Assembly: GCA_944321085.1 (NCBI GenBank)
Contig: CALUJY010000010.1
Span: 1 to 64,000 of the forward strand
Direction: 5' to 3'
From: an uncultured Barnesiella sp.
GTDB lineage: Bacteria > Bacteroidota > Bacteroidia > Bacteroidales > Barnesiellaceae_A
DNA length: 64,000 nt
Positions 1-64,000 of the stretch are shown one piece after another. Each line of letters starts with the position of its first letter. Position 1 is the first letter of the stretch. The notes below the pieces were generated by a model. It had not been told where the DNA came from and searched no databases. It saw nothing but the letters and a program-made list of their open reading frames with translations. A program made the translations under genes and the position numbers.

Positions 1-398
1 AGTGTTAAATGTGCATCAGGTATCGGGTAATGATTTGGAAGTGCATCTATTTCTGCAATCTGCCTAAATCCGTTTTTCAGCCCCTATGCCATTTTGTGCC
101 ACTCGAAGCCAAACTCTCTGACAGTCAATGAGAATGCTCAAATTCGCTTTATTCTGCGTTTTATCCTATTATTTTGTAGTAAAAACATGCAAGCGATAAT
201 ACGAAATGTGTCCGGCGGAACTCTGTTTCTCGCCGGACACGCTTTTCCTTATCACAAAAGAAGGGCATAACAGAAAAGTGCCTCCGACGAACCAATCGCC
301 AAAGACACTCACACACATCTAACAATCTTTAGAAAGAGCGGTTACTCTAAAACAATCAACAAGTAGAATATTTTTTATCTGAAGTCCTTTATCTTATG
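1..398. other. Intergenic left edge, no certain gene
   Basis: No convincing gene starts here. Frame 2 is open from the window edge to a TAA at 65-67 (about 21 codons), so the 3' end of a plus-strand gene lying outside the window is possible but cannot be shown. A strong hairpin follows at 208-240. The rest (about 250-398) is AT-rich and shows no recognisable element. Confidence 0.4.
208..250 (+). terminator. Rho-independent terminator-like hairpin
   Basis: A perfect 10-bp stem pairs gtgtccggcg (208-217) with cgccggacac (231-240), with a 13-base loop, followed by the T-rich run gcttttcctt. It would end a plus-strand transcript entering from the left edge. Confidence 0.65.
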
Positions 399-1061
399 CT
401 ATGCGAGTACATTCTCCTCGGAAGAGGGCTCATCCTTTGAAGGCTCATCTCTCTTGTCACCGTTTTCGTCCTTAGCGGGCTCTTCGGCTACGGCAAGCAG
501 GAGTGCACCTTCATCTTTCGTAGTCTCCTCTTTCTTGTCGCCTTCATCTTTCTTATCGCCGCTTTCGTCCTTGGCGGGCTCTTCGGCTACGGCAAGCAGG
601 AGTGAGCCTTCATCTTTCGTGGTCTCCTCTTTTTTGTCGCCTTCCTCTTTCTTGTCACCGCTTTCGTCCTTAGCGGGCTCTTCGGCTATGGCAAGCAGAA
701 GTGAGCCTTCATCTTTCGTAGTCTCCTCTTTCTTGTCGCCTTCCTCTTTCTTATCGCCGCTTTCGTCCTTAGCGGGCTCTTCGGCTACGGCAAGCAGGAG
801 TGCACCTTCATCTTTCGTAGTCTCCTCTTTTTTGTCGCCTTCCTCTTTCTTGTCGCCGCTTTCGTCCTTAGCGGGCTCTTCGGCTATGGCTACAAAGTTC
901 TCGGTACTGGTAGTGGCTGTGTCTATCAAAGCGATTGCTATCTCTGTCGATTCAGGCACTGTATCTTTGTTTATAGGCTCCTCACTGAGAGATGCAGCAT
1001 ACAACGAACAAACACCAGTCGATAACATCATAGCACATACTGTCAAACTTAACTTTTTCAT
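399..1061 (-). CDS. Secreted protein with five 33-residue acidic/lysine-rich repeats
   Basis: No known function. I start it at the ATG at 1061, where a typical signal peptide begins (MKKLSLTVCAMMLS..., cleavage near LYAAS) and AGGAAAG lies just upstream; a longer reading frame adds 23 basic residues that look untranslated. The mature protein (about 200 residues) is almost entirely five copies of a 33-residue unit of the form AEEPAKDESGDKKEEGDKKE plus a TTKDEG and a short hydrophobic LLLAV segment. The DNA period is exactly 99 bp. The last unit is shortened and ends SSEENVLA. Charged, proline-poor stretches alternate with five hydrophobic residues, so a fibrous, disordered or surface-coating periplasmic or secreted protein is likely. 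No enzyme motif is visible. Confidence 0.7.
   Translation of the reverse strand: MKKLSLTVCAMMLSTGVCSLYAASLSEEPINKDTVPESTEIAIALIDTATTSTENFVAIAEEPAKDESGDKKEEGDKKEETTKDEGALLLAVAEEPAKDESGDKKEEGDKKEETTKDEGSLLLAIAEEPAKDESGDKKEEGDKKEETTKDEGSLLLAVAEEPAKDESGDKKDEGDKKEETTKDEGALLLAVAEEPAKDENGDKRDEPSKDEPSSEENVLA
471..970. repeat. Five 99-bp tandem repeats in a coding sequence
   Basis: The marker string gcgggctcttcggct recurs at 475, 574, 673, 772 and 871, each exactly 99 bp apart. Copies differ only at scattered, mostly synonymous positions such as cttgtc/cttatc. Length 3 x 33 keeps the frame. Near-identity suggests recent expansion or concerted evolution by slippage or recombination. Confidence 0.93.
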
Positions 1062-1419
1062 AATCTTTCCTTTTTTTATACCAAATAAATCTTTTTTCCT
1101 TCGAAAGCTTCTTTTCAGAAGCGTCTTCACTTATCAAAGAGACAAAGAGTGTACCAAAACGGAAAGGAATTTTATATTTCGCTCATTTACAACATATTGC
1201 AAATTTAATAAAAAGAACAACGAGTGGCAATTTGTGGGGAATCGGCATACACAGTGTGGAAATATTCCCCGAAAGGTATATACACAATACGCTATCGGCA
1301 ACACCAAACAGGGGAACTCTTCTTGCGTCAACAACCTGTCGGAATAGAACTCAGTGTCATAACATCCGGATATGACGGCACACTATCGCTCCTCTCCGGA
1401 GCGTAAAACCGTCACTCTA
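1062..1419. other. Intergenic region upstream of the repeat protein
   Basis: This 358-bp gap lies between the regulator gene and the repeat-protein gene, both on the minus strand. It holds the promoter described at 1200-1230 and a weak hairpin (cgctcc/ggagcg, 1387-1403) just past the regulator stop. Short reading frames here have no coding character. Confidence 0.6.
1200..1230 (-). promoter_or_regulatory. Putative Bacteroidetes promoter for the repeat protein
   Basis: On the minus strand, TTG (1230-1228), 20 bases, then TAAATTTG (1207-1200) fits the TTTG/TAnnTTTG pattern of the Bacteroidetes primary sigma factor. The leader to the ATG at 1061 would be about 130 bases. Confidence 0.4.
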
Positions 1420-2778
1420 TTACAGACCGTAAAGTTTCATCTTGTTATATAGCGTCTTACGGTCTATCTGCAACAACTCGGCGGCCTTGCTTTTATTATT
1501 TCCGGTAACGCGCAGTGCCTCTATAATGCGTTGACGCTCGTCGTCACTATCGCGCAAGGGGGTTACAGAGATGGGGGCGGCAACAGCGTCATTGACCTCT
1601 ATATCGAGCTCTCGCGGCGCTATATAACGTCCTTGTGCCAAAAGCACTGCACGCTTCACTACATTGGCCATCTGTCTCAGATTACCCGGCCAAGTATATT
1701 GCCTTATCAGCTGCACAGCCTCGGGTGAAAATCCTACAATATCTCGGCCTAACTCCTTATTGGCTTTATCAAGGAAGAAATCGGCAAAATAGAGTATATC
1801 ATCTTCACGCTCGCACAACAATGGCATCTTGATAGAGAACTCGTTAATACGATGATACAAGTCTTCCCTGAAGCGCCCCTCTTTGATCGCCATGCGTAAA
1901 TCTTCATTTGTGGCCGCTACCAAACGTACATCGACCGCAATCTCGCTGTTAGAACCTATGGGTCGAACCTTGCGTTCCTGCAAAACGCGCAACAACTGTA
2001 CCTGTACATCATATCCGAGATTACCTATCTCGTCGAGAAAAATAGTACCCCCGTTGGCCGCTACGAAAGCACCCGTTTTATCTTCTATCGCTCCGGTAAA
2101 CGAACCTTTCTTATGACCGAAAAACTCGGATGCGGCAAGGTCTTTCATAATCACGCCACAATCAACGGCAATAAATGGGGCTGCCGAGCGATTGCTCAAC
2201 TCATGGATACGACGCGCCACATACTCCTTTCCCGTACCGCTGGCTCCATTTATCAATACCGACATATTGGTGGGTGCTACCAACCGCACATAGTTATAAA
2301 GTTGTCGTGCAGCTTCACTCTCGCCTTCGAGATACTCGGGCGACTCGGAATCTTGCTGTTGCATATTACTTTCGGCGGTAACTGTCTTGTTTTGCGTCCC
2401 TGCTGCAACGGCTGTTACCAACGCCTCGTTTATCTTTTGTAACAATATATCGGGATTGACAGGCTTCGACACATAGTCACATGCTCCCAACTTCATAGAC
2501 TGCACGGCCGATTGTATATCGGCATAGTGCGTCATCATAATAAGAGGCAGGGGGCAACCTTGTTGGTGCATCCACTCCAACACCTCTACACCCTCACCAT
2601 CGGGCAAGCGCAAATCGCACAGAACGAGGTCGAAAACGCCTTTCAAAAGAAGTTTTTTGGATTGCGACAGCGTACTGCTTACCGCAACATCGAACCCTTT
2701 CTTCTCCAACCAAGTACGCAACATCAACGAAAATGTGGCGTCGTCTTCTATAATCAACAATCTCTTGCGTGTCATCAT
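1420..2778 (-). CDS. NtrC-family sigma-54-dependent response regulator
   Basis: DNA-binding regulator that, when phosphorylated, would drive open-complex formation by sigma-54 RNA polymerase. Residues 5-120 are a receiver domain with acidic pocket E11/D12, phospho-acceptor D55 (CDLRLPD), T83 and K105. Residues about 150-385 are the AAA+ domain: Walker A GASGTGKE (178-185), sigma-54 contact loop GSFTGA (225-230; the family usually has GAFTGA), Walker B GGTIFLDEIG. Residues 410-452 form a Fis-type helix-turn-helix. The gene starts three bases after the kinase stop, so the two are co-transcribed and probably translationally coupled; the kinase is its likely phosphodonor. Two adjacent ATGs (2778, 2775) are possible starts. 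Target promoters are not evident in this window. Confidence 0.95.
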   Translation of the reverse strand: MMTRKRLLIIEDDATFSLMLRTWLEKKGFDVAVSSTLSQSKKLLLKGVFDLVLCDLRLPDGEGVEVLEWMHQQGCPLPLIMMTHYADIQSAVQSMKLGACDYVSKPVNPDILLQKINEALVTAVAAGTQNKTVTAESNMQQQDSESPEYLEGESEAARQLYNYVRLVAPTNMSVLINGASGTGKEYVARRIHELSNRSAAPFIAVDCGVIMKDLAASEFFGHKKGSFTGAIEDKTGAFVAANGGTIFLDEIGNLGYDVQVQLLRVLQERKVRPIGSNSEIAVDVRLVAATNEDLRMAIKEGRFREDLYHRINEFSIKMPLLCEREDDILYFADFFLDKANKELGRDIVGFSPEAVQLIRQYTWPGNLRQMANVVKRAVLLAQGRYIAPRELDIEVNDAVAAPISVTPLRDSDDERQRIIEALRVTGNNKSKAAELLQIDRKTLYNKMKLYGL

Positions 2779-2781
2779 CTC

Positions 2782-5238
2782 TTATTCTTTCTCCTCATGT
2801 AAAAACTCTTGCAAGGCAGTTATTATCGCCTCGGCTTCATGCACCACCGTTTCGGCAGCTGATTGGGGGAAATCGCCGTCAACAGGATGTTCTATCTTTC
2901 GCAACAAAGGCAGATGCTGCTGAGCACCCACCATCGTAAACAACGGCACCCATTTATGTGCCACACGTGCCAGACACTCGGCATTACCGGCTGCAAGGGC
3001 GGCCTTCATCTCGGCAACCTGTCCCTGCAACTCGTCGCGACAAGTAGCCAAAATATTACGGCATGCGACATCGTCGCCCGCGGCAAATGCCGTGAGCGTA
3101 TCGAAATGGTAACCCGACGTCTCTGCCTCTTGCGGCGAAGCATCTGCCATCGTATCGGGAAGAGCCGACACCGGTACATCATGCCCCGTCACCGATGCAA
3201 TGACTTCACACAACTCCTGTTGCGAGAAAGGTTTTGCCAGCATCGCCGCAAATCCGTGCTTACTCAACATGGCTTTATCCATATCACTCCGCGCCGACAC
3301 GGCAACAACCGGCACCTTACGCATCCGTTCGTCGGTTTCGGCATGCAAACGTCGCATCAGTTCAAACCCATCGGCTTCGGGCATCTGTATATCGGTAAAA
3401 AACACATCGCAGGGTTCATGACGCAAATACGACAAGGCGTCCTCGATATGGCTGCAACTTACTACCTGCACACCCAACGCCTCTAATTGCCCCTCGAACA
3501 TGGCTAATTGCAAGTTGTCGTCATCGAGCAACAACACCCTCAGCCCGACGAAAGGCATAGCACTCTGTTGCTCGCTCTCATCGGTAAACGGCTCTACCGG
3601 CACACGTACCGAGAATGTACTGCCGTTGCCGGGTTCACTGCTTACCTCGATATTTCCGCCCAACAACAAAACCAACTTGCGCGTAATAGAGAGCCCCAAC
3701 CCAAAGCCCTCTTTCCCTTGTGCCTCGGAAAGCCGGGTAAACTCTCCGAAAATCCGCTCCATATCTTTCTCTTCCATGCCGCATCCCGTATCGGAGACAG
3801 AGAATGCGATTTCACTATCGTTTATCGTATATCGCAGAACGACAGCACCCGAATCGGTAAACTTCACGGCATTAGACAAGAGGTTGTCAACAATCTGGCG
3901 CAACTTGATAGGGTCTCCCACACACAGCATACCATTATCCGCCGCCCCGACGGCATGCAATTTTACGCCCTTGGCCTCGGCAATAGGTCGGAATGTGACA
4001 GCTTCTTTCTCAAACAAGGCATAAGGATTAAAGGCAACTCGCGTCACCGACATCTTATCAGAATCCAACCGATAGAAATCGAGCAAATTATTGACCAAAC
4101 CCAGCAAATGTTCCGACGATTCGCGCATATTATCGAGATAAAGTTGCTGCCGCTCGCCTTGCACAAGCCTTCGCAGCAACGAAATATACCCGATGATAGA
4201 GCCCAACGGCGCCTTGAAGTCGTGCGTTATGGCAAGCATCATCTTCTCACGAGCATCGAGCAAGGCTGCCGTTCTGCGATTGGCATCCTCCAACTCGGTC
4301 TTATAACGATTGTTGCGATTCAGTATAAGCCATATTCCACCGCCAAAAACAAAAGCGATGAAAATAGCGACAAACGCCACCCAGAAAATCGTATTGAGCG
4401 TTTCACGGCGCACCTGCTCGTTGTTCATACTGCGATGCACGATAAGCGTTGCCAACTCTTGCTCATACTCGTACATCAAACGATTGATTTGCATCGACAA
4501 AAGACGGTTATCACGTTCGAGTTGCATACGATGCCATGCCAAGACATTCTGCACCGAATCGCGTTTCTCGGCATATCCCGTCTCGATATTGCGCAATCTC
4601 GATGCCAACGAGTCGCCATAAACCGAAAGCTCGGCATTGGCATGTTGCAGGCTGTCATACTCTTGCCGGTATCTGCCGCCCGAAAAGACCCGCGCCAATT
4701 TACTCCAAAAGCCCTTCTTCTGCTCTGCGGCCATCATAGAATCGCTGCGAGCCATAAGGCGGTACTGCTCGCTACGCACGGCGAGCAACGTATCCTGATG
4801 CGCCAACATGGCTACAAGCTGGGCATCTTTACGGGCGCTCTCCAACGTTGTTGTCCTGATAAACCGCCGCATATTACCCACCTTTTCGAGCAACAGAATA
4901 TGTATGCTGTCGGCACGCAACACCAACGCAGAATCCGACCCGATGTTCTTCAATGAATCAACTGCCGCAAGAGCCTCGTCTACGGCCTCGGTATAGGCCA
5001 TATAATCAGCTGTTTTCGTCAAGTCGATGGTTTGACCCATCGTCTCCACCTTATAAAGTGCCGTAAAAGCCTCGTTGGTACGCAACCGTTTTTCGTATAG
5101 TTCCATCTCGGCATAATCGAGAGCCGACAGTTGTGTCATTTTATTCAAGACCAACCACAACGACACAAGCAGCAACGCCGTCAGAACGACATAGCCTCCT
5201 ATAACCGTATATTTTACCGACTTGTAATATCGTTGCAT
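2782..5238 (-). CDS. Membrane hybrid histidine kinase with receiver and Hpt domains
   Basis: Sensor kinase of 818 residues for the adjacent NtrC-type regulator. Transmembrane helix 1 (about 11-32), an extracytoplasmic helical sensor region rich in heptads (about 35-280), helix 2 (283-306), then HisKA with phospho-acceptor H339 (ITHDFKAPLGS), the ATPase domain (N-box NLLSNAVKF near 452, G1 DTGCGM, G2 GFGLGLS 511-517), a receiver domain with D616 and K669, and a C-terminal Hpt-like domain with H761 (AHKWVPLF). This permits an internal His-Asp-His relay before transfer to the regulator's D55. I start it at the ATG at 5238, where the hydrophobic N-terminus begins; a longer frame to 5412 reads through leader sequence. 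The ligand cannot be told from the sensor region. Confidence 0.93.
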   Translation of the reverse strand: MQRYYKSVKYTVIGGYVVLTALLLVSLWLVLNKMTQLSALDYAEMELYEKRLRTNEAFTALYKVETMGQTIDLTKTADYMAYTEAVDEALAAVDSLKNIGSDSALVLRADSIHILLLEKVGNMRRFIRTTTLESARKDAQLVAMLAHQDTLLAVRSEQYRLMARSDSMMAAEQKKGFWSKLARVFSGGRYRQEYDSLQHANAELSVYGDSLASRLRNIETGYAEKRDSVQNVLAWHRMQLERDNRLLSMQINRLMYEYEQELATLIVHRSMNNEQVRRETLNTIFWVAFVAIFIAFVFGGGIWLILNRNNRYKTELEDANRRTAALLDAREKMMLAITHDFKAPLGSIIGYISLLRRLVQGERQQLYLDNMRESSEHLLGLVNNLLDFYRLDSDKMSVTRVAFNPYALFEKEAVTFRPIAEAKGVKLHAVGAADNGMLCVGDPIKLRQIVDNLLSNAVKFTDSGAVVLRYTINDSEIAFSVSDTGCGMEEKDMERIFGEFTRLSEAQGKEGFGLGLSITRKLVLLLGGNIEVSSEPGNGSTFSVRVPVEPFTDESEQQSAMPFVGLRVLLLDDDNLQLAMFEGQLEALGVQVVSCSHIEDALSYLRHEPCDVFFTDIQMPEADGFELMRRLHAETDERMRKVPVVAVSARSDMDKAMLSKHGFAAMLAKPFSQQELCEVIASVTGHDVPVSALPDTMADASPQEAETSGYHFDTLTAFAAGDDVACRNILATCRDELQGQVAEMKAALAAGNAECLARVAHKWVPLFTMVGAQQHLPLLRKIEHPVDGDFPQSAAETVVHEAEAIITALQEFLHEEKE

Positions 5239-5379
5239 AACTATATCCTCTTTCTCTTCTATCACGCAACACCACCCGAGCGATACGACGCGACCGAGAG
5301 GCGCCGCATAGAGCAAAAGTCGGGGAGCAAAACAAAGATAACCTATCTCTTTGCTGCACCGGTGGGTCGCCTTTACGCT

Positions 5380-5464
5380 ACAAATATACACGAATGGCGA
5401 GTGCCGAGACAAACGAAAACGCAGTTTTCAGATTTGACTCAGCCGAACTGCATCCTATATTCTA
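5380..5464. repeat. Dispersed 85-bp promoter-bearing element, copy A
   Basis: This stretch aligns over its whole 85 bp with 38452-38536 (roughly 70 percent identical by eye, with one compensated indel). Shared blocks include acaaatata, caaacg, agtttt, gatttg, gccgaac and cctatatt. Copy B is bounded by inverted acaaatata/tatatttgt ends; here the left end is intact and the right end is degenerate (tatattcta). On the minus strand it holds TTTG (5413-5410), 21 bases, TATATTTG (5388-5381), a strong Bacteroidetes promoter facing the kinase gene. A second acaaatata follows at 5464-5472. Confidence 0.75.
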
Positions 5465-5795
5465 CAAATATAGCGAAAAGATATTATTCGCTCCTTTATC
5501 GGTCGCTGCATTCATACAAAAGAAATAATTGTTAACGATACCCGATAAAAAAACGAAATATTATTTAATAGCCTATCCTAACCGACCCAGATACAGTAAT
5601 GCCTATTACGCCCCCTTCTATCGCCGTGCATCCTCGGGTTAGAAAACATCCCTGCTGCCAGTCTTTGTCAATTATGTACTTCGGCAAGGGAAAAATCTTC
5701 GTTTGAAATCACATCCACACCTCCTATCGAACCACCCGTCCCCAATATTTTTGCTGCTTTTCGGCCTTTCATTTCCACAATCGGCACAAAATAGC

Positions 5796-5803
5796 TACCT
5801 TTG
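5796..5803 (+). promoter_or_regulatory. Putative -7 box for mutS
   Basis: TACCTTTG matches TAnnTTTG and lies 24 bases before the GTG start; a TTTC 20 bases upstream is a weak -33 element. The leader would be about 18 bases. Confidence 0.45.
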
Positions 5804-5827
5804 TAGGTTACGAAACAAAGAGGAAAA

Positions 5828-8446
5828 GTGGGGAAACAGATTGTAGAGACACCGCTCATGAAGCAATACATCGAGATGAAAGCCAAACATCCCGATGCCA
5901 TTCTGCTTTTTCGCGTAGGCGATTTTTATGAAACTTTCTCGGACGACGCCATCACAGCATCGGAAATTTTGGGTATTACGCTCACTCGACGCGCCAACGG
6001 TGCCGCCCAATATGTCGAACTGGCCGGATTTCCGCACCATGCACTCGACACTTATCTGCCCAAACTCGTGCGCGCAGGAAAGAGGGTTGCCATCTGCGAA
6101 CAGCTTGAAGACCCCAAGCTGACTAAAAAGCTGGTAAAACGCGGCATCACAGAGCTGGTAACACCGGGCGTATCTATCAACGATAATATACTCAACCACC
6201 GGGAGAACAACTTCCTCGCAAGCATACATATAGACAAACGCAGTTATGGCATAGCTTTCCTCGACATCTCTACGGGCGAATATCTGGCAGCCGAAGGTTC
6301 TCCCGACTATGTAGAGAAGTTACTCAACAATTTCGCACCCAAAGAGGTACTCTACGAGAAAGCGAAAAAGAAAATTTTTGAAGAACGCTTCGGGTCTCGC
6401 TACTTCACCTACGAGATGGACGATTGGATATATACCGAAGAAGCTGCCACCGACAAACTGCTGCACCACTTCGGCACCCGTAACCTCAAAGGGTTCGGGT
6501 TACACAATATGCACAATGCCATCACGGCAGCAGGTGCCATCCTCTACTACTTGGACATCACGCAACACACCCATATAGACCATATCACCTCGCTGGCACG
6601 CATCGACGAAGAGAAATACGTCAGGTTAGACAAGTCGACAATACACAGCCTCGAACTGATAGACACCATCAACGAAGGAGGAAAAAGCCTATTAGACATA
6701 ATAGACCACACTATCAGTCCCATGGGAGCGCGTATGTTGCGCCGATGGATTGTATTTCCCCTTAAAGATGTAGCCCCTATCAACGAGCGGCTCGACGGGG
6801 TAGAATACTTTTTCAGACATCCCGAAGTGGAAGAAGCCATCCGCCCGCAGCTGAGCCTGATAGGCGATATGGAACGTATCATATCGAAAGTAGCCGTGGG
6901 ACGCATCACCCCGCGCGAGATGGTACAGTTGCGTGTGGCTTTGTCGGCCACAGCCCCCATCAAGGAGTTGTGCACAGCAGCCGACGGATGCTCCATCTTA
7001 CGTCAAATGGGAGAGTTGCTAAACCCGTGCGAACTTATCTGCCAACGTATCGCACGAGAGTTGAACCCCGATGCTCCCTCACTCATAAACAAGGGCGACA
7101 TCATCAACCGCGGCGTGAATGAGGAGCTCGACAACCTGCGCGACATTGCCTACTCGGGGAAAGACTACCTGCTGAAAATACAACAGCGCGAGTCGGAAAA
7201 GACAGGCATCCCGAGCCTGAAAATCAGCTACAACAACGTATTCGGATACTATATCGAAGTGCGCAATACGCACAAAGATAAAGTTCCCCCCGAATGGATA
7301 CGGAAACAGACGCTCGTCAACGCCGAACGTTACATTACACAAGAGCTGAAAGAGTATGAAGAAAAAATCTTGGGAGCGGAAGAGCGCATCCTGTCGTTAG
7401 AGACACGCATCTTCAACGACTTGGTACTTGCTCTCGGTGAGCACATCGCTGCCATACAACTCAATGCCAACCTTATCGCCCGCCTCGACTGCCTCCTCTC
7501 GTTTGTAAAAACAGCCCGCGAAAACAAATATGTACGTCCCGAAATAAACGAATCGCTCGATATTTCCATCACCGAAGGCCGACATCCGGTCATAGAGAAA
7601 CAACTCCCTGCGGGTGAAAGCTATGTAGCCAACAGCTTGTCGATTGGCAACAACTCGCAGCAGATTATCATGATTACAGGCCCGAACATGGCAGGTAAGT
7701 CGGCACTGCTGCGTCAAACCGCACTCATCGTACTCATGGCACAAATAGGCAGCTTTGTCCCGGCCGATGCCGCCCGTATAGGCATTGTCGACAAAATTTT
7801 CACCCGTGTAGGTGCGTCGGACAATATCTCGGTGGGCGAAAGCACCTTCATGGTAGAGATGAACGAGGCAGCCAATATATTGAACAACATTTCGGAGCGC
7901 AGCCTTATCCTCTTCGACGAATTGGGTCGCGGTACCAGCACCTACGACGGTATCTCTATTGCATGGGCTATCGTAGAGCATATACACGAGCATCCCAAAG
8001 CACAGGCCAAAACACTTTTCGCCACACACTACCACGAACTGAACGAGATGGAACGCACCTACAAACGCATCGCCAACTACAACATATCGGTGCGCGAAGC
8101 CGATGGAAAGGTGATTTTTCTGCGTAAACTCGTGCGCGGCGGCAGCGAACACAGCTTCGGTATTCATGTAGCCAAACTTGCAGGCATGCCGCAAAGCATT
8201 GTCAAACGTGCCGAACAAATATTGCATCAGCTCGAAAGCGAAAACCGACAAAACGGTATCGCCAAACCCACCGGTGAGATTGCAACCTCGCGCAGCGGCA
8301 TGCAACTGAGTATCTTCCAACTCGACGATCCTGTGCTCTCACAAATACGCGACGAGATACTGCATACCGACATCAATAACCTAACACCGGTAGAGGCTCT
8401 GAACAAGCTCAACGATATAAAGAAAATCATTACCGGCAAAGGCTGA
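5828..8446 (+). CDS. mutS: DNA mismatch repair protein MutS
   Basis: Mismatch-recognition ATPase that starts methyl-independent or -directed mismatch repair with MutL. The 872 residues match the usual MutS1 length. The N-terminal mismatch-reading motif F-Y-E is at 33-35 (GDFYETF). The C-terminal ATPase has Walker A (GPNMAGKS, about 618-625), the FMVEM/ST-loop region, Walker B with [12 protein letters not shown], and the ATHYHEL motif, followed by the helix-turn-helix dimerisation tail. It starts at GTG 5828, preceded by AGAGGA; the protein lines up with family N-termini (ETPLMKQY) from there, with no in-frame ATG before residue 11. No mutL lies in the window. Confidence 0.97.
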
Positions 8447-8488
8447 TACGCCGTTGCCGCAATATCTTAAAAAAACAGACTGTCATCA

Positions 8489-9265
8489 ATGTCAACCATC
8501 TTATTTCGCGAAATCGTATTCGGCCCCGTACATAGCCGACGATTGGGTGTGTCGTTAGGCATCAACCTGTTGCCTCTCGACGGAAAATTGTGTTCTTTCG
8601 ATTGTATCTACTGCGAATGCGGTTATAACGCCCAAGGACACGGCAACGGCAAACTGCCCTCCCGCGAAGAGGTACGCCACGCCTTACACGACAGATTGCA
8701 AAAGATGCACGCCGACGGCAGCCCCCTCGACGTCATTACTTTTGCCGGGAACGGAGAACCTACGTTACACCCCGATTTCGAACATATCATCGACGACACC
8801 ATAGCCCTGCGAGACGAATTATACCCCACAGCTCACATCAGCGTGCTGTCAAACGCTACTCGTATAGAAAACGAAAGTGTCTATCGCGCCTTATGTCATA
8901 TAGACAACAACATACTGAAACTCGACACCATGAATCCCCTCACCATGCGACGGCTCAACGTACCAGCCGGAAATTGCGACCCGGAACGTGTCGTACACAA
9001 TCTGCAACACTTCGAGGGACGACTCATCGTGCAAACGCTATTTACCCGCGGTACACACAACGGAGAACGTGTAGATAATACTACCGAAGAAGAGATTGCA
9101 CCGTGGCTCGACGCATTACGGCGCATCGCTCCGCACCAAGTGATGATTTATACCATCGACCGCGAGACTCCAGAACGGGCTCTCGAACGTATTCCTTTGG
9201 ACGAATTGGAACGGATAGCCGACCGTGTACGGCAATTGGGATTCGATGTAAACGTTGCCGGCTGA
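8489..9265 (+). CDS. Radical SAM protein (COG0731-like)
   Basis: Small radical S-adenosylmethionine enzyme of 258 residues, reaction unknown. The cluster motif is C35-x3-C39-x2-C42 (CSFDCIYC), preceded by the subfamily hallmark FGPVHSRRLGVSLGINLLP. Downstream, FAGNGEPTLHPDF is the glycine-rich GGE-type SAM-binding segment. The family is loosely related to the TYW1/wyosine and MoaA groups, but the short length and lack of a flavodoxin domain argue against tRNA-wyosine synthesis. It starts 42 bases after mutS and may be read from the same transcript. It ends 8 bases from the convergent transglycosylase gene, leaving no room for a terminator between them. Confidence 0.85.
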   Translation: MSTILFREIVFGPVHSRRLGVSLGINLLPLDGKLCSFDCIYCECGYNAQGHGNGKLPSREEVRHALHDRLQKMHADGSPLDVITFAGNGEPTLHPDFEHIIDDTIALRDELYPTAHISVLSNATRIENESVYRALCHIDNNILKLDTMNPLTMRRLNVPAGNCDPERVVHNLQHFEGRLIVQTLFTRGTHNGERVDNTTEEEIAPWLDALRRIAPHQVMIYTIDRETPERALERIPLDELERIADRVRQLGFDVNVAG

Positions 9266-9273
9266 CGGTGTAC

Positions 9274-10737
9274 TTATCCGCGCGGTATCTTCAACCGCTG
9301 CCCGACATTTATTTTACTACTGCGCAAATTATTGGCCGCTTTCAACTGAGCTGTCGTAATATCATATTTTTGCGAGATAGTCCACAACGTCTCGCCTTTC
9401 TTCACGATATGATAGGAATTTTTCGACTTGCTCGACGATGAGGCGGCCGTCGTTTGCGACTTCGACTTCGAAGAACTGTCACCTGCTGCCATACCTACGA
9501 TGAGACGTTGGCCGGCTCTGATACGCGAACTTTTCAATCCGTTCCAACGTTTTAGCGAACTTACACTCACTCCATAGCGGCGGGCAATCGTCGAGAGAGT
9601 CTCACCGTTACGTATGCGGTGGTAACGTGTAGCCGTAAGTCCGGCAGGCTCCACAACACTACGTTTGGCATATTTGTCGGCATCATAGGCAAGAATAGAA
9701 TCTTGCATCTCGATATAGGCATATACCTGTTGCGAAGGCAACGTCAGCGAATAAGGCTTGCTATGCCCGGGAATACGCTCACGACGATACTGCGGATTCA
9801 GCTCGCAGAGCTCCTCGGTCGGAATACCGAGCACTGCCGAAATTTGGTCGAAATAGACATCGCGACACACCATAATAGAGTCTGTAATAAGCGGCTTTTC
9901 TGCCAATACAGGCACAATGTTGTGCTCTCGATAATAGGTCATGGCATAATTGGCAGCAATAAATGCCGGGACATAACCGCGTGTTTCACGAGGCAGAAAA
10001 TTATATATCTCCCAATAATCTGTTTTTCCACCAGCACGACGTATCGCTTTATTTACATTACCGGGGCCACAGTTATATGAAGCTATCACCAAATGCCAAT
10101 CGTGATAAATTTCATACATCTGCTTCAAATAACGAGCCGCAGCCTCACTCGACTTGTAAGGGTCGCGACGCTCATCGACCAATGAATTTACTTCAAGACC
10201 CATAAGCCGTCCTGTAGCCACCATAAACTGCCATAATCCGGCCGCTCCGGCACGCGATGTGGCATCAGGGCGCAAGGCCGATTCGATAACAGGAAGATAT
10301 TTCAATTCAAGAGGCAAACCCTCCTTTTCGAGAGCTTGCTCAAAAATGGGCATATAGTATATACTGCGACCTAAAAGCGTCTCCATAAGTCCGCGACGCC
10401 GTTGCATATACATATCTATATAACTTCTCACTATCTGGTTATAGGGCATATCTATGACGGTGGGAAGTTGTTGCAAGCGGCGTATATAAACCGAATCGGG
10501 ATAATTTACGTCGTAAGTGCGCTCGGCATCGTCAGCATCACTCACAGCATACTGGTCCATATACCAGTCGGCCATTGCATTATAAAAATCTGTCTCGAAG
10601 CTCTCGGGATAGACAATTGCATTGTCGGTAATGGTATCGCGAGCCGCAATCACAGACGGCTGCACCACCTCGGCAAAAGTCTGCGAAGATACTGCCAATA
10701 ACAGAGAAGAAAAAACAAAATTCAATATTCGCGTCAT
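9274..10737 (-). CDS. mltD: MltD-like lytic transglycosylase with two LysM domains
   Basis: Periplasmic enzyme that cleaves glycan strands of peptidoglycan, forming 1,6-anhydromuramyl ends. Length 487 residues. N-terminal signal peptide (residues 1-22, SSLLLAVSSQTFA), GH23/SLT domain (about 120-275) with catalytic E152 in PVIESAL followed by AAGLWQFM and the IASYNCGPGNV motif, then two LysM peptidoglycan-binding modules (372-414 and 442-485) joined by a Ser/Lys linker. I start at the ATG at 10737, where the signal peptide begins, 11 bases past the DUF5683 stop; longer frames overlap that gene. It is the last gene of the parA-parB-DUF5683 run. Confidence 0.93.
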   Translation of the reverse strand: MTRILNFVFSSLLLAVSSQTFAEVVQPSVIAARDTITDNAIVYPESFETDFYNAMADWYMDQYAVSDADDAERTYDVNYPDSVYIRRLQQLPTVIDMPYNQIVRSYIDMYMQRRRGLMETLLGRSIYYMPIFEQALEKEGLPLELKYLPVIESALRPDATSRAGAAGLWQFMVATGRLMGLEVNSLVDERRDPYKSSEAAARYLKQMYEIYHDWHLVIASYNCGPGNVNKAIRRAGGKTDYWEIYNFLPRETRGYVPAFIAANYAMTYYREHNIVPVLAEKPLITDSIMVCRDVYFDQISAVLGIPTEELCELNPQYRRERIPGHSKPYSLTLPSQQVYAYIEMQDSILAYDADKYAKRSVVEPAGLTATRYHRIRNGETLSTIARRYGVSVSSLKRWNGLKSSRIRAGQRLIVGMAAGDSSSKSKSQTTAASSSSKSKNSYHIVKKGETLWTISQKYDITTAQLKAANNLRSSKINVGQRLKIPRG

Positions 10738-10748
10738 ATCTTGTAAAT

Positions 10749-11555
10749 TCAAAAAGTAATTGCACATTGTAATCCTACGGCCGGCCAATGCGTCGGCGAA
10801 ACGGGAATCAACGCCGGTTTGACCACCATAGACAAATCGGGAGACATATCGAAGTGATATAACTCGGCATCGACATAAGCATCGAGGATGCACACCAGAT
10901 AGAGACCCACCATACCTACGATACAGTAATCGCGATAGTAACGATACGCATCTTTCCGCTGCTTCAATATATTGGTGAGCCAAGTCTTGTCAAGGTCTTC
11001 TTCGCGGTAGGTAGGAGGGAAGAAGTCCATGTAACTATTGGTAGTCGGGTCGCTATCCATAATATCGAGGTATGCCTGCTGGTAGTCCAAAAGCATACGA
11101 TTGTTCCACGAAGTAGCATATATCAACCCCACAAATCCACCCACCACGATGGGCAGTTTCCAATAGCGGCGGTTGTATATCTGTCCCAATCCGGGGAAGA
11201 GAGCCGAGAGCCACACGGCACGCATCCCCTCGGGGTTGAACGACGAGGTACGTACCGGAGGTAAAGGTTCAGGCAGTAAGAAAGTACTATCTACCAACGC
11301 CGAATCGACAACTTGTCCTGCATCCCAAGAACTTGAAAGGCTATCCAACGGCACAACATCGGGCTGTATTTCCGATTGCGTTTCGGCAGGCTGTACACTA
11401 TCGGGCAAGGTAGCTACGGGGTCGGGAGCCCTCGACACGTCTTGCGCCTGCGATATAGCAGGCACAGCTATCGACACGATGCACCATACTGCGCAAAGCC
11501 ATAAACGGCTTTGACAATAACGTGCGACAGTAACTATCCTCGACAGCAGAACCAT
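10749..11555 (-). CDS. DUF5683 domain envelope protein
   Basis: Unknown function; 268 residues. A long signal or anchor segment (about 18-37), a Pro/Ser/Asp-rich linker (38-100), then the DUF5683 core with the signature AVWLSALFPGLGQIYNRRYWKLP and two hydrophobic segments (IVVGGFVGLIYATSW and YCIVGMVGLYLVCILDAYVDA). The LPGLGQ-type motif is shared with small TM2-like membrane proteins. This gene commonly sits between parB and a LysM transglycosylase in Bacteroidetes, as here, with 9 and 11 bases to its neighbours. A link between chromosome segregation and the envelope is an inference from order only. Confidence 0.85.
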   Translation of the reverse strand: MVLLSRIVTVARYCQSRLWLCAVWCIVSIAVPAISQAQDVSRAPDPVATLPDSVQPAETQSEIQPDVVPLDSLSSSWDAGQVVDSALVDSTFLLPEPLPPVRTSSFNPEGMRAVWLSALFPGLGQIYNRRYWKLPIVVGGFVGLIYATSWNNRMLLDYQQAYLDIMDSDPTTNSYMDFFPPTYREEDLDKTWLTNILKQRKDAYRYYRDYCIVGMVGLYLVCILDAYVDAELYHFDMSPDLSMVVKPALIPVSPTHWPAVGLQCAITF

Positions 11556-11564
11556 ACAAATACC

Positions 11565-12431
11565 TTACTTCAACTTATCGAAAAGAGCCATCAAACGCTC
11601 CAAATCCTCTTCGTTCTTAAACGGTATGCTTATCTTGCCTTTGCCCTTCTCATCGCAACTGAACTGTACTTTTGCACCGAAGAAATCACTTAGATGCCGT
11701 CTCAACAGGTCATACTCCTGACGCATCGTCTTACGCGACGATTTCTTCTTCTCTTGCGGAGCGGAAGTCATGGCACGTACCAGCTCCTCGACTTTACGCA
11801 CCGACAAACCCTCTTTCACGATTGCCTTGTAGAGTTCCAGCTGGTCGGCCGCATTCTCCACAGCCAACAATGCGCGCGCATGTCCCATATCTATTAGTTT
11901 ATCGCGCAATCCTATCTGCACCTCGGCCGGCAATTTGAGCAGTCGTATATAGTTGGCTATCGTAGTACGTTTTTTCCCGATGCGCTCGCTCAGTTGCTCT
12001 TGTGTGAGACTGTGCTGCTCTATCAACTTCTTAAACGAGAGAGCTATCTCTATGGCATTGAGGTCTTCCCGCTGAATATTCTCTATAAGCGCCATCTCCA
12101 TGACGGCTTCATCCTCAACCGTGCGTATATAAGCCGGCACCGTGGCAAGACCTGCACGCTGTGCCGCTCTGTAACGCCGCTCACCGGCAATAATCTGGTA
12201 CTTGCCGTCGGGCATCTGCCGCAACGAAACGGGCTGTATAATGCCCAACTCGCGGATAGAGGCCGCCAATTCATCGAGGCTGGCATCATCAAATTCACGT
12301 CGCGGCTGGTTGGGGTTAGCGACTATGCGCGACAACTCTATCTCATTGATAGACGAAGTGCCGGCAGTCTCTATGTCGTCCATATTGATAAGGGCATCCA
12401 ACCCTCGTCCCAAAGCATTACGTTTCGTCAT
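11565..12431 (-). CDS. parB: Chromosome partitioning protein ParB
   Basis: CTP-dependent DNA clamp that loads at parS and spreads, working with ParA to separate origins. The 288 residues have the usual layout: N-terminal LGRGLDALI, the ParB/Srx CTPase domain with GERRYRA (83-89) and ENIQRE (117-122), helix-turn-helix (about 140-165, LTQEQLSERIGKKRTTIANY) and a C-terminal dimerisation domain (about 240-288). It begins 12 bases after the parA stop. A single weak parS-like palindrome is noted at 16947. Confidence 0.97.
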   Translation of the reverse strand: MTKRNALGRGLDALINMDDIETAGTSSINEIELSRIVANPNQPRREFDDASLDELAASIRELGIIQPVSLRQMPDGKYQIIAGERRYRAAQRAGLATVPAYIRTVEDEAVMEMALIENIQREDLNAIEIALSFKKLIEQHSLTQEQLSERIGKKRTTIANYIRLLKLPAEVQIGLRDKLIDMGHARALLAVENAADQLELYKAIVKEGLSVRKVEELVRAMTSAPQEKKKSSRKTMRQEYDLLRRHLSDFFGAKVQFSCDEKGKGKISIPFKNEEDLERLMALFDKLK

Positions 12432-12443
12432 AAGGCAAATATT

Positions 12444-13211
12444 CTATTCTTTATTTCTACTTATCAATTCCTTGGCTAACTGCATGTGATTGAGACTTCC
12501 GCGCGACTCGCTATCGTATAGAATAACAGGCAGCCCGTGGCTGGGAGCCTCACTCAAACGGATGTTACGTTGTATCACCGTGTCGAACACCATACGGCCG
12601 AAATGGCCTTTCAGCTCATCGTATATCTGGTTGGCCAACCGTAAACGCGCATCGTACATGGTGAGCAAAAAACCCTCTATTTCGAGTCGCGTATTGAGCT
12701 TGGCCTTGATTATCTTTATCGTATTGAGCAGCTTGCTGATGCCTTCAAGAGCAAAATACTCTGCCTGCACGGGAATTATCACCGAGTCGGCAGCCGTAAG
12801 AGCGTTGACTGTTATCAACCCCAACGACGGCGAACAGTCGATGAGTATATAGTCGTAATCGTCACTTACGGGCGATAAAAGCGACGCCATGACATTCTCG
12901 CGATGTTGCCTGTTAAGCAGTTCGAGCTCGGCACCTACCAAATTGATGTGCGAAGGTACTATATGCAATCCCGGCACAGGACTGTCGCACACCACCTCTT
13001 TAAGAGGACGGCCGTCAATCATACACTCGTAGACGGAACAAGCCACCGAACGAAGGTCTATACCCAAACCCGACGACGCATTAGCCTGCGGATCGGCATC
13101 GATCAATAATACTTTTTTATCAAGAACAGCCAGCGAAGCAGCCAAATTCATAGAAGTTGTGGTTTTCCCCACGCCTCCTTTTTGATTGGCTATTGCTATA
13201 ATTTTACCCAT
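12444..13211 (-). CDS. parA: Chromosome partitioning ATPase ParA/Soj
   Basis: Cytoplasmic ATPase of 255 residues that binds DNA as an ATP dimer and moves ParB-bound origins. Deviant Walker A KGGVGKTT (11-18) with the signature first lysine, Walker A' DADPQAN, and Walker B YILIDCSPSLG are present. The Soj-like small form has no N-terminal helix-turn-helix, as expected of a chromosomal copy. It is the first gene of a four-gene minus-strand run. Confidence 0.97.
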   Translation of the reverse strand: MGKIIAIANQKGGVGKTTTSMNLAASLAVLDKKVLLIDADPQANASSGLGIDLRSVACSVYECMIDGRPLKEVVCDSPVPGLHIVPSHINLVGAELELLNRQHRENVMASLLSPVSDDYDYILIDCSPSLGLITVNALTAADSVIIPVQAEYFALEGISKLLNTIKIIKAKLNTRLEIEGFLLTMYDARLRLANQIYDELKGHFGRMVFDTVIQRNIRLSEAPSHGLPVILYDSESRGSLNHMQLAKELISRNKE

Positions 13212-13579
13212 ATTATTCCATTTTACCGCTACAAAGAAACGACTTTTTTAGCATCTGCGCCTCACGGCCAAGGCATAAAATGCCCGAATTGTTGATAACT
13301 TGGCATTTTTGTTAATAACCTAAGGGGTAAACAGTTGCATCTGTCTCTCTTTTTCGCGCACACTCTCGATAAAACGTTTGCAAAGATAGTGCATGATAAA
13401 AAGAATTGCATGGTTTTTCATTTATCGAGGGCTTTGCCGCACTCTATTTTATGAAAAGATAACGCCCCAAAAGAAGGATGCAAAAAATCGTTACACAAAA
13501 CTCGCAATATGGCCTGCATCTTTCTTCTCTCGCCGATTTATGCTATATTTGTCACCCTAAACACGACCGATTCTTTTTT
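13212..13579. other. Divergent intergenic region, parA/surE
   Basis: A 368-bp AT-rich gap. Minus-strand TATCTTTG (13388-13381) is a possible -7 box for parA, though no good -33 element is present and the leader would be about 160 bases. TATATTTG at 13544-13551 faces surE. Two TGTTnATAA strings, 20 bp apart (13290 and 13310), resemble DnaA boxes with mismatches, but no dnaA or box cluster supports an origin. Confidence 0.5.
13544..13551 (+). promoter_or_regulatory. Putative -7 box for the surE operon
   Basis: TATATTTG fits TAnnTTTG and has TTTC 19 bases upstream as a near-match -33 element. It lies 29 bases before the surE ATG. Confidence 0.45.
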
Positions 13580-14377
13580 ATGGCAACACGATATACTTCC
13601 CCCACAACCAAGCCGCTCATTTTCATCACAAACGACGACGGCATAGAAGCCAAAGGATTGCGCCTACTCGCCGAGTACCTCGCCCCTCTCGGTGAAATTG
13701 TAACTGTGGCGCCCGACGGTCCTCGCTCGGGACAATCGGCAGCCATAACAGCCGGAATACCCTTGCGTGTGACCGAAACGACCTGCATACCGGGGTGCAA
13801 GGCATACAAAACCAACGGTACACCGGTAGATTGCGTGAAACTTTCGATGAACAATATCCTCGACCGCCGTCCCGACCTCCTTGTATCGGGCATCAACCAC
13901 GGCTCCAATTCGGGCGTTAGCGTCATCTACTCCGGTACGATGGGAGCTGTATTCGAGGGAGTAATACAAGGCATTCCCTCGGTGGGGTTCTCGTTATGCG
14001 ACCACGACCGCAATGCCGATTTCACCATTTGCCGACCGCTTATCGTTTCGTTGTGCCAAGCCATTTTAGAGAAAGGCTTACCCTCGGGAATAGGCCTCAA
14101 CGTAAACTTCCCGGCAGTAAAAGAGCTCAAAGGGGCGCACGTATGCCGTGCCGCCCGAGGATTATGGACCGAAGAGTACGACCGCCGCATAGACCCCTTC
14201 GGTCGTCCTTACTATTGGTTGACAGGAACATTCCGCAATGCCGAACCCGATAGCACCGATACCGACGAGTACTTTTTGGCACACGACATGGCAAGCATTG
14301 TTCCCGTGAGTATCGACCGCACCGACTACGACGTCATAAAACAAATACAAGATTTATCGCCACTACTCGACCGGTAA
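13580..14377 (+). CDS. surE: 5'/3'-nucleotidase SurE
   Basis: Metal-dependent phosphatase acting on nucleoside 5'- and 3'-monophosphates. At 265 residues it has the usual length. The metal-binding start ITNDDG (16-21, D19/D20) and the downstream PDGPRSGQSAAIT and SGINHGSNSG motifs supply the remaining ligands and phosphate-binding residues. I start at the ATG at 13580; 34 more in-frame codons upstream would precede or overlap the -7 box. It is the first gene of a run to DUF3467 with 24-base gap to tcdA. Confidence 0.95.
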   Translation: MATRYTSPTTKPLIFITNDDGIEAKGLRLLAEYLAPLGEIVTVAPDGPRSGQSAAITAGIPLRVTETTCIPGCKAYKTNGTPVDCVKLSMNNILDRRPDLLVSGINHGSNSGVSVIYSGTMGAVFEGVIQGIPSVGFSLCDHDRNADFTICRPLIVSLCQAILEKGLPSGIGLNVNFPAVKELKGAHVCRAARGLWTEEYDRRIDPFGRPYYWLTGTFRNAEPDSTDTDEYFLAHDMASIVPVSIDRTDYDVIKQIQDLSPLLDR

Positions 14378-14401
14378 AATACCGGCGCAGGCACTCTATA
14401 A

Positions 14402-15133
14402 ATGACACAGGCAATGACCGACGATTGGCTACAACGCACCTCGCTCCTCATAGGAGATAATGCCATGACAAAACTGCGGCAAAGCCGCGTTTTAGTCGTG
14501 GGCATAGGCGGTGTGGGAGCTTACGCCGCCGAAATGCTGGTACGTGCCGGTGTGGGCAGCATGACACTCATAGACAGCGACGAAGTGTCGCCTACCAACA
14601 TCAACCGGCAACTCATAGCCCTGCAATCGACCGTAGGACAACCTAAAACGGAGGTGCTGTCACAACGACTTCACAACATATCGCCGTATCTCGAACTCGA
14701 TGCGCGACAATGCTACCTTGAAGCCGACGATGCCGACAACCTGCTCGCGCAAGGATACGATTTCGTAATAGATGCCATAGATACCATCGCGCCTAAAACC
14801 GCCCTTCTGGCAGCCTGTGTGCGGCACAACATACCGGTAGTCTCTTCTATGGGCGCAGGAGCGCGGCTCGACCCCTCGCAGATACAATATGCCGACATAA
14901 GCAAGACCTACCGTTGCGGATTGGCAAGAGCAGTCCGCCTGAGACTGCGCAAAATGGGTATCGAGAGCGGTATTCCTGTTGTCTTTTCTACCGAGCAACC
15001 GCAGGAAAACGCCGTCATCGAGACAATAAGCGAACGCAACAAACGTTCCATTGTAGGAACCATCTCTTATATGCCTGTCATATTCGGCTGCTACTTGGCA
15101 GCTTTTGTCATACGCCAACTCTCGCAACCATGA
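14402..15133 (+). CDS. tcdA: tRNA threonylcarbamoyladenosine dehydratase TcdA
   Basis: E1-like enzyme (243 residues) that adenylates N6-threonylcarbamoyladenosine at tRNA position 37 to form its cyclic hydantoin. The nucleotide-binding loop GIGGVG is at 34-39, followed by [13 protein letters not shown], the MoeB/ThiF-type arginine finger segment. [16 protein letters not shown] and FSTEQP are typical of the CsdL/TcdA branch rather than ThiF or MoeB, and the zinc CxxC pairs of MoeB are absent. Its stop overlaps the lolD start by 4 bases (ATGA). A second possible start lies four codons in. Confidence 0.92.
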
Positions 15134-15840
15134 TAGAGATAAGAAACATACATAAAAAGTACGACAACCTCGAAGTTCTGCGCGGTATAGACCTTCTTAT
15201 CCCCGACCACGAAATAGTAACCATCGTGGGGGCAAGCGGAGCCGGGAAAACCACCTTGTTGCAAATTATGGGCACACTCGAAAAGCCCACCGAGGGCTCT
15301 GTGCTGTTCGACGGGAAACGTATTGACAATATGAGCGACCGCGAGATGGCTCTCTTCCGCAACACTCATATCGGCTTTGTATTCCAGTTCCACCAGCTCT
15401 TGCCCGAATTTACGTCCATGGAGAATATCATGATTCCGGCACTGATAGGAGGAGCCAAACATGCCGAGGCAAAACAACGAGCCGAAGGGCTGTTGCAATA
15501 CTTGGGGCTCACCGACCGGAAAAACCACAAACCGTCGCAACTCTCGGGCGGCGAGAAACAACGGGTCGCCGTGGCACGAGCTTTGGTAAATCGTCCGGAA
15601 ATAATCCTCGCCGATGAACCGTCGGGCAGCCTCGACTCACACAACAAAAGCGAATTGCACAGACTTTTCTTCAATCTGCGCAAAGAATACGGCTACACAT
15701 TTGTCATCGTAACCCACGACGAGACTCTCTCGACCGTTGCCGACCGCGAAATACGTCTCAAAGACGGCATCGTCATCGCCGACTCGACACAAAATGCACC
15801 AGCACAAGACAATACCAATAACCCCGAAAATAACTTATAA
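15130..15840 (+). CDS. lolD: ABC transporter ATPase, LolD-type
   Basis: ATPase of a MacB/LolCDE-type transporter, most likely the lipoprotein-release system. It has 236 residues with Walker A GASGAGKT (34-41), Q-loop ([12 protein letters not shown]), signature LSGGEKQ (138-144), Walker B ILADEP (159-164) and a switch histidine (VTHDE). [20 protein letters not shown] is typical of LolD. The start ATG at 15130 overlaps the tcdA stop; longer upstream frame lies inside tcdA. No membrane partner is adjacent, so the LolC/E partner must be elsewhere. A C-terminal tail of about 20 Asn/Ala/Thr-rich residues is unusual. Confidence 0.9.
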
Positions 15841-15852
15841 TACATATCGAAC

Positions 15853-16533
15853 ATGAAACTACAAACCAACCATCTGATTGTGTCGTCAGCCCTCTTTATT
15901 GCCGGTTTAGCAATGCTCAGCAGTTGCAAAGAAGAAAATAGCGGCGGCCCTACCATCTTTTACAGCGACATCGTAACCTGCCACCTCAACGACGACGAAA
16001 GCGTATATTTCGAGCAAATACTCCGCGACGATAAGGGTAGCATCATCTTGCACCCCGACGAACCGGTCGTCAACGACGAGATACAGGAAAACCAACGCAT
16101 TTTGTTGCAATATATCGTCAACGGTACACCGAACGACAGTCTTTACAACATTACGGCCACCTATATCTCATCTATCCGATACGATACCATCGCTCATGCT
16201 CCGGCCGACTCTATTGCATCTTACCCCAACGATTTGGTGCGCATCAACGCATTGTGGCGGACAGGCGGATATATCAATTTCGACATCAGCCTCGAATACT
16301 ACTACCGCACGCACAAACTCGACCTTTTCTATAATCCCGAACAAACGGCAACCGATACGCTCGACGTAATACTGCGCCACGACCGCAACGACGACCTACA
16401 AGGATATTGGACACAGGCTTTTGCCTCATTCTATATCCCCGAGGTGTTGCAACCCGACTATAAAGCCATCCGTATCCATGCCAACACGCCCAACGAGCCC
16501 ATCGGATATACTGTAATAAAACTTCGTGACTGA
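15853..16533 (+). CDS. NigD-like lipoprotein
   Basis: Predicted lipoprotein of 226 residues: signal peptide with lipobox ending at C25 (AMLSSCKEE). The central part resembles the NigD N-terminal OB-like domain and the C-terminal part the NigD beta-sandwich (GGYINFDISLEYYYRTHKLDL, then LRHDRNDDLQGYWTQAFASF). NigD was first named in Bacteroides bacteriocin-associated loci, but the family is widespread and its role unknown. It sits 12 bases after lolD and 24 bases before DUF3467, so it may be expressed with the lipoprotein-sorting ATPase. Confidence 0.75.
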   Translation: MKLQTNHLIVSSALFIAGLAMLSSCKEENSGGPTIFYSDIVTCHLNDDESVYFEQILRDDKGSIILHPDEPVVNDEIQENQRILLQYIVNGTPNDSLYNITATYISSIRYDTIAHAPADSIASYPNDLVRINALWRTGGYINFDISLEYYYRTHKLDLFYNPEQTATDTLDVILRHDRNDDLQGYWTQAFASFYIPEVLQPDYKAIRIHANTPNEPIGYTVIKLRD

Positions 16534-16557
16534 CATTCACTAAAAATCAATACCACT

Positions 16558-16854
16558 ATGGAAGAAAAAAAAGAATTGCAAATAGAACTCTCGCCCGAAG
16601 TGGCAGAGGGTATATACTCTAACCTGGCAGTTATCTCGCACTCTTCGTCGGAGTTTGTCATCGACTTCGCCCGCATGATGCCGGGCATACCCAAAGCGCC
16701 GGTAAAAGCACGCATCGTACTCACAGCCGAACACGCCAAACGTCTCTTGCTCGCTTTGCAGGACAATGTAAACAAATTCGAGAAGCAATACGGCACCATC
16801 TTAGACCCGCGGGGCGGGATGCTTCCTTTCGTAGGTCCCGGCGGCAAAGCCTAA
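16558..16854 (+). CDS. DUF3467 protein
   Basis: Small soluble protein (98 residues) of a family of unknown function common in Bacteroidetes and some archaea. Recognisable segments are AEGIYSNLAVISHSSSEFVIDFARMMPG and RIVLTAEHAKRLLLALQDNVNKFE. No signal peptide or membrane segment. It is the last gene of the surE run; a strong hairpin begins 17 bases past its stop. Confidence 0.88.
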   Translation: MEEKKELQIELSPEVAEGIYSNLAVISHSSSEFVIDFARMMPGIPKAPVKARIVLTAEHAKRLLLALQDNVNKFEKQYGTILDPRGGMLPFVGPGGKA

Positions 16855-16871
16855 GATTTGCCCGCATACGA

Positions 16872-16911
16872 CAAGAGCTGCCATAAACCGATGAGTTTAT
16901 GGCAGCTCTTG
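16872..16911. terminator. Strong hairpin between convergent operons
   Basis: A perfect 17-bp stem (16872-16888 with 16895-16911; arm begins caagagctgccataaac) closes a six-base loop. It lies between the convergent DUF3467 and DUF3108 genes. There is no marked T-tract on either side, but the stem is strong enough to act in both directions. Confidence 0.75.
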
Positions 16912-16946
16912 CTATCTATAACGAGACATATAATATCGGCAGACTC

Positions 16947-17771
16947 CTACTCACGTGAGACAAGCATCACCTTCATAGAACCCACAGGCAACTTACCCTC
17001 CAATTGCAAAGGGATATAATCATCGACACTGAGCCACGCCGATATTTTGTCGCTGGTTCTCTTGCCCTCTCGGTCATAGAACCAAAAACGCAGATAGTAT
17101 GCCGCACACGGCTTTTCCATCACCTCTACGGTATCGATACCCATGTATTCTATATCAAGTTGCTCTATATTACGCCCCGAGAAAATAGGCTTGGAGAATA
17201 TATCGCCCACTTGCATATTGTAAAAAGGCAGTTGCCGCACGCGGTAAAAGATACTCAACATATCGTAAGCATCCCCCTCGACTGCCATAGGTATCTCCTC
17301 CCTGAAATCATTCTCTTTACGTGTCAAAACCGTATAGCCCATAGTACTGTCGTTGCGATAGGAATACGCAAGACTATCTATTTGATAGAACCTACCCTCA
17401 CGTGCTATCTTTACAAAAGTTTGCGGCTGCAAGTCTATGGCACGCATCTCGGCCACCAACGTGTCGCGCACCTTGAAGAGACGGTCGGCAAAAGGGAGAG
17501 TTTGTGCTGTCATGACAGCGCGATAACTATTGCTCTGCCGTTCTATCGCCAACGTGCCTATTGCTGCACGTTTCCATATAATTCCCCAATGATACACAAT
17601 ATCGTAAGTCAGATGCTCGCTCAGCGACTGCCCGGTGGACGACGACGAAGCAGAGCCTTCGGCGTAGACGGCAACAGACTGCAAAGGCAACAGCACTACA
17701 CATGCGATAAGCAGAGCCCTAAAAAGAACGGTATTGCGTACCTGTGAAGTTATTCGGCATAGTAGTTCCAT
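16947..17771 (-). CDS. DUF3108 exported protein
   Basis: Predicted periplasmic or outer-membrane-associated protein of 274 residues, function unknown. A signal peptide (about 13-37: TVLFRALLIACVVLLPLQSVAVYAEG) precedes the DUF3108 fold, seen in YDIVYHWGIIWKRAAIGTLAIE, FYQIDSLAYSYRNDST and SAWLSVDDYIPLQLEG. The start is set at ATG 17771; it lies 53 bases inside the end of the upstream gene, but no later ATG, GTG or TTG precedes the signal sequence, so a long overlap is needed. Translation is probably coupled to the upstream gene. Confidence 0.82.
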   Translation of the reverse strand: MELLCRITSQVRNTVLFRALLIACVVLLPLQSVAVYAEGSASSSSTGQSLSEHLTYDIVYHWGIIWKRAAIGTLAIERQSNSYRAVMTAQTLPFADRLFKVRDTLVAEMRAIDLQPQTFVKIAREGRFYQIDSLAYSYRNDSTMGYTVLTRKENDFREEIPMAVEGDAYDMLSIFYRVRQLPFYNMQVGDIFSKPIFSGRNIEQLDIEYMGIDTVEVMEKPCAAYYLRFWFYDREGKRTSDKISAWLSVDDYIPLQLEGKLPVGSMKVMLVSRE

Positions 17772-19701
17772 TGTTGTAATAGTTACCGTCGTACATATTA
17801 TTATAATACTCATCCTCTTCATCTTCTTCCTCTTCGGGCGGCTTTTGATCTTTGGGCTTATTCTTTTTGATAGCGTAAGGCTTCTGCAAGTCTATCGCTT
17901 TTTCATAGATATTCCATGCCTGCTCAACATTCCAATAAGCCTTCAACTCTACCGATGACGGATAATAATATACCTCCTCGGGCTGCAACTTGGCCGCATA
18001 GTTGCCCGTATCATACTTGCCGTTACCGTTTCGGTCGATAAAGAGTCGGGCATAGTACGTACCGGGTTTGAGGTAAGTAAACTCGGCTCCACCATCTTTT
18101 ACGGGAGCCTCTACTACCACTTTATCACTGTTATTAAGTAATTGTACCACCGCACTGTCAGTCACCCCTGTAATAGCGAAATACAGATTGGAGTACTCTT
18201 GCATCGATTTGACTGCAAAGTCTTTGCTATACTTATCGGTATGTAATCCGTAAATATCGGATACTGCCATGGAGTCGATAGAAAAACGATAAGTGGTCTC
18301 GGGCTTCCATTTATGACTGAAATAGTAATGACGTATATTGGCCGTATCTTGTACCAAAGTATAAGTACTGTCGGGCAACGGTATCCACAACGTATCTTTT
18401 TTCTCCGATAGATGGAATGCCGAGCTATTCAATGCAGCAACCGGTGTGGCAAACTCTATCGTAAAAGGCTTGTTGACGTCTTGCTTGGGAGCTATCCCCA
18501 CGGTCATTTGCATAAATACGGTCGGCTCCACCTCGGGGAGGGTATCGGTCTTTGCCTTCCGGCTTTTTTTCTTCTGCGTTTTCGGCGGCCTGTATATATA
18601 TTGTAATGTATCGTTATAGAGCGACAACTCGTTGAGCGAGTCGGTTCGGTAATAGTCCATGGCGATACGCAACGTATCCATGTTATATACCGCCGAGTCG
18701 GCAAGCCAATACGAAAGGGTATCGTTGGTAAGATTGCCTTCCAACAAATACCATCCTTGACGAGGCTCGAAATTCAGGGGTTTAAGCAGAGGCAGCGAAT
18801 CGTGAGGAGCCGAGAAGACAACGTCGAGACGGTTGCGTTCCTTCCTTTCGTAACTCTCCATATAGCGGGACTTGAACCCTTCGTTAAATGCCGTAAGCAG
18901 GATATTATCGGGATAAAAACGATTGTAATCATAAGTTATCACCGTATCGAGCGTAAGGCTGTCTACCCATATCGAGTCGACATACTGTTTCCGCACCGCA
19001 TACGGCTCTACAATGGTGTCTAAGAAAGCTATATCTTCCGACGGATTATCGAAATGGTAGTCGCGATTCATATCTTTCAATGCGACAACCCTATAACGTC
19101 CGGGTTTGAGATTCCGTATGGTAAAGTGTCCGAGAGCATCGCTCGATGCAATACGCTCCATAGGCAACGTATTAAATGCCGTATCGTCGAGATTGCTATA
19201 CACCCCCACCAACATACCTGTAATAGGCTCTAAATCTTCGGCATTGAGCAACAGTCCCGATATTTGCAACGAATCGCGCGACTCGCCTGTCGAGAAAGAA
19301 AACGCGAACCCCGTAAGAGCATTTTTCTCGTTATTATCAACAATGGCATCGCCAAAGTCGATGGTATAAGTCGTATTAGGTCGCAAAGTATCGAGCAATT
19401 CTATACGCAACCTCTTTCCTTGCGCCTGTATCTTTGGAGCCTCTATCTGCGGAGGCGAAACGATAATCTTCTCGGAAGGATTCTCCACTTGAATAATCTC
19501 GTCGAAATCTATCTCTATGCGATTGCCGGTCACATTTATGGCATCGGGCAGAGGCTTGCTCCGCAAATAACGCGGCGGCTCCGTATCGCGAGGCCCTCCA
19601 CCGGGACGCGACATATTGGCGCATGAGTAAACCAACGCCCCCAACAGGACTATCACAATAAACGCCGCGGTGCGGTTGCGGTAAAACGAGCGATATTTCA
19701 T
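17719..19701 (-). CDS. Ig-like (SbsA-type) domain lipoprotein
   Basis: Large outer-envelope lipoprotein of 660 residues. Lipobox ends at C27 (LVYSCANM), followed by the RPGGGPRDTEPP segment that starts this Bacteroidetes family. Residues about 35-135 form a Big_5/SbsA Ig-like domain (RIEIDFDEIIQVENPSEKI... TTYTIDFGDAIVDNN). Further beta-rich domains follow, including a prealbumin-like turn (GHFTIRNLKPGRYRVVALKD) and a second one (FTYLKPGTYYARLFIDRNGNGKYDTG). The C-terminus is Pro/Lys/Asp-rich, then Asn/Tyr-rich. Start chosen at ATG 19701, where the signal peptide begins. No enzymatic motif; a structural or assembly role is an inference. Confidence 0.85.
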   Translation of the reverse strand: MKYRSFYRNRTAAFIVIVLLGALVYSCANMSRPGGGPRDTEPPRYLRSKPLPDAINVTGNRIEIDFDEIIQVENPSEKIIVSPPQIEAPKIQAQGKRLRIELLDTLRPNTTYTIDFGDAIVDNNEKNALTGFAFSFSTGESRDSLQISGLLLNAEDLEPITGMLVGVYSNLDDTAFNTLPMERIASSDALGHFTIRNLKPGRYRVVALKDMNRDYHFDNPSEDIAFLDTIVEPYAVRKQYVDSIWVDSLTLDTVITYDYNRFYPDNILLTAFNEGFKSRYMESYERKERNRLDVVFSAPHDSLPLLKPLNFEPRQGWYLLEGNLTNDTLSYWLADSAVYNMDTLRIAMDYYRTDSLNELSLYNDTLQYIYRPPKTQKKKSRKAKTDTLPEVEPTVFMQMTVGIAPKQDVNKPFTIEFATPVAALNSSAFHLSEKKDTLWIPLPDSTYTLVQDTANIRHYYFSHKWKPETTYRFSIDSMAVSDIYGLHTDKYSKDFAVKSMQEYSNLYFAITGVTDSAVVQLLNNSDKVVVEAPVKDGGAEFTYLKPGTYYARLFIDRNGNGKYDTGNYAAKLQPEEVYYYPSSVELKAYWNVEQAWNIYEKAIDLQKPYAIKKNKPKDQKPPEEEEDEEDEYYNNMYDGNYYNNGTTMPNNFTGTQYRSF

Positions 19702-19715
19702 ACTATCTGACAGAA

Positions 19716-19723
19716 CAAATATA
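19716..19723 (-). promoter_or_regulatory. Putative -7 box for the Ig-like lipoprotein gene
   Basis: Minus-strand TATATTTG (19723-19716) fits TAnnTTTG. No good TTTG is seen 19-21 bases upstream. The leader would be only about 8 bases. Confidence 0.35.
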
Positions 19724-19842
19724 AGGCGATAAAGATACGAAAAAAGTGCGACCCGCACCGCTTTTACGGCATTCCTCTTGATATGAATGGCAAAAAAACA
19801 AATAATTAGAACCTATTTGCCCCGGGGTAGGAAAAAAAACCT

Positions 19843-19850
19843 TATATTTG
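19843..19850 (+). promoter_or_regulatory. Putative -7 box for secDF
   Basis: TATATTTG, with TTTG at 19816-19819 upstream at a slightly long spacing of 23. An A-rich leader of about 40 bases without Shine-Dalgarno follows, typical of strongly translated Bacteroidetes genes. Confidence 0.5.
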
Positions 19851-19898
19851 CACGCTAAATTAACCGCAAACTAAAATAAAAAATAAAATACAAAACAC

Positions 19899-22889
19899 AT
19901 GCAAAACAAAGGTTTTATTAAAATCATTGCCGTACTGCTTGCTTTGGTGTGCTTGTTCTACCTCTCTTTTTCTGTGGTGACATACCATTACCAGAATAAA
20001 GCAGAGGAATATGCCGCAGGCGACGAAGCCAAGTATAAAGAGTACATAGACTCTATCTCGATGGAGAAAGTCTATTTGGGATACTACACCTACCAAAAAT
20101 GCCGTGAGATGGAAATAGGTCTTGGCCTCGACCTCAAAGGCGGTATGAACGTTATCCTGCAAATTTCTGTTGCCGATGTATTGAAGTCGCTCTCGAACAA
20201 CAATCCCGACGTCAACTTCAACCAAGCCATCGCCAACGCTGTCGCCAACCAAGCCGACAACAACGACTTCTTGAACGTATTCCTCGCCGAATACAAGAAA
20301 ATCGACCCCGATGTAAGGCTCTCTGCCATTTTCAGTACTATACAACTGAAAGACCGCATCAAGCCCAATGCCTCTAACGATGAGGTAATAAGCGTGTTGC
20401 GCGAAGAGCTGAACACAGCCATAGACAACTCTTACAACGTATTGCGTAATCGTATCGACCGCTTTGGCGTAGTATCGCCCAACATACAGAAGCTCGAAAG
20501 AGACGGTCGCATCCTCATAGAGATGCCCGGTATCAAGGAACCCGAACGTGTACGCAAACTGTTGCAAGGTACCGCCAACCTCGAATTTTGGGAGACTTAC
20601 AAAGTAGAAGAGGTATTCTCAAAATTGCAAGCTGTCAACAACGAACTCGCAGCCTCGATGGCTGCTAATGCCGAGACAGCTACCGAAACCGTTGAACCTG
20701 TTGCCGAAACCGAAGTAGCTGCTACCGACACAACCGTTGCCGACACGGCTGCCGTTTCAAGTCTGAAAGAGCAACTCGCCGGTGAAGAAATGGACGAATC
20801 GAAACAATTAGAGCAATTCCGTAAACAGAACCCGCTCTTTGCCATTCTGCAACCTGCCGAATACCAAGGCTCGCCCGTTCTCGGTATAGCTAACAAAAAA
20901 GATACCGCCGAAGTAAACAAAATCCTGTCGAGCAGAATGGCTCGCGAGATATTGCCTTCGAACCTCGTTCCTTGCTGGTCGGTAAAAGCTATCGACGAGA
21001 AAGATACCTATTACCAACTTATCGCCCTCAAAGCCGGTAAGGGTGGCAGAGCCGCCATGTCGGGCGACGTGGTTACTAACGCTCGCGACGACTTCGACAA
21101 ATATCGCGGCGGTTCGGTCGTACACATGGAGATGAATGGCGAAGGTGCCAAGGAGTGGGAAAAACTCACCGGCAACAACATAGGCAACGCTATTGCCATT
21201 GTACTCGATAACCAAGTATATTCGTTCCCCAATGTTAACAACGCCATCAGCGGCGGTAGCTCTGAAATCTCGGGTAGCTTCACTCCCGAAGAAGCAAAAG
21301 ACTTGGCCAACGTGCTCAACTCGGGTAAGATGGCAGCCGGTATCCATATCATACAAGAAGACGTGATAGGTCCTTCGCTCGGACAAGAAGCCATTACAAG
21401 TGGTACCATATCGTTTGTCATAGCTCTGATTATCCTGATGGCATACATGATTATCATGTACGGTTGGATTCCGGGTTTGATAGTAGATTGCGGTCTGATA
21501 ATCAACGGTTTCTTCACTCTGGGTATTTTGGCTTCGTTGCAAGCCGTGCTCACCCTCTCGGGTATCGCCGGTCTTATCTTGTCGTTGGGTATGGCGGTCG
21601 ATGCCAACGTGCTCATCTACGAGCGTTGTAAGGAAGAACTTCGTGCCGGTAAAAATCTGAAATCTGCCGTCGCCGACGGTTACAAGAATGCTTTCTCGGC
21701 CATCTTCGACTCTAACTTAACCTCTATCATCACCGGTGTCATCCTCCTGTTCTACGGTACAGGTCCTATCAAAGGTTTTGCCACTACGTTGATTATAGGT
21801 CTTTTGGTTTCGTTCTTCATCGCTATATTCATTACGCGTATCTTAATCGAAGGCGGTATCGAAAGAGGCTGGTTCAAGAACCTTACATTCACAACCCGCA
21901 TATCTCAAAACCTACTCATAAACAACAACATCGACTTCCTGAGCAAACGCAAGGCGAGCTACATCATCTGCATCTTGTTGGTAGTGGTTATGGGTGTTTC
22001 ACTCGGTATGCGCGGATTGAGCCAAGGTATCGATTTCTCGGGTGGTCGCAACTATGTAGTTCGCTTCGATAAAGCTGTGAAGACACAAGAGATTGCCAAC
22101 ATGCTCGAACCTCAATTCGAAGGCAGCTCTCTCTCGGTTATCACCATTACCAGCGAAAACCAAGTACGTATCTCTACCAACTACCGCATTGCCGAAAATG
22201 ATGAGAGCATCGATGCAGAAATCATAGAGAAACTCTATACAGGCTTGTCACCGATGTTGGGCGACAAAACCATCGACCAATTCCAAGCCGACAACATTAT
22301 GAGTGTACAAAAAGTAGGACCTTCTATCGCCGACGACATCAAGACAGGCGCATTCTGGTCGGTTCTCTTCTCACTCATCGCTATTTCGCTCTACATCTTG
22401 TTCCGCTTCAAAGACGTATCGTTCAGCGTGGGTACGCTTGTATCTTTGGCATTCACCACGTTTATCATCATAGGTCTTTACTCGGTATTCTATGGTGTAC
22501 TGCCTTTCTCTATGGAGATTGACCAAACCTTCATCGCGGCTATTCTTACGGTGATAGGTTATGCCATCAACGATACTGTGGTGGTATTCGACCGTATCCG
22601 CGAGATGATGCAACTCTATCCCAAACGCAACCGCCGCGAGGTTATCAACTACGCCCTCAACAGTACGTTGTCGCGTACGTTGAACACATCGTCGAGTACG
22701 TTGATAGTATTGATTATCATCCTCTTCATTGGTGCCGATACATTGCGCAGCTTCGTATTCGCCATGGTTGTAGGTATCATCGTCGGTACTTTTGCCACAC
22801 TGTTTGTTGCAACACCTATCGCTTACGATATGCAACGCCGCAAACTGAAAAAACGTGGTATCGACGTAGATGAAGCTCCTGCTAAATAA
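19899..22889 (+). CDS. secDF: Protein translocase SecDF (fused SecD and SecF)
   Basis: Inner-membrane, proton-driven accessory of Sec export, 996 residues as one chain. The SecD half has TM1 (about 8-28), the P1 periplasmic domain with GLDLKGGMNVILQ, and five clustered helices containing GMAVDANVLIYER (about 565). The SecF half begins near 675 with its own leading helix (ICILLVVVMGVSLGMRGLSQGIDFSGG) and contains IGYAINDTVVVFDRIRE. Residues about 247-290 are an Ala/Glu/Thr-rich insertion in P1, unlike standalone SecD. Fusion is usual in Bacteroidetes. The gene stands alone with its own promoter and terminator. Confidence 0.97.
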   Translation: MQNKGFIKIIAVLLALVCLFYLSFSVVTYHYQNKAEEYAAGDEAKYKEYIDSISMEKVYLGYYTYQKCREMEIGLGLDLKGGMNVILQISVADVLKSLSNNNPDVNFNQAIANAVANQADNNDFLNVFLAEYKKIDPDVRLSAIFSTIQLKDRIKPNASNDEVISVLREELNTAIDNSYNVLRNRIDRFGVVSPNIQKLERDGRILIEMPGIKEPERVRKLLQGTANLEFWETYKVEEVFSKLQAVNNELAASMAANAETATETVEPVAETEVAATDTTVADTAAVSSLKEQLAGEEMDESKQLEQFRKQNPLFAILQPAEYQGSPVLGIANKKDTAEVNKILSSRMAREILPSNLVPCWSVKAIDEKDTYYQLIALKAGKGGRAAMSGDVVTNARDDFDKYRGGSVVHMEMNGEGAKEWEKLTGNNIGNAIAIVLDNQVYSFPNVNNAISGGSSEISGSFTPEEAKDLANVLNSGKMAAGIHIIQEDVIGPSLGQEAITSGTISFVIALIILMAYMIIMYGWIPGLIVDCGLIINGFFTLGILASLQAVLTLSGIAGLILSLGMAVDANVLIYERCKEELRAGKNLKSAVADGYKNAFSAIFDSNLTSIITGVILLFYGTGPIKGFATTLIIGLLVSFFIAIFITRILIEGGIERGWFKNLTFTTRISQNLLINNNIDFLSKRKASYIICILLVVVMGVSLGMRGLSQGIDFSGGRNYVVRFDKAVKTQEIANMLEPQFEGSSLSVITITSENQVRISTNYRIAENDESIDAEIIEKLYTGLSPMLGDKTIDQFQADNIMSVQKVGPSIADDIKTGAFWSVLFSLIAISLYILFRFKDVSFSVGTLVSLAFTTFIIIGLYSVFYGVLPFSMEIDQTFIAAILTVIGYAINDTVVVFDRIREMMQLYPKRNRREVINYALNSTLSRTLNTSSSTLIVLIIILFIGADTLRSFVFAMVVGIIVGTFATLFVATPIAYDMQRRKLKKRGIDVDEAPAK

Positions 22890-22910
22890 TCATTGCATCA
22901 GATAGCAAAA

Positions 22911-22944
22911 AATATCCCGGCAAACAATTGTCGGGATATTTTTT
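22911..22944 (+). terminator. secDF terminator
   Basis: A 12-bp stem with one G-U pair (aatatcccggca 22911-22922 with tgtcgggatatt 22929-22940), six-base loop, followed by a T-rich run. It starts 22 bases after the secDF stop. Confidence 0.88.
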
Positions 22945-23114
22945 GTCTTTACTATACCCATAAAGAACGAAGAAAAGAGAGGCATCGTTCAATCGCATCA
23001 TCTTGTAGCAGCCGATGCACATACATACCAATGCCGCTGTTGTCCCTAAGACAAAAAACTGCAATGGTCAATCAGCCCCGGCGGCAGGCAAATGCAGCTA
23101 CATACTGAACCATT

Positions 23115-23164
23115 AATAAAAAGAGAGACACTCCGATGCCAATTTCATGACAAGGAAGTGTCTC
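23115..23164 (-). terminator. prfB terminator
   Basis: Read on the minus strand, gagacact (23164-23157) pairs with agtgtctc (23132-23125), followed by TCTTTTTATT. It lies about 30 bases past the prfB stop. Confidence 0.7.
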
Positions 23165-23192
23165 CTATACAAAAGCGATTAACGACTGTACT

Positions 23193-24303
23193 TTATTGGT
23201 CGCCGAACTCCATCAAATAGGCTTTGATAAAGTCATCTATTTCACCATCCATCACACGGTTTACATCAGATGTCTGGTAATTGGTACGATGGTCTTTTAC
23301 GCGACGGTCGTCGAAAACATAACTGCGTATCTGTGACCCCCATTCTATTTTCTTTTTGCCGGCCTCTATCTTGGCCTGCTCTTCCATACGGTGCTTCAAC
23401 TCCCTGTCATACAAAATAGAACGCAATTGTCGCATGGCATTCTCTTTATTCTTGGGTTGGTCGCGAGTCTCGGTATTCTCAATGAGAATTTCCTCCTCTT
23501 CACCCGTATAAGGGTCTTTATACTGATAGCGCAAGCGCACCCCCGACTCCACTTTGTTGACGTTCTGTCCGCCGGCACCGCCCGACCTGAAAGTATCCCA
23601 AGAGATAGCTGCGGGACTGATATTCACTTCTATGGTATCATCGACAAGGGGGGTAACAAATACCGAGGCAAACGACGTCATGCGCTTTCCCTGCGCATTA
23701 TAAGGCGAAACACGGACTAAACGGTGTACACCATTTTCGCTTTTAAGATAACCGTAAGCGAAGTCACCGTCGATTTGCATCGTCACCGACTTGATGCCGG
23801 CTTCATCACCTTCTATAAGGTGCTCTATGGCAACTTTATAGTTGTGCCGTTCACCCCAACGGATATACAGACGCATCAGCATTTGCGCCCAATCCTGACT
23901 CTCGGTACCGCCTGCGCCGGAGTTGATTTTGAGCATTGCACCCAACTTATCCTCTTCGCGACGCAACATATTGCGCAGTTCAAGGTTCTCTACCAATGCC
24001 ACGGCACGGGTATAAGCGGCATCTACCTCCGACTCATCTACGACACCTTCTTTATTAAACTCAAAGGCCAGCGAGAGCTCTTCGACGGCTTTGTCCACTT
24101 CATCGTAGCCCTCTATCCACGAACGTATTCCCTTAATCTTGCGCATCTGCTGCTCGGCCTTCTTTTGGTCGTCCCAAAAACCGGGAGCTTGGGTGCGCAA
24201 CTCTTCTTCTTCGACTTCTATTTTCTTTGCATCGATGTCAAAGATACCTCCTCAACGCCAACTTGCGTTCTTCCGTCTCTTTTAATTGTTCCAGTGTTAT
24301 CAT
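23193..24303 (-). CDS. prfB: Peptide chain release factor 2 with programmed +1 frameshift
   Basis: RF2 recognises UGA and UAA stop codons and triggers peptide release. Frame 0 starts at ATG 24303 (MITLEQLKET...) and runs 21 codons to an in-frame TGA at 24240-24238. The site reads AGG AGG TAT CTT TGA C, the classic RF2 arrangement with an internal Shine-Dalgarno three bases before CTT TGA. Slipping one base gives GAC at 24239 and continues to 23193, for a total of 369 residues, normal RF2 length. The catalytic GGQ is in GGAGGQNVNKVES. The codon-recognition tripeptide region reads VSPYNAQGKRMTSF, so SPY stands where Escherichia coli has SPF. Any annotation beginning at 24200 has lost the first 34 residues. 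Confidence 0.96.
24237..24252 (-). promoter_or_regulatory. Programmed +1 frameshift site (recoding signal)
   Basis: Minus-strand AGGAGGTATCTTTGAC: internal Shine-Dalgarno, slippery CTT and UGA. Low RF2 lets the ribosome slip forward, restoring RF2 synthesis, so the site gives autogenous control. Confidence 0.95.
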
Positions 24304-24358
24304 TTGTACAGTACTTATGTTGTTATAATCATGTTTTTCCCTATAAGAAAAGGGCGTA

Positions 24359-24391
24359 CAAAGATAGTACGTCCTCTCCTTATATGCCAAA
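24359..24391 (-). promoter_or_regulatory. prfB promoter
   Basis: Minus-strand TTTG (24391-24388), 21 bases, TATCTTTG (24366-24359). The transcript would begin near 24352, about 50 bases before the ATG at 24303. It lies in the 100-bp gap after the acyl-CoA synthetase, so prfB need not depend on read-through. Confidence 0.6.
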
Positions 24392-24404
24392 TATCAAAGG
24401 CAAT

Positions 24405-26210
24405 TTAAGCATACATTGCCTCTATCTCCTTGCTGTATAGCTTGTTGATGATTGCACGGCGTAACTTCAACGTATTGGTGAGCTCGCCTCGCTCCATCGT
24501 GAAAGCATGCGGCAACAAGGTAAATCGTTTGATTTGCTCGAAACGTGCAAATCCCGATTGCAAACGAGCGATACGCTCATCTATCAGCTTGATAATCTCT
24601 TTGTTGCGAACCAAATCTTCGAGCGTGCGATACTGTATCTGCATCTTACGGGCATACTCCGAGAGAGCCTCGTAAGCCGGGACGATAATTGCCGTGACAT
24701 ACTTGCGCTGGTCGCCTATAACGGCCACCTGCTCGATATACTTGTCGCCACCGAGGCAACTTTCTATCGCTTGCGGTGCGATATACTTGCCGTTAGAGGT
24801 CTTAAAGAGGTCTTTGATACGCTCTGTAAGTACAACGCGACCATCTTCGACCTTGCCTGCATCGCCTGTACGGAACCAACCGTCGGCCGTAAAGACGGCA
24901 GCCGTCTCGGCCGGTTTCTTATAATAGCCTTGCATGACGGTACGCCCTTTGACCAATATTTCGTTGTTTTCACCCAAACGCACCTGCACATCGGGCATCA
25001 CCGTTCCTACGGTTCCCAAACGATAGTCGTTGGGATCGTAACACGATACGGTGGCAGTGGTCTCCGACAATCCATAACCATAAATAATGGATATGCCGCA
25101 TGAATGCAGGAACTCGTTGATGGTATCGCTCAGCGGAGCTCCTGCCACAGGGAAGAAGTTACCACGGTCAATACCTATGGTCTTACGCAGTTTCGAAAAT
25201 ACCAATTTATCGAAAATCTTATATTGACACTCCGTAAACAAAGGTACGCGACGGTTAGAGGCTATATACTCTACATTGCGGCGATGACCCACTTTCAAAG
25301 CGGTCTTTATCATATAAGCCGATATACCTTTGCGCGAAGCGATGAAGTCTTGTACGGCTGTATAAACCTTCTCCCAGAAACGAGGCACACTACACATGAG
25401 TGTCGGACGTATCTCCTTGACAGCCTTCTGTATCTCCTTGGGGTTATGGTTGATAGCGATGCGCATACCTACCGTCAAACAGTAATAACACCATGCGCGC
25501 TCGAAAATGTGCGTCAGCGGCAAGAAGCAGAGCGACAAATCGTTGTCGCTGCAAGTAACAAGGCGTTGCAAATGTATGCGCATTGCCTCGTCGAAATTGG
25601 CATGCGACAACATGACACCTTTGGGCTCGCCCGTAGTCCCCGACGTATATATCAGCGTAGCCAAATCGTCGGGCGTTCCAGCTTCACGACGATGTGCAAC
25701 GACAGCTGTATCGGCCTCCGTAGCCTCTTTACCTATCGCAAGGAACTCATCATAATAGATAGCCGTCTTATCGTCGGCAGCAAAAGTCACATGCGGGTCG
25801 AATACCACGACATGCTCTACCGTCGGGCAATCGCTTGCGGCTGCCCGCCACTCGTCATATTGCGGCTGCCCGCCTATAAAAAGCAATCGCGACTCTGTCT
25901 CTTTTATGATATAACTTATCTGTTCTACCGAACTTGTAGCATACAACGGAGCGATAACCGCCCGATTGGCAAAAGCTGCAAAATCGACGACAAAACCGCC
26001 CAAACAGTTTTGTGTGAAAACAGCTATATTGTCTTGTTCCTTGATTCCTAACCTAAGCATCGACAAAGCGGCAACATCTACCAAATGTGAAAATTCACTC
26101 CACGAAGACGAAAGCCACTTGCCTGTTTCATAATCTTGATACTTGAACACTTCACGATTACCATACTTCGACGCTTGTCGTTGTGGCAATGAAGTCAATA
26201 AATTAGTCAT
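24405..26210 (-). CDS. Long-chain fatty acid-CoA ligase (AMP-forming)
   Basis: Activates fatty acids with ATP and CoA, through an acyl-AMP. The 601 residues match the ACSL-type branch. The P-loop-like motif TLIYTSGTTGEPKGVMLSH, the A5 motif YGYGLSETTATVS, A7 GWFRTGD and A8/A10 LFKTSNGKYIAPQAIE with the catalytic lysine region are all present. No membrane segment. Start chosen at ATG 26210; a TTG two codons upstream is possible. Bacteroidetes commonly encode several such ligases, so the substrate (long-chain fatty acid, perhaps from host or membrane turnover) is uncertain. Confidence 0.93.
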   Translation of the reverse strand: MTNLLTSLPQRQASKYGNREVFKYQDYETGKWLSSSWSEFSHLVDVAALSMLRLGIKEQDNIAVFTQNCLGGFVVDFAAFANRAVIAPLYATSSVEQISYIIKETESRLLFIGGQPQYDEWRAAASDCPTVEHVVVFDPHVTFAADDKTAIYYDEFLAIGKEATEADTAVVAHRREAGTPDDLATLIYTSGTTGEPKGVMLSHANFDEAMRIHLQRLVTCSDNDLSLCFLPLTHIFERAWCYYCLTVGMRIAINHNPKEIQKAVKEIRPTLMCSVPRFWEKVYTAVQDFIASRKGISAYMIKTALKVGHRRNVEYIASNRRVPLFTECQYKIFDKLVFSKLRKTIGIDRGNFFPVAGAPLSDTINEFLHSCGISIIYGYGLSETTATVSCYDPNDYRLGTVGTVMPDVQVRLGENNEILVKGRTVMQGYYKKPAETAAVFTADGWFRTGDAGKVEDGRVVLTERIKDLFKTSNGKYIAPQAIESCLGGDKYIEQVAVIGDQRKYVTAIIVPAYEALSEYARKMQIQYRTLEDLVRNKEIIKLIDERIARLQSGFARFEQIKRFTLLPHAFTMERGELTNTLKLRRAIINKLYSKEIEAMYA

Positions 26211-26613
26211 ATACAATCGATATAAATTCCGCTACAAAGGTACACAAAAACCATTATTCTTACTCATCATCGGCACAGAAACACAGAGAGTTGGCTTCAT
26301 TTTTCGCCTTGCCGCACACCACTTTCGGCGTTACAGGTACCTACAATAAGGTTCTCGGCAAAAAATTAAAAAAAAGTTATTGTTCGCAACTTTTGGTTTT
26401 TTTAGAAAATATAGTATACTATTTTAACCGAACTTACACTCTGCCGACTGTAACTGCCACACAAAAAACCACGACATCGACCCTCGGCAAGAACCGTTTT
26501 TGGTGAAATTATGTAGAAAAACACTATATACAAAAGCATATATGTGAAGTTTTAGCTATTTTCGCATAAACATTCGCGAACCGATGCACACGGCATCTAT
26601 AAATATCGAAATT
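26211..26613. other. Divergent intergenic region, acyl-CoA ligase/dut
   Basis: A 403-bp AT-rich gap with the ligase -7 box at its left end. I find no clear TAnnTTTG box for dut, no hairpin and no small gene. Confidence 0.5.
26235..26242 (-). promoter_or_regulatory. Putative -7 box for the acyl-CoA ligase gene
   Basis: Minus-strand TACCTTTG (26242-26235), 24 bases before the ATG; no clear -33 element. Confidence 0.45.
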
Positions 26614-27054
26614 ATGCCTATACAACTCTTTGTCATTAACCGCTCGCACCACCCGCTGCCACAATATGCTACCCCGTTGTCGGCAGGAATGGACTTGCGC
26701 GCCAACTTGGACACCCCTCTCACCATACAACCCGGGCAGCGTCTGCTGGTACCCACCGGCCTATTCATTGCCTTGCCCGAAGGATATGAAGCTCAGATAC
26801 GACCGCGCAGCGGACTGGCCATCAAACACGGCATCACCGTACTCAACTCGCCGGGAACCATCGATGCCGACTACCGGGGCGAGATAAACATTATCCTTAT
26901 AAACCTGTCGGACAAGCCTTTCACCATCGAGGACGGCGAACGCGTCGCACAAATGGTCATAGCACGCCACGACAGGGCAGAATGGATAGAGACCACAACG
27001 CTCGATGAAACCCAACGCGGCAGCGGCGGATTCGGACACACCGGCACGAAATAA
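26614..27054 (+). CDS. dut: dUTP diphosphatase
   Basis: Trimeric dUTPase: dUTP to dUMP plus pyrophosphate, keeping uracil out of DNA and supplying dTMP synthesis. The 146 residues hold the five motifs in order: AGMDLRA (24-30), RPRSGLA (63-69), [13 protein letters not shown] (78-90, with the uracil-stacking tyrosine), ERVAQMVI (109-116) and the flexible C-terminal [10 protein letters not shown] (135-144). I prefer ATG 26614 because family alignments begin there; an ATG at 26584 adds ten residues. It leads a plus-strand run with 12 bases to the TPR gene. Confidence 0.95.
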
Positions 27055-27066
27055 CCTATACCCCTC

Positions 27067-28797
27067 ATGAAACACTTCGGCGTCATATTTCTATCGGCCA
27101 TCGCGCTTTACGTCTTGTTGCTGACATCGTGCACAGGTACGCGGCAGGCTACCGCTCTCGCCGACGAAAACTTGCGGCAGTTGTACAACTACTACTATAC
27201 CGAGGGGAAGCGGCAACAAGTTTTGGGAGACAATGATGCAGCCTTTGCACTCTTTTCCGAGGCATCACGCATAGATACTGCCGCCCCGGCAGTACAGCTG
27301 GCCTTGGCAAACTATTACCTCGGACTCAATCAGGCCGACACCGCCATATACATGCTGCGCAAGGCCGCCGAAGGCGACACCACTCAATATTGGTACAATT
27401 TCTCCTACGCCCGTATTGCCTCTCTTGCCGGGCTGAACGACGAAGCGGCACGAATATGGAAAAGGCTGGTACGCCAAAACCCCGACAAACCCGAGCTGAA
27501 CTATGCCCTCGCCGATGCCCTCCTTGCACAAGGCGACGTAGAAGAGGCATTAGCTTGTTACGACTCCTTGGAGAACTCCATGGGGCTCTCCGAGCAGCTC
27601 ACCATCAAAAAGATGGAGTTGCACGAACAAATAGGCGACACCACCGCTATGATAGCCGAGGCCGAGAAATTGCAAAAGGCTTTCCCTGCCAACACATCGT
27701 ACATGCTGCTGCTGGGCGACGTATATGCCAACCTGCACCGCGACAGCGCAGCGTGGGAGATGTACGAAAAAGTAAGCCGCCTCGAACCCGACAACGGCTA
27801 CCTATACCTCTCGCGAGCCTCATACTACTCTCTGAAAGGCGACTCGACGGCATACCATAGGGAAATGAAAGCCGCTCTCGCCAACGGCAACATCGACATG
27901 GAGACGAAGTTGGGCATCTTCCGCGAATATATCGCAGCTCTTGTCTCCAAACAAGTTAACTTGGAAGCCCTCGACACCCTCTACGTAAGTATCATAGAAC
28001 AATATCCGCAAGAACCGTTGGTAAGACAGCTGTACGGATTCTATCTCTACGTAATCAAAGATTACCCCCGAGCCAGCGAGCAATACTCCATCGCGGCCGA
28101 CCTTGCCCCTACCGAGGCCGACACATGGGTGCACCTGATGGCCTTATACCTCATGGAGGAGAAGTACGAACCGGCCGTAGAAACCGGTCAACGGGCATTG
28201 CAATATGTACACGACAACCCCACGATTTACGAAATGACGAGTGCTGCGCTCGTACAGCAGAACCGATATGATGAAGCAGCTCAAATCATCACCACGGCCA
28301 TCGACCAATGCTCCGAAGCCTCGTCGCAACAACTTTCGTCGCTCTACGGACAATTAGGCGACATATACCACCAGACCGGCCGGACAAACGAGGCGTACGA
28401 ACAATATGATAAGGCATTGAACTTGTACGCATCCAATATTGCCGTACTCAACAATTACAGCTACTTCCTCGCTCTCGAAGGCAAAGAGCTCTCCAAAGCC
28501 GAACGCATGAGCGCAATGACCATCAAGGAATATCCCGACGAACCTACATACCTCGATACTTACGCCTACATACTCTTTAAGAAAGAGAGTTATTCGTTGG
28601 CACGCATCTATATAGAACGTGCTATCGAAAAGAGCCAAGAACCGAGCGCCGAGATACTCGAACATTACGGCGATATACTCGCCTGCCTCGGTGAGACCGA
28701 TGCCGCCGTAGAACAGTGGCAGAAAGCTCTTGACGCCGGGGGAGAAAAAGAACTATTAGAAAAGAAAATCGAACAAAGAGCATACGTAACACCATGA
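27067..28797 (+). CDS. TPR-repeat outer-membrane lipoprotein
   Basis: Lipoprotein of 576 residues, with lipobox cysteine C22 (VLLLTSCTG). The mature protein is a long row of tetratricopeptide repeats from about 35 to the end, for example NDAAFALFSEASRID, YEQYDKALNLYASN and SYSLARIYIERAIEKS. TPR solenoids bind partner proteins; no catalytic motif. Its stop overlaps the next start by 4 bases. Co-occurrence with dut, DUF4292 and an EnvC-like protein is a conserved Bacteroidetes arrangement, suggesting an envelope-maintenance role, but the partner is unknown. Confidence 0.88.
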   Translation: MKHFGVIFLSAIALYVLLLTSCTGTRQATALADENLRQLYNYYYTEGKRQQVLGDNDAAFALFSEASRIDTAAPAVQLALANYYLGLNQADTAIYMLRKAAEGDTTQYWYNFSYARIASLAGLNDEAARIWKRLVRQNPDKPELNYALADALLAQGDVEEALACYDSLENSMGLSEQLTIKKMELHEQIGDTTAMIAEAEKLQKAFPANTSYMLLLGDVYANLHRDSAAWEMYEKVSRLEPDNGYLYLSRASYYSLKGDSTAYHREMKAALANGNIDMETKLGIFREYIAALVSKQVNLEALDTLYVSIIEQYPQEPLVRQLYGFYLYVIKDYPRASEQYSIAADLAPTEADTWVHLMALYLMEEKYEPAVETGQRALQYVHDNPTIYEMTSAALVQQNRYDEAAQIITTAIDQCSEASSQQLSSLYGQLGDIYHQTGRTNEAYEQYDKALNLYASNIAVLNNYSYFLALEGKELSKAERMSAMTIKEYPDEPTYLDTYAYILFKKESYSLARIYIERAIEKSQEPSAEILEHYGDILACLGETDAAVEQWQKALDAGGEKELLEKKIEQRAYVTP

Positions 28798-29618
28798 AAC
28801 GAATAGGACAAATAGCCATACTCATCCTACTCTTATCCCTTGCCGGATGTAAAAGCAAGGAAGTTGTAGGCTCTCGCACACAACCGGGAGAAAAGGACGA
28901 AGCCGAACGATTCGACGCATTATTAGACGCTTACAGCCCGTGGGAAACTTTCACGGCAAAGGGAACAGCCTCTTTCTCGGGTGCGGGGTTACGCTCGTCG
29001 ATAGAGATACGCATGATACGGGGAGAAGCCATACAGGTATCCATAAGACCATTGCTCGGTATAGAGATAGGGCGTCTGCTCATGACAACCGACAGCGTAT
29101 ATATATACGATAAATTCAACCGTCGCTATGTTGCCGAGTCGTTGCAAACCTTCTACAACATCCTGCCCGTAGCCATCTCGCCGCTCGATCTGCAAAATAT
29201 CTTGCTGGGACAACCCTTTATCTTCGGGCAAACAATGCTGCAACCCTCCGATTACAAGAAATTCGACATCATTTTGGGCGATAACGAAGACTGGGCTTTG
29301 CAACCCCACAACCAATACCGTGAGTTTACCTACCGCTTCTTGCTCAATGACAACAACCTCATGGGCATCCAAGCCTACCAAAACAACTCACCCCGACAGA
29401 TAAGTTGCTCTTATGCCGACCATCGTATGGCCGATGGCAAGTTGCTGCCCACGTTCGTGCAGGTAACGGCGCAAGGAGGCTCGCGCAAATACACGCTCAA
29501 CATCAATTACGACTCCTCATCGGCAACATGGGACAACAATATCGGCATCGAGAAGCTGCCCACCGCCGGATATACAATCATGACATTCTCGCAACTTCTT
29601 AAATCGTTGATACCATGA
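28794..29618 (+). CDS. DUF4292 lipoprotein (LolB/LppX-like fold family)
   Basis: Lipoprotein of 274 residues: lipobox ends at C19 (LLLSLAGCKSK). The remainder matches DUF4292, with SIEIRMIRGEAIQVSIRPLLGIEIGRLLMT and LDLQNILLGQPFIFG. The beta-rich half-barrel shape of this family resembles lipoprotein carriers, so a lipid-binding or lipoprotein-handling role is an inference. It overlaps both neighbours by 4 bases (ATGA), so translation is coupled. Confidence 0.88.
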   Translation: MKRIGQIAILILLLSLAGCKSKEVVGSRTQPGEKDEAERFDALLDAYSPWETFTAKGTASFSGAGLRSSIEIRMIRGEAIQVSIRPLLGIEIGRLLMTTDSVYIYDKFNRRYVAESLQTFYNILPVAISPLDLQNILLGQPFIFGQTMLQPSDYKKFDIILGDNEDWALQPHNQYREFTYRFLLNDNNLMGIQAYQNNSPRQISCSYADHRMADGKLLPTFVQVTAQGGSRKYTLNINYDSSSATWDNNIGIEKLPTAGYTIMTFSQLLKSLIP

Positions 29619-30958
29619 ACCGAGGGCTCTTCTCCCGACGACTGGCCGGTATAGCCATTGGGGCATTGGCTTGCGTACTGACTTTGACCGTGACTTTAAC
29701 GGCTCAGAACGTCGATGATTTGCGCAAAAACAAAGAGCAGGCCGAAACCCAATTACGCGAGACCAATCGGGCGTTGCAAAAGAACCTCAAAAACGCGCGC
29801 AGCATCCTCAACGAACTCGACCTTATCAACGCCGAAATAAGAGACCGCAACCAAATCATAAAGAAACTGAACAACGAAATATCGACACTCAATCGCAAAC
29901 AACGCGAAATGAACGACTCGATATATCTGCTACAAAAAGAACTCAACGCCAAAAGGGCGTCTTACGCCAAAGCCATACGGGGTATGGGGCGGCGACGCAG
30001 CGACTACGACGCCTTGATGTTTATCTTCTCGGCACAATCGCTCAACCAGTCATACCGCCGCATGCGCTACCTGAAAGAGTATTCAGAGTGGCGCAAGCGT
30101 GAGGCTGCCGGCATCATGGAGCAACAGGAAGAACTGAAAAAGAAAAAACAACAACTCGAAATCATCGTTGCCGAACGGAAACAAGTAGTGGCCGAGCGCG
30201 CCGAAGAGGCCGAAAAACTGAAAGCTCAACAAAACGAGAAACAACGTTTCGTATCGTCGCTGAAAAACAAAGAAAAATCGCTCCGCACCGAGATGAAGAA
30301 ACAACAGGCGCAAATCAATGCCCTCGACCGAAAAATCGAGGCTATCATTGCCGAAGAAGCACGTAAAGCTGCCGAACGCGCCCGTGCCGAAGCAGAAGCC
30401 GAGGCCAAACGTCTCGCAGAGCAGAAAGCCCTAGAACAAGACGGCAAACAAGATGCAAAGAGCCGTCCCGATACGAAACCCGACTCGAAACCTTCCATAC
30501 CCGAAGGCTACAAAATGCCTCGCGCCGACAGGGAACTGTCGGGCAGTTTTGCCAAAAACAAAGGCAAGTTGCTCTTTCCGGTGGCCGGACATTACCGCAT
30601 TGTGGGTCATTTCGGGTTGCACAAGCATCCCGAGTTCAAATATTTGGACAAAAACAATTTAGGCATCGACATAGAGACCTTGCCGGGTACCAATGCCCGG
30701 GCGGTATTCAATGGAACGGTAGCCCGCGTATTCTCGTTTGGCGGTGCAACAAAAGCCCTTATGATAAGACACGGAGAGTATTATACCGTATATACAGGCC
30801 TTATAGAGGTATATGTCAAAGCCGGCGACAACGTATCGGCAGGGCAAGACTTGGGATTGATATATAGCGACCCACAAGACAATAAACGCACCCGACTGTC
30901 GTTCCAAATAAGGAAAGAGTCGGAGAAACTCGACCCCGAACAGTGGCTCAATCTGTAA
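29615..30958 (+). CDS. EnvC-like murein hydrolase activator, degenerate M23 domain
   Basis: Periplasmic protein of 447 residues: signal peptide (about 1-28), a coiled coil (about 33-280, rich in Lys/Glu/Gln/Ala) and a C-terminal LytM/M23 domain (about 320-445: YRIVGHFGLHKHPEFKY..., LGIDIETLPGTNARAVFNG). The zinc site is incomplete: the HxxxD start is altered (NNLGIDI) and the C-terminal HxH is replaced (RLSFQIR). As in EnvC, it more likely activates amidases than cuts peptidoglycan. EnvC works with division-site machinery in Proteobacteria; whether this one does is not shown. Confidence 0.88.
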   Translation: MNRGLFSRRLAGIAIGALACVLTLTVTLTAQNVDDLRKNKEQAETQLRETNRALQKNLKNARSILNELDLINAEIRDRNQIIKKLNNEISTLNRKQREMNDSIYLLQKELNAKRASYAKAIRGMGRRRSDYDALMFIFSAQSLNQSYRRMRYLKEYSEWRKREAAGIMEQQEELKKKKQQLEIIVAERKQVVAERAEEAEKLKAQQNEKQRFVSSLKNKEKSLRTEMKKQQAQINALDRKIEAIIAEEARKAAERARAEAEAEAKRLAEQKALEQDGKQDAKSRPDTKPDSKPSIPEGYKMPRADRELSGSFAKNKGKLLFPVAGHYRIVGHFGLHKHPEFKYLDKNNLGIDIETLPGTNARAVFNGTVARVFSFGGATKALMIRHGEYYTVYTGLIEVYVKAGDNVSAGQDLGLIYSDPQDNKRTRLSFQIRKESEKLDPEQWLNL

Positions 30959-30964
30959 CGCGAC

Positions 30965-31909
30965 ATGGACCGATTACTCACAGTAAGATTTTACAATCCG
31001 CAAGAGAAAGCAGTATGGGACGACTTGGTAACACGCTCGGCAGGAGGTACATTCCTCTTCTTGCGCGATTACATGGAGTACCACGCATCGCGCTTCACCG
31101 ACTACTCGCTACTCATCTATAAAAAAGAACGACCGATAGCTCTTTTTCCGGCAAACAGGCAAGACGACACCGTAATATCGCACGGCGGACTTACTTACGG
31201 AGGCATCGTAACCGCCCCGGAAACCTCGACGGCCCAGATTCTCGATATTTTCGATGCCCTGACAACCTTCCTGAGACAAGCAGGATGCCGACACCTCATC
31301 TATAAATGCGTACCTTATATATACCAACGCTATCCCCATGCCGGCGACCTGTATGCCCTGTACCGGGCTGGTGCTGCACGCATCGCCTGTAACTTATCGG
31401 CTACGGTAGAACCTGCCCGACGACCGGCTTTTGCCGAATTGCGTCGCAGGGGAATGAAAAAAGCGCTCCACGCCGGCGTTACGATAAGCGAAAGCGACAA
31501 CTTCGCACCGTTTTGGGAAATCCTCACGCACAACTTGCAAGAAAAATTCGATACATCACCGGTACACTCTCTCGAAGAAATCTTGCTGCTCCACAACCGC
31601 TTCCCCGACCGAATCAAGCTCTACACGGCAACACTCAACGGCACAACGGTTGCCGGCACGGTCATCTACGACACCGGCGAAGTGGCTCATGCGCAATATA
31701 TCTGCACCTCTCCCGAAGGAAAACAAACCGGTGCATTAGACCTGTTGTTTGCCCGACTGATAGAAACGACTTACGCCGGACACCGATACTTCGACTTCGG
31801 CATATCTACCGAACGAAACGGGGATTTTCTCAATACCGGTCTGATGACACAAAAAGAGGGCTTCGGCGCCAGAGGTACACTGTATGAAATATACCGGGTA
31901 GAACTATGA
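30965..31909 (+). CDS. FemAB/GNAT-like acyltransferase
   Basis: Cytoplasmic protein of 314 residues with the double-GNAT layout of FemAB-related proteins. The N-terminal half has GTFLFLRDYMEYHASRF and ALFPANR; the C-terminal half has ELRRRGMKKALHAGVTI, KLYTATLNGTTVAGTVIYD and the terminal motif YFDFGISTERNGDFLNTGL. Such proteins transfer aminoacyl or acyl groups to cell-wall or polysaccharide substrates; those near flippases often act on surface glycans. It ends overlapping the flippase start by 4 bases, so it is probably part of O-antigen-like assembly. Confidence 0.75.
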   Translation: MDRLLTVRFYNPQEKAVWDDLVTRSAGGTFLFLRDYMEYHASRFTDYSLLIYKKERPIALFPANRQDDTVISHGGLTYGGIVTAPETSTAQILDIFDALTTFLRQAGCRHLIYKCVPYIYQRYPHAGDLYALYRAGAARIACNLSATVEPARRPAFAELRRRGMKKALHAGVTISESDNFAPFWEILTHNLQEKFDTSPVHSLEEILLLHNRFPDRIKLYTATLNGTTVAGTVIYDTGEVAHAQYICTSPEGKQTGALDLLFARLIETTYAGHRYFDFGISTERNGDFLNTGLMTQKEGFGARGTLYEIYRVEL

Positions 31910-33360
31910 CTCGCGACAACGACAACAACATCTACCGACTTATTACCAAGGCGGCGGCTCTTTTTGGCGGCGTGCAAGTAACGAGCATCTTATGCTCGGT
32001 TGTACGTACTAAACTGATAGCCGTATGGTTGGGAAGTACCGGCGTTGGTATCATAGGACTATACAATACCGCCATAGAAACGGTTATGGCTCTCACGGGA
32101 TTGGGCATCCGCAGCAGCTCGGTACGCGAGATTTCCGAAGCAAATGCCTCGGACAATCCCCAAAAGTTGTCGCAGGTCGTCACTGTCGTGAAACGATGGT
32201 CGTGGTTCGTCGGTCTGTTAGGCGCCGCAGTCATGATTTCGTTAGCCCCGCTGCTGAGCCGCTGGACTTTCGGCGACGACAAACATATATGGGGCTTCGT
32301 ATGGCTCTCCTGCACACTGCTCTTCAACGCCTTGCTCTCGGGCGAGCAAGCTATCCTGCAAGGCACACGGCAATTACGGAAATTGGCAAAATGCTCGGTC
32401 TACGGTGCCATAGCCGCACTTGTGACCACCGTTCCTCTCTACTACTTCGGCGGGATAGACGGTATCGTACCCGCCCTCATAGTATATGTAGCCGTCACCT
32501 ACCTCGTCACCCTGCTATACCGGAACAAAGACGTCCCCACAGCCCGGCTGTCGGTACGACAAACAGCCCGCAGTGGCAAAGAGATGGTCGTATTGGGTAT
32601 TTTCATGACCGTAAGCAGCTTTATCACGACGCTCTTCTCGTATATTTTCTCGGCATACCTCAACTACAAAAGCGGCGAGAGTACCGTAGGATACTATCAA
32701 GCCGGTTTTACCCTGATGAATAAATATGTGGGGCTCATCTTTGCGGCCATGGCCATGGAATATTATCCCCGTCTTGCCGGTATTTCTCATGATACCCCCC
32801 TCATGTCGCGATATGTAGGACAACAAAACGAAATGATGCAACTGATGTTGTTGCCTATCATCGCTTTGTTCATCGTATTGCACCCGCTGATAGTACGTCT
32901 CCTCTATACGGCAGAGTTTTATACCATCAACAACTATCTGTTGCTGGCCATACAGGGTATACCCTACAAAGCCATATCATGGTCTATCGGATTTGTACTG
33001 CTGGCCAAAGGCGACGGCAAGCTCTATTTCATCACCGAATTACTATCAGACTCCATCACTTTTGTCCTCAACATAATAGGATATGAATATTGGGGACTGC
33101 AAGGCGTAGGCGCCTCTTACACGATAGGATTTATTCTATATTTGGTCATTATCTACGTTGCATGCCGACATAAATATGGCATAGAACCGGGTAAAAAATC
33201 GTGGAGAGCTACCGTAATAACCATTGCGGCAACGACCGTCTTATATATCGCCTACCTCTTCGTTCCCATTCTTGCATGGGTACTTGCCGGTATAACCGTT
33301 GTCATATCGTGCTTCATGTTATACCGCAAGTGGAAAAGCTCGGTCGACGAGGCTCATTGA
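31906..33360 (+). CDS. Wzx-type O-antigen translocase
   Basis: Inner-membrane flippase of 484 residues with about 12-14 hydrophobic segments, moving lipid-linked oligosaccharide to the periplasm. The start region (ITKAAALFGGVQVTSILCSVVRTKLIAVWLGSTGVGIIGLYN) is characteristic of the WzxE/O-antigen translocase branch of the MATE/polysaccharide-transport superfamily. Last gene of the run starting at dut. Its 3' end overlaps the convergent glycosyltransferase by 7 bases, so transcripts must meet tail to tail. Confidence 0.88.
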   Translation: MTRDNDNNIYRLITKAAALFGGVQVTSILCSVVRTKLIAVWLGSTGVGIIGLYNTAIETVMALTGLGIRSSSVREISEANASDNPQKLSQVVTVVKRWSWFVGLLGAAVMISLAPLLSRWTFGDDKHIWGFVWLSCTLLFNALLSGEQAILQGTRQLRKLAKCSVYGAIAALVTTVPLYYFGGIDGIVPALIVYVAVTYLVTLLYRNKDVPTARLSVRQTARSGKEMVVLGIFMTVSSFITTLFSYIFSAYLNYKSGESTVGYYQAGFTLMNKYVGLIFAAMAMEYYPRLAGISHDTPLMSRYVGQQNEMMQLMLLPIIALFIVLHPLIVRLLYTAEFYTINNYLLLAIQGIPYKAISWSIGFVLLAKGDGKLYFITELLSDSITFVLNIIGYEYWGLQGVGASYTIGFILYLVIIYVACRHKYGIEPGKKSWRATVITIAATTVLYIAYLFVPILAWVLAGITVVISCFMLYRKWKSSVDEAH

Positions 33361-34454
33361 CGAGTCCAGAAGTCGACATATTGCGCAGCCACCTTCCTAT
33401 AATCGTGATAACATTCTACAAACGTACGGCTTTGCCTTGCCATTGCCGGCACACAATCGCGGTGCAATATAAGCTCCTCGAAAACCCGATAAACGGCCTC
33501 GCGGTCGGGTAATACATTGACGACAGGTTGTAAGTCGCCGGCACCTATAAAATCGTAGAACTCAGGCTCGGCGCCACTCACGGCAACAAGGCCTTTGGCC
33601 ATGGCAAGCAGGGCATTGGTGGCGGGCGTATATGAATAAAGTTGGTCTATCAACACATCCGACTCATACATCATACGGTTATACTCCTTGTAGGGCACAT
33701 TCTCTACCACCGTTATCTCACACTCATACTTATACTTGCGCTTCACCTCCTGCAATACTTCATAGAGCACATCGGTACCTTTCAGTTCCGAACGGTCGCG
33801 CTGTATGCCGATAAAAAAGCGCAACGCGTCGATGTGCTCGGGCAACTGCCGCATAGGATTCTCATCGAGGTTGATAGGGATAGGTATATACGCCAATTTA
33901 GAATCATACTCGTCACGATACGACACATAATACTCATAGAGACATGCTGCTATGCCGTCACACTCCTGCGCCATAGCTATGTTAGGTTCTTTATTCGCTC
34001 CATACAGATAGGCATCGAGCTCTTTATTATATCCGGGACGCTGCAAGGGCTTGTCGCCCACAAAGAAATCGGAGTAACGGAACGTATGCCCGTCGAAACA
34101 TGCCTTGACATAGTAATGGTCGGTAGAAAGAGCTTGCAGGAACACCTTGGCATTCTGCCGTTTCAGTTGACGGAAGATATACAGATTCTTATCGGGGCGC
34201 AGCGTGAAGAAAATAGGGCTTGCCACCTGCACCACATCATATCCCCGCCACGATGGCAAATGGGCAAGGATTTTAGATAAATACATCATAGAATCGACCG
34301 GCCCGTAGCCTTTGCGACTTATATCCACGTCGCGACTGTTGTTCATCCATCGGCTGCCATTCGACACGACCGTGACCTCATGCCCCGCCAGACGCAAACC
34401 TTGTGCCAGCGTCCAATGGAAATTACTTGCATCGCCTACCAAGAGTATCTTCAT
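33354..34454 (-). CDS. Glycosyltransferase, GT4-like (GT-B fold)
   Basis: Probable retaining glycosyltransferase of 366 residues for a surface polysaccharide. N-terminal GT-B start MKILLVGDASNFHWTLAQGLRLAGHEVTVVS, and the C-terminal donor-site region YNRMMYESDVLIDQLYSYTPATNALLAMAKGLVAVSGAEPEFYDF, which resembles the GT4 EX7E area with E in GAEPE. Its ATG lies 32 bases inside the end of the upstream GT2 gene. Sugar donor and acceptor cannot be told. Confidence 0.75.
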   Translation of the reverse strand: MKILLVGDASNFHWTLAQGLRLAGHEVTVVSNGSRWMNNSRDVDISRKGYGPVDSMMYLSKILAHLPSWRGYDVVQVASPIFFTLRPDKNLYIFRQLKRQNAKVFLQALSTDHYYVKACFDGHTFRYSDFFVGDKPLQRPGYNKELDAYLYGANKEPNIAMAQECDGIAACLYEYYVSYRDEYDSKLAYIPIPINLDENPMRQLPEHIDALRFFIGIQRDRSELKGTDVLYEVLQEVKRKYKYECEITVVENVPYKEYNRMMYESDVLIDQLYSYTPATNALLAMAKGLVAVSGAEPEFYDFIGAGDLQPVVNVLPDREAVYRVFEELILHRDCVPAMARQSRTFVECYHDYRKVAAQYVDFWTRQ

Positions 34455-35262
34455 GCGAAATCACATTTTTGTAGTATAAAATACCGCTGCAAGCTCCCGA
34501 CAGCAGTCTGAAAAAGTTTCCTTTCCCTTTCAATGCCCCTACGGCGGCAAACTTCAACATACGAGGCCACGCACCCCATCCATGTACATGGTAGTTTACA
34601 GCCCCTTGCGCCATCATTACACCCCGGTCGGTATACACTCGCTGCCCGGTACTCTCACATGGGGCATCGACAACGACATACGGGAAATACCACACGGAAA
34701 GTCCCGCCCGCATGGCATCATGCAAGAAAACATCCTCCTCGCCACAGGGCAGACACCCCGACCCCAAACCGAAAGTTTCATTGAAAAAGAGCTTCCCTTT
34801 TACGGCCGATACCCGCAAGGTCAATTCGGGCGACGTAGGATACATGCCTCGCGGACGCTCGGCATAGAGGTGAGCATAAGCAGCATACTGCTTGACAGGA
34901 ATACCCTCGATGGTATTGATTTTGAACTGCACAATATCCACCTCGGGATGCTCGGTATAGACGCGCAATATCGTATCGAAATATTCCTCCCGGTAACGGC
35001 AATCGTCGTCGGCTATCAACGCCACGTCGCCATCGGCATGGGCAAGGGCATTGTTTCTATTGCGCGACAGTCCCCGCCCTTGCAAGAAATGCACGCTTAC
35101 ATCTTTACGGTCACGAATCATTTCGGGTACTCTCTGCAACCAGCTCTCGTCGGTATATTGCATCGACACGATATACGACACGTCGTCGCGCGGCGGCAAC
35201 AACATGGCAGGGATGCGCTCTATACCTTTGTCGCAGGTGCATACAAGTACATTGAGTTTCAT
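34423..35262 (-). CDS. Glycosyltransferase family 2
   Basis: GT-A-fold transferase of 279 residues. The N-terminal MKLNVLVCTCDKG, the GRGLSRNRNNALAHADGDVALIADDDCRYR segment with the DxD-type metal motif (ADDDC) and the acceptor-side GSGCLPCGEEDVFLHDAMRAGL are present. A hydrophobic stretch near 230-255 may associate with membrane. Start chosen at ATG 35262; the frame extends 15 codons upstream into the promoter region. It is the first gene of a two-gene minus run with the GT4-like gene. Confidence 0.82.
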   Translation of the reverse strand: MKLNVLVCTCDKGIERIPAMLLPPRDDVSYIVSMQYTDESWLQRVPEMIRDRKDVSVHFLQGRGLSRNRNNALAHADGDVALIADDDCRYREEYFDTILRVYTEHPEVDIVQFKINTIEGIPVKQYAAYAHLYAERPRGMYPTSPELTLRVSAVKGKLFFNETFGLGSGCLPCGEEDVFLHDAMRAGLSVWYFPYVVVDAPCESTGQRVYTDRGVMMAQGAVNYHVHGWGAWPRMLKFAAVGALKGKGNFFRLLSGACSGILYYKNVISHEDTLGRRCK

Positions 35263-35335
35263 CTGTCGTGACAAATATGATATGCAAATATAATATTTCC
35301 GCCCCACAACTCAGCCTTGCCAATCTGTTTATTTG

Positions 35336-35343
35336 TACCTTTG
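35336..35343 (+). promoter_or_regulatory. Putative -7 box for a GT2 gene
   Basis: TACCTTTG fits the -7 pattern, but only 4 bases separate it from the ATG at 35348. If used, the transcript would begin at about 35350 and translation would start at ATG 35360, giving MSIVIPVYNRAKE. Confidence 0.4.
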
Positions 35344-35347
35344 CAAC

Positions 35348-36313
35348 ATGAGCGAAACCATGAGCATCGTCATACCGGTCTATAACAGGGCAAAAGAATT
35401 GCCCCGTACCGTGGCGTCCATTCTCGCACAACACTACCGGCCTATCCACCTTATCTTGGTCGATAACGGCTCTACCGATAACAGCCTCGACGTATGCCGC
35501 CGGCTGCAACAAAAATACAGCAAAGGGCTTTTTACCATCGATGTCCTGCAAGAGAGCAAGAAAGGAGCATCGGCAGCAAGAAATACGGGGCTGAGGCACG
35601 TCAATACGCGACATGTGATGTTCTTCGACAGCGACGATACGCTGCACCCCGATGCCGTCATGCTCTACATGGAGGCTTTCTCCATACATCCCGAAATAGA
35701 TATTGTAGGTTGCACCATCAACTTCTGCAACGAGCATAACAAAGTATGGCAGGCCAAAGCCGTATTCTCGTCCGACCCTGTTCAGCACTTGCTGCACAGT
35801 ACCTTGTCGACCCAACGTTTTGCAGCACGTACCGAAGTGGTAAGAGCCGTAGGCGGTTGGGAAGAAGGATATAACGGCTGGGTAGATTGGAATCTCGGTG
35901 TGCGACTGCTGCTGCATACCTCGAAAATTCATTGGATAAAACGCCCGCCGCTTGCCACACAATATCTTCACGAAAATACCATTACCGCCCAAAAAGACCA
36001 CAAAGGATTAGAACAATTTCACTTGGCTCTGCTCGCAACACGCCGCGACATAGCGGCATCGCAACACCCGCAACGGAGGCGTTACGACCGTTTCGTTTTG
36101 TATCGTCAAGTACTTTTGGCAGCACACATCGTCAAACTCTCCCGCCGGCAACACGACCCTGAGCTGTATCAATACGGACAACAACTCTATCGCGATGCCC
36201 TCCACGACGAAGCCACCACTTCAATGCTGAGAATTTTCTTTACGACTTGCTTCCGTTTTACGCTTTGGGGAGGTCGCGGCACCGGCATGGCAGCACAATA
36301 TATCATCCACTAA
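35348..36313 (+). CDS. Glycosyltransferase family 2
   Basis: GT-A-fold transferase of 321 residues. Nucleotide-sugar site MSIVIPVYNRAKELPRTVASIL, LVDNGSTDNSLDVC, GASAARNTGL and the metal motif FFDSDDT near residue 95; the catalytic-base region EGYNGWVDWNLGVRLL follows. The downstream part is basic with a hydrophobic segment near the C-terminus. Two in-frame ATGs (35348, 35360) are possible; the promoter position favours the second. It faces away from the other two transferases and converges on the M20-fold gene. Confidence 0.85.
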   Translation: MSETMSIVIPVYNRAKELPRTVASILAQHYRPIHLILVDNGSTDNSLDVCRRLQQKYSKGLFTIDVLQESKKGASAARNTGLRHVNTRHVMFFDSDDTLHPDAVMLYMEAFSIHPEIDIVGCTINFCNEHNKVWQAKAVFSSDPVQHLLHSTLSTQRFAARTEVVRAVGGWEEGYNGWVDWNLGVRLLLHTSKIHWIKRPPLATQYLHENTITAQKDHKGLEQFHLALLATRRDIAASQHPQRRRYDRFVLYRQVLLAAHIVKLSRRQHDPELYQYGQQLYRDALHDEATTSMLRIFFTTCFRFTLWGGRGTGMAAQYIIH

Positions 36314-36334
36314 CCCTCGGCACCCTTACACGGT

Positions 36335-37417
36335 TCACTCTTCGGGCGACGATAATTGCAGGTCATCCAACAGATTGACAAACATCTCTATCGCCTCGCG
36401 CACATCGGCAAGGCGTATATACTCATCGCCCGCGACAGGCTCCGGCTCACCGGGACCTATTCCTACCGACGGACAATCTATGTATGCCCTGTCACTCGTC
36501 GTAGAAGCTCCGAACGACTCGCAACCCAACAGCTCGGCACGACGCACAAACGGATGTTGCATATCGATATGCGAGGCTTCGGCCGCCCCGGGCATCTGGG
36601 TCATCTCGCACGACAAAGCCTCTTGCAACAAGGTACGTATTTCGTCATTGGTATAGCAATCATTAGCACGTACCTCTAACACGACCCTGCAACTATCGGG
36701 TATCGCGCCGTCGTTGGCAACCGCTTCAATACAAGTAGCTGCCACTTTCACCTCTCCCAACGTTACCGACAATCGTTCCAAATGAAAATCTTGTAAAACC
36801 GTCAGCACCGGGATAACCTTGTATATGGCATTTACGCCATCACCCTTGGCAAGACTTCCCGCCTTTCCCCGCACTATGCAATCGAGTTTCATACGACCAC
36901 GTTCCGATACGGCCGGACGCATATCAGTGGGCTGCCCCACGACGGCAAAATCGAGCTTAGGAAGACGTTGTAACACAAGGTCAAGCTCTTCGACATCGGC
37001 ATCATGGTCTTTGCATGAGACCAAAAAAATCATATTATACGGCTGCGGCGTACCCGATAACAACCTGAAAGCAGCCCACAACGACACGGCCGACGCTCCG
37101 AAACGGTTGATACCCATACCATAGAGACAACATTCGTCCTCAACCGGCTCATACGGGTCGCGGCTCCATCCCTCGGCAGGCAACGCCATATCGATACCCG
37201 CTTCCAACAACAAGGTCGGGAGCGACTCGTCGTATGCCGTCGACACAGCCCACACCTGATTGCCCTCGCGATGCGTTTCGTAACCGTCATGTTGCAACTG
37301 TGACTCCCACAAATCGGCAACAGCATGTTTTTCGCACTGGGGCGCGAGAGCGCGCACCTGTCGTTGCAACAACTCTATGGAGGCATAATATATCTCATCT
37401 TTCCTGTCGTCGGTCAT
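36335..37417 (-). CDS. M20-fold pseudoenzyme (N-acyl-ornithine deacylase-like)
   Basis: Intact 360-residue frame with the full M20 peptidase architecture: catalytic domain, dimerisation lid (about 175-285) and closing C-terminal segment. The order LLLEAGIDMALP (69-80), LYGMGINRFGAS (98-109), VVGQPTDM (159-166), GRMKLDCIVRGKAG (174-187) and GIGPGEPEP (319-327) matches ArgE/DapE-type deacylases. Yet the ligand residues are gone: HxD has G74 for His (D76 kept), the SND aspartate is R105, the EEE triad is K136-D137-H138, GEPT reads GQPT (Q162), the GH of the lid is G187-S188, and the last SHTxDE has no His (VAGDE). It is therefore probably inactive as a metallopeptidase, and may bind or regulate instead. 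Start at ATG 37417. Confidence 0.8.
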   Translation of the reverse strand: MTDDRKDEIYYASIELLQRQVRALAPQCEKHAVADLWESQLQHDGYETHREGNQVWAVSTAYDESLPTLLLEAGIDMALPAEGWSRDPYEPVEDECCLYGMGINRFGASAVSLWAAFRLLSGTPQPYNMIFLVSCKDHDADVEELDLVLQRLPKLDFAVVGQPTDMRPAVSERGRMKLDCIVRGKAGSLAKGDGVNAIYKVIPVLTVLQDFHLERLSVTLGEVKVAATCIEAVANDGAIPDSCRVVLEVRANDCYTNDEIRTLLQEALSCEMTQMPGAAEASHIDMQHPFVRRAELLGCESFGASTTSDRAYIDCPSVGIGPGEPEPVAGDEYIRLADVREAIEMFVNLLDDLQLSSPEE

Positions 37418-37507
37418 AACGGTGATGAATTTTAGTATTACATAAAACAAACTTACAACAAATAATTCAGAAAAAGAAGATGTTGCCCTTTTTATTACAA
37501 TTTATAG

Positions 37508-37969
37508 ATGCAAATAGACTTCACTACCCGCGAGATAACCATCCCACACATACCTTCGTCCTTACAAGAGGGAGAACAACTCAACATGCGGGGCGGTACT
37601 GCCGAAACGTTTATCGTGCAAGCTCGTGGTAACGGCGAGGTAGTGGAATTGTCACTCGATACGGGTGCCGGTCACAGCGTTCTCACCAGCAAATACTTCA
37701 CCGCTCACTAAGATTCTATCGAAACTGATTGCGAGAGCGCAACCCTAAGGCAAGGCGGTGGCGGAGGGGTGAAGATAGAGAAATCGTACCTCCTGCCGCA
37801 ATTTACCCTCTCGGTCAACGGTAGCGACTACACCTTCGAGCAAATAAACGTAGAGACAAGCGAAGATATTATTAATTGGGAAGACGGTAATCTGGGTATT
37901 GATTTCTTCACCCGTTTCGACAAAGTCATCTTCAACACCCGAGAGATGTTTTTGCGGCTCGTCAAATAG
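37508..37969 (+). pseudogene. Broken clan AA aspartic protease (retropepsin-like)
   Basis: One frame reads from ATG 37508 through an in-frame TAA at 37709-37711 and on to TAG at 37967. Before the stop lies the protease motif ELSLDTGAGHSVLTSKYF; after it, the family's C-terminal signature DGNLGIDFFTRFDKVIFN followed by MFLRLVK. The two parts are in the same frame with no gap, so a single substitution has split the gene. No signal peptide or N-terminal domain precedes it, so it also appears truncated at the 5' end. Translational read-through is possible but unsupported. Confidence 0.75.
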
Positions 37970-38017
37970 ATACACTTCGGGCAGCTACGCGTCGCGCCTC
38001 TCAGAAACGCATACCAT

Positions 38018-38401
38018 TCACAACCGCAAACGGCTCTTGCAACCCAACACGCACACTACCGTAGGCAGCAGCGAACACAAGAGCCAATAGAAGACCGAAC
38101 TGAAATACGACGATACGGAAAACGTCGAGGCATACATCATGTGCCACATGACGCTTATTACCATATAAGCCACCGTCGAGGAGAGGTAAACAAAAGCCAT
38201 GAGCCTCCACACGCTGTCACCTTTATAAAGATTCCACGCAAAAGCACCGCCCACGAGGCTACTCAATGTATAGGTTGTGACGACAGCCGGCACACGCATG
38301 ACGTTGACACCAAAACCGATTGCATACACAATCGCCGACAAAATGCCACACATAAGCATTGCCGTCTCGAAAATCCATACCCGTTTGTCATCGTTCTTCA
38401 T
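38018..38401 (-). CDS. Small four-helix membrane protein, unknown function
   Basis: 127 residues with four predicted membrane segments (about 12-33, 37-57, 66-86 and 96-118) and a basic C-terminus (CKSRLRL). I recognise no family. The ATG at 38401 lies about 50 bases downstream of a strong minus-strand promoter carried by the dispersed element at 38452, which supports expression. Confidence 0.6.
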   Translation of the reverse strand: MKNDDKRVWIFETAMLMCGILSAIVYAIGFGVNVMRVPAVVTTYTLSSLVGGAFAWNLYKGDSVWRLMAFVYLSSTVAYMVISVMWHMMYASTFSVSSYFSSVFYWLLCSLLPTVVCVLGCKSRLRL

Positions 38402-38451
38402 ATCGCCTGTTTTTAGAGGTTATGCACCATGCCCCACGGAACATGTGCTTT

Positions 38452-38536
38452 ACAAATATAGCAAAAGGTGAGAGCAGAAGCAAACGGAGAACAGAGTTTT
38501 CCGATTTGTCTATGCCGAACCGCAGCCTATATTTGT
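38452..38536. repeat. Dispersed 85-bp promoter-bearing element, copy B
   Basis: Same length and order of blocks as 5380-5464. It is bounded by a perfect 9-bp inverted repeat, acaaatata (38452-38460) and tatatttgt (38528-38536). On the minus strand TTTG (38484-38481), 20 bases, TATATTTG (38460-38453) faces the membrane-protein gene; on the plus strand TTTG (38505-38508), 19 bases, TATATTTG (38528-38535) faces dgt. Both match the Bacteroidetes promoter consensus exactly. Confidence 0.8.
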
Positions 38537-38544
38537 GCATAGCG

Positions 38545-38592
38545 CAAATATACAAAAGGTGAATGCCGTGGCAAACGAAAACACAGTTTTTC
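38545..38592. repeat. Partial copy (left half) of the dispersed element
   Basis: Eight bases after copy B, the left half recurs: caaatata (38545-38552), 19 bases, caaacgaaaacacagtttt. It again forms a minus-strand TTTG-N19-TATATTTG promoter. It then diverges, so it is a truncated tandem copy. Confidence 0.7.
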
Positions 38593-38824
38593 TCTTTACC
38601 CCGGGTCGACCGCTTGCGTTATAATACCGTATTTATCTTATTGTCAAATACTCCAAAAACATATCGGCATACCAATCTTGGTATTCGCGACACATTCACT
38701 CCATTTTTTGCCGCAAACATAGTATCTTTGTAGCAAAGATAACATAAGCCGAGAAGCAACACGCCTCCTCGGGTATGAGCATCATACCGCGGCGTGACTT
38801 GTCTCAAATAAAAGGAACGAACCG

Positions 38825-40186
38825 ATGCCTCAAACTTTTCATTCTACCGCCCAACGGATGTGCTGGGAACGGCTCATCACCGCCAAACGCTTCGGCATGG
38901 AGAAGTACCATGACGAACGCATACACAAACGCACCGACTTCCAGCGCGACTACGACCGTATGGTTTTCTCGGCGCCCTTCCGCCGGTTGCAAAACAAGAC
39001 GCAGGTATTCCCGTTGCCCGGCAGCATATTCGTGCACAACCGGCTGACACACAGCCTCGAAGTATCGTGTGTAGGCCGGTCGTTAGGGAACAATGTGGCA
39101 ACCGCCCTCATTGAGAAATACAATGGTACGCCGGCAGCCGACAAGTTGCCCCATATAGGTTCTATCGTTGCAGCAGCCTGTCTGGCTCACGACTTGGGAA
39201 ACCCTCCGTTCGGACATTCGGGCGAACGCGCCATAGCCACTTACTTCTCGGAGGGTAACGGGCTTGCACTGAAAGAGCGACTGAACGAGTGGGAGTGGAA
39301 AGACTTCACGCACTTCGAGGGTAACGCCAACGCATTCCGGCTGCTGACGCACCAATTCAACGGTCGCCGTCCGGGAGGTTTTGCCCTTACCTACTCCACA
39401 CTGGCATCTATCATCAAATATCCCTACGCCTCGACATTCTCGCCCAAGAAAGGCAAACTGGGCTTTTTTGCCTCGGAACGCGAAAACTTTTGCCGCGTAG
39501 CCGACGACCTCGGGATGCTCCCCGACGGTGAGAGCGGGTTTGTCTATCACCGTCACCCTTTGGTTTATCTCGTAGAGGCTGCCGACGATATCTGCTACCA
39601 AATCATGGATATAGAAGATGCGCATAAACTGAAAATACTCACCACTGCCGAGACCAAAGAGCTGTTACTGGCCTATATCCCGCCCGAAAGATACGACCAC
39701 GTACAGGAGGTGCTCGACATGGTAAACGATACCAACGAACAGATTGCATATCTACGGTCGAGCGTCATAGGCATCCTCACCGACGAGTGCTCGCACATCT
39801 TTGTCGAACACGAGGAGGAGCTGCTCACGGGCAAATTCAAAGGCTGCCTCATAGACCACATCGCCGACCTGCCGCGCAAAGCATACCAACAATGCTCGCA
39901 AACGGCATACAACAAGATATACACCAGCAGCGATGTGTTGGACATTGAGCTGGCCGGTAACCGCATCATCGCCGAACTGTTAGATAAACTCATCGATGCT
40001 GTTTGTTTCCCCGATAAGGCATATTCGCAATTGCTGCTCAACAAAGTGCCGCAACAATACGAAACTCGTGCCGAGACGCTCTATGGCAAGCTGCAAGCTG
40101 TCGTCGATTACATTTCGGGTATGACCGACGTCTATGCCCTCGACTTATATCGTAAAATCAACGGCATGAGCCTTCCCGCCGTATAA
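38825..40186 (+). CDS. dgt: dGTP triphosphohydrolase (HD domain)
   Basis: Hydrolyses dGTP, and likely other dNTPs, to the deoxynucleoside and tripolyphosphate. The 453 residues match the family. The HD metal site is formed by H76 (NRLTHSLEVS), H122-D123 (CLAHDLGNPPFGHSGE) and a later aspartate (LVEAADDICYQIMDIEDA). The N-terminal RTDFQRDYDRMVFSAPFRRLQNKTQVFPLP is the usual Dgt start. It leads a run of six plus-strand genes with gaps of 4 to 20 bases ending at 43723. Confidence 0.95.
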   Translation: MPQTFHSTAQRMCWERLITAKRFGMEKYHDERIHKRTDFQRDYDRMVFSAPFRRLQNKTQVFPLPGSIFVHNRLTHSLEVSCVGRSLGNNVATALIEKYNGTPAADKLPHIGSIVAAACLAHDLGNPPFGHSGERAIATYFSEGNGLALKERLNEWEWKDFTHFEGNANAFRLLTHQFNGRRPGGFALTYSTLASIIKYPYASTFSPKKGKLGFFASERENFCRVADDLGMLPDGESGFVYHRHPLVYLVEAADDICYQIMDIEDAHKLKILTTAETKELLLAYIPPERYDHVQEVLDMVNDTNEQIAYLRSSVIGILTDECSHIFVEHEEELLTGKFKGCLIDHIADLPRKAYQQCSQTAYNKIYTSSDVLDIELAGNRIIAELLDKLIDAVCFPDKAYSQLLLNKVPQQYETRAETLYGKLQAVVDYISGMTDVYALDLYRKINGMSLPAV

Positions 40187-40199
40187 CATACTTATTGTC

Positions 40200-41441
40200 A
40201 TGAAGTCAAGAAATATTCACCTCATCATCAGCACCTTACTAATCGCGTTTGTCCCCACATGGGTGCAAGCCAAAGAATATACGGTAGAGACTGTCCCCAA
40301 CGTACAGGTAACCGACCGCACACGTTTTGTCACCGACCCCGACAACCTGCTGGGAGAAACGGCAACAAGACACATCGACACCATGCTGGCTCAGGTTCGC
40401 GACAGCAATACCGTAGAAGCGGCCGTAGTCGTACTGCCCTCTATCGGCGACAACGACATCGACCTCTTTGCCACCGACCTGTTTACTCACTGGGGGATAG
40501 GACGCAGCAACGACAACGGGTTGCTCATACTCACCGTCATAGACCAGCGGCGCGTAGTGTTCCGTACCGGATATGGCATAGAAGGAGTATTGCCCGACGC
40601 CATCTGCAAGCGCATCATAGACCGCTATATCATACCAGCATTCCGAGAAGGTGACTATGGTGTAGGTTTAGAGGCTGCCGTAACGCAAGTGGCACGCATC
40701 GTCACCACACCCGAGGCCTCGGCCGAACTGTCAGCCGGCAACGATTCGCAAGGCAGCGGTTTCAACCTCATAAACGTGGTGTACTTCTATCTTGTGTGCA
40801 GCCTCATCATCTCGCTATTGCTCACACTATACCTCAACGGCGTTATACGGCGACACAAAAATTCGCCTTACGATGGCTACAAGCAACTGAGCAATATGCT
40901 CTCGCTCCTGCAAATCATAGCAATCTTTTTTCCTTTGTGGGGCGTTGCCAACTTGTCGCGATGCCGCAAAAAGATGCAGGCTTTCCGTGACATGCCTCGC
41001 ACGTGCGAGAATTGCGGGACTATCATGCACAAACTCGACGAACACGAAGACAATGCCTTCCTCACGCCGCAAGAAGACATGGAAGAACAAATCGGTTCGG
41101 TTGACTACGACGTATGGATGTGCGACAAATGCCGCAACACCGACATATACCGTTTCGATGCTCCTTTCACCCGCTACACAGAGTGCCCGCAATGCCATGC
41201 AATGGCATACAGCCTCGCACGCGACCACATTGTACGTCCCGCCTCGTCGATTGCTGCCGGGCAAGGCGAAAAGATATATGTCTGCTCATATTGCAAGATG
41301 CGCAAAGTAGTCCCCTACATCATCCCCATGATTATCGTAGCCTCGCACAACAACCGCAGAGGAGGCTTCGGCGGGGGCAGTATAGGCGGCGGTTTTAGTG
41401 GCGGAATGACCGGCGGAGGCGGTGCCGGCGGCAGTTGGTAA
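40200..41441 (+). CDS. TPM-domain membrane protein with zinc-ribbon-like segment
   Basis: Predicted envelope protein of 413 residues. Signal peptide (1-24), TPM/YgcG domain (about 40-175: VTDPDNLLGETATRHIDTML, RVVFRTGYGIEGVLPD), two hydrophobic segments (about 192-215 and 235-250), then a region with four CxxC pairs (near 269/272, 307/310, 329/332 and 362/365) that could bind two zinc ions. It ends in a Gly/Ser tail (GGFGGGSIGGGFSGG... GAGGSW) typical of YgcG proteins. TPM domains are linked to membrane-protein quality control and repair in other organisms; the role here is unknown. The zinc segment is an uncommon addition. Confidence 0.82.
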   Translation: MKSRNIHLIISTLLIAFVPTWVQAKEYTVETVPNVQVTDRTRFVTDPDNLLGETATRHIDTMLAQVRDSNTVEAAVVVLPSIGDNDIDLFATDLFTHWGIGRSNDNGLLILTVIDQRRVVFRTGYGIEGVLPDAICKRIIDRYIIPAFREGDYGVGLEAAVTQVARIVTTPEASAELSAGNDSQGSGFNLINVVYFYLVCSLIISLLLTLYLNGVIRRHKNSPYDGYKQLSNMLSLLQIIAIFFPLWGVANLSRCRKKMQAFRDMPRTCENCGTIMHKLDEHEDNAFLTPQEDMEEQIGSVDYDVWMCDKCRNTDIYRFDAPFTRYTECPQCHAMAYSLARDHIVRPASSIAAGQGEKIYVCSYCKMRKVVPYIIPMIIVASHNNRRGGFGGGSIGGGFSGGMTGGGGAGGSW

Positions 41442-41461
41442 CACTTTAATATCCATTACAA

Positions 41462-41866
41462 ATGACCGACCGAGACAAACCTCATCCTTTCAAGTGGAGC
41501 GAACGGCTGCACAGCTTCGTCTATGCCGGACGCGGTATCAAGCTCTTGTGGCGCGAGCACAACACGCACATACATCTGGTGGCTACCCTGCTCGTAGGTG
41601 TGGCAGGTATATGCTTCGGTCTCTCTGCCGTAGAGTGGGCGGCCATCATCATCGTGATAGGCTTCGTGTGGGTTACCGAAGCCCTCAATACCGCCATAGA
41701 ACGTCTGTGCGACCATGTAGAACCGGCGCACCACCCGGCAATAGCTGCTGTCAAGGATATTGCCGCCGCGGCTGTCCTGATAGCTGCCTTGACAGCCGCC
41801 CTGACAGGCCTCATTATCTTCATACCCCATATTATTTCCTGTATCGCCGCGTGGCTGCCGTCGTAA
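41462..41866 (+). CDS. dgkA: Diacylglycerol/undecaprenol kinase DgkA-type
   Basis: Small integral membrane kinase of 134 residues with three hydrophobic segments (about 38-56, 59-77 and 100-125). The signature E-A-L-N-T-A-I-E (70-77) followed by D83 and the HPAIAAVKDIAAAAVL stretch is that of the prokaryotic DAGK family, which phosphorylates diacylglycerol or undecaprenol to recycle lipid carriers. An N-terminal basic amphipathic segment (FKWSERLHSFVYAGRGIKLLWREH) is usual. Confidence 0.92.
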   Translation: MTDRDKPHPFKWSERLHSFVYAGRGIKLLWREHNTHIHLVATLLVGVAGICFGLSAVEWAAIIIVIGFVWVTEALNTAIERLCDHVEPAHHPAIAAVKDIAAAAVLIAALTAALTGLIIFIPHIISCIAAWLPS

Positions 41867-41878
41867 AAACATCTCTAT

Positions 41879-42970
41879 ATGATTCTAAAACAACTATCCA
41901 TTATCAACTTCAAAAATATCGCACAGGCCGAACTGTCGTTCTCGGCCAATATCAACTGTTTTCTGGGCAACAACGGTATGGGCAAGAGCAACCTGCTCGA
42001 CGCTATATACTACCTCTCGTTCTGCAAGAGTTTTACCCACGTCAACGACTCACAAAACATACGGCACGGCGAGGAGTTTTTCATGCTACAAGGAGTTTAC
42101 GACCGCAACGATACCACCGAGACGCTCTCTTGCGGCATCCGGCGCAAACAAAAGAAATCGTTCAAGCGCAACAAGAAAGAGTATGAACGACTCTCCGACC
42201 ACATAGGCTTTGCCCCGTTGGTAATGGTTTCACCCGACGACAGCATCCTTATCAGAGGAGGCGGCGAAGAGCGCCGTCGATTTATCGACGTAGTCATCTC
42301 GCAATGGGACAAGCCCTACCTCGACTCGCTCATCCGATATAACAAAGCCCTCGAACAACGTAACGCCCTCATCAGGCAACAAGTCGGAGACCCCTCCCTA
42401 TACGAAATTTGGGAGGAACAGATGGCTCGGGCGGCATCGAGAGTATACGACACACGGCAACGTTTTTTAGAAGCATTCATCCCCGTATTCAACCGATTCT
42501 ACAACCACATTGCAGCGGGCAACGAACAAGTGGGGCTTGCCTATCGTTCGCACCTCGCCGAGGGCGACTTGCTACCCCAGCTGGCAGCATCGCGCAGCCG
42601 CGACCTCCTCATAGGATACACCACCAAAGGCATACACCGCGACGATATGGAGATGACGCTCGACGACTATCCCATGAAGCGAATCGGCTCACAAGGGCAA
42701 TGCAAAACCTACCTTGTGGCGCTTAAACTTGCACAATACGAGTTTCTTGCCCAACACGGCAACACCACGCCCATACTATTGCTCGACGACCTCTTCGACA
42801 AACTCGATGCCGAACGGGTTGAACGCATCATGCGATTGGTGGCAAGCGATGTATTCGGACAGATTTTCATCACCGATACCAACCGCGAATACCTCGACCA
42901 AATCGTCAGACAAACCACAGCACGCCACTCTTTGTTCAACGTCGTAAACGGGGAGTTTTCATCCCTGTAA
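41879..42970 (+). CDS. recF: DNA replication and repair protein RecF
   Basis: SMC-like ATPase (363 residues) that helps load RecA at single-strand gaps with RecO and RecR. Walker A GNNGMGKS (30-37), signature SQGQCKTYLVALKLA (about 270) and Walker B PILLLDDLFDKLDAER (about 298-313) are present. It is 11 bases before a DUF721/DciA-like gene; RecF-DUF721 pairing is common in Bacteroidetes and recalls the dnaA-recF-DUF721 order elsewhere, though dnaA is not here. Confidence 0.96.
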   Translation: MILKQLSIINFKNIAQAELSFSANINCFLGNNGMGKSNLLDAIYYLSFCKSFTHVNDSQNIRHGEEFFMLQGVYDRNDTTETLSCGIRRKQKKSFKRNKKEYERLSDHIGFAPLVMVSPDDSILIRGGGEERRRFIDVVISQWDKPYLDSLIRYNKALEQRNALIRQQVGDPSLYEIWEEQMARAASRVYDTRQRFLEAFIPVFNRFYNHIAAGNEQVGLAYRSHLAEGDLLPQLAASRSRDLLIGYTTKGIHRDDMEMTLDDYPMKRIGSQGQCKTYLVALKLAQYEFLAQHGNTTPILLLDDLFDKLDAERVERIMRLVASDVFGQIFITDTNREYLDQIVRQTTARHSLFNVVNGEFSSL

Positions 42971-42981
42971 ACCATCATACC

Positions 42982-43272
42982 ATGAAACGAAAAGAGACAC
43001 AATCGATAGGCAATATTCTCGATGAAATATTACAAACACAAGGGCTCAATATAGGGCTCGACAGCGCACGCGTTCGGCAAGCATGGCAAGAAACCATGGG
43101 TGAGGCCGTAGTCCGATACACCGAGCAAATTTCATTAGAAAAAGACACGTTATACGTACGGCTCTCATCGTCCATCCTCCGCAACGAGCTTTTTATGTGC
43201 CGCTCGCAAATCATGCAGAAACTCAACGACAAAATAGGCCGTCAGGTCATACGAACCATCATCTTCAAATAA
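42982..43272 (+). CDS. DUF721 (DciA-like) protein
   Basis: Small basic protein of 96 residues of the DUF721 family. Some members (DciA) load the replicative helicase in bacteria lacking DnaC/DnaI. The family core is seen in ILDEILQTQGLNIGLDSARVRQAWQETMGEAVVRYTEQI and LYVRLSSSILRNEL. The C-terminus, DKIGRQVIRTIIFK, is typical. Operon with recF. Confidence 0.88.
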   Translation: MKRKETQSIGNILDEILQTQGLNIGLDSARVRQAWQETMGEAVVRYTEQISLEKDTLYVRLSSSILRNELFMCRSQIMQKLNDKIGRQVIRTIIFK

Positions 43273-43276
43273 CTAT

Positions 43277-43723
43277 ATGAATCACGAATTTCACTTCCCC
43301 CCATTCCACCATCGCTACCCGGTACAGTTACGTTTCAACGATATAGACACTCTCGGGCATGTCAATAACTCTATCTACTTCACATTCTACGACTTAGGGA
43401 AAAGCCGCTATTTCGAGGCCGTAAGACAGTGCAGCATCGACTGGCGTCGGGCTGACGTCGTAATAGCCAACATCAACGCCGACTTTATTTCACCCATATA
43501 CCCTTGCGAAGAGATTGCCGTAGAGACCTGTACCATCGAAATAGGCCATCGCAGTTTCACCCTGTTGCAACGACTTATTAATATCGAAACGGATGAGATA
43601 AAAGGTATCTGCCGCACCGTCATGGTAGGCTTCGATATTGCAGCAGGAGTAAGTGCTCCCATCAGCGACGAGTGGAAAGAGGCTCTTTGCAAATACGAAC
43701 ATGCCGACTTATGCAAAAAGTAA
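43277..43723 (+). CDS. Acyl-CoA thioesterase, hotdog fold (4HBT)
   Basis: Single hotdog-fold enzyme of 148 residues, probably hydrolysing acyl-CoA esters. The active-site segment RFNDIDTLGHVNNSIYFTFYDLGKSRYFE with the Asp and the HVNN turn is diagnostic of the 4-hydroxybenzoyl-CoA thioesterase/YbgC branch. It starts 4 bases after the DUF721 stop and is the last gene of the dgt run. Physiological substrate unknown. Confidence 0.88.
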   Translation: MNHEFHFPPFHHRYPVQLRFNDIDTLGHVNNSIYFTFYDLGKSRYFEAVRQCSIDWRRADVVIANINADFISPIYPCEEIAVETCTIEIGHRSFTLLQRLINIETDEIKGICRTVMVGFDIAAGVSAPISDEWKEALCKYEHADLCKK

Positions 43724-43756
43724 GCAAAATATGAACACCTTTACTGCGGAACACCT

Positions 43757-43764
43757 TATCTTTG
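43757..43764 (+). promoter_or_regulatory. Putative -7 box for the isomerase/kinase pair
   Basis: TATCTTTG, 75 bases before the ATG at 43840, without a clear -33 element. Confidence 0.4.
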
Positions 43765-43839
43765 CAAAACAAACCGCTCATAGAGGTGTGCGGGACATCT
43801 ACACACGCTTTTTACCATTAATGCCACAATAGAAACCAG

Positions 43840-44457
43840 ATGAATACCACCGATTCCATCCAAGAGATACTCCGCCATGAGGCCGAAGCCATTCTCAATA
43901 TTCCGGTCAACGACAACTTCGACCGCGCGGTTGCGCTCATCGTAGAACAAGTACACCACAAGAAAGGCAAATTGGTAACAACAGGCATGGGCAAAGCCGG
44001 GCAAATCGCCATGAATATCGCCACGACATTCTGCTCTACCGGCATCCCGGCCGTTTTCCTCCACCCCAGCGAAGCGCAACACGGCGACTTGGGCATCTTG
44101 CAAGAAAACGACATCATGTTGCTGGTATCCAACTCGGGGAAAACACGCGAAATCCTCGAACTCCTCGACCTCACCGCCAACTTCATGCCCCACATACACA
44201 CCATAGTCATCACCGGCAACAACCACAGCGAACTCGCCGCAAGAGCCGATGTGTGCCTCTACACCGGAGGAGCTCCCGAGGTGTGTCCTTTGGGTCTGAC
44301 ACCCACTACATCGACAACTCTCATGACCGTTATAGGCGACATTCTCGTGGTAAACACCATGAAAGAGACCGGCTTCGACGCCGAGCAATATGCCCTGCGC
44401 CACCACGGAGGCTACTTGGGTGAGCGGTCGCGAGAGAAAGTAAAACAAACCAAATAG
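43840..44457 (+). CDS. kdsD: Single-domain arabinose-5-phosphate isomerase (SIS)
   Basis: Probable D-ribulose-5-phosphate to D-arabinose-5-phosphate isomerase, first step to Kdo. It is one SIS domain of 205 residues without the CBS pair of proteobacterial KdsD; a single-domain enzyme of this kind has been described from Bacteroides fragilis. Motifs fit KdsD: TTGMGKAGQIA with the catalytic lysine, FLHPSEAQHGDLG, SNSGKTREI, PEVCPLGLTPTTSTT with the catalytic glutamate, and LRHHGGYLG with the catalytic histidine. It is 10 bases from the PfkB kinase gene, so both are co-expressed. Confidence 0.8.
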   Translation: MNTTDSIQEILRHEAEAILNIPVNDNFDRAVALIVEQVHHKKGKLVTTGMGKAGQIAMNIATTFCSTGIPAVFLHPSEAQHGDLGILQENDIMLLVSNSGKTREILELLDLTANFMPHIHTIVITGNNHSELAARADVCLYTGGAPEVCPLGLTPTTSTTLMTVIGDILVVNTMKETGFDAEQYALRHHGGYLGERSREKVKQTK

Positions 44458-44467
44458 ACTTTTCATC

Positions 44468-45397
44468 ATGAGAAAAATTATCGGCATAGGAGAAACCATT
44501 CTCGACATTATCTTTCGCAACGGGCAACCTTCAAAAGCCGTGCCCGGCGGCTCGACGTTCAATACGACAATCTCCTTAGGACGTTTGGGCGCCGATGTTT
44601 CTCTCATCACTGAATTGGGTAGCGACACCGTAGGTGACACCATCGCCACCTTTATGCAAGAAAACAACGTGGGCACACAATATATAGACCGCTATTGTGC
44701 CGAAGAGGGCAAGACACCCATTTCGCTTGCATTCCTCGACGAAAACAACAATGCTCACTACTCTTTCTATCACCAATATCCTACCGACCGCCTCGACGTG
44801 GTATGGCCTCGCATCGACAACGATGACATTATCATTTTCGGATCTTATTTCTCTATCAACCCTTTGCTGCGACAACGCATCACCGACATCATCGAGTATG
44901 CACAAATAAGAAAAGCCATCATATATTACGACCCCAACTTCCGCGCCGCTCACAGCCATGAGGCTATGAAGCTGATGCCCGCCGTACTCGAAAATCTGGA
45001 ATATGCCGACATCGTACGGGGTTCATCGGAAGACTTCGAAATACTATTCAAGCAAACCGATGCCGAAAAAACCTACCTCAACAACATCAAATTCTACTGT
45101 CCCAACTTCATATATACCCGTGGCGGCGAGAGTGTAGACCTATTTTGCACCAACGGACACCGCCACTTCGACGTCGAAGCGGTAACACCCGTCAGCACCA
45201 TAGGCGCCGGCGATACTTTCAACGCAGGCATACTGTATGGGCTCATCAAGCACGACATCACCCGCGACAAGCTCTACAACCTCACACCCGACGAATGGGC
45301 TGTGATCATAGATTATGCCCTGTCGTTCTCGGCACAGGTATGCCTTAGCGAAGAAAACTACCTCCCTACCGGCTATGCCACCGAGCACAAACTCTAA
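44468..45397 (+). CDS. PfkB-family sugar kinase
   Basis: Ribokinase-like kinase of 309 residues. The N-terminal substrate motif GGSTFNTTISLGRLGADVSLI and the catalytic anion hole with base D249 in IGAGDTFNAG are present. The sugar is not evident: the lid and substrate loops do not match fructokinase, ribokinase or KdgK closely enough for me to choose. Pairing with a KdsD-type isomerase suggests a sugar phosphate of related metabolism. An alternative is a fructokinase-like enzyme with unrelated use. Confidence 0.85.
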   Translation: MRKIIGIGETILDIIFRNGQPSKAVPGGSTFNTTISLGRLGADVSLITELGSDTVGDTIATFMQENNVGTQYIDRYCAEEGKTPISLAFLDENNNAHYSFYHQYPTDRLDVVWPRIDNDDIIIFGSYFSINPLLRQRITDIIEYAQIRKAIIYYDPNFRAAHSHEAMKLMPAVLENLEYADIVRGSSEDFEILFKQTDAEKTYLNNIKFYCPNFIYTRGGESVDLFCTNGHRHFDVEAVTPVSTIGAGDTFNAGILYGLIKHDITRDKLYNLTPDEWAVIIDYALSFSAQVCLSEENYLPTGYATEHKL

Positions 45398-45444
45398 TTT
45401 TCGATTAACGAAGCAGATAGCACACAGGATATCACTTTTTTTCT

Positions 45445-45452
45445 TACCTTTG
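45445..45452 (+). promoter_or_regulatory. Putative -7 box for the DEAD-box helicase gene
   Basis: TACCTTTG, 108 bases before the ATG at 45561. No matching -33 element. The long leader could carry cold-related control as in other RNA helicase genes, but nothing specific is visible. Confidence 0.4.
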
Positions 45453-45560
45453 CGCCCGATTTTACAAATAGGGCTTCTCGTTTATAGCCATACATGCTCT
45501 GCTCGAAGAGACATCGATAGCTGCCCCACACGGTATATAGCCCCCAATTTTACATAAATA

Positions 45561-47384
45561 ATGAAGACATTCCAAGAGTTAGGCATCGAAGCTCCCATCC
45601 TGAAAGCCATCGAAGAGTTAGGCTACCAAACGCCCATGCCCGTACAAGAACAAGTCATCCCGCATCTGCTCAGAGAAGATACCGACCTCATCGCTTTGGC
45701 TCAAACCGGAACAGGAAAAACCGCAGCTTTCGGGCTACCGCTGTTGCAACGCATCGTCATAAACGACCTTTACCCGCAAGCCCTCATCCTTGCACCGACC
45801 CGTGAGCTATGTCTGCAAATAGCCGACGACCTCGCCGACTACTCGAAATACCTCGACAATCTGCGCATCACACCCGTCTACGGCGGCGCAAGCATCGAGG
45901 TACAAATACGCTCCCTGCGCAAAGGCACTCATATCGTAGTGGCTACACCGGGCAGACTTATCGACCTCGTAAAACGCCATTGCGTGTCGTTAGAGAAAAT
46001 CTCTACCGTCATCATGGACGAAGCCGACGAGATGCTCAACATGGGATTCCTCGACAGCATCAACGAAATACTGTCGTTCATCCCCGAAGAACGTAAAATG
46101 CTCCTCTTCTCGGCCACAATGCCCTCAGGCGTAGAACAGATAGCCCGCAACTACATGCACAACCCGCAAGAGATTGTCGTAGGAAGCCGAAACGAAGGTG
46201 CCGAAAACATACGGCACGTATATTATATGGTATCGGCCAAAGACAAGTATCTTGCCCTTAAACGCATTGCCGACTTTTGCCCCAATATATACGGTATCAT
46301 ATTTTGTCGTACCCGGCGTGAGACACAAGAGATTGCCGACGCACTCATCGCCGACGGATACAATGCCGACGCCCTGCACGGCGACCTCTCGCAGGCACAA
46401 CGCGACATTGTGATGCAAAAATTTCGTCTGCGCAACCTGCAACTGCTCGTCGCTACCGACGTTGCGGCGCGCGGGCTCGACGTGACCGACCTCACACACG
46501 TCATCAATTACGGACTGCCCGACGATATAGAAACTTATACTCACCGCAGCGGACGTACAGGACGTGCCGGCAAATCGGGCATATCGGTATCTATCGTACA
46601 CAGCCGCGAGAAAGGCAAGATACGCGCCATAGAGAAAATAATAGGAAAGAAATTTGAGCGCGAGCACATCCCGTCGGGGCAACAGATATGTGAGAAACAG
46701 TTGTTCAACTGGGTCGATCGCATAGAAAAGGTAGAAATCAACGAGTCGGAGATAGAACCGCTGTTGCCGCCCATCTTCCGCCGCCTTTCGTGGCTCGACG
46801 AGCAAGACCTCATCCGTCGCTTCGTTTCGCTCGAATTTAACCGCCTCCTCGAATACTACCGCGATGCCCCCGACATAGACCTGCCCGACGAAGCTCCTCG
46901 CGAGCGGAAGGAGAAAGAGAAGACAAAGAAAAACGAAGGGGCAAAACGCGAAAAAGGCTCGTGCGTTGCCGAACGCGGATTTGCCCGGCTCTTTGTCAAC
47001 CAAGGCCGTGCATCGGGCTGCTTCCCGGCCAACCTTATAGAGCTTATTAACAGCAACGTACCGGGACGCATCAACATAGGCCGGATAGACCTTTTTGCCG
47101 ATTATTCGCTCATAGACGTGGAGGAGAAAGCCGCACAAAAGGTAATCGCGGCACTCAAACATGCCGATTTCTTCGGTAACCGGGTTTATGCCGAGATAGC
47201 CAATCCCGACAAGAAATATGGCATCGACAAGAAAAACCGTTGGGAAAAGGCCAAAAACAAGAGTGCCCGTACGGCCGCCTACGACAGGCACAAAGACCGC
47301 TCATCCCGAAAAGAGGCCAAACAAAACGGATATAACTACGAAATCTTCTCTAAGAAAACGACACCGCGCAAACGCCGCAAATAA
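45561..47384 (+). CDS. DEAD-box RNA helicase with DbpA-type RNA-binding domain
   Basis: ATP-dependent RNA helicase of 607 residues. Q motif (MKTFQELGIEAPILKAIEELGYQTPMPVQEQ), motif I AQTGTGKT (47-54), DEAD (about 154-157), SAT, and motif VI HRSGRTGRAG. After a spacer comes a Lys/Glu-rich linker (RERKEKEKTKKNEGAKREKG) and an RRM-like DbpA domain (about 470-555: RLFVNQGRASGCFPANLIELI... IGRIDLFADYSLIDVE), then a basic tail. This layout is that of CsdA/DeaD helicases for ribosome assembly and structured-RNA unwinding. Single gene with its own terminator. Confidence 0.94.
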   Translation: MKTFQELGIEAPILKAIEELGYQTPMPVQEQVIPHLLREDTDLIALAQTGTGKTAAFGLPLLQRIVINDLYPQALILAPTRELCLQIADDLADYSKYLDNLRITPVYGGASIEVQIRSLRKGTHIVVATPGRLIDLVKRHCVSLEKISTVIMDEADEMLNMGFLDSINEILSFIPEERKMLLFSATMPSGVEQIARNYMHNPQEIVVGSRNEGAENIRHVYYMVSAKDKYLALKRIADFCPNIYGIIFCRTRRETQEIADALIADGYNADALHGDLSQAQRDIVMQKFRLRNLQLLVATDVAARGLDVTDLTHVINYGLPDDIETYTHRSGRTGRAGKSGISVSIVHSREKGKIRAIEKIIGKKFEREHIPSGQQICEKQLFNWVDRIEKVEINESEIEPLLPPIFRRLSWLDEQDLIRRFVSLEFNRLLEYYRDAPDIDLPDEAPRERKEKEKTKKNEGAKREKGSCVAERGFARLFVNQGRASGCFPANLIELINSNVPGRINIGRIDLFADYSLIDVEEKAAQKVIAALKHADFFGNRVYAEIANPDKKYGIDKKNRWEKAKNKSARTAAYDRHKDRSSRKEAKQNGYNYEIFSKKTTPRKRRK

Positions 47385-47458
47385 TACGCACCACCTTTTC
47401 TATCGCGCCCCATTGCAGTGTAAGCACCTACCGACACTATAACATTACGATACTTGTC

Positions 47459-47500
47459 CGATAATCCCAAACCCGACAGTAGGTTTGGGATTATCGTTTT
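47459..47500 (+). terminator. DEAD-box helicase terminator
   Basis: Perfect 15-bp stem (cgataatcccaaacc 47459-47473 with 47482-47496), eight-base loop, followed by TTTT. It lies 75 bases past the helicase stop. Confidence 0.85.
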
Positions 47501-47602
47501 ATTAGCATATCACCACATTTCGAAAGCCACATACAGAAGTAATTCCACATCATATCGTTACAAATAGCGATTTGACAACTCTTTTTTACCAACTAATAGG
47601 GA

Positions 47603-47633
47603 TTGTTCAGCCCCATAAACGCTTATACTTTTG
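47603..47633 (+). promoter_or_regulatory. Promoter of the porin-imelysin-oxidoreductase cluster
   Basis: TTG (47603-47605), 20 bases, TACTTTTG (47626-47633). The leader to the porin ATG (47661) would be about 20 bases. No Fur-like or other repressor palindrome is evident to my reading. Confidence 0.6.
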
Positions 47634-47660
47634 CAACAAAATAATACAAATTGCAAAAGA

Positions 47661-48980
47661 ATGAAAGGAAAAGCCTTGCTCCTCATCCTTGGACTGACAA
47701 CGGCTCTCATGCCTGTCCATGCCGATAATAACGACCTCACTCCCCAATCAGAAAATACGAAAGAGACAACCAAAGTAGCACAAATTCTATCGCGTTTCAC
47801 CGTAGGAGGCTACGGCGAGGCGGTATATAGCTACAACTTTTATAGCGACAAATACACCCGTTACCTCTATCCCGAAAATTATAAAAACGAGACACACGGA
47901 CGCTTCGATTTACCCCACGTCGTGATTTACCTCGGATATGATTTCGGCAAAGGCTGGACTATGGGCAGCGAGATAGAATTTGAGCATGGGGGTACCGAAG
48001 CTGCAATAGAGATAGAAGAAGAGGAAGCCGGCGAATATGAAAGCGAAATAGAACGCGGCGGCGAGGTCGCGTTGGAACAATTCTGGATACAAAAATCTAT
48101 TTTTCCTCAACTCAATATCCGTATAGGACACATCATCGTGCCCGTTGGCGGTACCAACCAACACCACATGCCTACCGAATTTTTCGGCGTCTACCGTCCC
48201 GAGGGAGAGAACACCATACTACCCTGCACATGGCACGAAACAGGTATCAGCGTTTGGGGTCGCGCCGGCGACTGGCGATATGAAGTTCTTCTCATCCCGG
48301 GACTCGACTCCGACCGCTTCGGGCGTATGGGCTGGATACACGATGGCTCGGGAAGCCCTTACGAATTTAAGATAGGGAATGCCGTAGCCGGGGCTTTCCG
48401 TATCGACAACTACTCGGTCAAGGGATTACGCCTTTCATTGAGCGGCTACGTTGGCAACTCTTTCAGCAATACGCTGAGCGGAAATAAAGACAACACACGC
48501 TACAAAGGGGTCAAAGGTACGGTTGCCATAGGAGCTTTCGACTTCAATTACACAGGTTACAACTGCATTGTACGCGGCAACTTCGACTACGGCTACCTCA
48601 GCGATGCCGAGGCTATCTCAAAAGCCAATGCCAACATGAGCCAAAACTCGCCATCGTCACACCAAACAGTCGCTTCGGCAGCTATCGCCGGGGGCCTCGA
48701 AGCCGGGTATAATATCTTCGCACATATACCGTCGCTCAGCAAGAGAGGTCAAAAATTCTATCTCTTCGGTCGTTACGACTACTACGATTCGATGTACAAA
48801 ACCTCAACACCGCTCTACGAATATTGCGGTCGCAGCCGTATTGCAGCCGGCATCAACTACTACCCGTTGAAAGAAATCGTCATAAAAGGAGAATACTCGA
48901 TAGGATTGCTGAAAGCCCCCTACAACAACGAACCAGCCGTTTCGATAGGTATCGCATACGCCGGATTCTTCACAAAATAG
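47661..48980 (+). CDS. Outer-membrane beta-barrel porin with acidic segment
   Basis: Predicted outer-membrane porin of 439 residues: signal peptide (1-21, LLLILGLTTALMPVHA) then alternating beta-strands from FTVGGYGEAVYSYNF to a C-terminal SIGIAYAGFFTK ending close to an aromatic residue. It resembles short OprP/OprO-like and 'porin' families but no charged-ladder signature can be read. Residues 116-132 (IEIEEEEAGEYESEIER) are a run of ten acidic residues in a likely loop near the barrel mouth, which could attract cations; this is an inference. The start is ATG 47661. It leads the cluster with imelysin, di-heme oxidoreductase and CcsBA. Confidence 0.78.
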   Translation: MKGKALLLILGLTTALMPVHADNNDLTPQSENTKETTKVAQILSRFTVGGYGEAVYSYNFYSDKYTRYLYPENYKNETHGRFDLPHVVIYLGYDFGKGWTMGSEIEFEHGGTEAAIEIEEEEAGEYESEIERGGEVALEQFWIQKSIFPQLNIRIGHIIVPVGGTNQHHMPTEFFGVYRPEGENTILPCTWHETGISVWGRAGDWRYEVLLIPGLDSDRFGRMGWIHDGSGSPYEFKIGNAVAGAFRIDNYSVKGLRLSLSGYVGNSFSNTLSGNKDNTRYKGVKGTVAIGAFDFNYTGYNCIVRGNFDYGYLSDAEAISKANANMSQNSPSSHQTVASAAIAGGLEAGYNIFAHIPSLSKRGQKFYLFGRYDYYDSMYKTSTPLYEYCGRSRIAAGINYYPLKEIVIKGEYSIGLLKAPYNNEPAVSIGIAYAGFFTK

Positions 48981-49015
48981 CTCATTCAACATAGTCTAAC
49001 ATAAATTTTTATAAG

Positions 49016-50236
49016 ATGAACCACACGAAAAAATTCATGCAATCTCTCGGGGCAATAGCCACGGCAACAATTCTGTTAACAGCTATTCAGGCTTGCTCCG
49101 AGAACAACAACGAACCGCCTGCTCCGACCGACACAAAAGATACGGCCTTACAAGCAGCTATCACGGCATACGTCGACAATGCCGTAATACCGACCTACAA
49201 AACCATGGCCGATGAAGCCATCCTGTTGAGCAACCTCTGCGGGCAAGCCCGCGACTGTTTTATCGCAGGCGACATAGATGCAGCCAATAACCACATCTCA
49301 TTGGCCTGCCAACACTGGACGGCGTCGCGTGAAGCATGGGAACTCAGCGAAGCATGGCTCTACGGTGCAGCTGCCGATTACAACATAGACCCTCATATCG
49401 ACTCGTGGCCTCTCGACCGCACGGCTCTCGTTGCCCTTCTAAGCAACAGCTCTATGATGCAAAACATAGGCAATGGCGGAGCCGAATGGGTAAGCGCCAA
49501 CCTCGGTTACGGCCTGCTCGGGTTTCATGCCATAGAATACATGATTTATGAGTTATCGTCCGACGGGCTTACAAGCAGCCCGCGCAACCTAAGCCATCCT
49601 TTCGACGACGGAACAACAGTAACCGACAACCACATGATATATATGGCGGCCGTTGCCGAAGACTTGCGCAACCAATGCGTGCGGTTAGAAGCCTCTTGGG
49701 CGGGGATGAGCAACATTACCGCTGAAAAGCAAAATATACTTACGGAGGCCGAATTAGAACCGACACGCAACTATGGCGAGGATATGAAGAATGCCGGACG
49801 TGCCGGCAGCAGCTACCAAAGCCTCACGCTCGCAGCGCAACAGCTCATACAAGGCTGCATAGATATTGTAGACGAAGTAAACACGCAAAAGATAGGCCGC
49901 CCCAACAGTGGCACAAGTACCGAAGACAAAAGTTACATAGAATCGCCCTATGCGCTCAATTCGGTGGTTGACTTCGCCGATAACATCCGCAGCGTACGCA
50001 ATGCCTACGAAGGCATCGATAACACATCTTCTGTAAGTGACTACATTGCAACGGTGGCTCCCGACGTAGACACACAGGTACGCAATCTCATCGACGAATG
50101 TATCTCCAAAATAGAAGCTATCCCCGAGCCCTTTGCCAATCATGCCACCGGTAACGAAGCCGATGCAGCCATGGAAAGCCTTGGCAATCTGTCGAATGCC
50201 TTGGCCAAAGTCAATACCACTCTGCTACAAAACTAA
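49016..50236 (+). CDS. Imelysin-family (IrpA/ICMP-like) lipoprotein
   Basis: Lipoprotein of 406 residues with lipobox cysteine C27 (TAIQACSEN). The mature protein is helical and holds the imelysin GxHxxE motif G169-F170-H171-A-I-E174 (LLGFHAIEYMIYE), preceded by QARDCFIAGDIDAANNHISLACQHWTASREAWELSEAWLYG. Family members act in iron (or copper) handling in the periplasm; metal-binding is inferred from H171/E174. The name peptidase is historical, and no protease motif is needed. It follows the porin by 35 bases and precedes the CxxCH oxidoreductase. Confidence 0.9.
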   Translation: MNHTKKFMQSLGAIATATILLTAIQACSENNNEPPAPTDTKDTALQAAITAYVDNAVIPTYKTMADEAILLSNLCGQARDCFIAGDIDAANNHISLACQHWTASREAWELSEAWLYGAAADYNIDPHIDSWPLDRTALVALLSNSSMMQNIGNGGAEWVSANLGYGLLGFHAIEYMIYELSSDGLTSSPRNLSHPFDDGTTVTDNHMIYMAAVAEDLRNQCVRLEASWAGMSNITAEKQNILTEAELEPTRNYGEDMKNAGRAGSSYQSLTLAAQQLIQGCIDIVDEVNTQKIGRPNSGTSTEDKSYIESPYALNSVVDFADNIRSVRNAYEGIDNTSSVSDYIATVAPDVDTQVRNLIDECISKIEAIPEPFANHATGNEADAAMESLGNLSNALAKVNTTLLQN

Positions 50237-50244
50237 TCCCGACC

Positions 50245-50279
50245 AAACAGCCGGTTGAACAATCAGCAACCGGCTGTTT
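50245..50279 (+). terminator. Hairpin between imelysin and oxidoreductase genes
   Basis: Perfect 13-bp stem (aaacagccggttg 50245-50257 with 50267-50279) and nine-base loop, 8 bases past the imelysin stop. The T-tract is poor (TTTATCATAT), so it may attenuate, or protect the upstream mRNA, rather than fully end transcription. Confidence 0.65.
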
Positions 50280-50333
50280 ATCATATCCATTACGAACCTG
50301 TTATTACACAGAACCATCATTCCAATAAATAGC

Positions 50334-52067
50334 ATGAAACAAATCCGTTACTGCATATATTCCCTTCTTACTGTATATATTTTATGCGGCTGCAAGGAAG
50401 AAGAGTTGCCTCCGACTCCCACCCCATCGACAGAAGAGTTGCCCGACTGGTATTACGCTGGTGGAGAATTAGGCACTGCGTATCTGAGTACATCCAATGC
50501 CTACGAACAACCTACCCCGGTGGTAGAAGCCGATGGCGAAATGAACCGCCGATTCAAAAACGGCGAGGCTCTCTTTGAGCACATGTACATGTCGAACCAT
50601 AGCGGCGTACGCAGCGGTTTAGGCCCAGCATACGTACGCAGTTCGTGTATCCATTGCCACCCGGGATATGGTCATGGCAAACGCAATCCCGACGGCTTCT
50701 TCGAGACTTCATCTATCGGGAACGGCTGCCTGTTGGTCGTTTATAACCCCGACAACGACCAGTATGTAAGTTGGCTCACCGGTATGCCGCAAGGGCACGC
50801 CATCGAACCTTTCAAAGCGCCGCTCGACGAGACAAAGGTCATCATCACATGGCAAAAATATACCGACGAGTGGAACAACCGCTTTCCCGACGGTGAGACT
50901 TACGACCTCGAATACCCCGAAGTAACCATGTCGCCCGACGCTGTCTATGCCTACAACCGCGGTGTAGTAACCGACTTAGGCAACTACGAGGTGTTGTTAG
51001 AATCTACCATAGGTATTTACGGCACAGGATTGCTCGACGCCATCTCCGACGAAGACCTCAAAGCCCAATATGCCAAAGAAGAACGCGACGGCTTCCTGCC
51101 CAACGGTATCAATCCGGCATTTTTCCGAAACGGAGAGTGGGTAAAACAATACAGCAACACCAAAGCTACCGATGTAGCGCCGGGGTTCGACGCCGCCGGC
51201 GAGCAACACCCTTTCCGTTTTACCTACGCACTCAGCCGCGGCCCGCTGCAAGATGCCGCCGGAGCAAACGCCATGTGGAACATACCCAACGTTACACGCA
51301 GCAACCGCCGCTATCACTACCTCGACACCTATTTTGCCAATGCCGAGGGCGACGACAAAACCAAATTCGGCGGCAGTTCTTGGGTAAAGGCCTCGGCTTA
51401 CGACCCCGAAGTGCAAGCCGGATACCGCGACTACATTGAAAGGCTCGACCCTGAACGGAACCACCCGACATGGCACGCCGCCGACTACTCCGACAGCGAA
51501 TCGATAGCAACGGCCATTGCAGCCTACTTGTCGTCGAAAGAACTCGATGTCGAGATGGACGACGAAGACTACATCGACTTTATGGTTTGGCATCGCGGGC
51601 TGGCTGTCCCGGCCGTACGCAATATCGACAACTCTACCGTAACACGCGGCAAGGAACTCTTCGAGGAGATAGGTTGTGCCTATTGCCATCGACCCTCGTG
51701 GACTACCGGCGACGACAACTATTACGACCCTAACGGATTTTTCGCCCGCGGCGACAATCGTCTGCCTCGCTATCCCCGACAAACCATCTGGCCTTACTCC
51801 GACCTCATACAACATAAACTGCACATGAAGAACGACATACGTACCGGTTGGTGCCGCACCACACCTTTATGGGGACGCGGGTTGCACCAAATGTGCACCG
51901 GCTCGGTCACCGCCGACCGCCTGCACGACAACCGTGCCCGCAACGTTATAGAGGCCATCATGTGGCACGGTAATCCGCAAAGCGATGCCCGTTGGAGTGT
52001 CGAAGCATTCCGCAACCTTCCCAAAGCCGACCGCGATGCCATCGTAAAATTTATAGATTCTATCTGA
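50334..52067 (+). CDS. Di-heme c-type oxidoreductase lipoprotein (DHOR family)
   Basis: Lipoprotein of 577 residues: lipobox near C20 (YILCGCKEE). Two heme-attachment motifs, C105-I-H-C-H109 (SSCIHCHPGYG) and C448-A-Y-C-H452 (IGCAYCHRPSW), fit the di-heme oxidoreductase family (formerly DUF1111, sometimes called thiol oxidoreductase, related to cytochrome c peroxidases). Other landmarks are RFKNGEALFEHMY, FRFTYALSRGPLQDAAGANAMWNIPNVTRS and the C-terminal TTPLWGRGLHQMCTG and HDNRARNVIEAIMWHG. Electron source and substrate are unknown. In Proteobacteria the family is often encoded beside imelysins, as here. Confidence 0.9.
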   Translation: MKQIRYCIYSLLTVYILCGCKEEELPPTPTPSTEELPDWYYAGGELGTAYLSTSNAYEQPTPVVEADGEMNRRFKNGEALFEHMYMSNHSGVRSGLGPAYVRSSCIHCHPGYGHGKRNPDGFFETSSIGNGCLLVVYNPDNDQYVSWLTGMPQGHAIEPFKAPLDETKVIITWQKYTDEWNNRFPDGETYDLEYPEVTMSPDAVYAYNRGVVTDLGNYEVLLESTIGIYGTGLLDAISDEDLKAQYAKEERDGFLPNGINPAFFRNGEWVKQYSNTKATDVAPGFDAAGEQHPFRFTYALSRGPLQDAAGANAMWNIPNVTRSNRRYHYLDTYFANAEGDDKTKFGGSSWVKASAYDPEVQAGYRDYIERLDPERNHPTWHAADYSDSESIATAIAAYLSSKELDVEMDDEDYIDFMVWHRGLAVPAVRNIDNSTVTRGKELFEEIGCAYCHRPSWTTGDDNYYDPNGFFARGDNRLPRYPRQTIWPYSDLIQHKLHMKNDIRTGWCRTTPLWGRGLHQMCTGSVTADRLHDNRARNVIEAIMWHGNPQSDARWSVEAFRNLPKADRDAIVKFIDSI

Positions 52068-52096
52068 TGCCTAAGCGATAATATCACCTTTCACCG

Positions 52097-52141
52097 CAGG
52101 AGACATATTGCCGATCTCAGCATAAGGCAGTATGCCTCCTG
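52097..52141 (+). terminator. Hairpin between oxidoreductase and ccsBA
   Basis: A 16-bp stem with one mismatch and one G-U pair (52097-52112 with 52126-52141, arm caggagacatattgcc) and 13-base loop, followed by TTTCCGATT. It lies 30 bases past the oxidoreductase stop and 28 before ccsBA. Confidence 0.55.
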
Positions 52142-52168
52142 TTTCCGATTAACCCAAGCCTCACCATC

Positions 52169-54403
52169 ATGACAAAAAACGTCATACTCCTACGCAATAT
52201 CTGTTTCGGAACGACGGCACTGACCATACTCGTACTTATGGCAGCCACCATCATAGAGCATGTTTTCGGGACAGATTTTGTCTCATCTCACATTTACAGC
52301 TCTCCTCTTTTCGTCACACTATGGGCTCTTGTAACGGCATCGTCGCTGCTTTACCTCATAGCCCGCAAAATGACGAAACGCAAGCCCGTATTTTTACTGC
52401 ACCTCTCTTTCGTCGTCATTCTCACCGGCGCTCTCACAACGCATATCGACGGCATACAGGGTAATATACACCTGCGACAGGGCGACAAGCCATCATATAT
52501 CTATCGCACACGCCATGGCAGCGAGGGAGTTCTACCTTTCGGTATCGCCCTCGACGACTTCCGGCTCGCCTACTATCACGGGACGCTTGCTCCCATGGAT
52601 TTTATCGGCTCACTCACCATATACGACGGTAACGCTGTTTATCACGGCGAGACGTCGATGAACCGCATATACAGTTACCACAACTACCGTTTCAACCCAT
52701 CGACCTACGATTCCGACGGCAAAGGCTGCACGTTGCAACTCTCTTACGACCCCTATGGCATCGCCATCACCTACACCGGGTATGCCATGCTGCTGCTCGC
52801 CATGCTACTGTTTTTCTTCGACAGCAAAAGTTCTTTCCGCGGCTTGCTGCACCATCCTGCCTTGCGCAAATTTACGGTATGCGCCGCTTTGGCCGCAGCT
52901 CCATACATACCGGCACACGCCGACGAGCTGCCGCCAACCCTCCCCCCGAATATCGCCGAGAAAATGGGGAACCTGTATATCTATTACAACGACCGCGTAT
53001 GCCCGCTGCAAACATTGGCTCGCGACTTTACTACCAAACTATACGGCAAACCATCGTATCGGGGCATGAGTGCCGAACAAGTTCTCTTAGGATGGTTTTT
53101 CTACTACAACGAATGGAAGGAAGAACCCATGATACGCATCAAAAGCAAAGAAGTAAGGCAAATGCTCGATATGCAAGGGAAATATACCTCTTTGGTCGGC
53201 TTCTTCGATAACGAGGGTTACAAACTGACTTCGGCTCAACAAGAAGAGACAAAAGCGCATGACCTGCGTGGCATACGCGAAGCCGACGAGCAGGCCAACC
53301 TTGCAAGGTTGGCCTGCTCGGGCTATATCTTCAAGATTTTCCCTTATCGCGAAAACGACAGCATTCCTCCTGTATGGCTTTCTGTTTCAGATCGTTTACC
53401 GGCATCGATGCCCTACGAGCAATGGCTATTTATACGCTATTGCATGAACTATATGGCCGAACATGTGACAAAAGGAGATTTCGCCACCGTAGACTCATTG
53501 ATTGCCAAAACACTAAAATACCAAGAAAAGGAGGCTCACGGCTTTCTGCCAAGCAATACCCGCTTCCGTGCCGAAAAGCTCTACAATGCAATGGCATCGA
53601 CATCGTTCGTAGCCATAGGATGCCTTATAATAGGTATGGCAGCATTTGCCTTCTACTGCCGGTACTTTTCGCACGGCAAGCATAAAAAGCCGTCGTGGGC
53701 AAACCGACTGCTCGTCACGCTTATGCTCATCGCCTTACTGTACATTCTTGCCGTAATGGTATTGAGGGGCATTGTAGGCGGGCACTTCCCGGCTTCGAAC
53801 GGTTTCGAGACGATGCACCTCATGGCCGCCTGCTCCCTGATATTATCCATGACGTTTCACCGACGATTCGACATGCTGCTGCCTTTCGGCTTCCTGCTAT
53901 GCGGTTTTGCATTACTTGTAGCAATGCTCGGCGAAGCCAATCCGCCCATCACACAACTTATGCCGGTATTATCGTCACCACTATTGAGCATACACGTCGC
54001 CACTATTATGATGGCTTATGCCTTATTTGCCTTTGCCATGTTCAACGGGGCGACAGCCATCATCATACACGGCACCCACCCCTCAAACGACGAATCGATA
54101 GAACGATTGTATATTCTGAGCCGCATCATGCTCTATCCGGCAATATTTTTGTTGGCAACAGGAATCTTCATCGGTGCCGTATGGGCGAATGTCTCATGGG
54201 GACGCTATTGGGGCTGGGACCCCAAGGAGGTATGGGCACTCATTACGTTGCTCGTCTACTCGGCTGCATTACATACGACTTCGCTGCCGGCCTTGCAACG
54301 TCACATGTTTTTCCATCGATTTACCGTGATTGCTTTCTTGTGCGTATTAGTCACTTACTTAGGCGTAAACTTTTTCCTCGGCGGGCTACACAGCTACGCC
54401 TGA
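52169..54403 (+). CDS. ccsBA: System II cytochrome c synthase CcsBA
   Basis: Integral membrane heme lyase of 744 residues that moves heme out and attaches it to CxxCH motifs. The N-terminal ResB/CcsB-like part has helices at about 12-35, 47-62, 70-85 and 190-210; a long extracytoplasmic segment (about 250-475) follows; the C-terminal CcsA part (480-744) has about eight helices with the WWD-type heme motif WGRYWGWDPKEVW (677-689). Its neighbour is the only CxxCH protein in the window, so it probably serves it. The ResB part is shorter than in two-gene systems. A perfect palindrome lies at codons 373-384. Confidence 0.93.
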   Translation: MTKNVILLRNICFGTTALTILVLMAATIIEHVFGTDFVSSHIYSSPLFVTLWALVTASSLLYLIARKMTKRKPVFLLHLSFVVILTGALTTHIDGIQGNIHLRQGDKPSYIYRTRHGSEGVLPFGIALDDFRLAYYHGTLAPMDFIGSLTIYDGNAVYHGETSMNRIYSYHNYRFNPSTYDSDGKGCTLQLSYDPYGIAITYTGYAMLLLAMLLFFFDSKSSFRGLLHHPALRKFTVCAALAAAPYIPAHADELPPTLPPNIAEKMGNLYIYYNDRVCPLQTLARDFTTKLYGKPSYRGMSAEQVLLGWFFYYNEWKEEPMIRIKSKEVRQMLDMQGKYTSLVGFFDNEGYKLTSAQQEETKAHDLRGIREADEQANLARLACSGYIFKIFPYRENDSIPPVWLSVSDRLPASMPYEQWLFIRYCMNYMAEHVTKGDFATVDSLIAKTLKYQEKEAHGFLPSNTRFRAEKLYNAMASTSFVAIGCLIIGMAAFAFYCRYFSHGKHKKPSWANRLLVTLMLIALLYILAVMVLRGIVGGHFPASNGFETMHLMAACSLILSMTFHRRFDMLLPFGFLLCGFALLVAMLGEANPPITQLMPVLSSPLLSIHVATIMMAYALFAFAMFNGATAIIIHGTHPSNDESIERLYILSRIMLYPAIFLLATGIFIGAVWANVSWGRYWGWDPKEVWALITLLVYSAALHTTSLPALQRHMFFHRFTVIAFLCVLVTYLGVNFFLGGLHSYA
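53287..53320. repeat. Perfect 34-bp palindrome inside ccsBA
   Basis: The 34 bases 53287-53320 read the same on both strands: arm cgagcaggccaacct, centre ttgcaa. It encodes DEQANLARLACS in frame in the segment between the ResB and CcsA parts. A 17-bp stem without loop is unusual within a coding sequence. Confidence 0.9.
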
Positions 54404-54419
54404 ACGACAAGCTGTCTCG

Positions 54420-54929
54420 TCAAGGCATATATCCGCCCTCGCTTGTCACAGCGTACCCTCCGGGTTCGAGATGCAGAATGCGCTGGTTGCTACTCCCCCT
54501 GAACAGCAATGCGGGGTCGTGCAACGAAGCTACAAATCGGCCGTCGACAAGCGTATCTATCCACTGCAAGCAACGGCACAACGCCTCGTCGCGCAACAGT
54601 TGCTCATACGTATAACCGGTATAGCACCATATATTTTGGTGGGTCTCTCGTTTAAGAAGCTCCAACAACTCATACAGTGCTGCCGGATTATAGAAAGGGT
54701 CTCCGCCCGTAAGCGTGATACCGTCGAGCAAAATATTATCATTGATTTCTCGGATGATACGCTCTAATATGGCATCGGTCAGCGGCTGACCGGCATCGGC
54801 ACGCCAACTATCGGGGTTGTGACATCCGGGACAGGCATGACGACAACCGGCAAGGTAGATGGCATAACGCAGCCCGTATCCGTCGGCTATAGTCTCGGGA
54901 AATACATTCAGAATGTTGAGCCCTTGCAT
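54420..54929 (-). CDS. nrdG: Anaerobic ribonucleotide reductase activase NrdG
   Basis: Radical SAM activase of 169 residues that generates the glycyl radical on NrdD. The cluster motif is C29-x3-C33-x2-C36 (CRHACPGC), followed by SAM-binding GGDPFYNP. Its ATG (54929) lies 22 bases inside the end of nrdD, so translation is coupled. Convergent with ccsBA, with 16 bases between stops and no terminator in view. Confidence 0.95.
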   Translation of the reverse strand: MQGLNILNVFPETIADGYGLRYAIYLAGCRHACPGCHNPDSWRADAGQPLTDAILERIIREINDNILLDGITLTGGDPFYNPAALYELLELLKRETHQNIWCYTGYTYEQLLRDEALCRCLQWIDTLVDGRFVASLHDPALLFRGSSNQRILHLEPGGYAVTSEGGYMP

Positions 54930-57310
54930 CGGTTATGTTTTACGCGGTCGCGCTCCTCGGCCTGCTTGGCCGAGTTCCATGTTTCGAGACTGCCGGTAAG
55001 ATAACCGGTGATACGACGCATCCGCGAAATATCTTCGCTGTGACACACGGGACAACTGCCATATATCACACCTTTATACCCGCAACTACGGCAGGTATCT
55101 ACGGGATGGTTTATCGACCCGTAACCAATACCTTCGTCGTGCATCACCTTGACGATTTTCAGTATCACCACTACATTTTTCTTGGCCTCGCCATCGAGCT
55201 CTACATACGTGATGTGTCCGCCACGGGTAATGGCATGGAACGGCGCCTCGCGCTTTATCTTCTCGACGATGCTCACCGGCTCTTTCACATCGATATGGAA
55301 AGAGTTGACATAATAGTCTCGATCGGTCACGCCGGGAATCACGCCATAGATGCGGCGGTCTATCTTCGTAAAGCGTCCCGACAAACCTTCGGCCGGCGTT
55401 GCCAACACCGAGTAGTTGAGCCCGTAACGGTGTTTATACTCCACGGCAACGGCATTCATCACCGACACGGCATCGTACAGGGTCTGCCATGCCTCGTCGT
55501 TGTGCGCATGACCTTCGCCATATATCGCCACCATAGCATTGTGCCCGCCTATAAAACCTATACCCAACGTACCCGACAACAAGACGTCGCCAACCTGCTC
55601 ATCGGGGGCAAGTTTCATGCCTCCCTTCCACACATCGTTGCCCATCATAAAGGGGAACTGGCAGGCCAGCGCAGTACGTTGATAACAATAACGCTCATAC
55701 AACTGCTCTGCTATCATGGCAGCCATCGTGCGCACCTTCTCCAAGAAGATGATACGCGCCTCGCGTCTGACAACGTGTTTGTCGTCGTAAGGATGCAACT
55801 CCTCGGCCTCGCGTCGTGCCTCTATGGCCAATCGCGGCATATTCATCGAGGTAAACGAAAGATTCCCCCGCCCCCACGAACTTTTTATTCCGTGCAGATT
55901 CTCAAAAACACGGGTGCGGCAACCCATCGTAGCCACTTCGTAACGGAAACGGTCAGGGTCGTCGGCATGCCATGCTTCGTTCCGGTTGAACTCGGTATCT
56001 AAGAAAAGGAAATTGGGGAACAACGAGGTAGAGGTTGTGTAACATGCCTTCAACAGCAAATCGAAGTTAGGAGCTTCGAACGTAATCTTACCGCTCATAG
56101 CGCCCTCCATATCGGCCATTGCCTTTTCGTAGTCGGCATCGGAATAGGAGATGCCCTCCTTCACTTTGAATATCTGTATCGGGAAAACAGGTACCTCTCC
56201 GTTGCCCAGCCCTTCGACAGTCGACGACAACAGCTCTTGCATGACCATACGCCCCTCGGCCGAAGTATCTGTACCGTAGTTGATAGAGCTGAACACCACT
56301 TGGTTACCCCCTCGCGAATGCATTGTATTGAGGTTGTGTATCAACCCCTCCATCGCCTGATGCGTATCTTTGCGTGTCGACTCGTAGCTATGTTGCCACA
56401 CAGAGTGCATCTCGTCGGGAGTGAGCGACAAACCTTTCTCCTGCAACATGGCCGCTACGGCCTGCGACTGCTTCTCTTCCTCGACAATGGTATGTACCAG
56501 ACCGCCCAACGACTCTTTCAAATCGAGCGAATCGGAAAAACCTTTCAACTCGGCCAGAAAAGCGATATTATCTGCAAGGTGTTTCCTGAAACTCTTTATC
56601 ACACCCGGCGCCATGAAATGGTCGAAAGCGGGTATCGCCTGCCCTCCGTGTTGTTCGTTCTGGTTGGTTTGGAACACGATAGTAGCCAACGTGGCATAGC
56701 TCTGTATCGATTGCGGCGGACGCACCGTACCGTTTTTCGTATGGAAACCCCGGCTGAACAGGTCATCCAAATCGTATTGCGTGCAGGTCGTTGTCTTCGT
56801 CGGATAGTAATCGAGGTCGTGAATATGTATATCGCCATTCTTATGCGCCCGGGCATAACGCACGCCCACAAGATATTTATAAGCGTAATCTTTGGTCACC
56901 TCCGAAGCAAAGGTCATCATCTGACCGGCCGGCGTATGCGACGACATGTTGGCATTACCCAAATTGATGTCGTTTTTCTCTATGGCCACAATACCATCCA
57001 TCACATGCTTCATAGAGGTGCGTTTATCGCGCTCTATCGTGCGCCACTCCCGATATATAATATAACGCTTGGCAATATCGGGATTGACACGCATCAACTC
57101 CCGTTCTACCAAATCCTGCACCTGCTCTACCGTCACCTCGTCCGTAGTGATTTTTTGTGCGACACGCTCGGCAGCCTGTTCTATCACAGTCAAATCATCG
57201 GTAATGCCTCCGGCACGATATGCCTTCTCTATGGCACGCACTATTTTACTGAGGGAAAAAGGCTGGCGCGAGCCATCCCTCTTCACGATGGTTATCGTAT
57301 CTGTTTCCAT
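54908..57310 (-). CDS. nrdD: Anaerobic ribonucleoside-triphosphate reductase NrdD
   Basis: Class III ribonucleotide reductase (800 residues), making deoxynucleotides without oxygen. N-terminal ATP-cone (about 4-95: TITIVKRDGSRQPFSLSKIVRAIEKAYRAG), the ten-stranded barrel, the zinc site C740-x2-C743 and C753-x2-C756, and the glycyl-radical G769 in RRITGYL. The C-terminal tail is typical. It shows the organism has anaerobic DNA precursor synthesis. A minus-strand TACCTTTG (57384-57377) may be its -7 box. Confidence 0.97.
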   Translation of the reverse strand: METDTITIVKRDGSRQPFSLSKIVRAIEKAYRAGGITDDLTVIEQAAERVAQKITTDEVTVEQVQDLVERELMRVNPDIAKRYIIYREWRTIERDKRTSMKHVMDGIVAIEKNDINLGNANMSSHTPAGQMMTFASEVTKDYAYKYLVGVRYARAHKNGDIHIHDLDYYPTKTTTCTQYDLDDLFSRGFHTKNGTVRPPQSIQSYATLATIVFQTNQNEQHGGQAIPAFDHFMAPGVIKSFRKHLADNIAFLAELKGFSDSLDLKESLGGLVHTIVEEEKQSQAVAAMLQEKGLSLTPDEMHSVWQHSYESTRKDTHQAMEGLIHNLNTMHSRGGNQVVFSSINYGTDTSAEGRMVMQELLSSTVEGLGNGEVPVFPIQIFKVKEGISYSDADYEKAMADMEGAMSGKITFEAPNFDLLLKACYTTSTSLFPNFLFLDTEFNRNEAWHADDPDRFRYEVATMGCRTRVFENLHGIKSSWGRGNLSFTSMNMPRLAIEARREAEELHPYDDKHVVRREARIIFLEKVRTMAAMIAEQLYERYCYQRTALACQFPFMMGNDVWKGGMKLAPDEQVGDVLLSGTLGIGFIGGHNAMVAIYGEGHAHNDEAWQTLYDAVSVMNAVAVEYKHRYGLNYSVLATPAEGLSGRFTKIDRRIYGVIPGVTDRDYYVNSFHIDVKEPVSIVEKIKREAPFHAITRGGHITYVELDGEAKKNVVVILKIVKVMHDEGIGYGSINHPVDTCRSCGYKGVIYGSCPVCHSEDISRMRRITGYLTGSLETWNSAKQAEERDRVKHNRCKGSTF

Positions 57311-57376
57311 ACAATCTCCTTGGGAATAGAATTACACTTCAAACGACGCGTCATATCACTACGCGAATAACGGGGG

Positions 57377-57384
57377 CAAAGGTA
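57377..57384 (-). promoter_or_regulatory. Putative -7 box for nrdDG
   Basis: Minus-strand TACCTTTG (57384-57377), 67 bases before the nrdD ATG. No good -33 element seen. Confidence 0.4.
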
Positions 57385-57460
57385 TAACTTTTCCATATTA
57401 TATGCCACTTTCCGACGCGCTATTTTTATGCGATAAACAAATATTTTATATCACCAAAGA

Positions 57461-57491
57461 TTTATGAGAAATTATTTTTTTGTTAACTTTG
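57461..57491 (+). promoter_or_regulatory. Putative promoter for folK
   Basis: TTTA (57461-57464), 19 bases, TAACTTTG (57484-57491). The leader to the ATG at 57535 is about 35 bases and AT-rich. Confidence 0.45.
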
Positions 57492-57534
57492 CAACAGAAA
57501 ATAGGCTCTACAATATTATATAAGCAATATTTAT

Positions 57535-58005
57535 ATGAAACTTTTTCTTATCGCGTTAGGTTCGAATATAGGAGAAAGGAAATCTTATATCATGCACGCC
57601 ATTGCCGAGTTATGCATACGTGCCGGTGAGATAGAGGCTGTGTCGTCGCTCTACGAGACAGCCCCCGAAGGCTTCGACTCGCCCCACCCTTTTCTTAATG
57701 CTGCCGTTGCATTGCGCAGCAATCTATCGCCGGTCGAAATGCTCGTAACAACCCGTGAGATAGAGCATTCGCTGGGCAGCCTTACGCATCGCAATCCCGA
57801 CGGTTCTTATCGCGACCGCAGTATCGATATCGACATCATCGCCTGCGACGACATGATATTGCAAACCGACGAGCTTATTATCCCGCACCCGCGAATGCAC
57901 CTGCGACGCTTCGTTCTCGACCCGCTTTGCGAAATAGCTCCTCAATGGATACATCCTTTGCTGCACGAGAGTGTCACGGCGTTGCGCGATAAGCTGACAG
58001 AATAA
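57535..58005 (+). CDS. folK: Dihydropterin pyrophosphokinase (HPPK)
   Basis: Folate-pathway kinase moving pyrophosphate from ATP to 6-hydroxymethyl-dihydropterin. The 156 residues contain ALGSNIGERKSYI, SLYETAPEGFDSPHPFLNAAV, the metal-binding DRSIDIDIIACDD and the terminal PHPRMHLRRFVLDPL motif. No fused DHNA or DHPS domain. Single gene. Confidence 0.95.
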   Translation: MKLFLIALGSNIGERKSYIMHAIAELCIRAGEIEAVSSLYETAPEGFDSPHPFLNAAVALRSNLSPVEMLVTTREIEHSLGSLTHRNPDGSYRDRSIDIDIIACDDMILQTDELIIPHPRMHLRRFVLDPLCEIAPQWIHPLLHESVTALRDKLTE

Positions 58006-58034
58006 TTGTAGTAAAGACCTTCCCTATTTACGCC

Positions 58035-58062
58035 AAAAAGAGAGCCGGCGGCAGCTCTCTTT
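58035..58062. terminator. Shared terminator of folK and queG
   Basis: Perfect 9-bp stem (aaagagagc 58037-58045 with gctctcttt 58054-58062), eight-base GC-rich loop, with an A/T run on both sides, so it can end both converging transcripts. Confidence 0.75.
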
Positions 58063-58088
58063 CCGAATGCAAAAGTATCTCGAAATAA

Positions 58089-59072
58089 TTACGCATTACC
58101 ACTCGGTTCATCGGTACCCTTATCCCGGGGCTCGAATAGAGCAGGATTGAGGGCATTGACATTACGCATCAATCCCTCATACTTCACGCGTTTGACAGCC
58201 GAATGACGGAATATGCTGGCAAACTCTTCGCGAGAAAGGTTTTTCAATCGCTCATAAGAGAGTTCCTTCATCTCGTCGGAGGGTTGCAATGCCGCCTCTT
58301 GCGTAGGCAAAGCCCCTTCGTTATAGGGACACACCTGCTGACAGGTATCGCAACCATAAACGCGCATACCCAAACGCGGTATCACATCGACAGGAAGCCC
58401 GCCGCGATTCTCTATGGTTTGACACGACAAACACCGACGTGTGTCGAGAGTACCATTGTCGCATATTGCATGAGTAGGACATGCCTCTATGCAACGACGA
58501 CAGTCGCCGCAACTGCCTGCAACAGGTTGCGTAGAAGGCAATGACAAAGTGGTAAGAATTTCTCCCAAAAAGAAGTAACTACCCGCACCGGGTACTATCA
58601 ACTGCGTATGGCGACCTATAAATCCTATTCCGGCACGTGTCGCCCAATAACGTTCAAAGAGGGGAGCCGTATCGCAACATACCCTATTGCGGCACTCGGT
58701 CATACGCTCCATAAACGCTGCAAGCTCGCCCAATCGCTCGCGCATCAGCTCGTGATAATCCTGTCCATAGGCATAATAGGCAAAACGCGGATGACCCTGC
58801 GGCAACTCGTCGGAAGGACAATAATTCATAGCTACGCATATCACCGTATTCGCGCCATCGAGCAGCATGGCAGGATTGCGCCGCACCTCGCCATATCGTT
58901 CCATATAGGACATACAGGCATGTTTGCCGCCCTCTATCCACCCTTGCCAAGAAGCCATCACCCCGGCAGGCACATCGCCAACAGGGGCAAAACCGCACGC
59001 GGCAAAACCCAACTTCCGTGCCTCGGCACGGATAGCGGCGGTATAGTCAGAGAGTATCGAAGAGAAATCCAT
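58089..59072 (-). CDS. queG: Epoxyqueuosine reductase QueG
   Basis: Cobalamin and two-cluster enzyme reducing epoxyqueuosine in tRNA to queuosine. Length 327 residues. The general acid D134 (CCDTAPLFER) is present. The iron-sulfur cysteines are C188, C191, C194, C198 (CGDCRRCIEAC) and C214, C241, C244, C248 (CLSC, CDTCQQVC). The extra HEAT-like region of some QueG is missing or short. Start chosen at ATG 59072, which lies 26 bases inside the end of the polysaccharide deacetylase gene, so the two are coupled. Confidence 0.93.
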   Translation of the reverse strand: MDFSSILSDYTAAIRAEARKLGFAACGFAPVGDVPAGVMASWQGWIEGGKHACMSYMERYGEVRRNPAMLLDGANTVICVAMNYCPSDELPQGHPRFAYYAYGQDYHELMRERLGELAAFMERMTECRNRVCCDTAPLFERYWATRAGIGFIGRHTQLIVPGAGSYFFLGEILTTLSLPSTQPVAGSCGDCRRCIEACPTHAICDNGTLDTRRCLSCQTIENRGGLPVDVIPRLGMRVYGCDTCQQVCPYNEGALPTQEAALQPSDEMKELSYERLKNLSREEFASIFRHSAVKRVKYEGLMRNVNALNPALFEPRDKGTDEPSGNA

Positions 59073-59655
59073 TATCGAGCAGCCACTCCAAGGAACGCGG
59101 CAAAGCATAACGCAGGTTCTTCTCGGCTTTGATGGAGTCGTGGAATACTATAATAGAACCATTACGGGCATATCGCTGTACATTGGCGACAACATCTTCA
59201 CCCGTCAGATGGCGGCTGTAATCGCGTGTCACCACATCCCACATCACAATAGTATATCGCTCTTGCAGGGCGGCCGATTGCCGAGGCAGCAAATGTCCGT
59301 GCGGAGGACGGAAGAGACGGCTTTTTATCAAATCGTCGGCTTTCGATACATTGTGCAAATATGCGTCGGTACTCATCTTTATTCCCTGCACGTGGCTCAT
59401 GGTATGGTTGCCCACCTGATGCCCGTTGGCACGCAACATATCGAACAAACGCGGGTTGCGCGCCACATTATCTCCCACGCAAAAAAAAGTGGCACGTACG
59501 CCATAACGCGCCAATACTTCGAGTACCCATGGAGTTACCTGCGGCACCGGGCCATCGTCGAAGGTGAGATATACCGTCTTGCGCACTTGCGGCATGCGCC
59601 AGATAGCCTCGGGGAAAAGCATGCGATACGGATAGGGAGGACGTTCTATAAACAT
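59047..59655 (-). CDS. Polysaccharide deacetylase (NodB-type)
   Basis: CE4-family deacetylase of 202 residues, acting on N- or O-acetyl groups of a glycan. The metal-dependent motifs are complete: TFDDGP (31-36), H84 and H88 in NHTMSHVQ, RPPHGH (116-121), MWDVVTRDY and VFHDS. No signal peptide is visible (N-terminus MFIERPPYPYRMLFPEAIWR), so it may be cytoplasmic or anchored by other means. Substrate unknown. Confidence 0.9.
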   Translation of the reverse strand: MFIERPPYPYRMLFPEAIWRMPQVRKTVYLTFDDGPVPQVTPWVLEVLARYGVRATFFCVGDNVARNPRLFDMLRANGHQVGNHTMSHVQGIKMSTDAYLHNVSKADDLIKSRLFRPPHGHLLPRQSAALQERYTIVMWDVVTRDYSRHLTGEDVVANVQRYARNGSIIVFHDSIKAEKNLRYALPRSLEWLLDNGFLFDTL

Positions 59656-59667
59656 CGTCGGATATTG

Positions 59668-59714
59668 TAAAAAAGCGGCAGCGTGCCCGATTTTTCAATT
59701 CGACACACCGCCGC
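59668..59714 (-). terminator. Terminator after the DUF2723 gene
   Basis: Minus-strand gcggcggtgtg (59714-59704) pairs with cacgctgccgc (59685-59675) through 11 bp with two G-U pairs, followed by TTTTTTA. It separates the DUF2723 gene from the deacetylase. Confidence 0.7.
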
Positions 59715-59731
59715 GACTTATTTTTTATCCA

Positions 59732-62700
59732 TTACATGGCCAAGCCCGATGCTTGCGCATCGGCAATAATCTGCTCAGCCTCGGTTTGCATACCAGCTTC
59801 TACCAGCATTGTCAAACCAGCTTGTATGATATAAGCATGAAGGTTATAATCGCCTACCGACCGCAACTGCGACGGAGTAAGCGTCTGGTACCAACGCATA
59901 TATTGTATGGAGTTGCCCACGATGTCACGCAACAAGACAAGTCCTTTATCGTTGGCGCCCAATTTCAGGTACGACTCGGCCATCTGCATCGATGCCAAAT
60001 CGTGACGCACCTGCCATCCCGGGATTTTCTCCATCACAAAGTCGAGAGCAGCAAGCGCCTTTTCGTTCTCGCCCTCTTCTATGAGACTGTTTACAAGCTC
60101 CGAGAACATGAGACGTATCGTTTGACACATACGGCGCACGTTTTCGTCCAAATAGAGAGGATGCTCAGGCGTAGCCTTATCCAAACCGCCCCACTTGAAT
60201 TTAGTCATCATGTTATCGTACATCCGTTCGGTATCCACACCCATACCTTCGTTCTTCACAGGAACCAAGTGATATGCCATACCAGTACGCACGAAATAGT
60301 CGTCAAGACCCAAATATAGGCTATTGGAGACTGTCACGGCAAAATATACAGGACGTTTCCAACCCTGCTCTATGTTGGTATTGATAAGGTCTAACGACGC
60401 TATCTCACTCATCGTAAATCCGGTTTTTCCGGCGAAGTTGGGCACTATCTTATCGACTATTTTGTCGATATACTTATCGGGTACGCCAGCACTATCGTGG
60501 GCTACCGCCGGGTCAACGGGGATATAGAGCTTGTTGGTAGGCAAGTGATTTATCATGCCATACGATGGCAACTCTTTGGTCCACGCCTCATCGCTATACA
60601 AGAAGTTAAGAGCCTCGCGCACCGTCAGCGAATCCTCCACACGCGGTATTACATAGTTATATGCACGTTTGTCGTAAGCATATATCGTGGGAGTGGCCGA
60701 GATGGGCAGCGGAGCCGATTCGTAAGCGGGACGCTTCATTTGGTCGATATACCAATCGGTCTGCAAATACGAGAGGTTGCACACGCGCACGTCGGTACGA
60801 TAGCCTTCTACCTCCTGTGCATACCACAAGGGGAAAGTATCGTTATCGCCATTGGTAAAAAGAATGGCATTGGGCTCGACACTCGACAAGTAGTTCATAC
60901 CGAAGTCGCGTGCTACATAACGCCCCGAGCGGTCGTGGTCGTCCCATGTTTGGCTCACCATTTGCAGGGGCACCACCATGCAGAGCAACACAGCCACCAC
61001 GGCAACGACAGTACGATTCTCTACCTTGCACTTCTCCATCACCCACTCCAAGAAACGAGTTATGGCAGCAACGCCCAAACCTATCCAAATGGCAAAGGCA
61101 TAGAACGACCCGGCATAGGCATAATCGCGTTCACGCGGCTGGTAGGGAGTTTGGTTGAGGTATAACACAATGGCTATACCCGTCATGAAGAAAAGGAAGA
61201 ATACTACCCAGAACTGCTCGATACCGCGCTTGCCCGAATAGGCTTGGAACAACAAACCTATCAATCCCAGAATCAACGGCATAAAGTAGAATACATTACG
61301 ACCGGGATTATCTTTCATATCGTCGGGCAGATAGGTAGAGTCGCCCTCTATAAATTTATCGATAAACTTTATACCGCTTATCCAATTACCTTTATCTACT
61401 TCACCGTGACCTTGTATATCGTTCTGGCGACCTACAAAGTTCCACAAGAAATAGCGCCAATACATATAATTGAGTTGGTAATCCAAGAAGAAACGCAAGT
61501 TCTCGCCGAAAGTAGGATTTTTCACCGTCTTCGGTCCTTGCGGCGTATTCACGGTCACATTGTGACCTTTGAAACCACTCCACTCCTTGTAGGCACTTAT
61601 ATGATTGGGTTTCTCGCTATACATACGGGGGAAGAGCATATTCAACTCATCTTCATATACATACTCTTCCTCACGGCCTATTTCTATGTAACGGTCGGGC
61701 TCATTTTCATCGGTCTTCACCACTTGGCGCATAATTTTCTTGCCCTCTTTGACAACGGGTTTGCCTGACTCGTCGCGTTTCACTTGCGAAGCGAAAGTAC
61801 GGCCATAGAATAGCGGATTGTCGCCATACTGGTCGCGAGCCAAATAGCTGGCAAGCGTAAAGACGTCTTGCGGCGAGTTTTGATCCATCGGCGTATTGGC
61901 CGTAGAGCGTATGATGATAAGGGCATACGACGAATAACCGAGGAAGATGACCAACAACCCGGCCATTATCGTATTCATGGCTATCACAGGTGTCTTCTTG
62001 GCAAGCAGCAGATAAGCTACCAAAGCAGTTGTCAGCAACAGACCTATCCAAATGCCATCGCCTATGAAGAGTATTCCTACCAATACGACGCTCAGTAAGA
62101 ACGACAACTTGATATAGAGTTCGTGGCGCTGTTTGTAACTCTCGTATATAGCCCACGAAATACTGGCAAGCGTGATGAAGAAATAAATAATCACACCCGT
62201 ATTATAAGGCATTTTCAGCACATTGACGCAGAAGATTTCAAACAATCCGGCAACCTTTACAAAGCCCGGTATCAGACCGTAAAGCAGCAGCACGATGATG
62301 GCAAACGACGCCAACAGGGCTATCAATGAGCCTTTGGCGTTGACATTCTTAAATCTGCGGTAATAATATACCAAAACAATGGCCGGGATACACAACAGGT
62401 TGAGTAGGTGTACGGCTATGGAAACGCCTATCAAATAAGCTATCAGAATCAAGAAACGATTGGCATAAGGCTCGTCGGCTACGCTGTCCCACTTCAAAAT
62501 GAGCCAGAAGACCACCGCGGTACAGAACGACGAGTAGGCATATACCTCGCCCTCGACGGCCGAGAACCAAAACGTATCGCTCCATGCGTATGCCAAAGCT
62601 CCCACAAGACCGCAACCCAGTATCGTTATCATCCGAGCGGTCGTCATAGGCCTTTCTTCGGTTACTATCAACTTCTTTGCCAGATAGGTAATCGTCCAAA

Positions 62701-62980
62701 AGAGGAACATGATGGCGCCTGCACTCAACAAGCCGGACATCAGATTGACCATATAAGCCACCTGACTCGGGTCGGATGCGAAATTGGCGAAGAAGCGGGC
62801 TGTCAACATAAAAATAGGGTTGCCCGGCGGGTGACCGACTTCCAGCTTATAAGCCGACGCAATAAATTCACCGCAGTCCCAAAAACTTGCAGTAGATTCC
62901 AACGTAAGGATATAAGTGATTGCCGCTACGACAAATACCACCCAACCCATTACGACATTCAGCAGATTGTACTGTTTCAT
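59732..62980 (-). CDS. DUF2723 membrane protein (TMEM260-like O-mannosyltransferase family)
   Basis: Integral membrane protein of 1082 residues with about a dozen hydrophobic segments in the first 700 residues and a long, mostly soluble C-terminal part with helical repeats. The N-terminal conserved stretch, LTLESTASFWDCGEFIASAYKLEVGHPPGNPIFML, is the DUF2723 hallmark. The family includes vertebrate TMEM260, an O-mannosyltransferase, and the architecture resembles GT-C enzymes that use lipid-linked sugar; a protein-glycosylating role is an inference. I start at ATG 62980. Large family members of this type are general in Bacteroidetes. Confidence 0.88.
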   Translation of the reverse strand: MKQYNLLNVVMGWVVFVVAAITYILTLESTASFWDCGEFIASAYKLEVGHPPGNPIFMLTARFFANFASDPSQVAYMVNLMSGLLSAGAIMFLFWTITYLAKKLIVTEERPMTTARMITILGCGLVGALAYAWSDTFWFSAVEGEVYAYSSFCTAVVFWLILKWDSVADEPYANRFLILIAYLIGVSIAVHLLNLLCIPAIVLVYYYRRFKNVNAKGSLIALLASFAIIVLLLYGLIPGFVKVAGLFEIFCVNVLKMPYNTGVIIYFFITLASISWAIYESYKQRHELYIKLSFLLSVVLVGILFIGDGIWIGLLLTTALVAYLLLAKKTPVIAMNTIMAGLLVIFLGYSSYALIIIRSTANTPMDQNSPQDVFTLASYLARDQYGDNPLFYGRTFASQVKRDESGKPVVKEGKKIMRQVVKTDENEPDRYIEIGREEEYVYEDELNMLFPRMYSEKPNHISAYKEWSGFKGHNVTVNTPQGPKTVKNPTFGENLRFFLDYQLNYMYWRYFLWNFVGRQNDIQGHGEVDKGNWISGIKFIDKFIEGDSTYLPDDMKDNPGRNVFYFMPLILGLIGLLFQAYSGKRGIEQFWVVFFLFFMTGIAIVLYLNQTPYQPRERDYAYAGSFYAFAIWIGLGVAAITRFLEWVMEKCKVENRTVVAVVAVLLCMVVPLQMVSQTWDDHDRSGRYVARDFGMNYLSSVEPNAILFTNGDNDTFPLWYAQEVEGYRTDVRVCNLSYLQTDWYIDQMKRPAYESAPLPISATPTIYAYDKRAYNYVIPRVEDSLTVREALNFLYSDEAWTKELPSYGMINHLPTNKLYIPVDPAVAHDSAGVPDKYIDKIVDKIVPNFAGKTGFTMSEIASLDLINTNIEQGWKRPVYFAVTVSNSLYLGLDDYFVRTGMAYHLVPVKNEGMGVDTERMYDNMMTKFKWGGLDKATPEHPLYLDENVRRMCQTIRLMFSELVNSLIEEGENEKALAALDFVMEKIPGWQVRHDLASMQMAESYLKLGANDKGLVLLRDIVGNSIQYMRWYQTLTPSQLRSVGDYNLHAYIIQAGLTMLVEAGMQTEAEQIIADAQASGLAM

Positions 62981-63040
62981 ATATTTCTGTTTTCTTTGCT
63001 TTGGTATGCCTTTGTTACGGATATTTAGGCAATTGACCGA

Positions 63041-63048
63041 CAAAGATA
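63041..63048 (-). promoter_or_regulatory. Putative -7 box for the DUF2723 gene
   Basis: Minus-strand TATCTTTG, 61 bases before the ATG at 62980. A TTTG is present but only 12 bases upstream, so the -33 element is uncertain. Confidence 0.4.
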
Positions 63049-63225
63049 CGAAAAGATTGGCAAATCATAGCGTTATACAGGCTTTTATGCCATAGAGCTC
63101 TTGCCGTTATGTTTTTTTCAGAAAATCGCTTTCTCTACTCACGCCATCGACAATGCCTCACACCCCGTCGTCATCTCCGTCACATGCGGCAACAGAGAGA
63201 CAATGCCGAGAGCTGCCTAACGGAC

Positions 63226-63269
63226 ATAAAAAACGAGCCGCCTTGCACCCGTGCGGCAAGGCGGCTTGT
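63226..63269 (-). terminator. malQ terminator
   Basis: 14-bp stem with one G-U pair (63233-63246 with 63256-63269; arm ccgccttgc) and nine-base loop, followed on the minus strand by TTTTTTA. Confidence 0.85.
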
Positions 63270-63290
63270 TATCTCATACGTCAATAAGGT

Positions 63291-64000
63291 TTATCGCCCC
63301 GTATGCGTTATCTTTTCCCGCATTTTGTCATTGAATGCCGTGGCCGCGAGCAGTTGCTCTATGGTGAGGTGCATGCGGTAGCGCCAATAATAAGGATTGA
63401 TAGCCGGGACATTGATGCGCTCTTCTTGCGGATTCTCGCGACGCAACGTACCGTCCATCGAAAGCCAATCTTGCAAAGGCAATACCACGAGCATCGACGG
63501 CGACTCCAAGTGCCGGTCTATGATACGTTCACACACATAGGGTTCGCAGAAGTAAGGCATGGCACCCTCGAAACCCAATACGTTGTTATAAAACTCTTGC
63601 ATGTGGGCACGATCTTCTTCCCACCAGCCGCGAATGCCCGACATATCGTGTGTCGATGTAGTAGCTACCGAAAGATAGGGATAGTTCCATGTATCGCCGA
63701 AAAGAGCATTTTGCGCCTTGGGCATACGCTGCACTTCGAGCGACAGAATCTGTAACTGCCACATCACCGTAGGAACACAATGCGGTATCATACCCAAATC
63801 TTCTCCACATACCAGCATGTCGGTTGCCGACAACAGGGGAGGCAACTTCTTCATCGCCTCGCGATACCAGAAATCGTTGTGGCGATAGTAATAGAAATCG
63901 GTATATAACGCATCGAAGGCATATTTCTGATAATCGGGCAAAGAGCGATAGATATAGGACTGCGAGGCCGATATGCGCGGATGATAACGACCGTTGTTCA
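63291..64000 (-). CDS. malQ: 4-alpha-glucanotransferase MalQ (3' part)
   Basis: GH77 amylomaltase; its 5' part lies past the right edge. About 236 C-terminal residues are present. GH77 landmarks are VCGEDLGMIPHCVPTVMWQLQILSLEVQRMP (acid/base E in CGEDLG), the nucleophile-side TTSTHDMSGIRGWWEED, and the C-terminal PAINPYYWRYRMHLTIEQLL. It disproportionates maltodextrins by cutting and rejoining alpha-1,4 links. The bacterial form with N-terminal carbohydrate-binding modules cannot be checked here. Its terminator is at 63226. Confidence 0.93.
   Translation of the reverse strand, partial: NNGRYHPRISASQSYIYRSLPDYQKYAFDALYTDFYYYRHNDFWYREAMKKLPPLLSATDMLVCGEDLGMIPHCVPTVMWQLQILSLEVQRMPKAQNALFGDTWNYPYLSVATTSTHDMSGIRGWWEEDRAHMQEFYNNVLGFEGAMPYFCEPYVCERIIDRHLESPSMLVVLPLQDWLSMDGTLRRENPQEERINVPAINPYYWRYRMHLTIEQLLAATAFNDKMREKITHTGR

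Follow-up and report, generated by a model that had tools for sequence, protein, structure and literature searches.

The porin, imelysin, di-heme oxidoreductase (DHOR) and CcsBA genes found in the window, by which we mean the whole 64,000-nucleotide stretch of DNA analysed, form a genuine conserved unit, which probably encodes a heme-c redox module of the outer membrane that is induced by iron starvation and serves to acquire iron. A preliminary description of this DNA had proposed that the four genes make up one module, and that the module is plausibly a metal-uptake or metal-oxidation pathway. The first proposal is borne out by gene order and co-occurrence in relatives; for the second, a shared operator and published responses to low iron (PMC10434189) point to iron as the most likely metal. 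Our literature search found no study naming or testing a porin-M75-DHOR-CcsBA module. The module is best read as a Bacteroidota version of the imelysin-DHOR pairing already known, rather than as EfeUOB.

The four open reading frames are all on the forward strand, to which every coordinate given here refers. The porin starts at the ATG at 47661, while position 47603, from which the module had been counted before, belongs to the -33 TTG of the promoter. The unit lies between a DEAD-box helicase gene upstream, from which the intrinsic terminator of that gene (47459..47496; 15-bp stem and T run, dG -24.1 kcal/mol, z -5.6) sets it apart, and a radical-SAM gene that is convergent with it. Strong RNA hairpins occur in the M75/DHOR gap (50245..50279; 13 bp, dG -23.6, z -5.5) and in the DHOR/CcsBA gap (52096..52142; dG -25.4, z -3.9), so that expression levels within the unit may be graded. 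A survey of synteny in relatives, which the preliminary description had suggested, found the exact order porin, M75, DHOR, CcsBA in 66 of 80 related loci (kinship ignored), with gaps of tens of bases, and the conserved neighbours around the unit are these four genes only. Among 392 Bacteroidales genomes, 63 have both the acidic porin and DHOR, one has the porin alone and two have DHOR alone (Fisher p 2e-69, kinship ignored). DHOR is present in only two of nine genomes of the genus, the module genes being gained or lost together. Three loci, L069-L071, hold a variant with extra genes for a Porin_O_P porin, a single-heme lipoprotein and a RidA-like protein.

Upstream of the porin gene we read a Bacteroidetes-type promoter (47603..47633), with the -33 TTG at 47603-47605, a spacer of N20 and the -7 element TACTTTTG at 47626-47633, in keeping with the earlier view of four genes running in one direction behind a promoter. 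This motif occurs in 62 of 113 regions upstream of homologous porins, against a shuffle mean of 1.2; a sigma-70 scan is uninformative for this phylum. New in this analysis is a palindromic operator, TTTTTACCAACTAATAGGGATT (47583..47604), which overlaps the -33 element and is present in 58 relatives. Scored with a matrix from these relatives, from which it was held out, the operator reaches 21.0 bits, the top score among about 128,000 sites in the window, where the runner-up reaches 15.2; maxima on shuffled sequence are 10.8-13.6. The same operator is also found upstream of DUF2023-flavodoxin genes and TonB-plug/PepSY genes, and DUF2023-fldA is strongly up under low iron in three species (PMC10434189). 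Since the operator is common to known iron-starvation genes, the module most likely imports iron across the outer membrane, and the shared operator suggests that it belongs to a low-iron regulon of Bacteroidales. The operator also offers an entry point to low-iron regulation in Bacteroidota.

In B. thetaiotaomicron, BT2473-BT2482 was identified as a like locus from its annotation and gene content, having M75, thiol oxidoreductase, CcsA and porin genes; we take 'thiol oxidoreductase' to be the usual annotation of DUF1111/DHOR. By annotation this locus differs from the module in being like the variant with extra genes. It shares induction by low iron, in which it is among the most induced loci (up 63-324 fold), while nrfAH-ccsAB goes down about 30 fold (PMC10434189).

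The porin (439 aa, 47661..48980) has no match in a Pfam search of the open reading frames and is predicted to be an outer-membrane beta-barrel (model pLDDT 85.6). Its model has 281 PDB matches at E<=0.001, and all of the 50 listed are outer-membrane barrels. The predicted barrel resembles those of trimeric porins and OprP, but identity to these is about 10%, and where OprP has an arginine ladder for phosphate the module porin instead has a Glu-rich inserted hairpin. This acidic stretch is an extended beta-hairpin (residues 104-139, 47970..48077) that contains 15 Glu and is an insertion relative to weaker homologues, which in other genomes skip model positions 108-132. Its Glu residues are near-invariant among porin homologues, and its net charge is -10 to -14 in 45 porins, which supports the earlier suggestion that the acidic porin may attract cations.

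The imelysin (peptidase M75, IrpA-like) is a 406-aa lipoprotein (49016..50236; PF09375, E=1.1e-39) whose lipobox Cys27 is kept in all 39 aligned homologues. It matches 4ecg (E=6e-24) and, in two swapped stretches, 3n8u (9.4e-42) in the PDB; judged by its sequence it is canonical and not permuted. The HxxE motif noted previously is found as G169-x-H171-x-x-E174 within a GxHxxE motif (49520..49537; conserved 0.92-0.95 in 39 homologues), and the acidic site residues E109, E112, D125 and D129 are conserved as well as G169, H171 and E174. An M75 protein, EfeM, binds Fe, Cu and Zn (PMC9174327). The permuted imelysin relative PIBO showed no binding of ferric ion, zinc or heme by thermofluor (PMC3143127), an observation that counts against an iron-import reading.

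DHOR is a 577-aa lipoprotein (50334..52067) with an invariant lipobox Cys20. Its match to PF06537 (E=1.6e-34, 119.7 bits against a cut-off of 22) covers residues 407-576 only, the C-terminal part. Both of the CxxCH motifs already noted in this protein, C105-H109 (50646..50660) and C448-H452 (51675..51689), are invariant in 48 homologues and are heme-binding motifs. In a structure search with the DHOR model, ranks 1-41 were all bCcP/MauG folds (Z 9.5-12.2, rmsd 3.5-4.6, 207-264 residues aligned, model range 34-577) and the next row scored 3.7; by Foldseek alone the bCcP/MauG match was weak (E 0.01), and the only match of the profile against PDB sequences was a cytochrome c555 fragment. Two heme sites and a predicted di-heme peroxidase fold thus suggest membership of the bCcP/MauG superfamily, including the MauG-like protein 6e1c, but DHOR is about 200 residues longer than most of these enzymes, is a lipoprotein, and is recognised by the Pfam DHOR profile only in its C-terminal part. 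Judging by lipoboxes and acidic tails only, both the imelysin and DHOR are putative surface proteins.

CcsBA (744 aa, 52169..54403; PF05140 and PF01578) is a fused cytochrome c synthase of System II, with ResB (E=8e-9) and Cytochrom_C_asm (E=1.5e-30) domains. It matches the System II synthases 25vk (E=1.3e-90) and 7s9y (6e-74), with which it shares the ResB-CcsA fusion, the WWD motif of CcsA (W677-D684, 54197..54220; kept in 79/79 readable relatives) and the heme-ligand histidines (H609 in 80/80 relatives, H741 in 79/80, H78 in 73/80 and H702 in 71/80). Unlike the sampled nrf-linked and ccp-linked synthases, it falls in a separate clade (support 0.945) that is tied to DHOR and takes in a displaced copy from another genome with DHOR, so that it seems to be a heme ligase dedicated to DHOR. 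Such dedication had been proposed before, and agrees with profile searches of this genome, in which neither NrfA nor a second CcsA-domain protein was found. PF02335 had no match in the genome, and PF03150 had a single one (E 0.165) at an open reading frame without CxxCH. PF13442 also had none, although DHOR itself matches PF13442 weakly; because that match escaped, the search is insensitive. Scanning the genome for the CxxCH pattern yielded 338 matches, the first 100 of them listed, versus 195 for a control pattern, so that DHOR need not be its only c-type cytochrome. Across genomes, with kinship ignored, a CcsA-domain protein is present in 65/65 with DHOR versus 255/327 others (p 7e-7), and NrfA is rarer with DHOR (8/65) than without it (176/327; p 2e-10). 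The CcsA of congeners adjoins a three-CxxCH CCP_MauG protein, and its assignment as partner of an unseen NrfA was dropped. The module also suggests a role for the lone CcsBA of nitrite-reductase-negative anaerobes: cytochrome systems seem each to come with a synthase of their own.

The link between imelysin and DUF1111 was noted as early as 2011 (PMC3143127), in agreement with the earlier statement that the two are neighbours in Proteobacteria. P. aeruginosa PA4370-PA4373 and similar loci share with the module an imelysin and a DUF1111 di-heme protein, and are Fur-regulated, but have two imelysins, and no acidic porin or CcsBA has been reported there (PMC3143127). The DUF1111 protein was called EfeB-like in that work; another study assigns EfeB to the DyP family (PMC3577903). 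The iron-uptake system EfeUOB/EfeM likewise sets an M75 domain beside a redox enzyme that carries heme, but there is no EfeU (Ftr1) permease among the four genes and their flanks, nor a cupredoxin domain in the module, which has a porin and CcsBA and in which the DyP-type peroxidase is replaced by DHOR, with c-type heme motifs and a bCcP/MauG fold.

In the iron-acquisition reading, low iron would cause a regulator to leave the operator, and the four proteins would be made. CcsBA would attach two hemes to DHOR, and the imelysin, on or close to the outer membrane, would bind iron. DHOR would then alter the redox state of the iron; oxidation of Fe(II) to Fe(III) seems somewhat more likely, the acceptor being peroxide or oxygen as has been proposed for systems of the Efe type, while reduction is also possible. 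The acidic porin would let the cation into the periplasm, from which another carrier in the inner membrane, for instance FeoB, would take it on. It counts against this reading that the cluster encodes neither an electron donor or acceptor nor an iron permease of the inner membrane.

The DHOR fold is also compatible with roles other than action on iron. It is unlikely, though worth weighing, that DHOR is a MauG/MbnH-like tailoring enzyme, which would create the metal site of the imelysin by oxidising aromatic side chains in that protein. The two genes are strictly adjacent, imelysin W228 is invariant, and the fold matches include MauG and 6e1c (Z 11.1); however, bCcP peroxidases match equally well, and W131 need not be a target because it lies in a 'DSWPLD' motif common to imelysins elsewhere. 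We consider it quite unlikely that DHOR acts against hydrogen peroxide as a peroxidase of the periplasm or the surface, its induction by iron limitation being incidental. The bCcP fold would suit this role, and in congeners a classical CCP_MauG peroxidase is accompanied by a ResB and a CcsA of its own, but genome G002 has both systems, and this role would explain neither the near-obligate pairing with the acidic porin and imelysin nor the operator common to iron genes.

That the imelysin and DHOR handle copper or another metal, with iron limitation acting indirectly, is improbable. EfeM binds Cu and Zn besides Fe (PMC9174327), and 6e1c, which DHOR resembles, is linked to copper homeostasis, but the operator is common to flavodoxin genes, and iron depletion induces the B. 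thetaiotaomicron locus (PMC10434189). The adjacent porin and heme lipoprotein might also recall an extracellular electron-transfer conduit for metal respiration, of the Mtr/Pio porin-cytochrome type. We give this very little credence, since the cluster has two CxxCH only, in a bCcP fold, with no multiheme cytochrome or quinol dehydrogenase.

Within the iron-acquisition reading, we raise only tentatively the possibility of a TonB-independent iron port, in which the inserted Glu hairpin of the porin would select iron supplied by surface imelysin and by DHOR setting its redox state, with a private CcsBA and one low-iron operator. In the textbook view, iron enters through the outer membrane by TonB-dependent uptake of chelates or by passive leak. 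A starvation-induced porin and heme-redox module, if true, would be a further iron route in gut Bacteroidales competing for iron. The B. thetaiotaomicron locus is also partly induced in colitis (PMC10434189).

The porin (47661-48980), imelysin (M75; 49016-50236), DHOR (50334-52067) and CcsBA (52169-54403) genes all lie on the plus strand, as the preliminary description had proposed, and are bounded upstream by a strong terminator (47459-47496) and downstream by a convergent minus-strand gene (54420-54929) encoding radical SAM/4Fe-4S domains. The gaps between them are 35, 97 and 101 bases, and the median gaps across relatives are 38, 27 and 53 bases in a survey of 80 loci retrieved from named genomes with the DHOR alignment (A1). 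The order porin, M75, DHOR, CcsBA is exact in 66 of these loci, while most of the others are cut by a contig end, have a duplicate member or lack one member. Among 392 Bacteroidales genomes, counted without correction for kinship, DHOR was found in 65, a strong match to the acidic porin in 64 and both together in 63; of the two genomes with DHOR only, one shows a truncated porin match. The four genes thus form one module, as had been suggested. Its distribution is patchy (DHOR is present in 2/9 genomes of the genus), yet its members are gained or lost together. Both longer gaps contain a strong RNA hairpin with no long T run (50245-50279, dG -23.6 kcal/mol, between M75 and DHOR; 52096-52142, dG -25.4 kcal/mol, between DHOR and CcsBA), from which we infer that the output of DHOR and CcsBA may be reduced, a possible form of transcript-level control.

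A Bacteroidetes-type promoter, TTG-N20-TACTTTTG, can be read 27 bases 5' of the porin ATG. When 58 porin promoters were lined up on the -33 TTG, a palindrome of about AAWTACCNAWWWWTNGGTATTG, the predicted operator, was found to overlap this element. A scan of the 64 kb on both strands, using a matrix to which the window did not contribute, ranked the site at 47583-47604 first (21.0; runner-up 15.2, shuffled maxima 10.8-13.6). A weaker operator-like site (47551-47572; score 13.3, fourth-best in the window) lies 32 bases upstream of the main operator. In related loci, operator and promoter also precede DUF2023-flavodoxin (L138, 16920; L128, 3208), a TonB-plug protein followed by PepSY_TM (L097), hemerythrin-domain proteins (L097, L148, L054), CcsBA alone (L123) and a separated DHOR (L151). 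Because it precedes DUF2023-flavodoxin operons, the operator may define a wide Bacteroidales low-iron regulon; in P. gingivalis and P. intermedia few genes are induced more by low iron than DUF2023-flavodoxin, and its induction is also strong in B. thetaiotaomicron (PMC10434189). In the latter species low iron raises expression of BT2473-BT2482 (CcsA, porin, thiol oxidoreductase, M75) 63-324 fold and lowers that of nrfAH-ccsAB about 30 fold (PMC10434189). BT2482 carries the annotation of an HTH regulator, and one of the hemerythrin-domain genes near the module (L097:15048-15764, L148:9860-10552, L054:12638-13594) has a LuxR-type HTH.

The window porin matched no Pfam family. It is modelled as a porin barrel (pLDDT 85.6) that resembles trimeric porins and OprP and in which residues 99-148 are predicted to form an extended beta-hairpin with a low-confidence tip. 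At least nine Glu between residues 104 and 139 are invariant or almost so among homologues, and this segment has a net charge of -10 to -14 in 45 porins. In genomes lacking DHOR, the weaker homologues aligned to model positions 1-107 and 133-430, skipping the hairpin; this acidic segment is accordingly an insertion that goes with the four-gene module.

The window imelysin aligns to 4ecg as one stretch and to the permuted Bacteroides ovatus protein 3n8u as two swapped stretches, and its order is canonical. In DHOR both CxxCH motifs and the lipobox are invariant in the homologue alignment, and bCcP/MauG-type di-heme proteins fill the top 41 rows for its model (pLDDT 83.8; Z 9.5-12.2, next row 3.7). 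Acidic residues after the lipoprotein cysteine are surface-export signals in Bacteroidota. At least two such residues just after the first cysteine occur in about two thirds of the imelysins (79/117) and DHORs (76/125), consistent with surface export of both.

The suggestion that CcsBA serves this system is upheld by its phylogeny and genomic setting, which indicate a synthase dedicated to the module. In a CcsA-domain tree, one clade (support 0.945) unites all 41 sampled cluster copies, a further cluster copy (L199) and a copy displaced from the cluster in a DHOR-bearing genome (L195); the nrf-linked, ccp-linked and remaining CcsA proteins sampled fall outside it. The window genome (2.54 Mb, 99.96% complete) has a single CcsA-domain protein, and no NrfA was found in it. 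Every one of the 65 genomes with DHOR, out of the 392, also encodes a CcsA-domain protein, and an NrfA match is present in just 8 of them (Fisher test). In DHOR-free congeners ResB and CcsA adjoin a three-CxxCH CCP_MauG protein, and this system stands in place of the window-type module, although one congener (G002) has both. At L161:4508-7519, and in L162-L165, ResB and a 259-aa CcsA accompany a CCP_MauG protein of 459-461 aa with an N-terminal Haem_bd domain.

The analysis establishes the unity of the genes, the folds, the heme motifs and the sharing of the operator; regulation and family point to iron as the probable substrate, and the module probably resembles an iron-uptake redox system in operation. 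It falls outside EfeUOB, since it has neither EfeU nor DyP; the DUF1111 protein has been grouped with EfeB (PMC3143127), which is assigned to the DyP family (PMC3577903). The imelysin-DUF1111 neighbourhood has been known since 2011 (PMC3143127), and induction of a locus like the module since 2023 (PMC10434189). As far as our searches reach, the four-gene unit with its hairpin-bearing porin, the dedicated CcsBA clade and the operator are new.

Several related loci depart from the common layout. L069 (7624-10763), L070 and L071 have a diverged module with extra genes, located before CcsBA where CcsBA is present, for a Porin_O_P porin, a RidA-like protein and, in some, a single-heme lipoprotein (PSCyt1-like). 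Two DHOR copies occur in L049 (5912-7477), L051, L133 and L125, with operator-like sites before the upstream copy in L049 and L125. In one genome (L067:2700-4283) an ORF for a 527-aa lipoprotein-like product and a smaller ORF lie between porin and imelysin.
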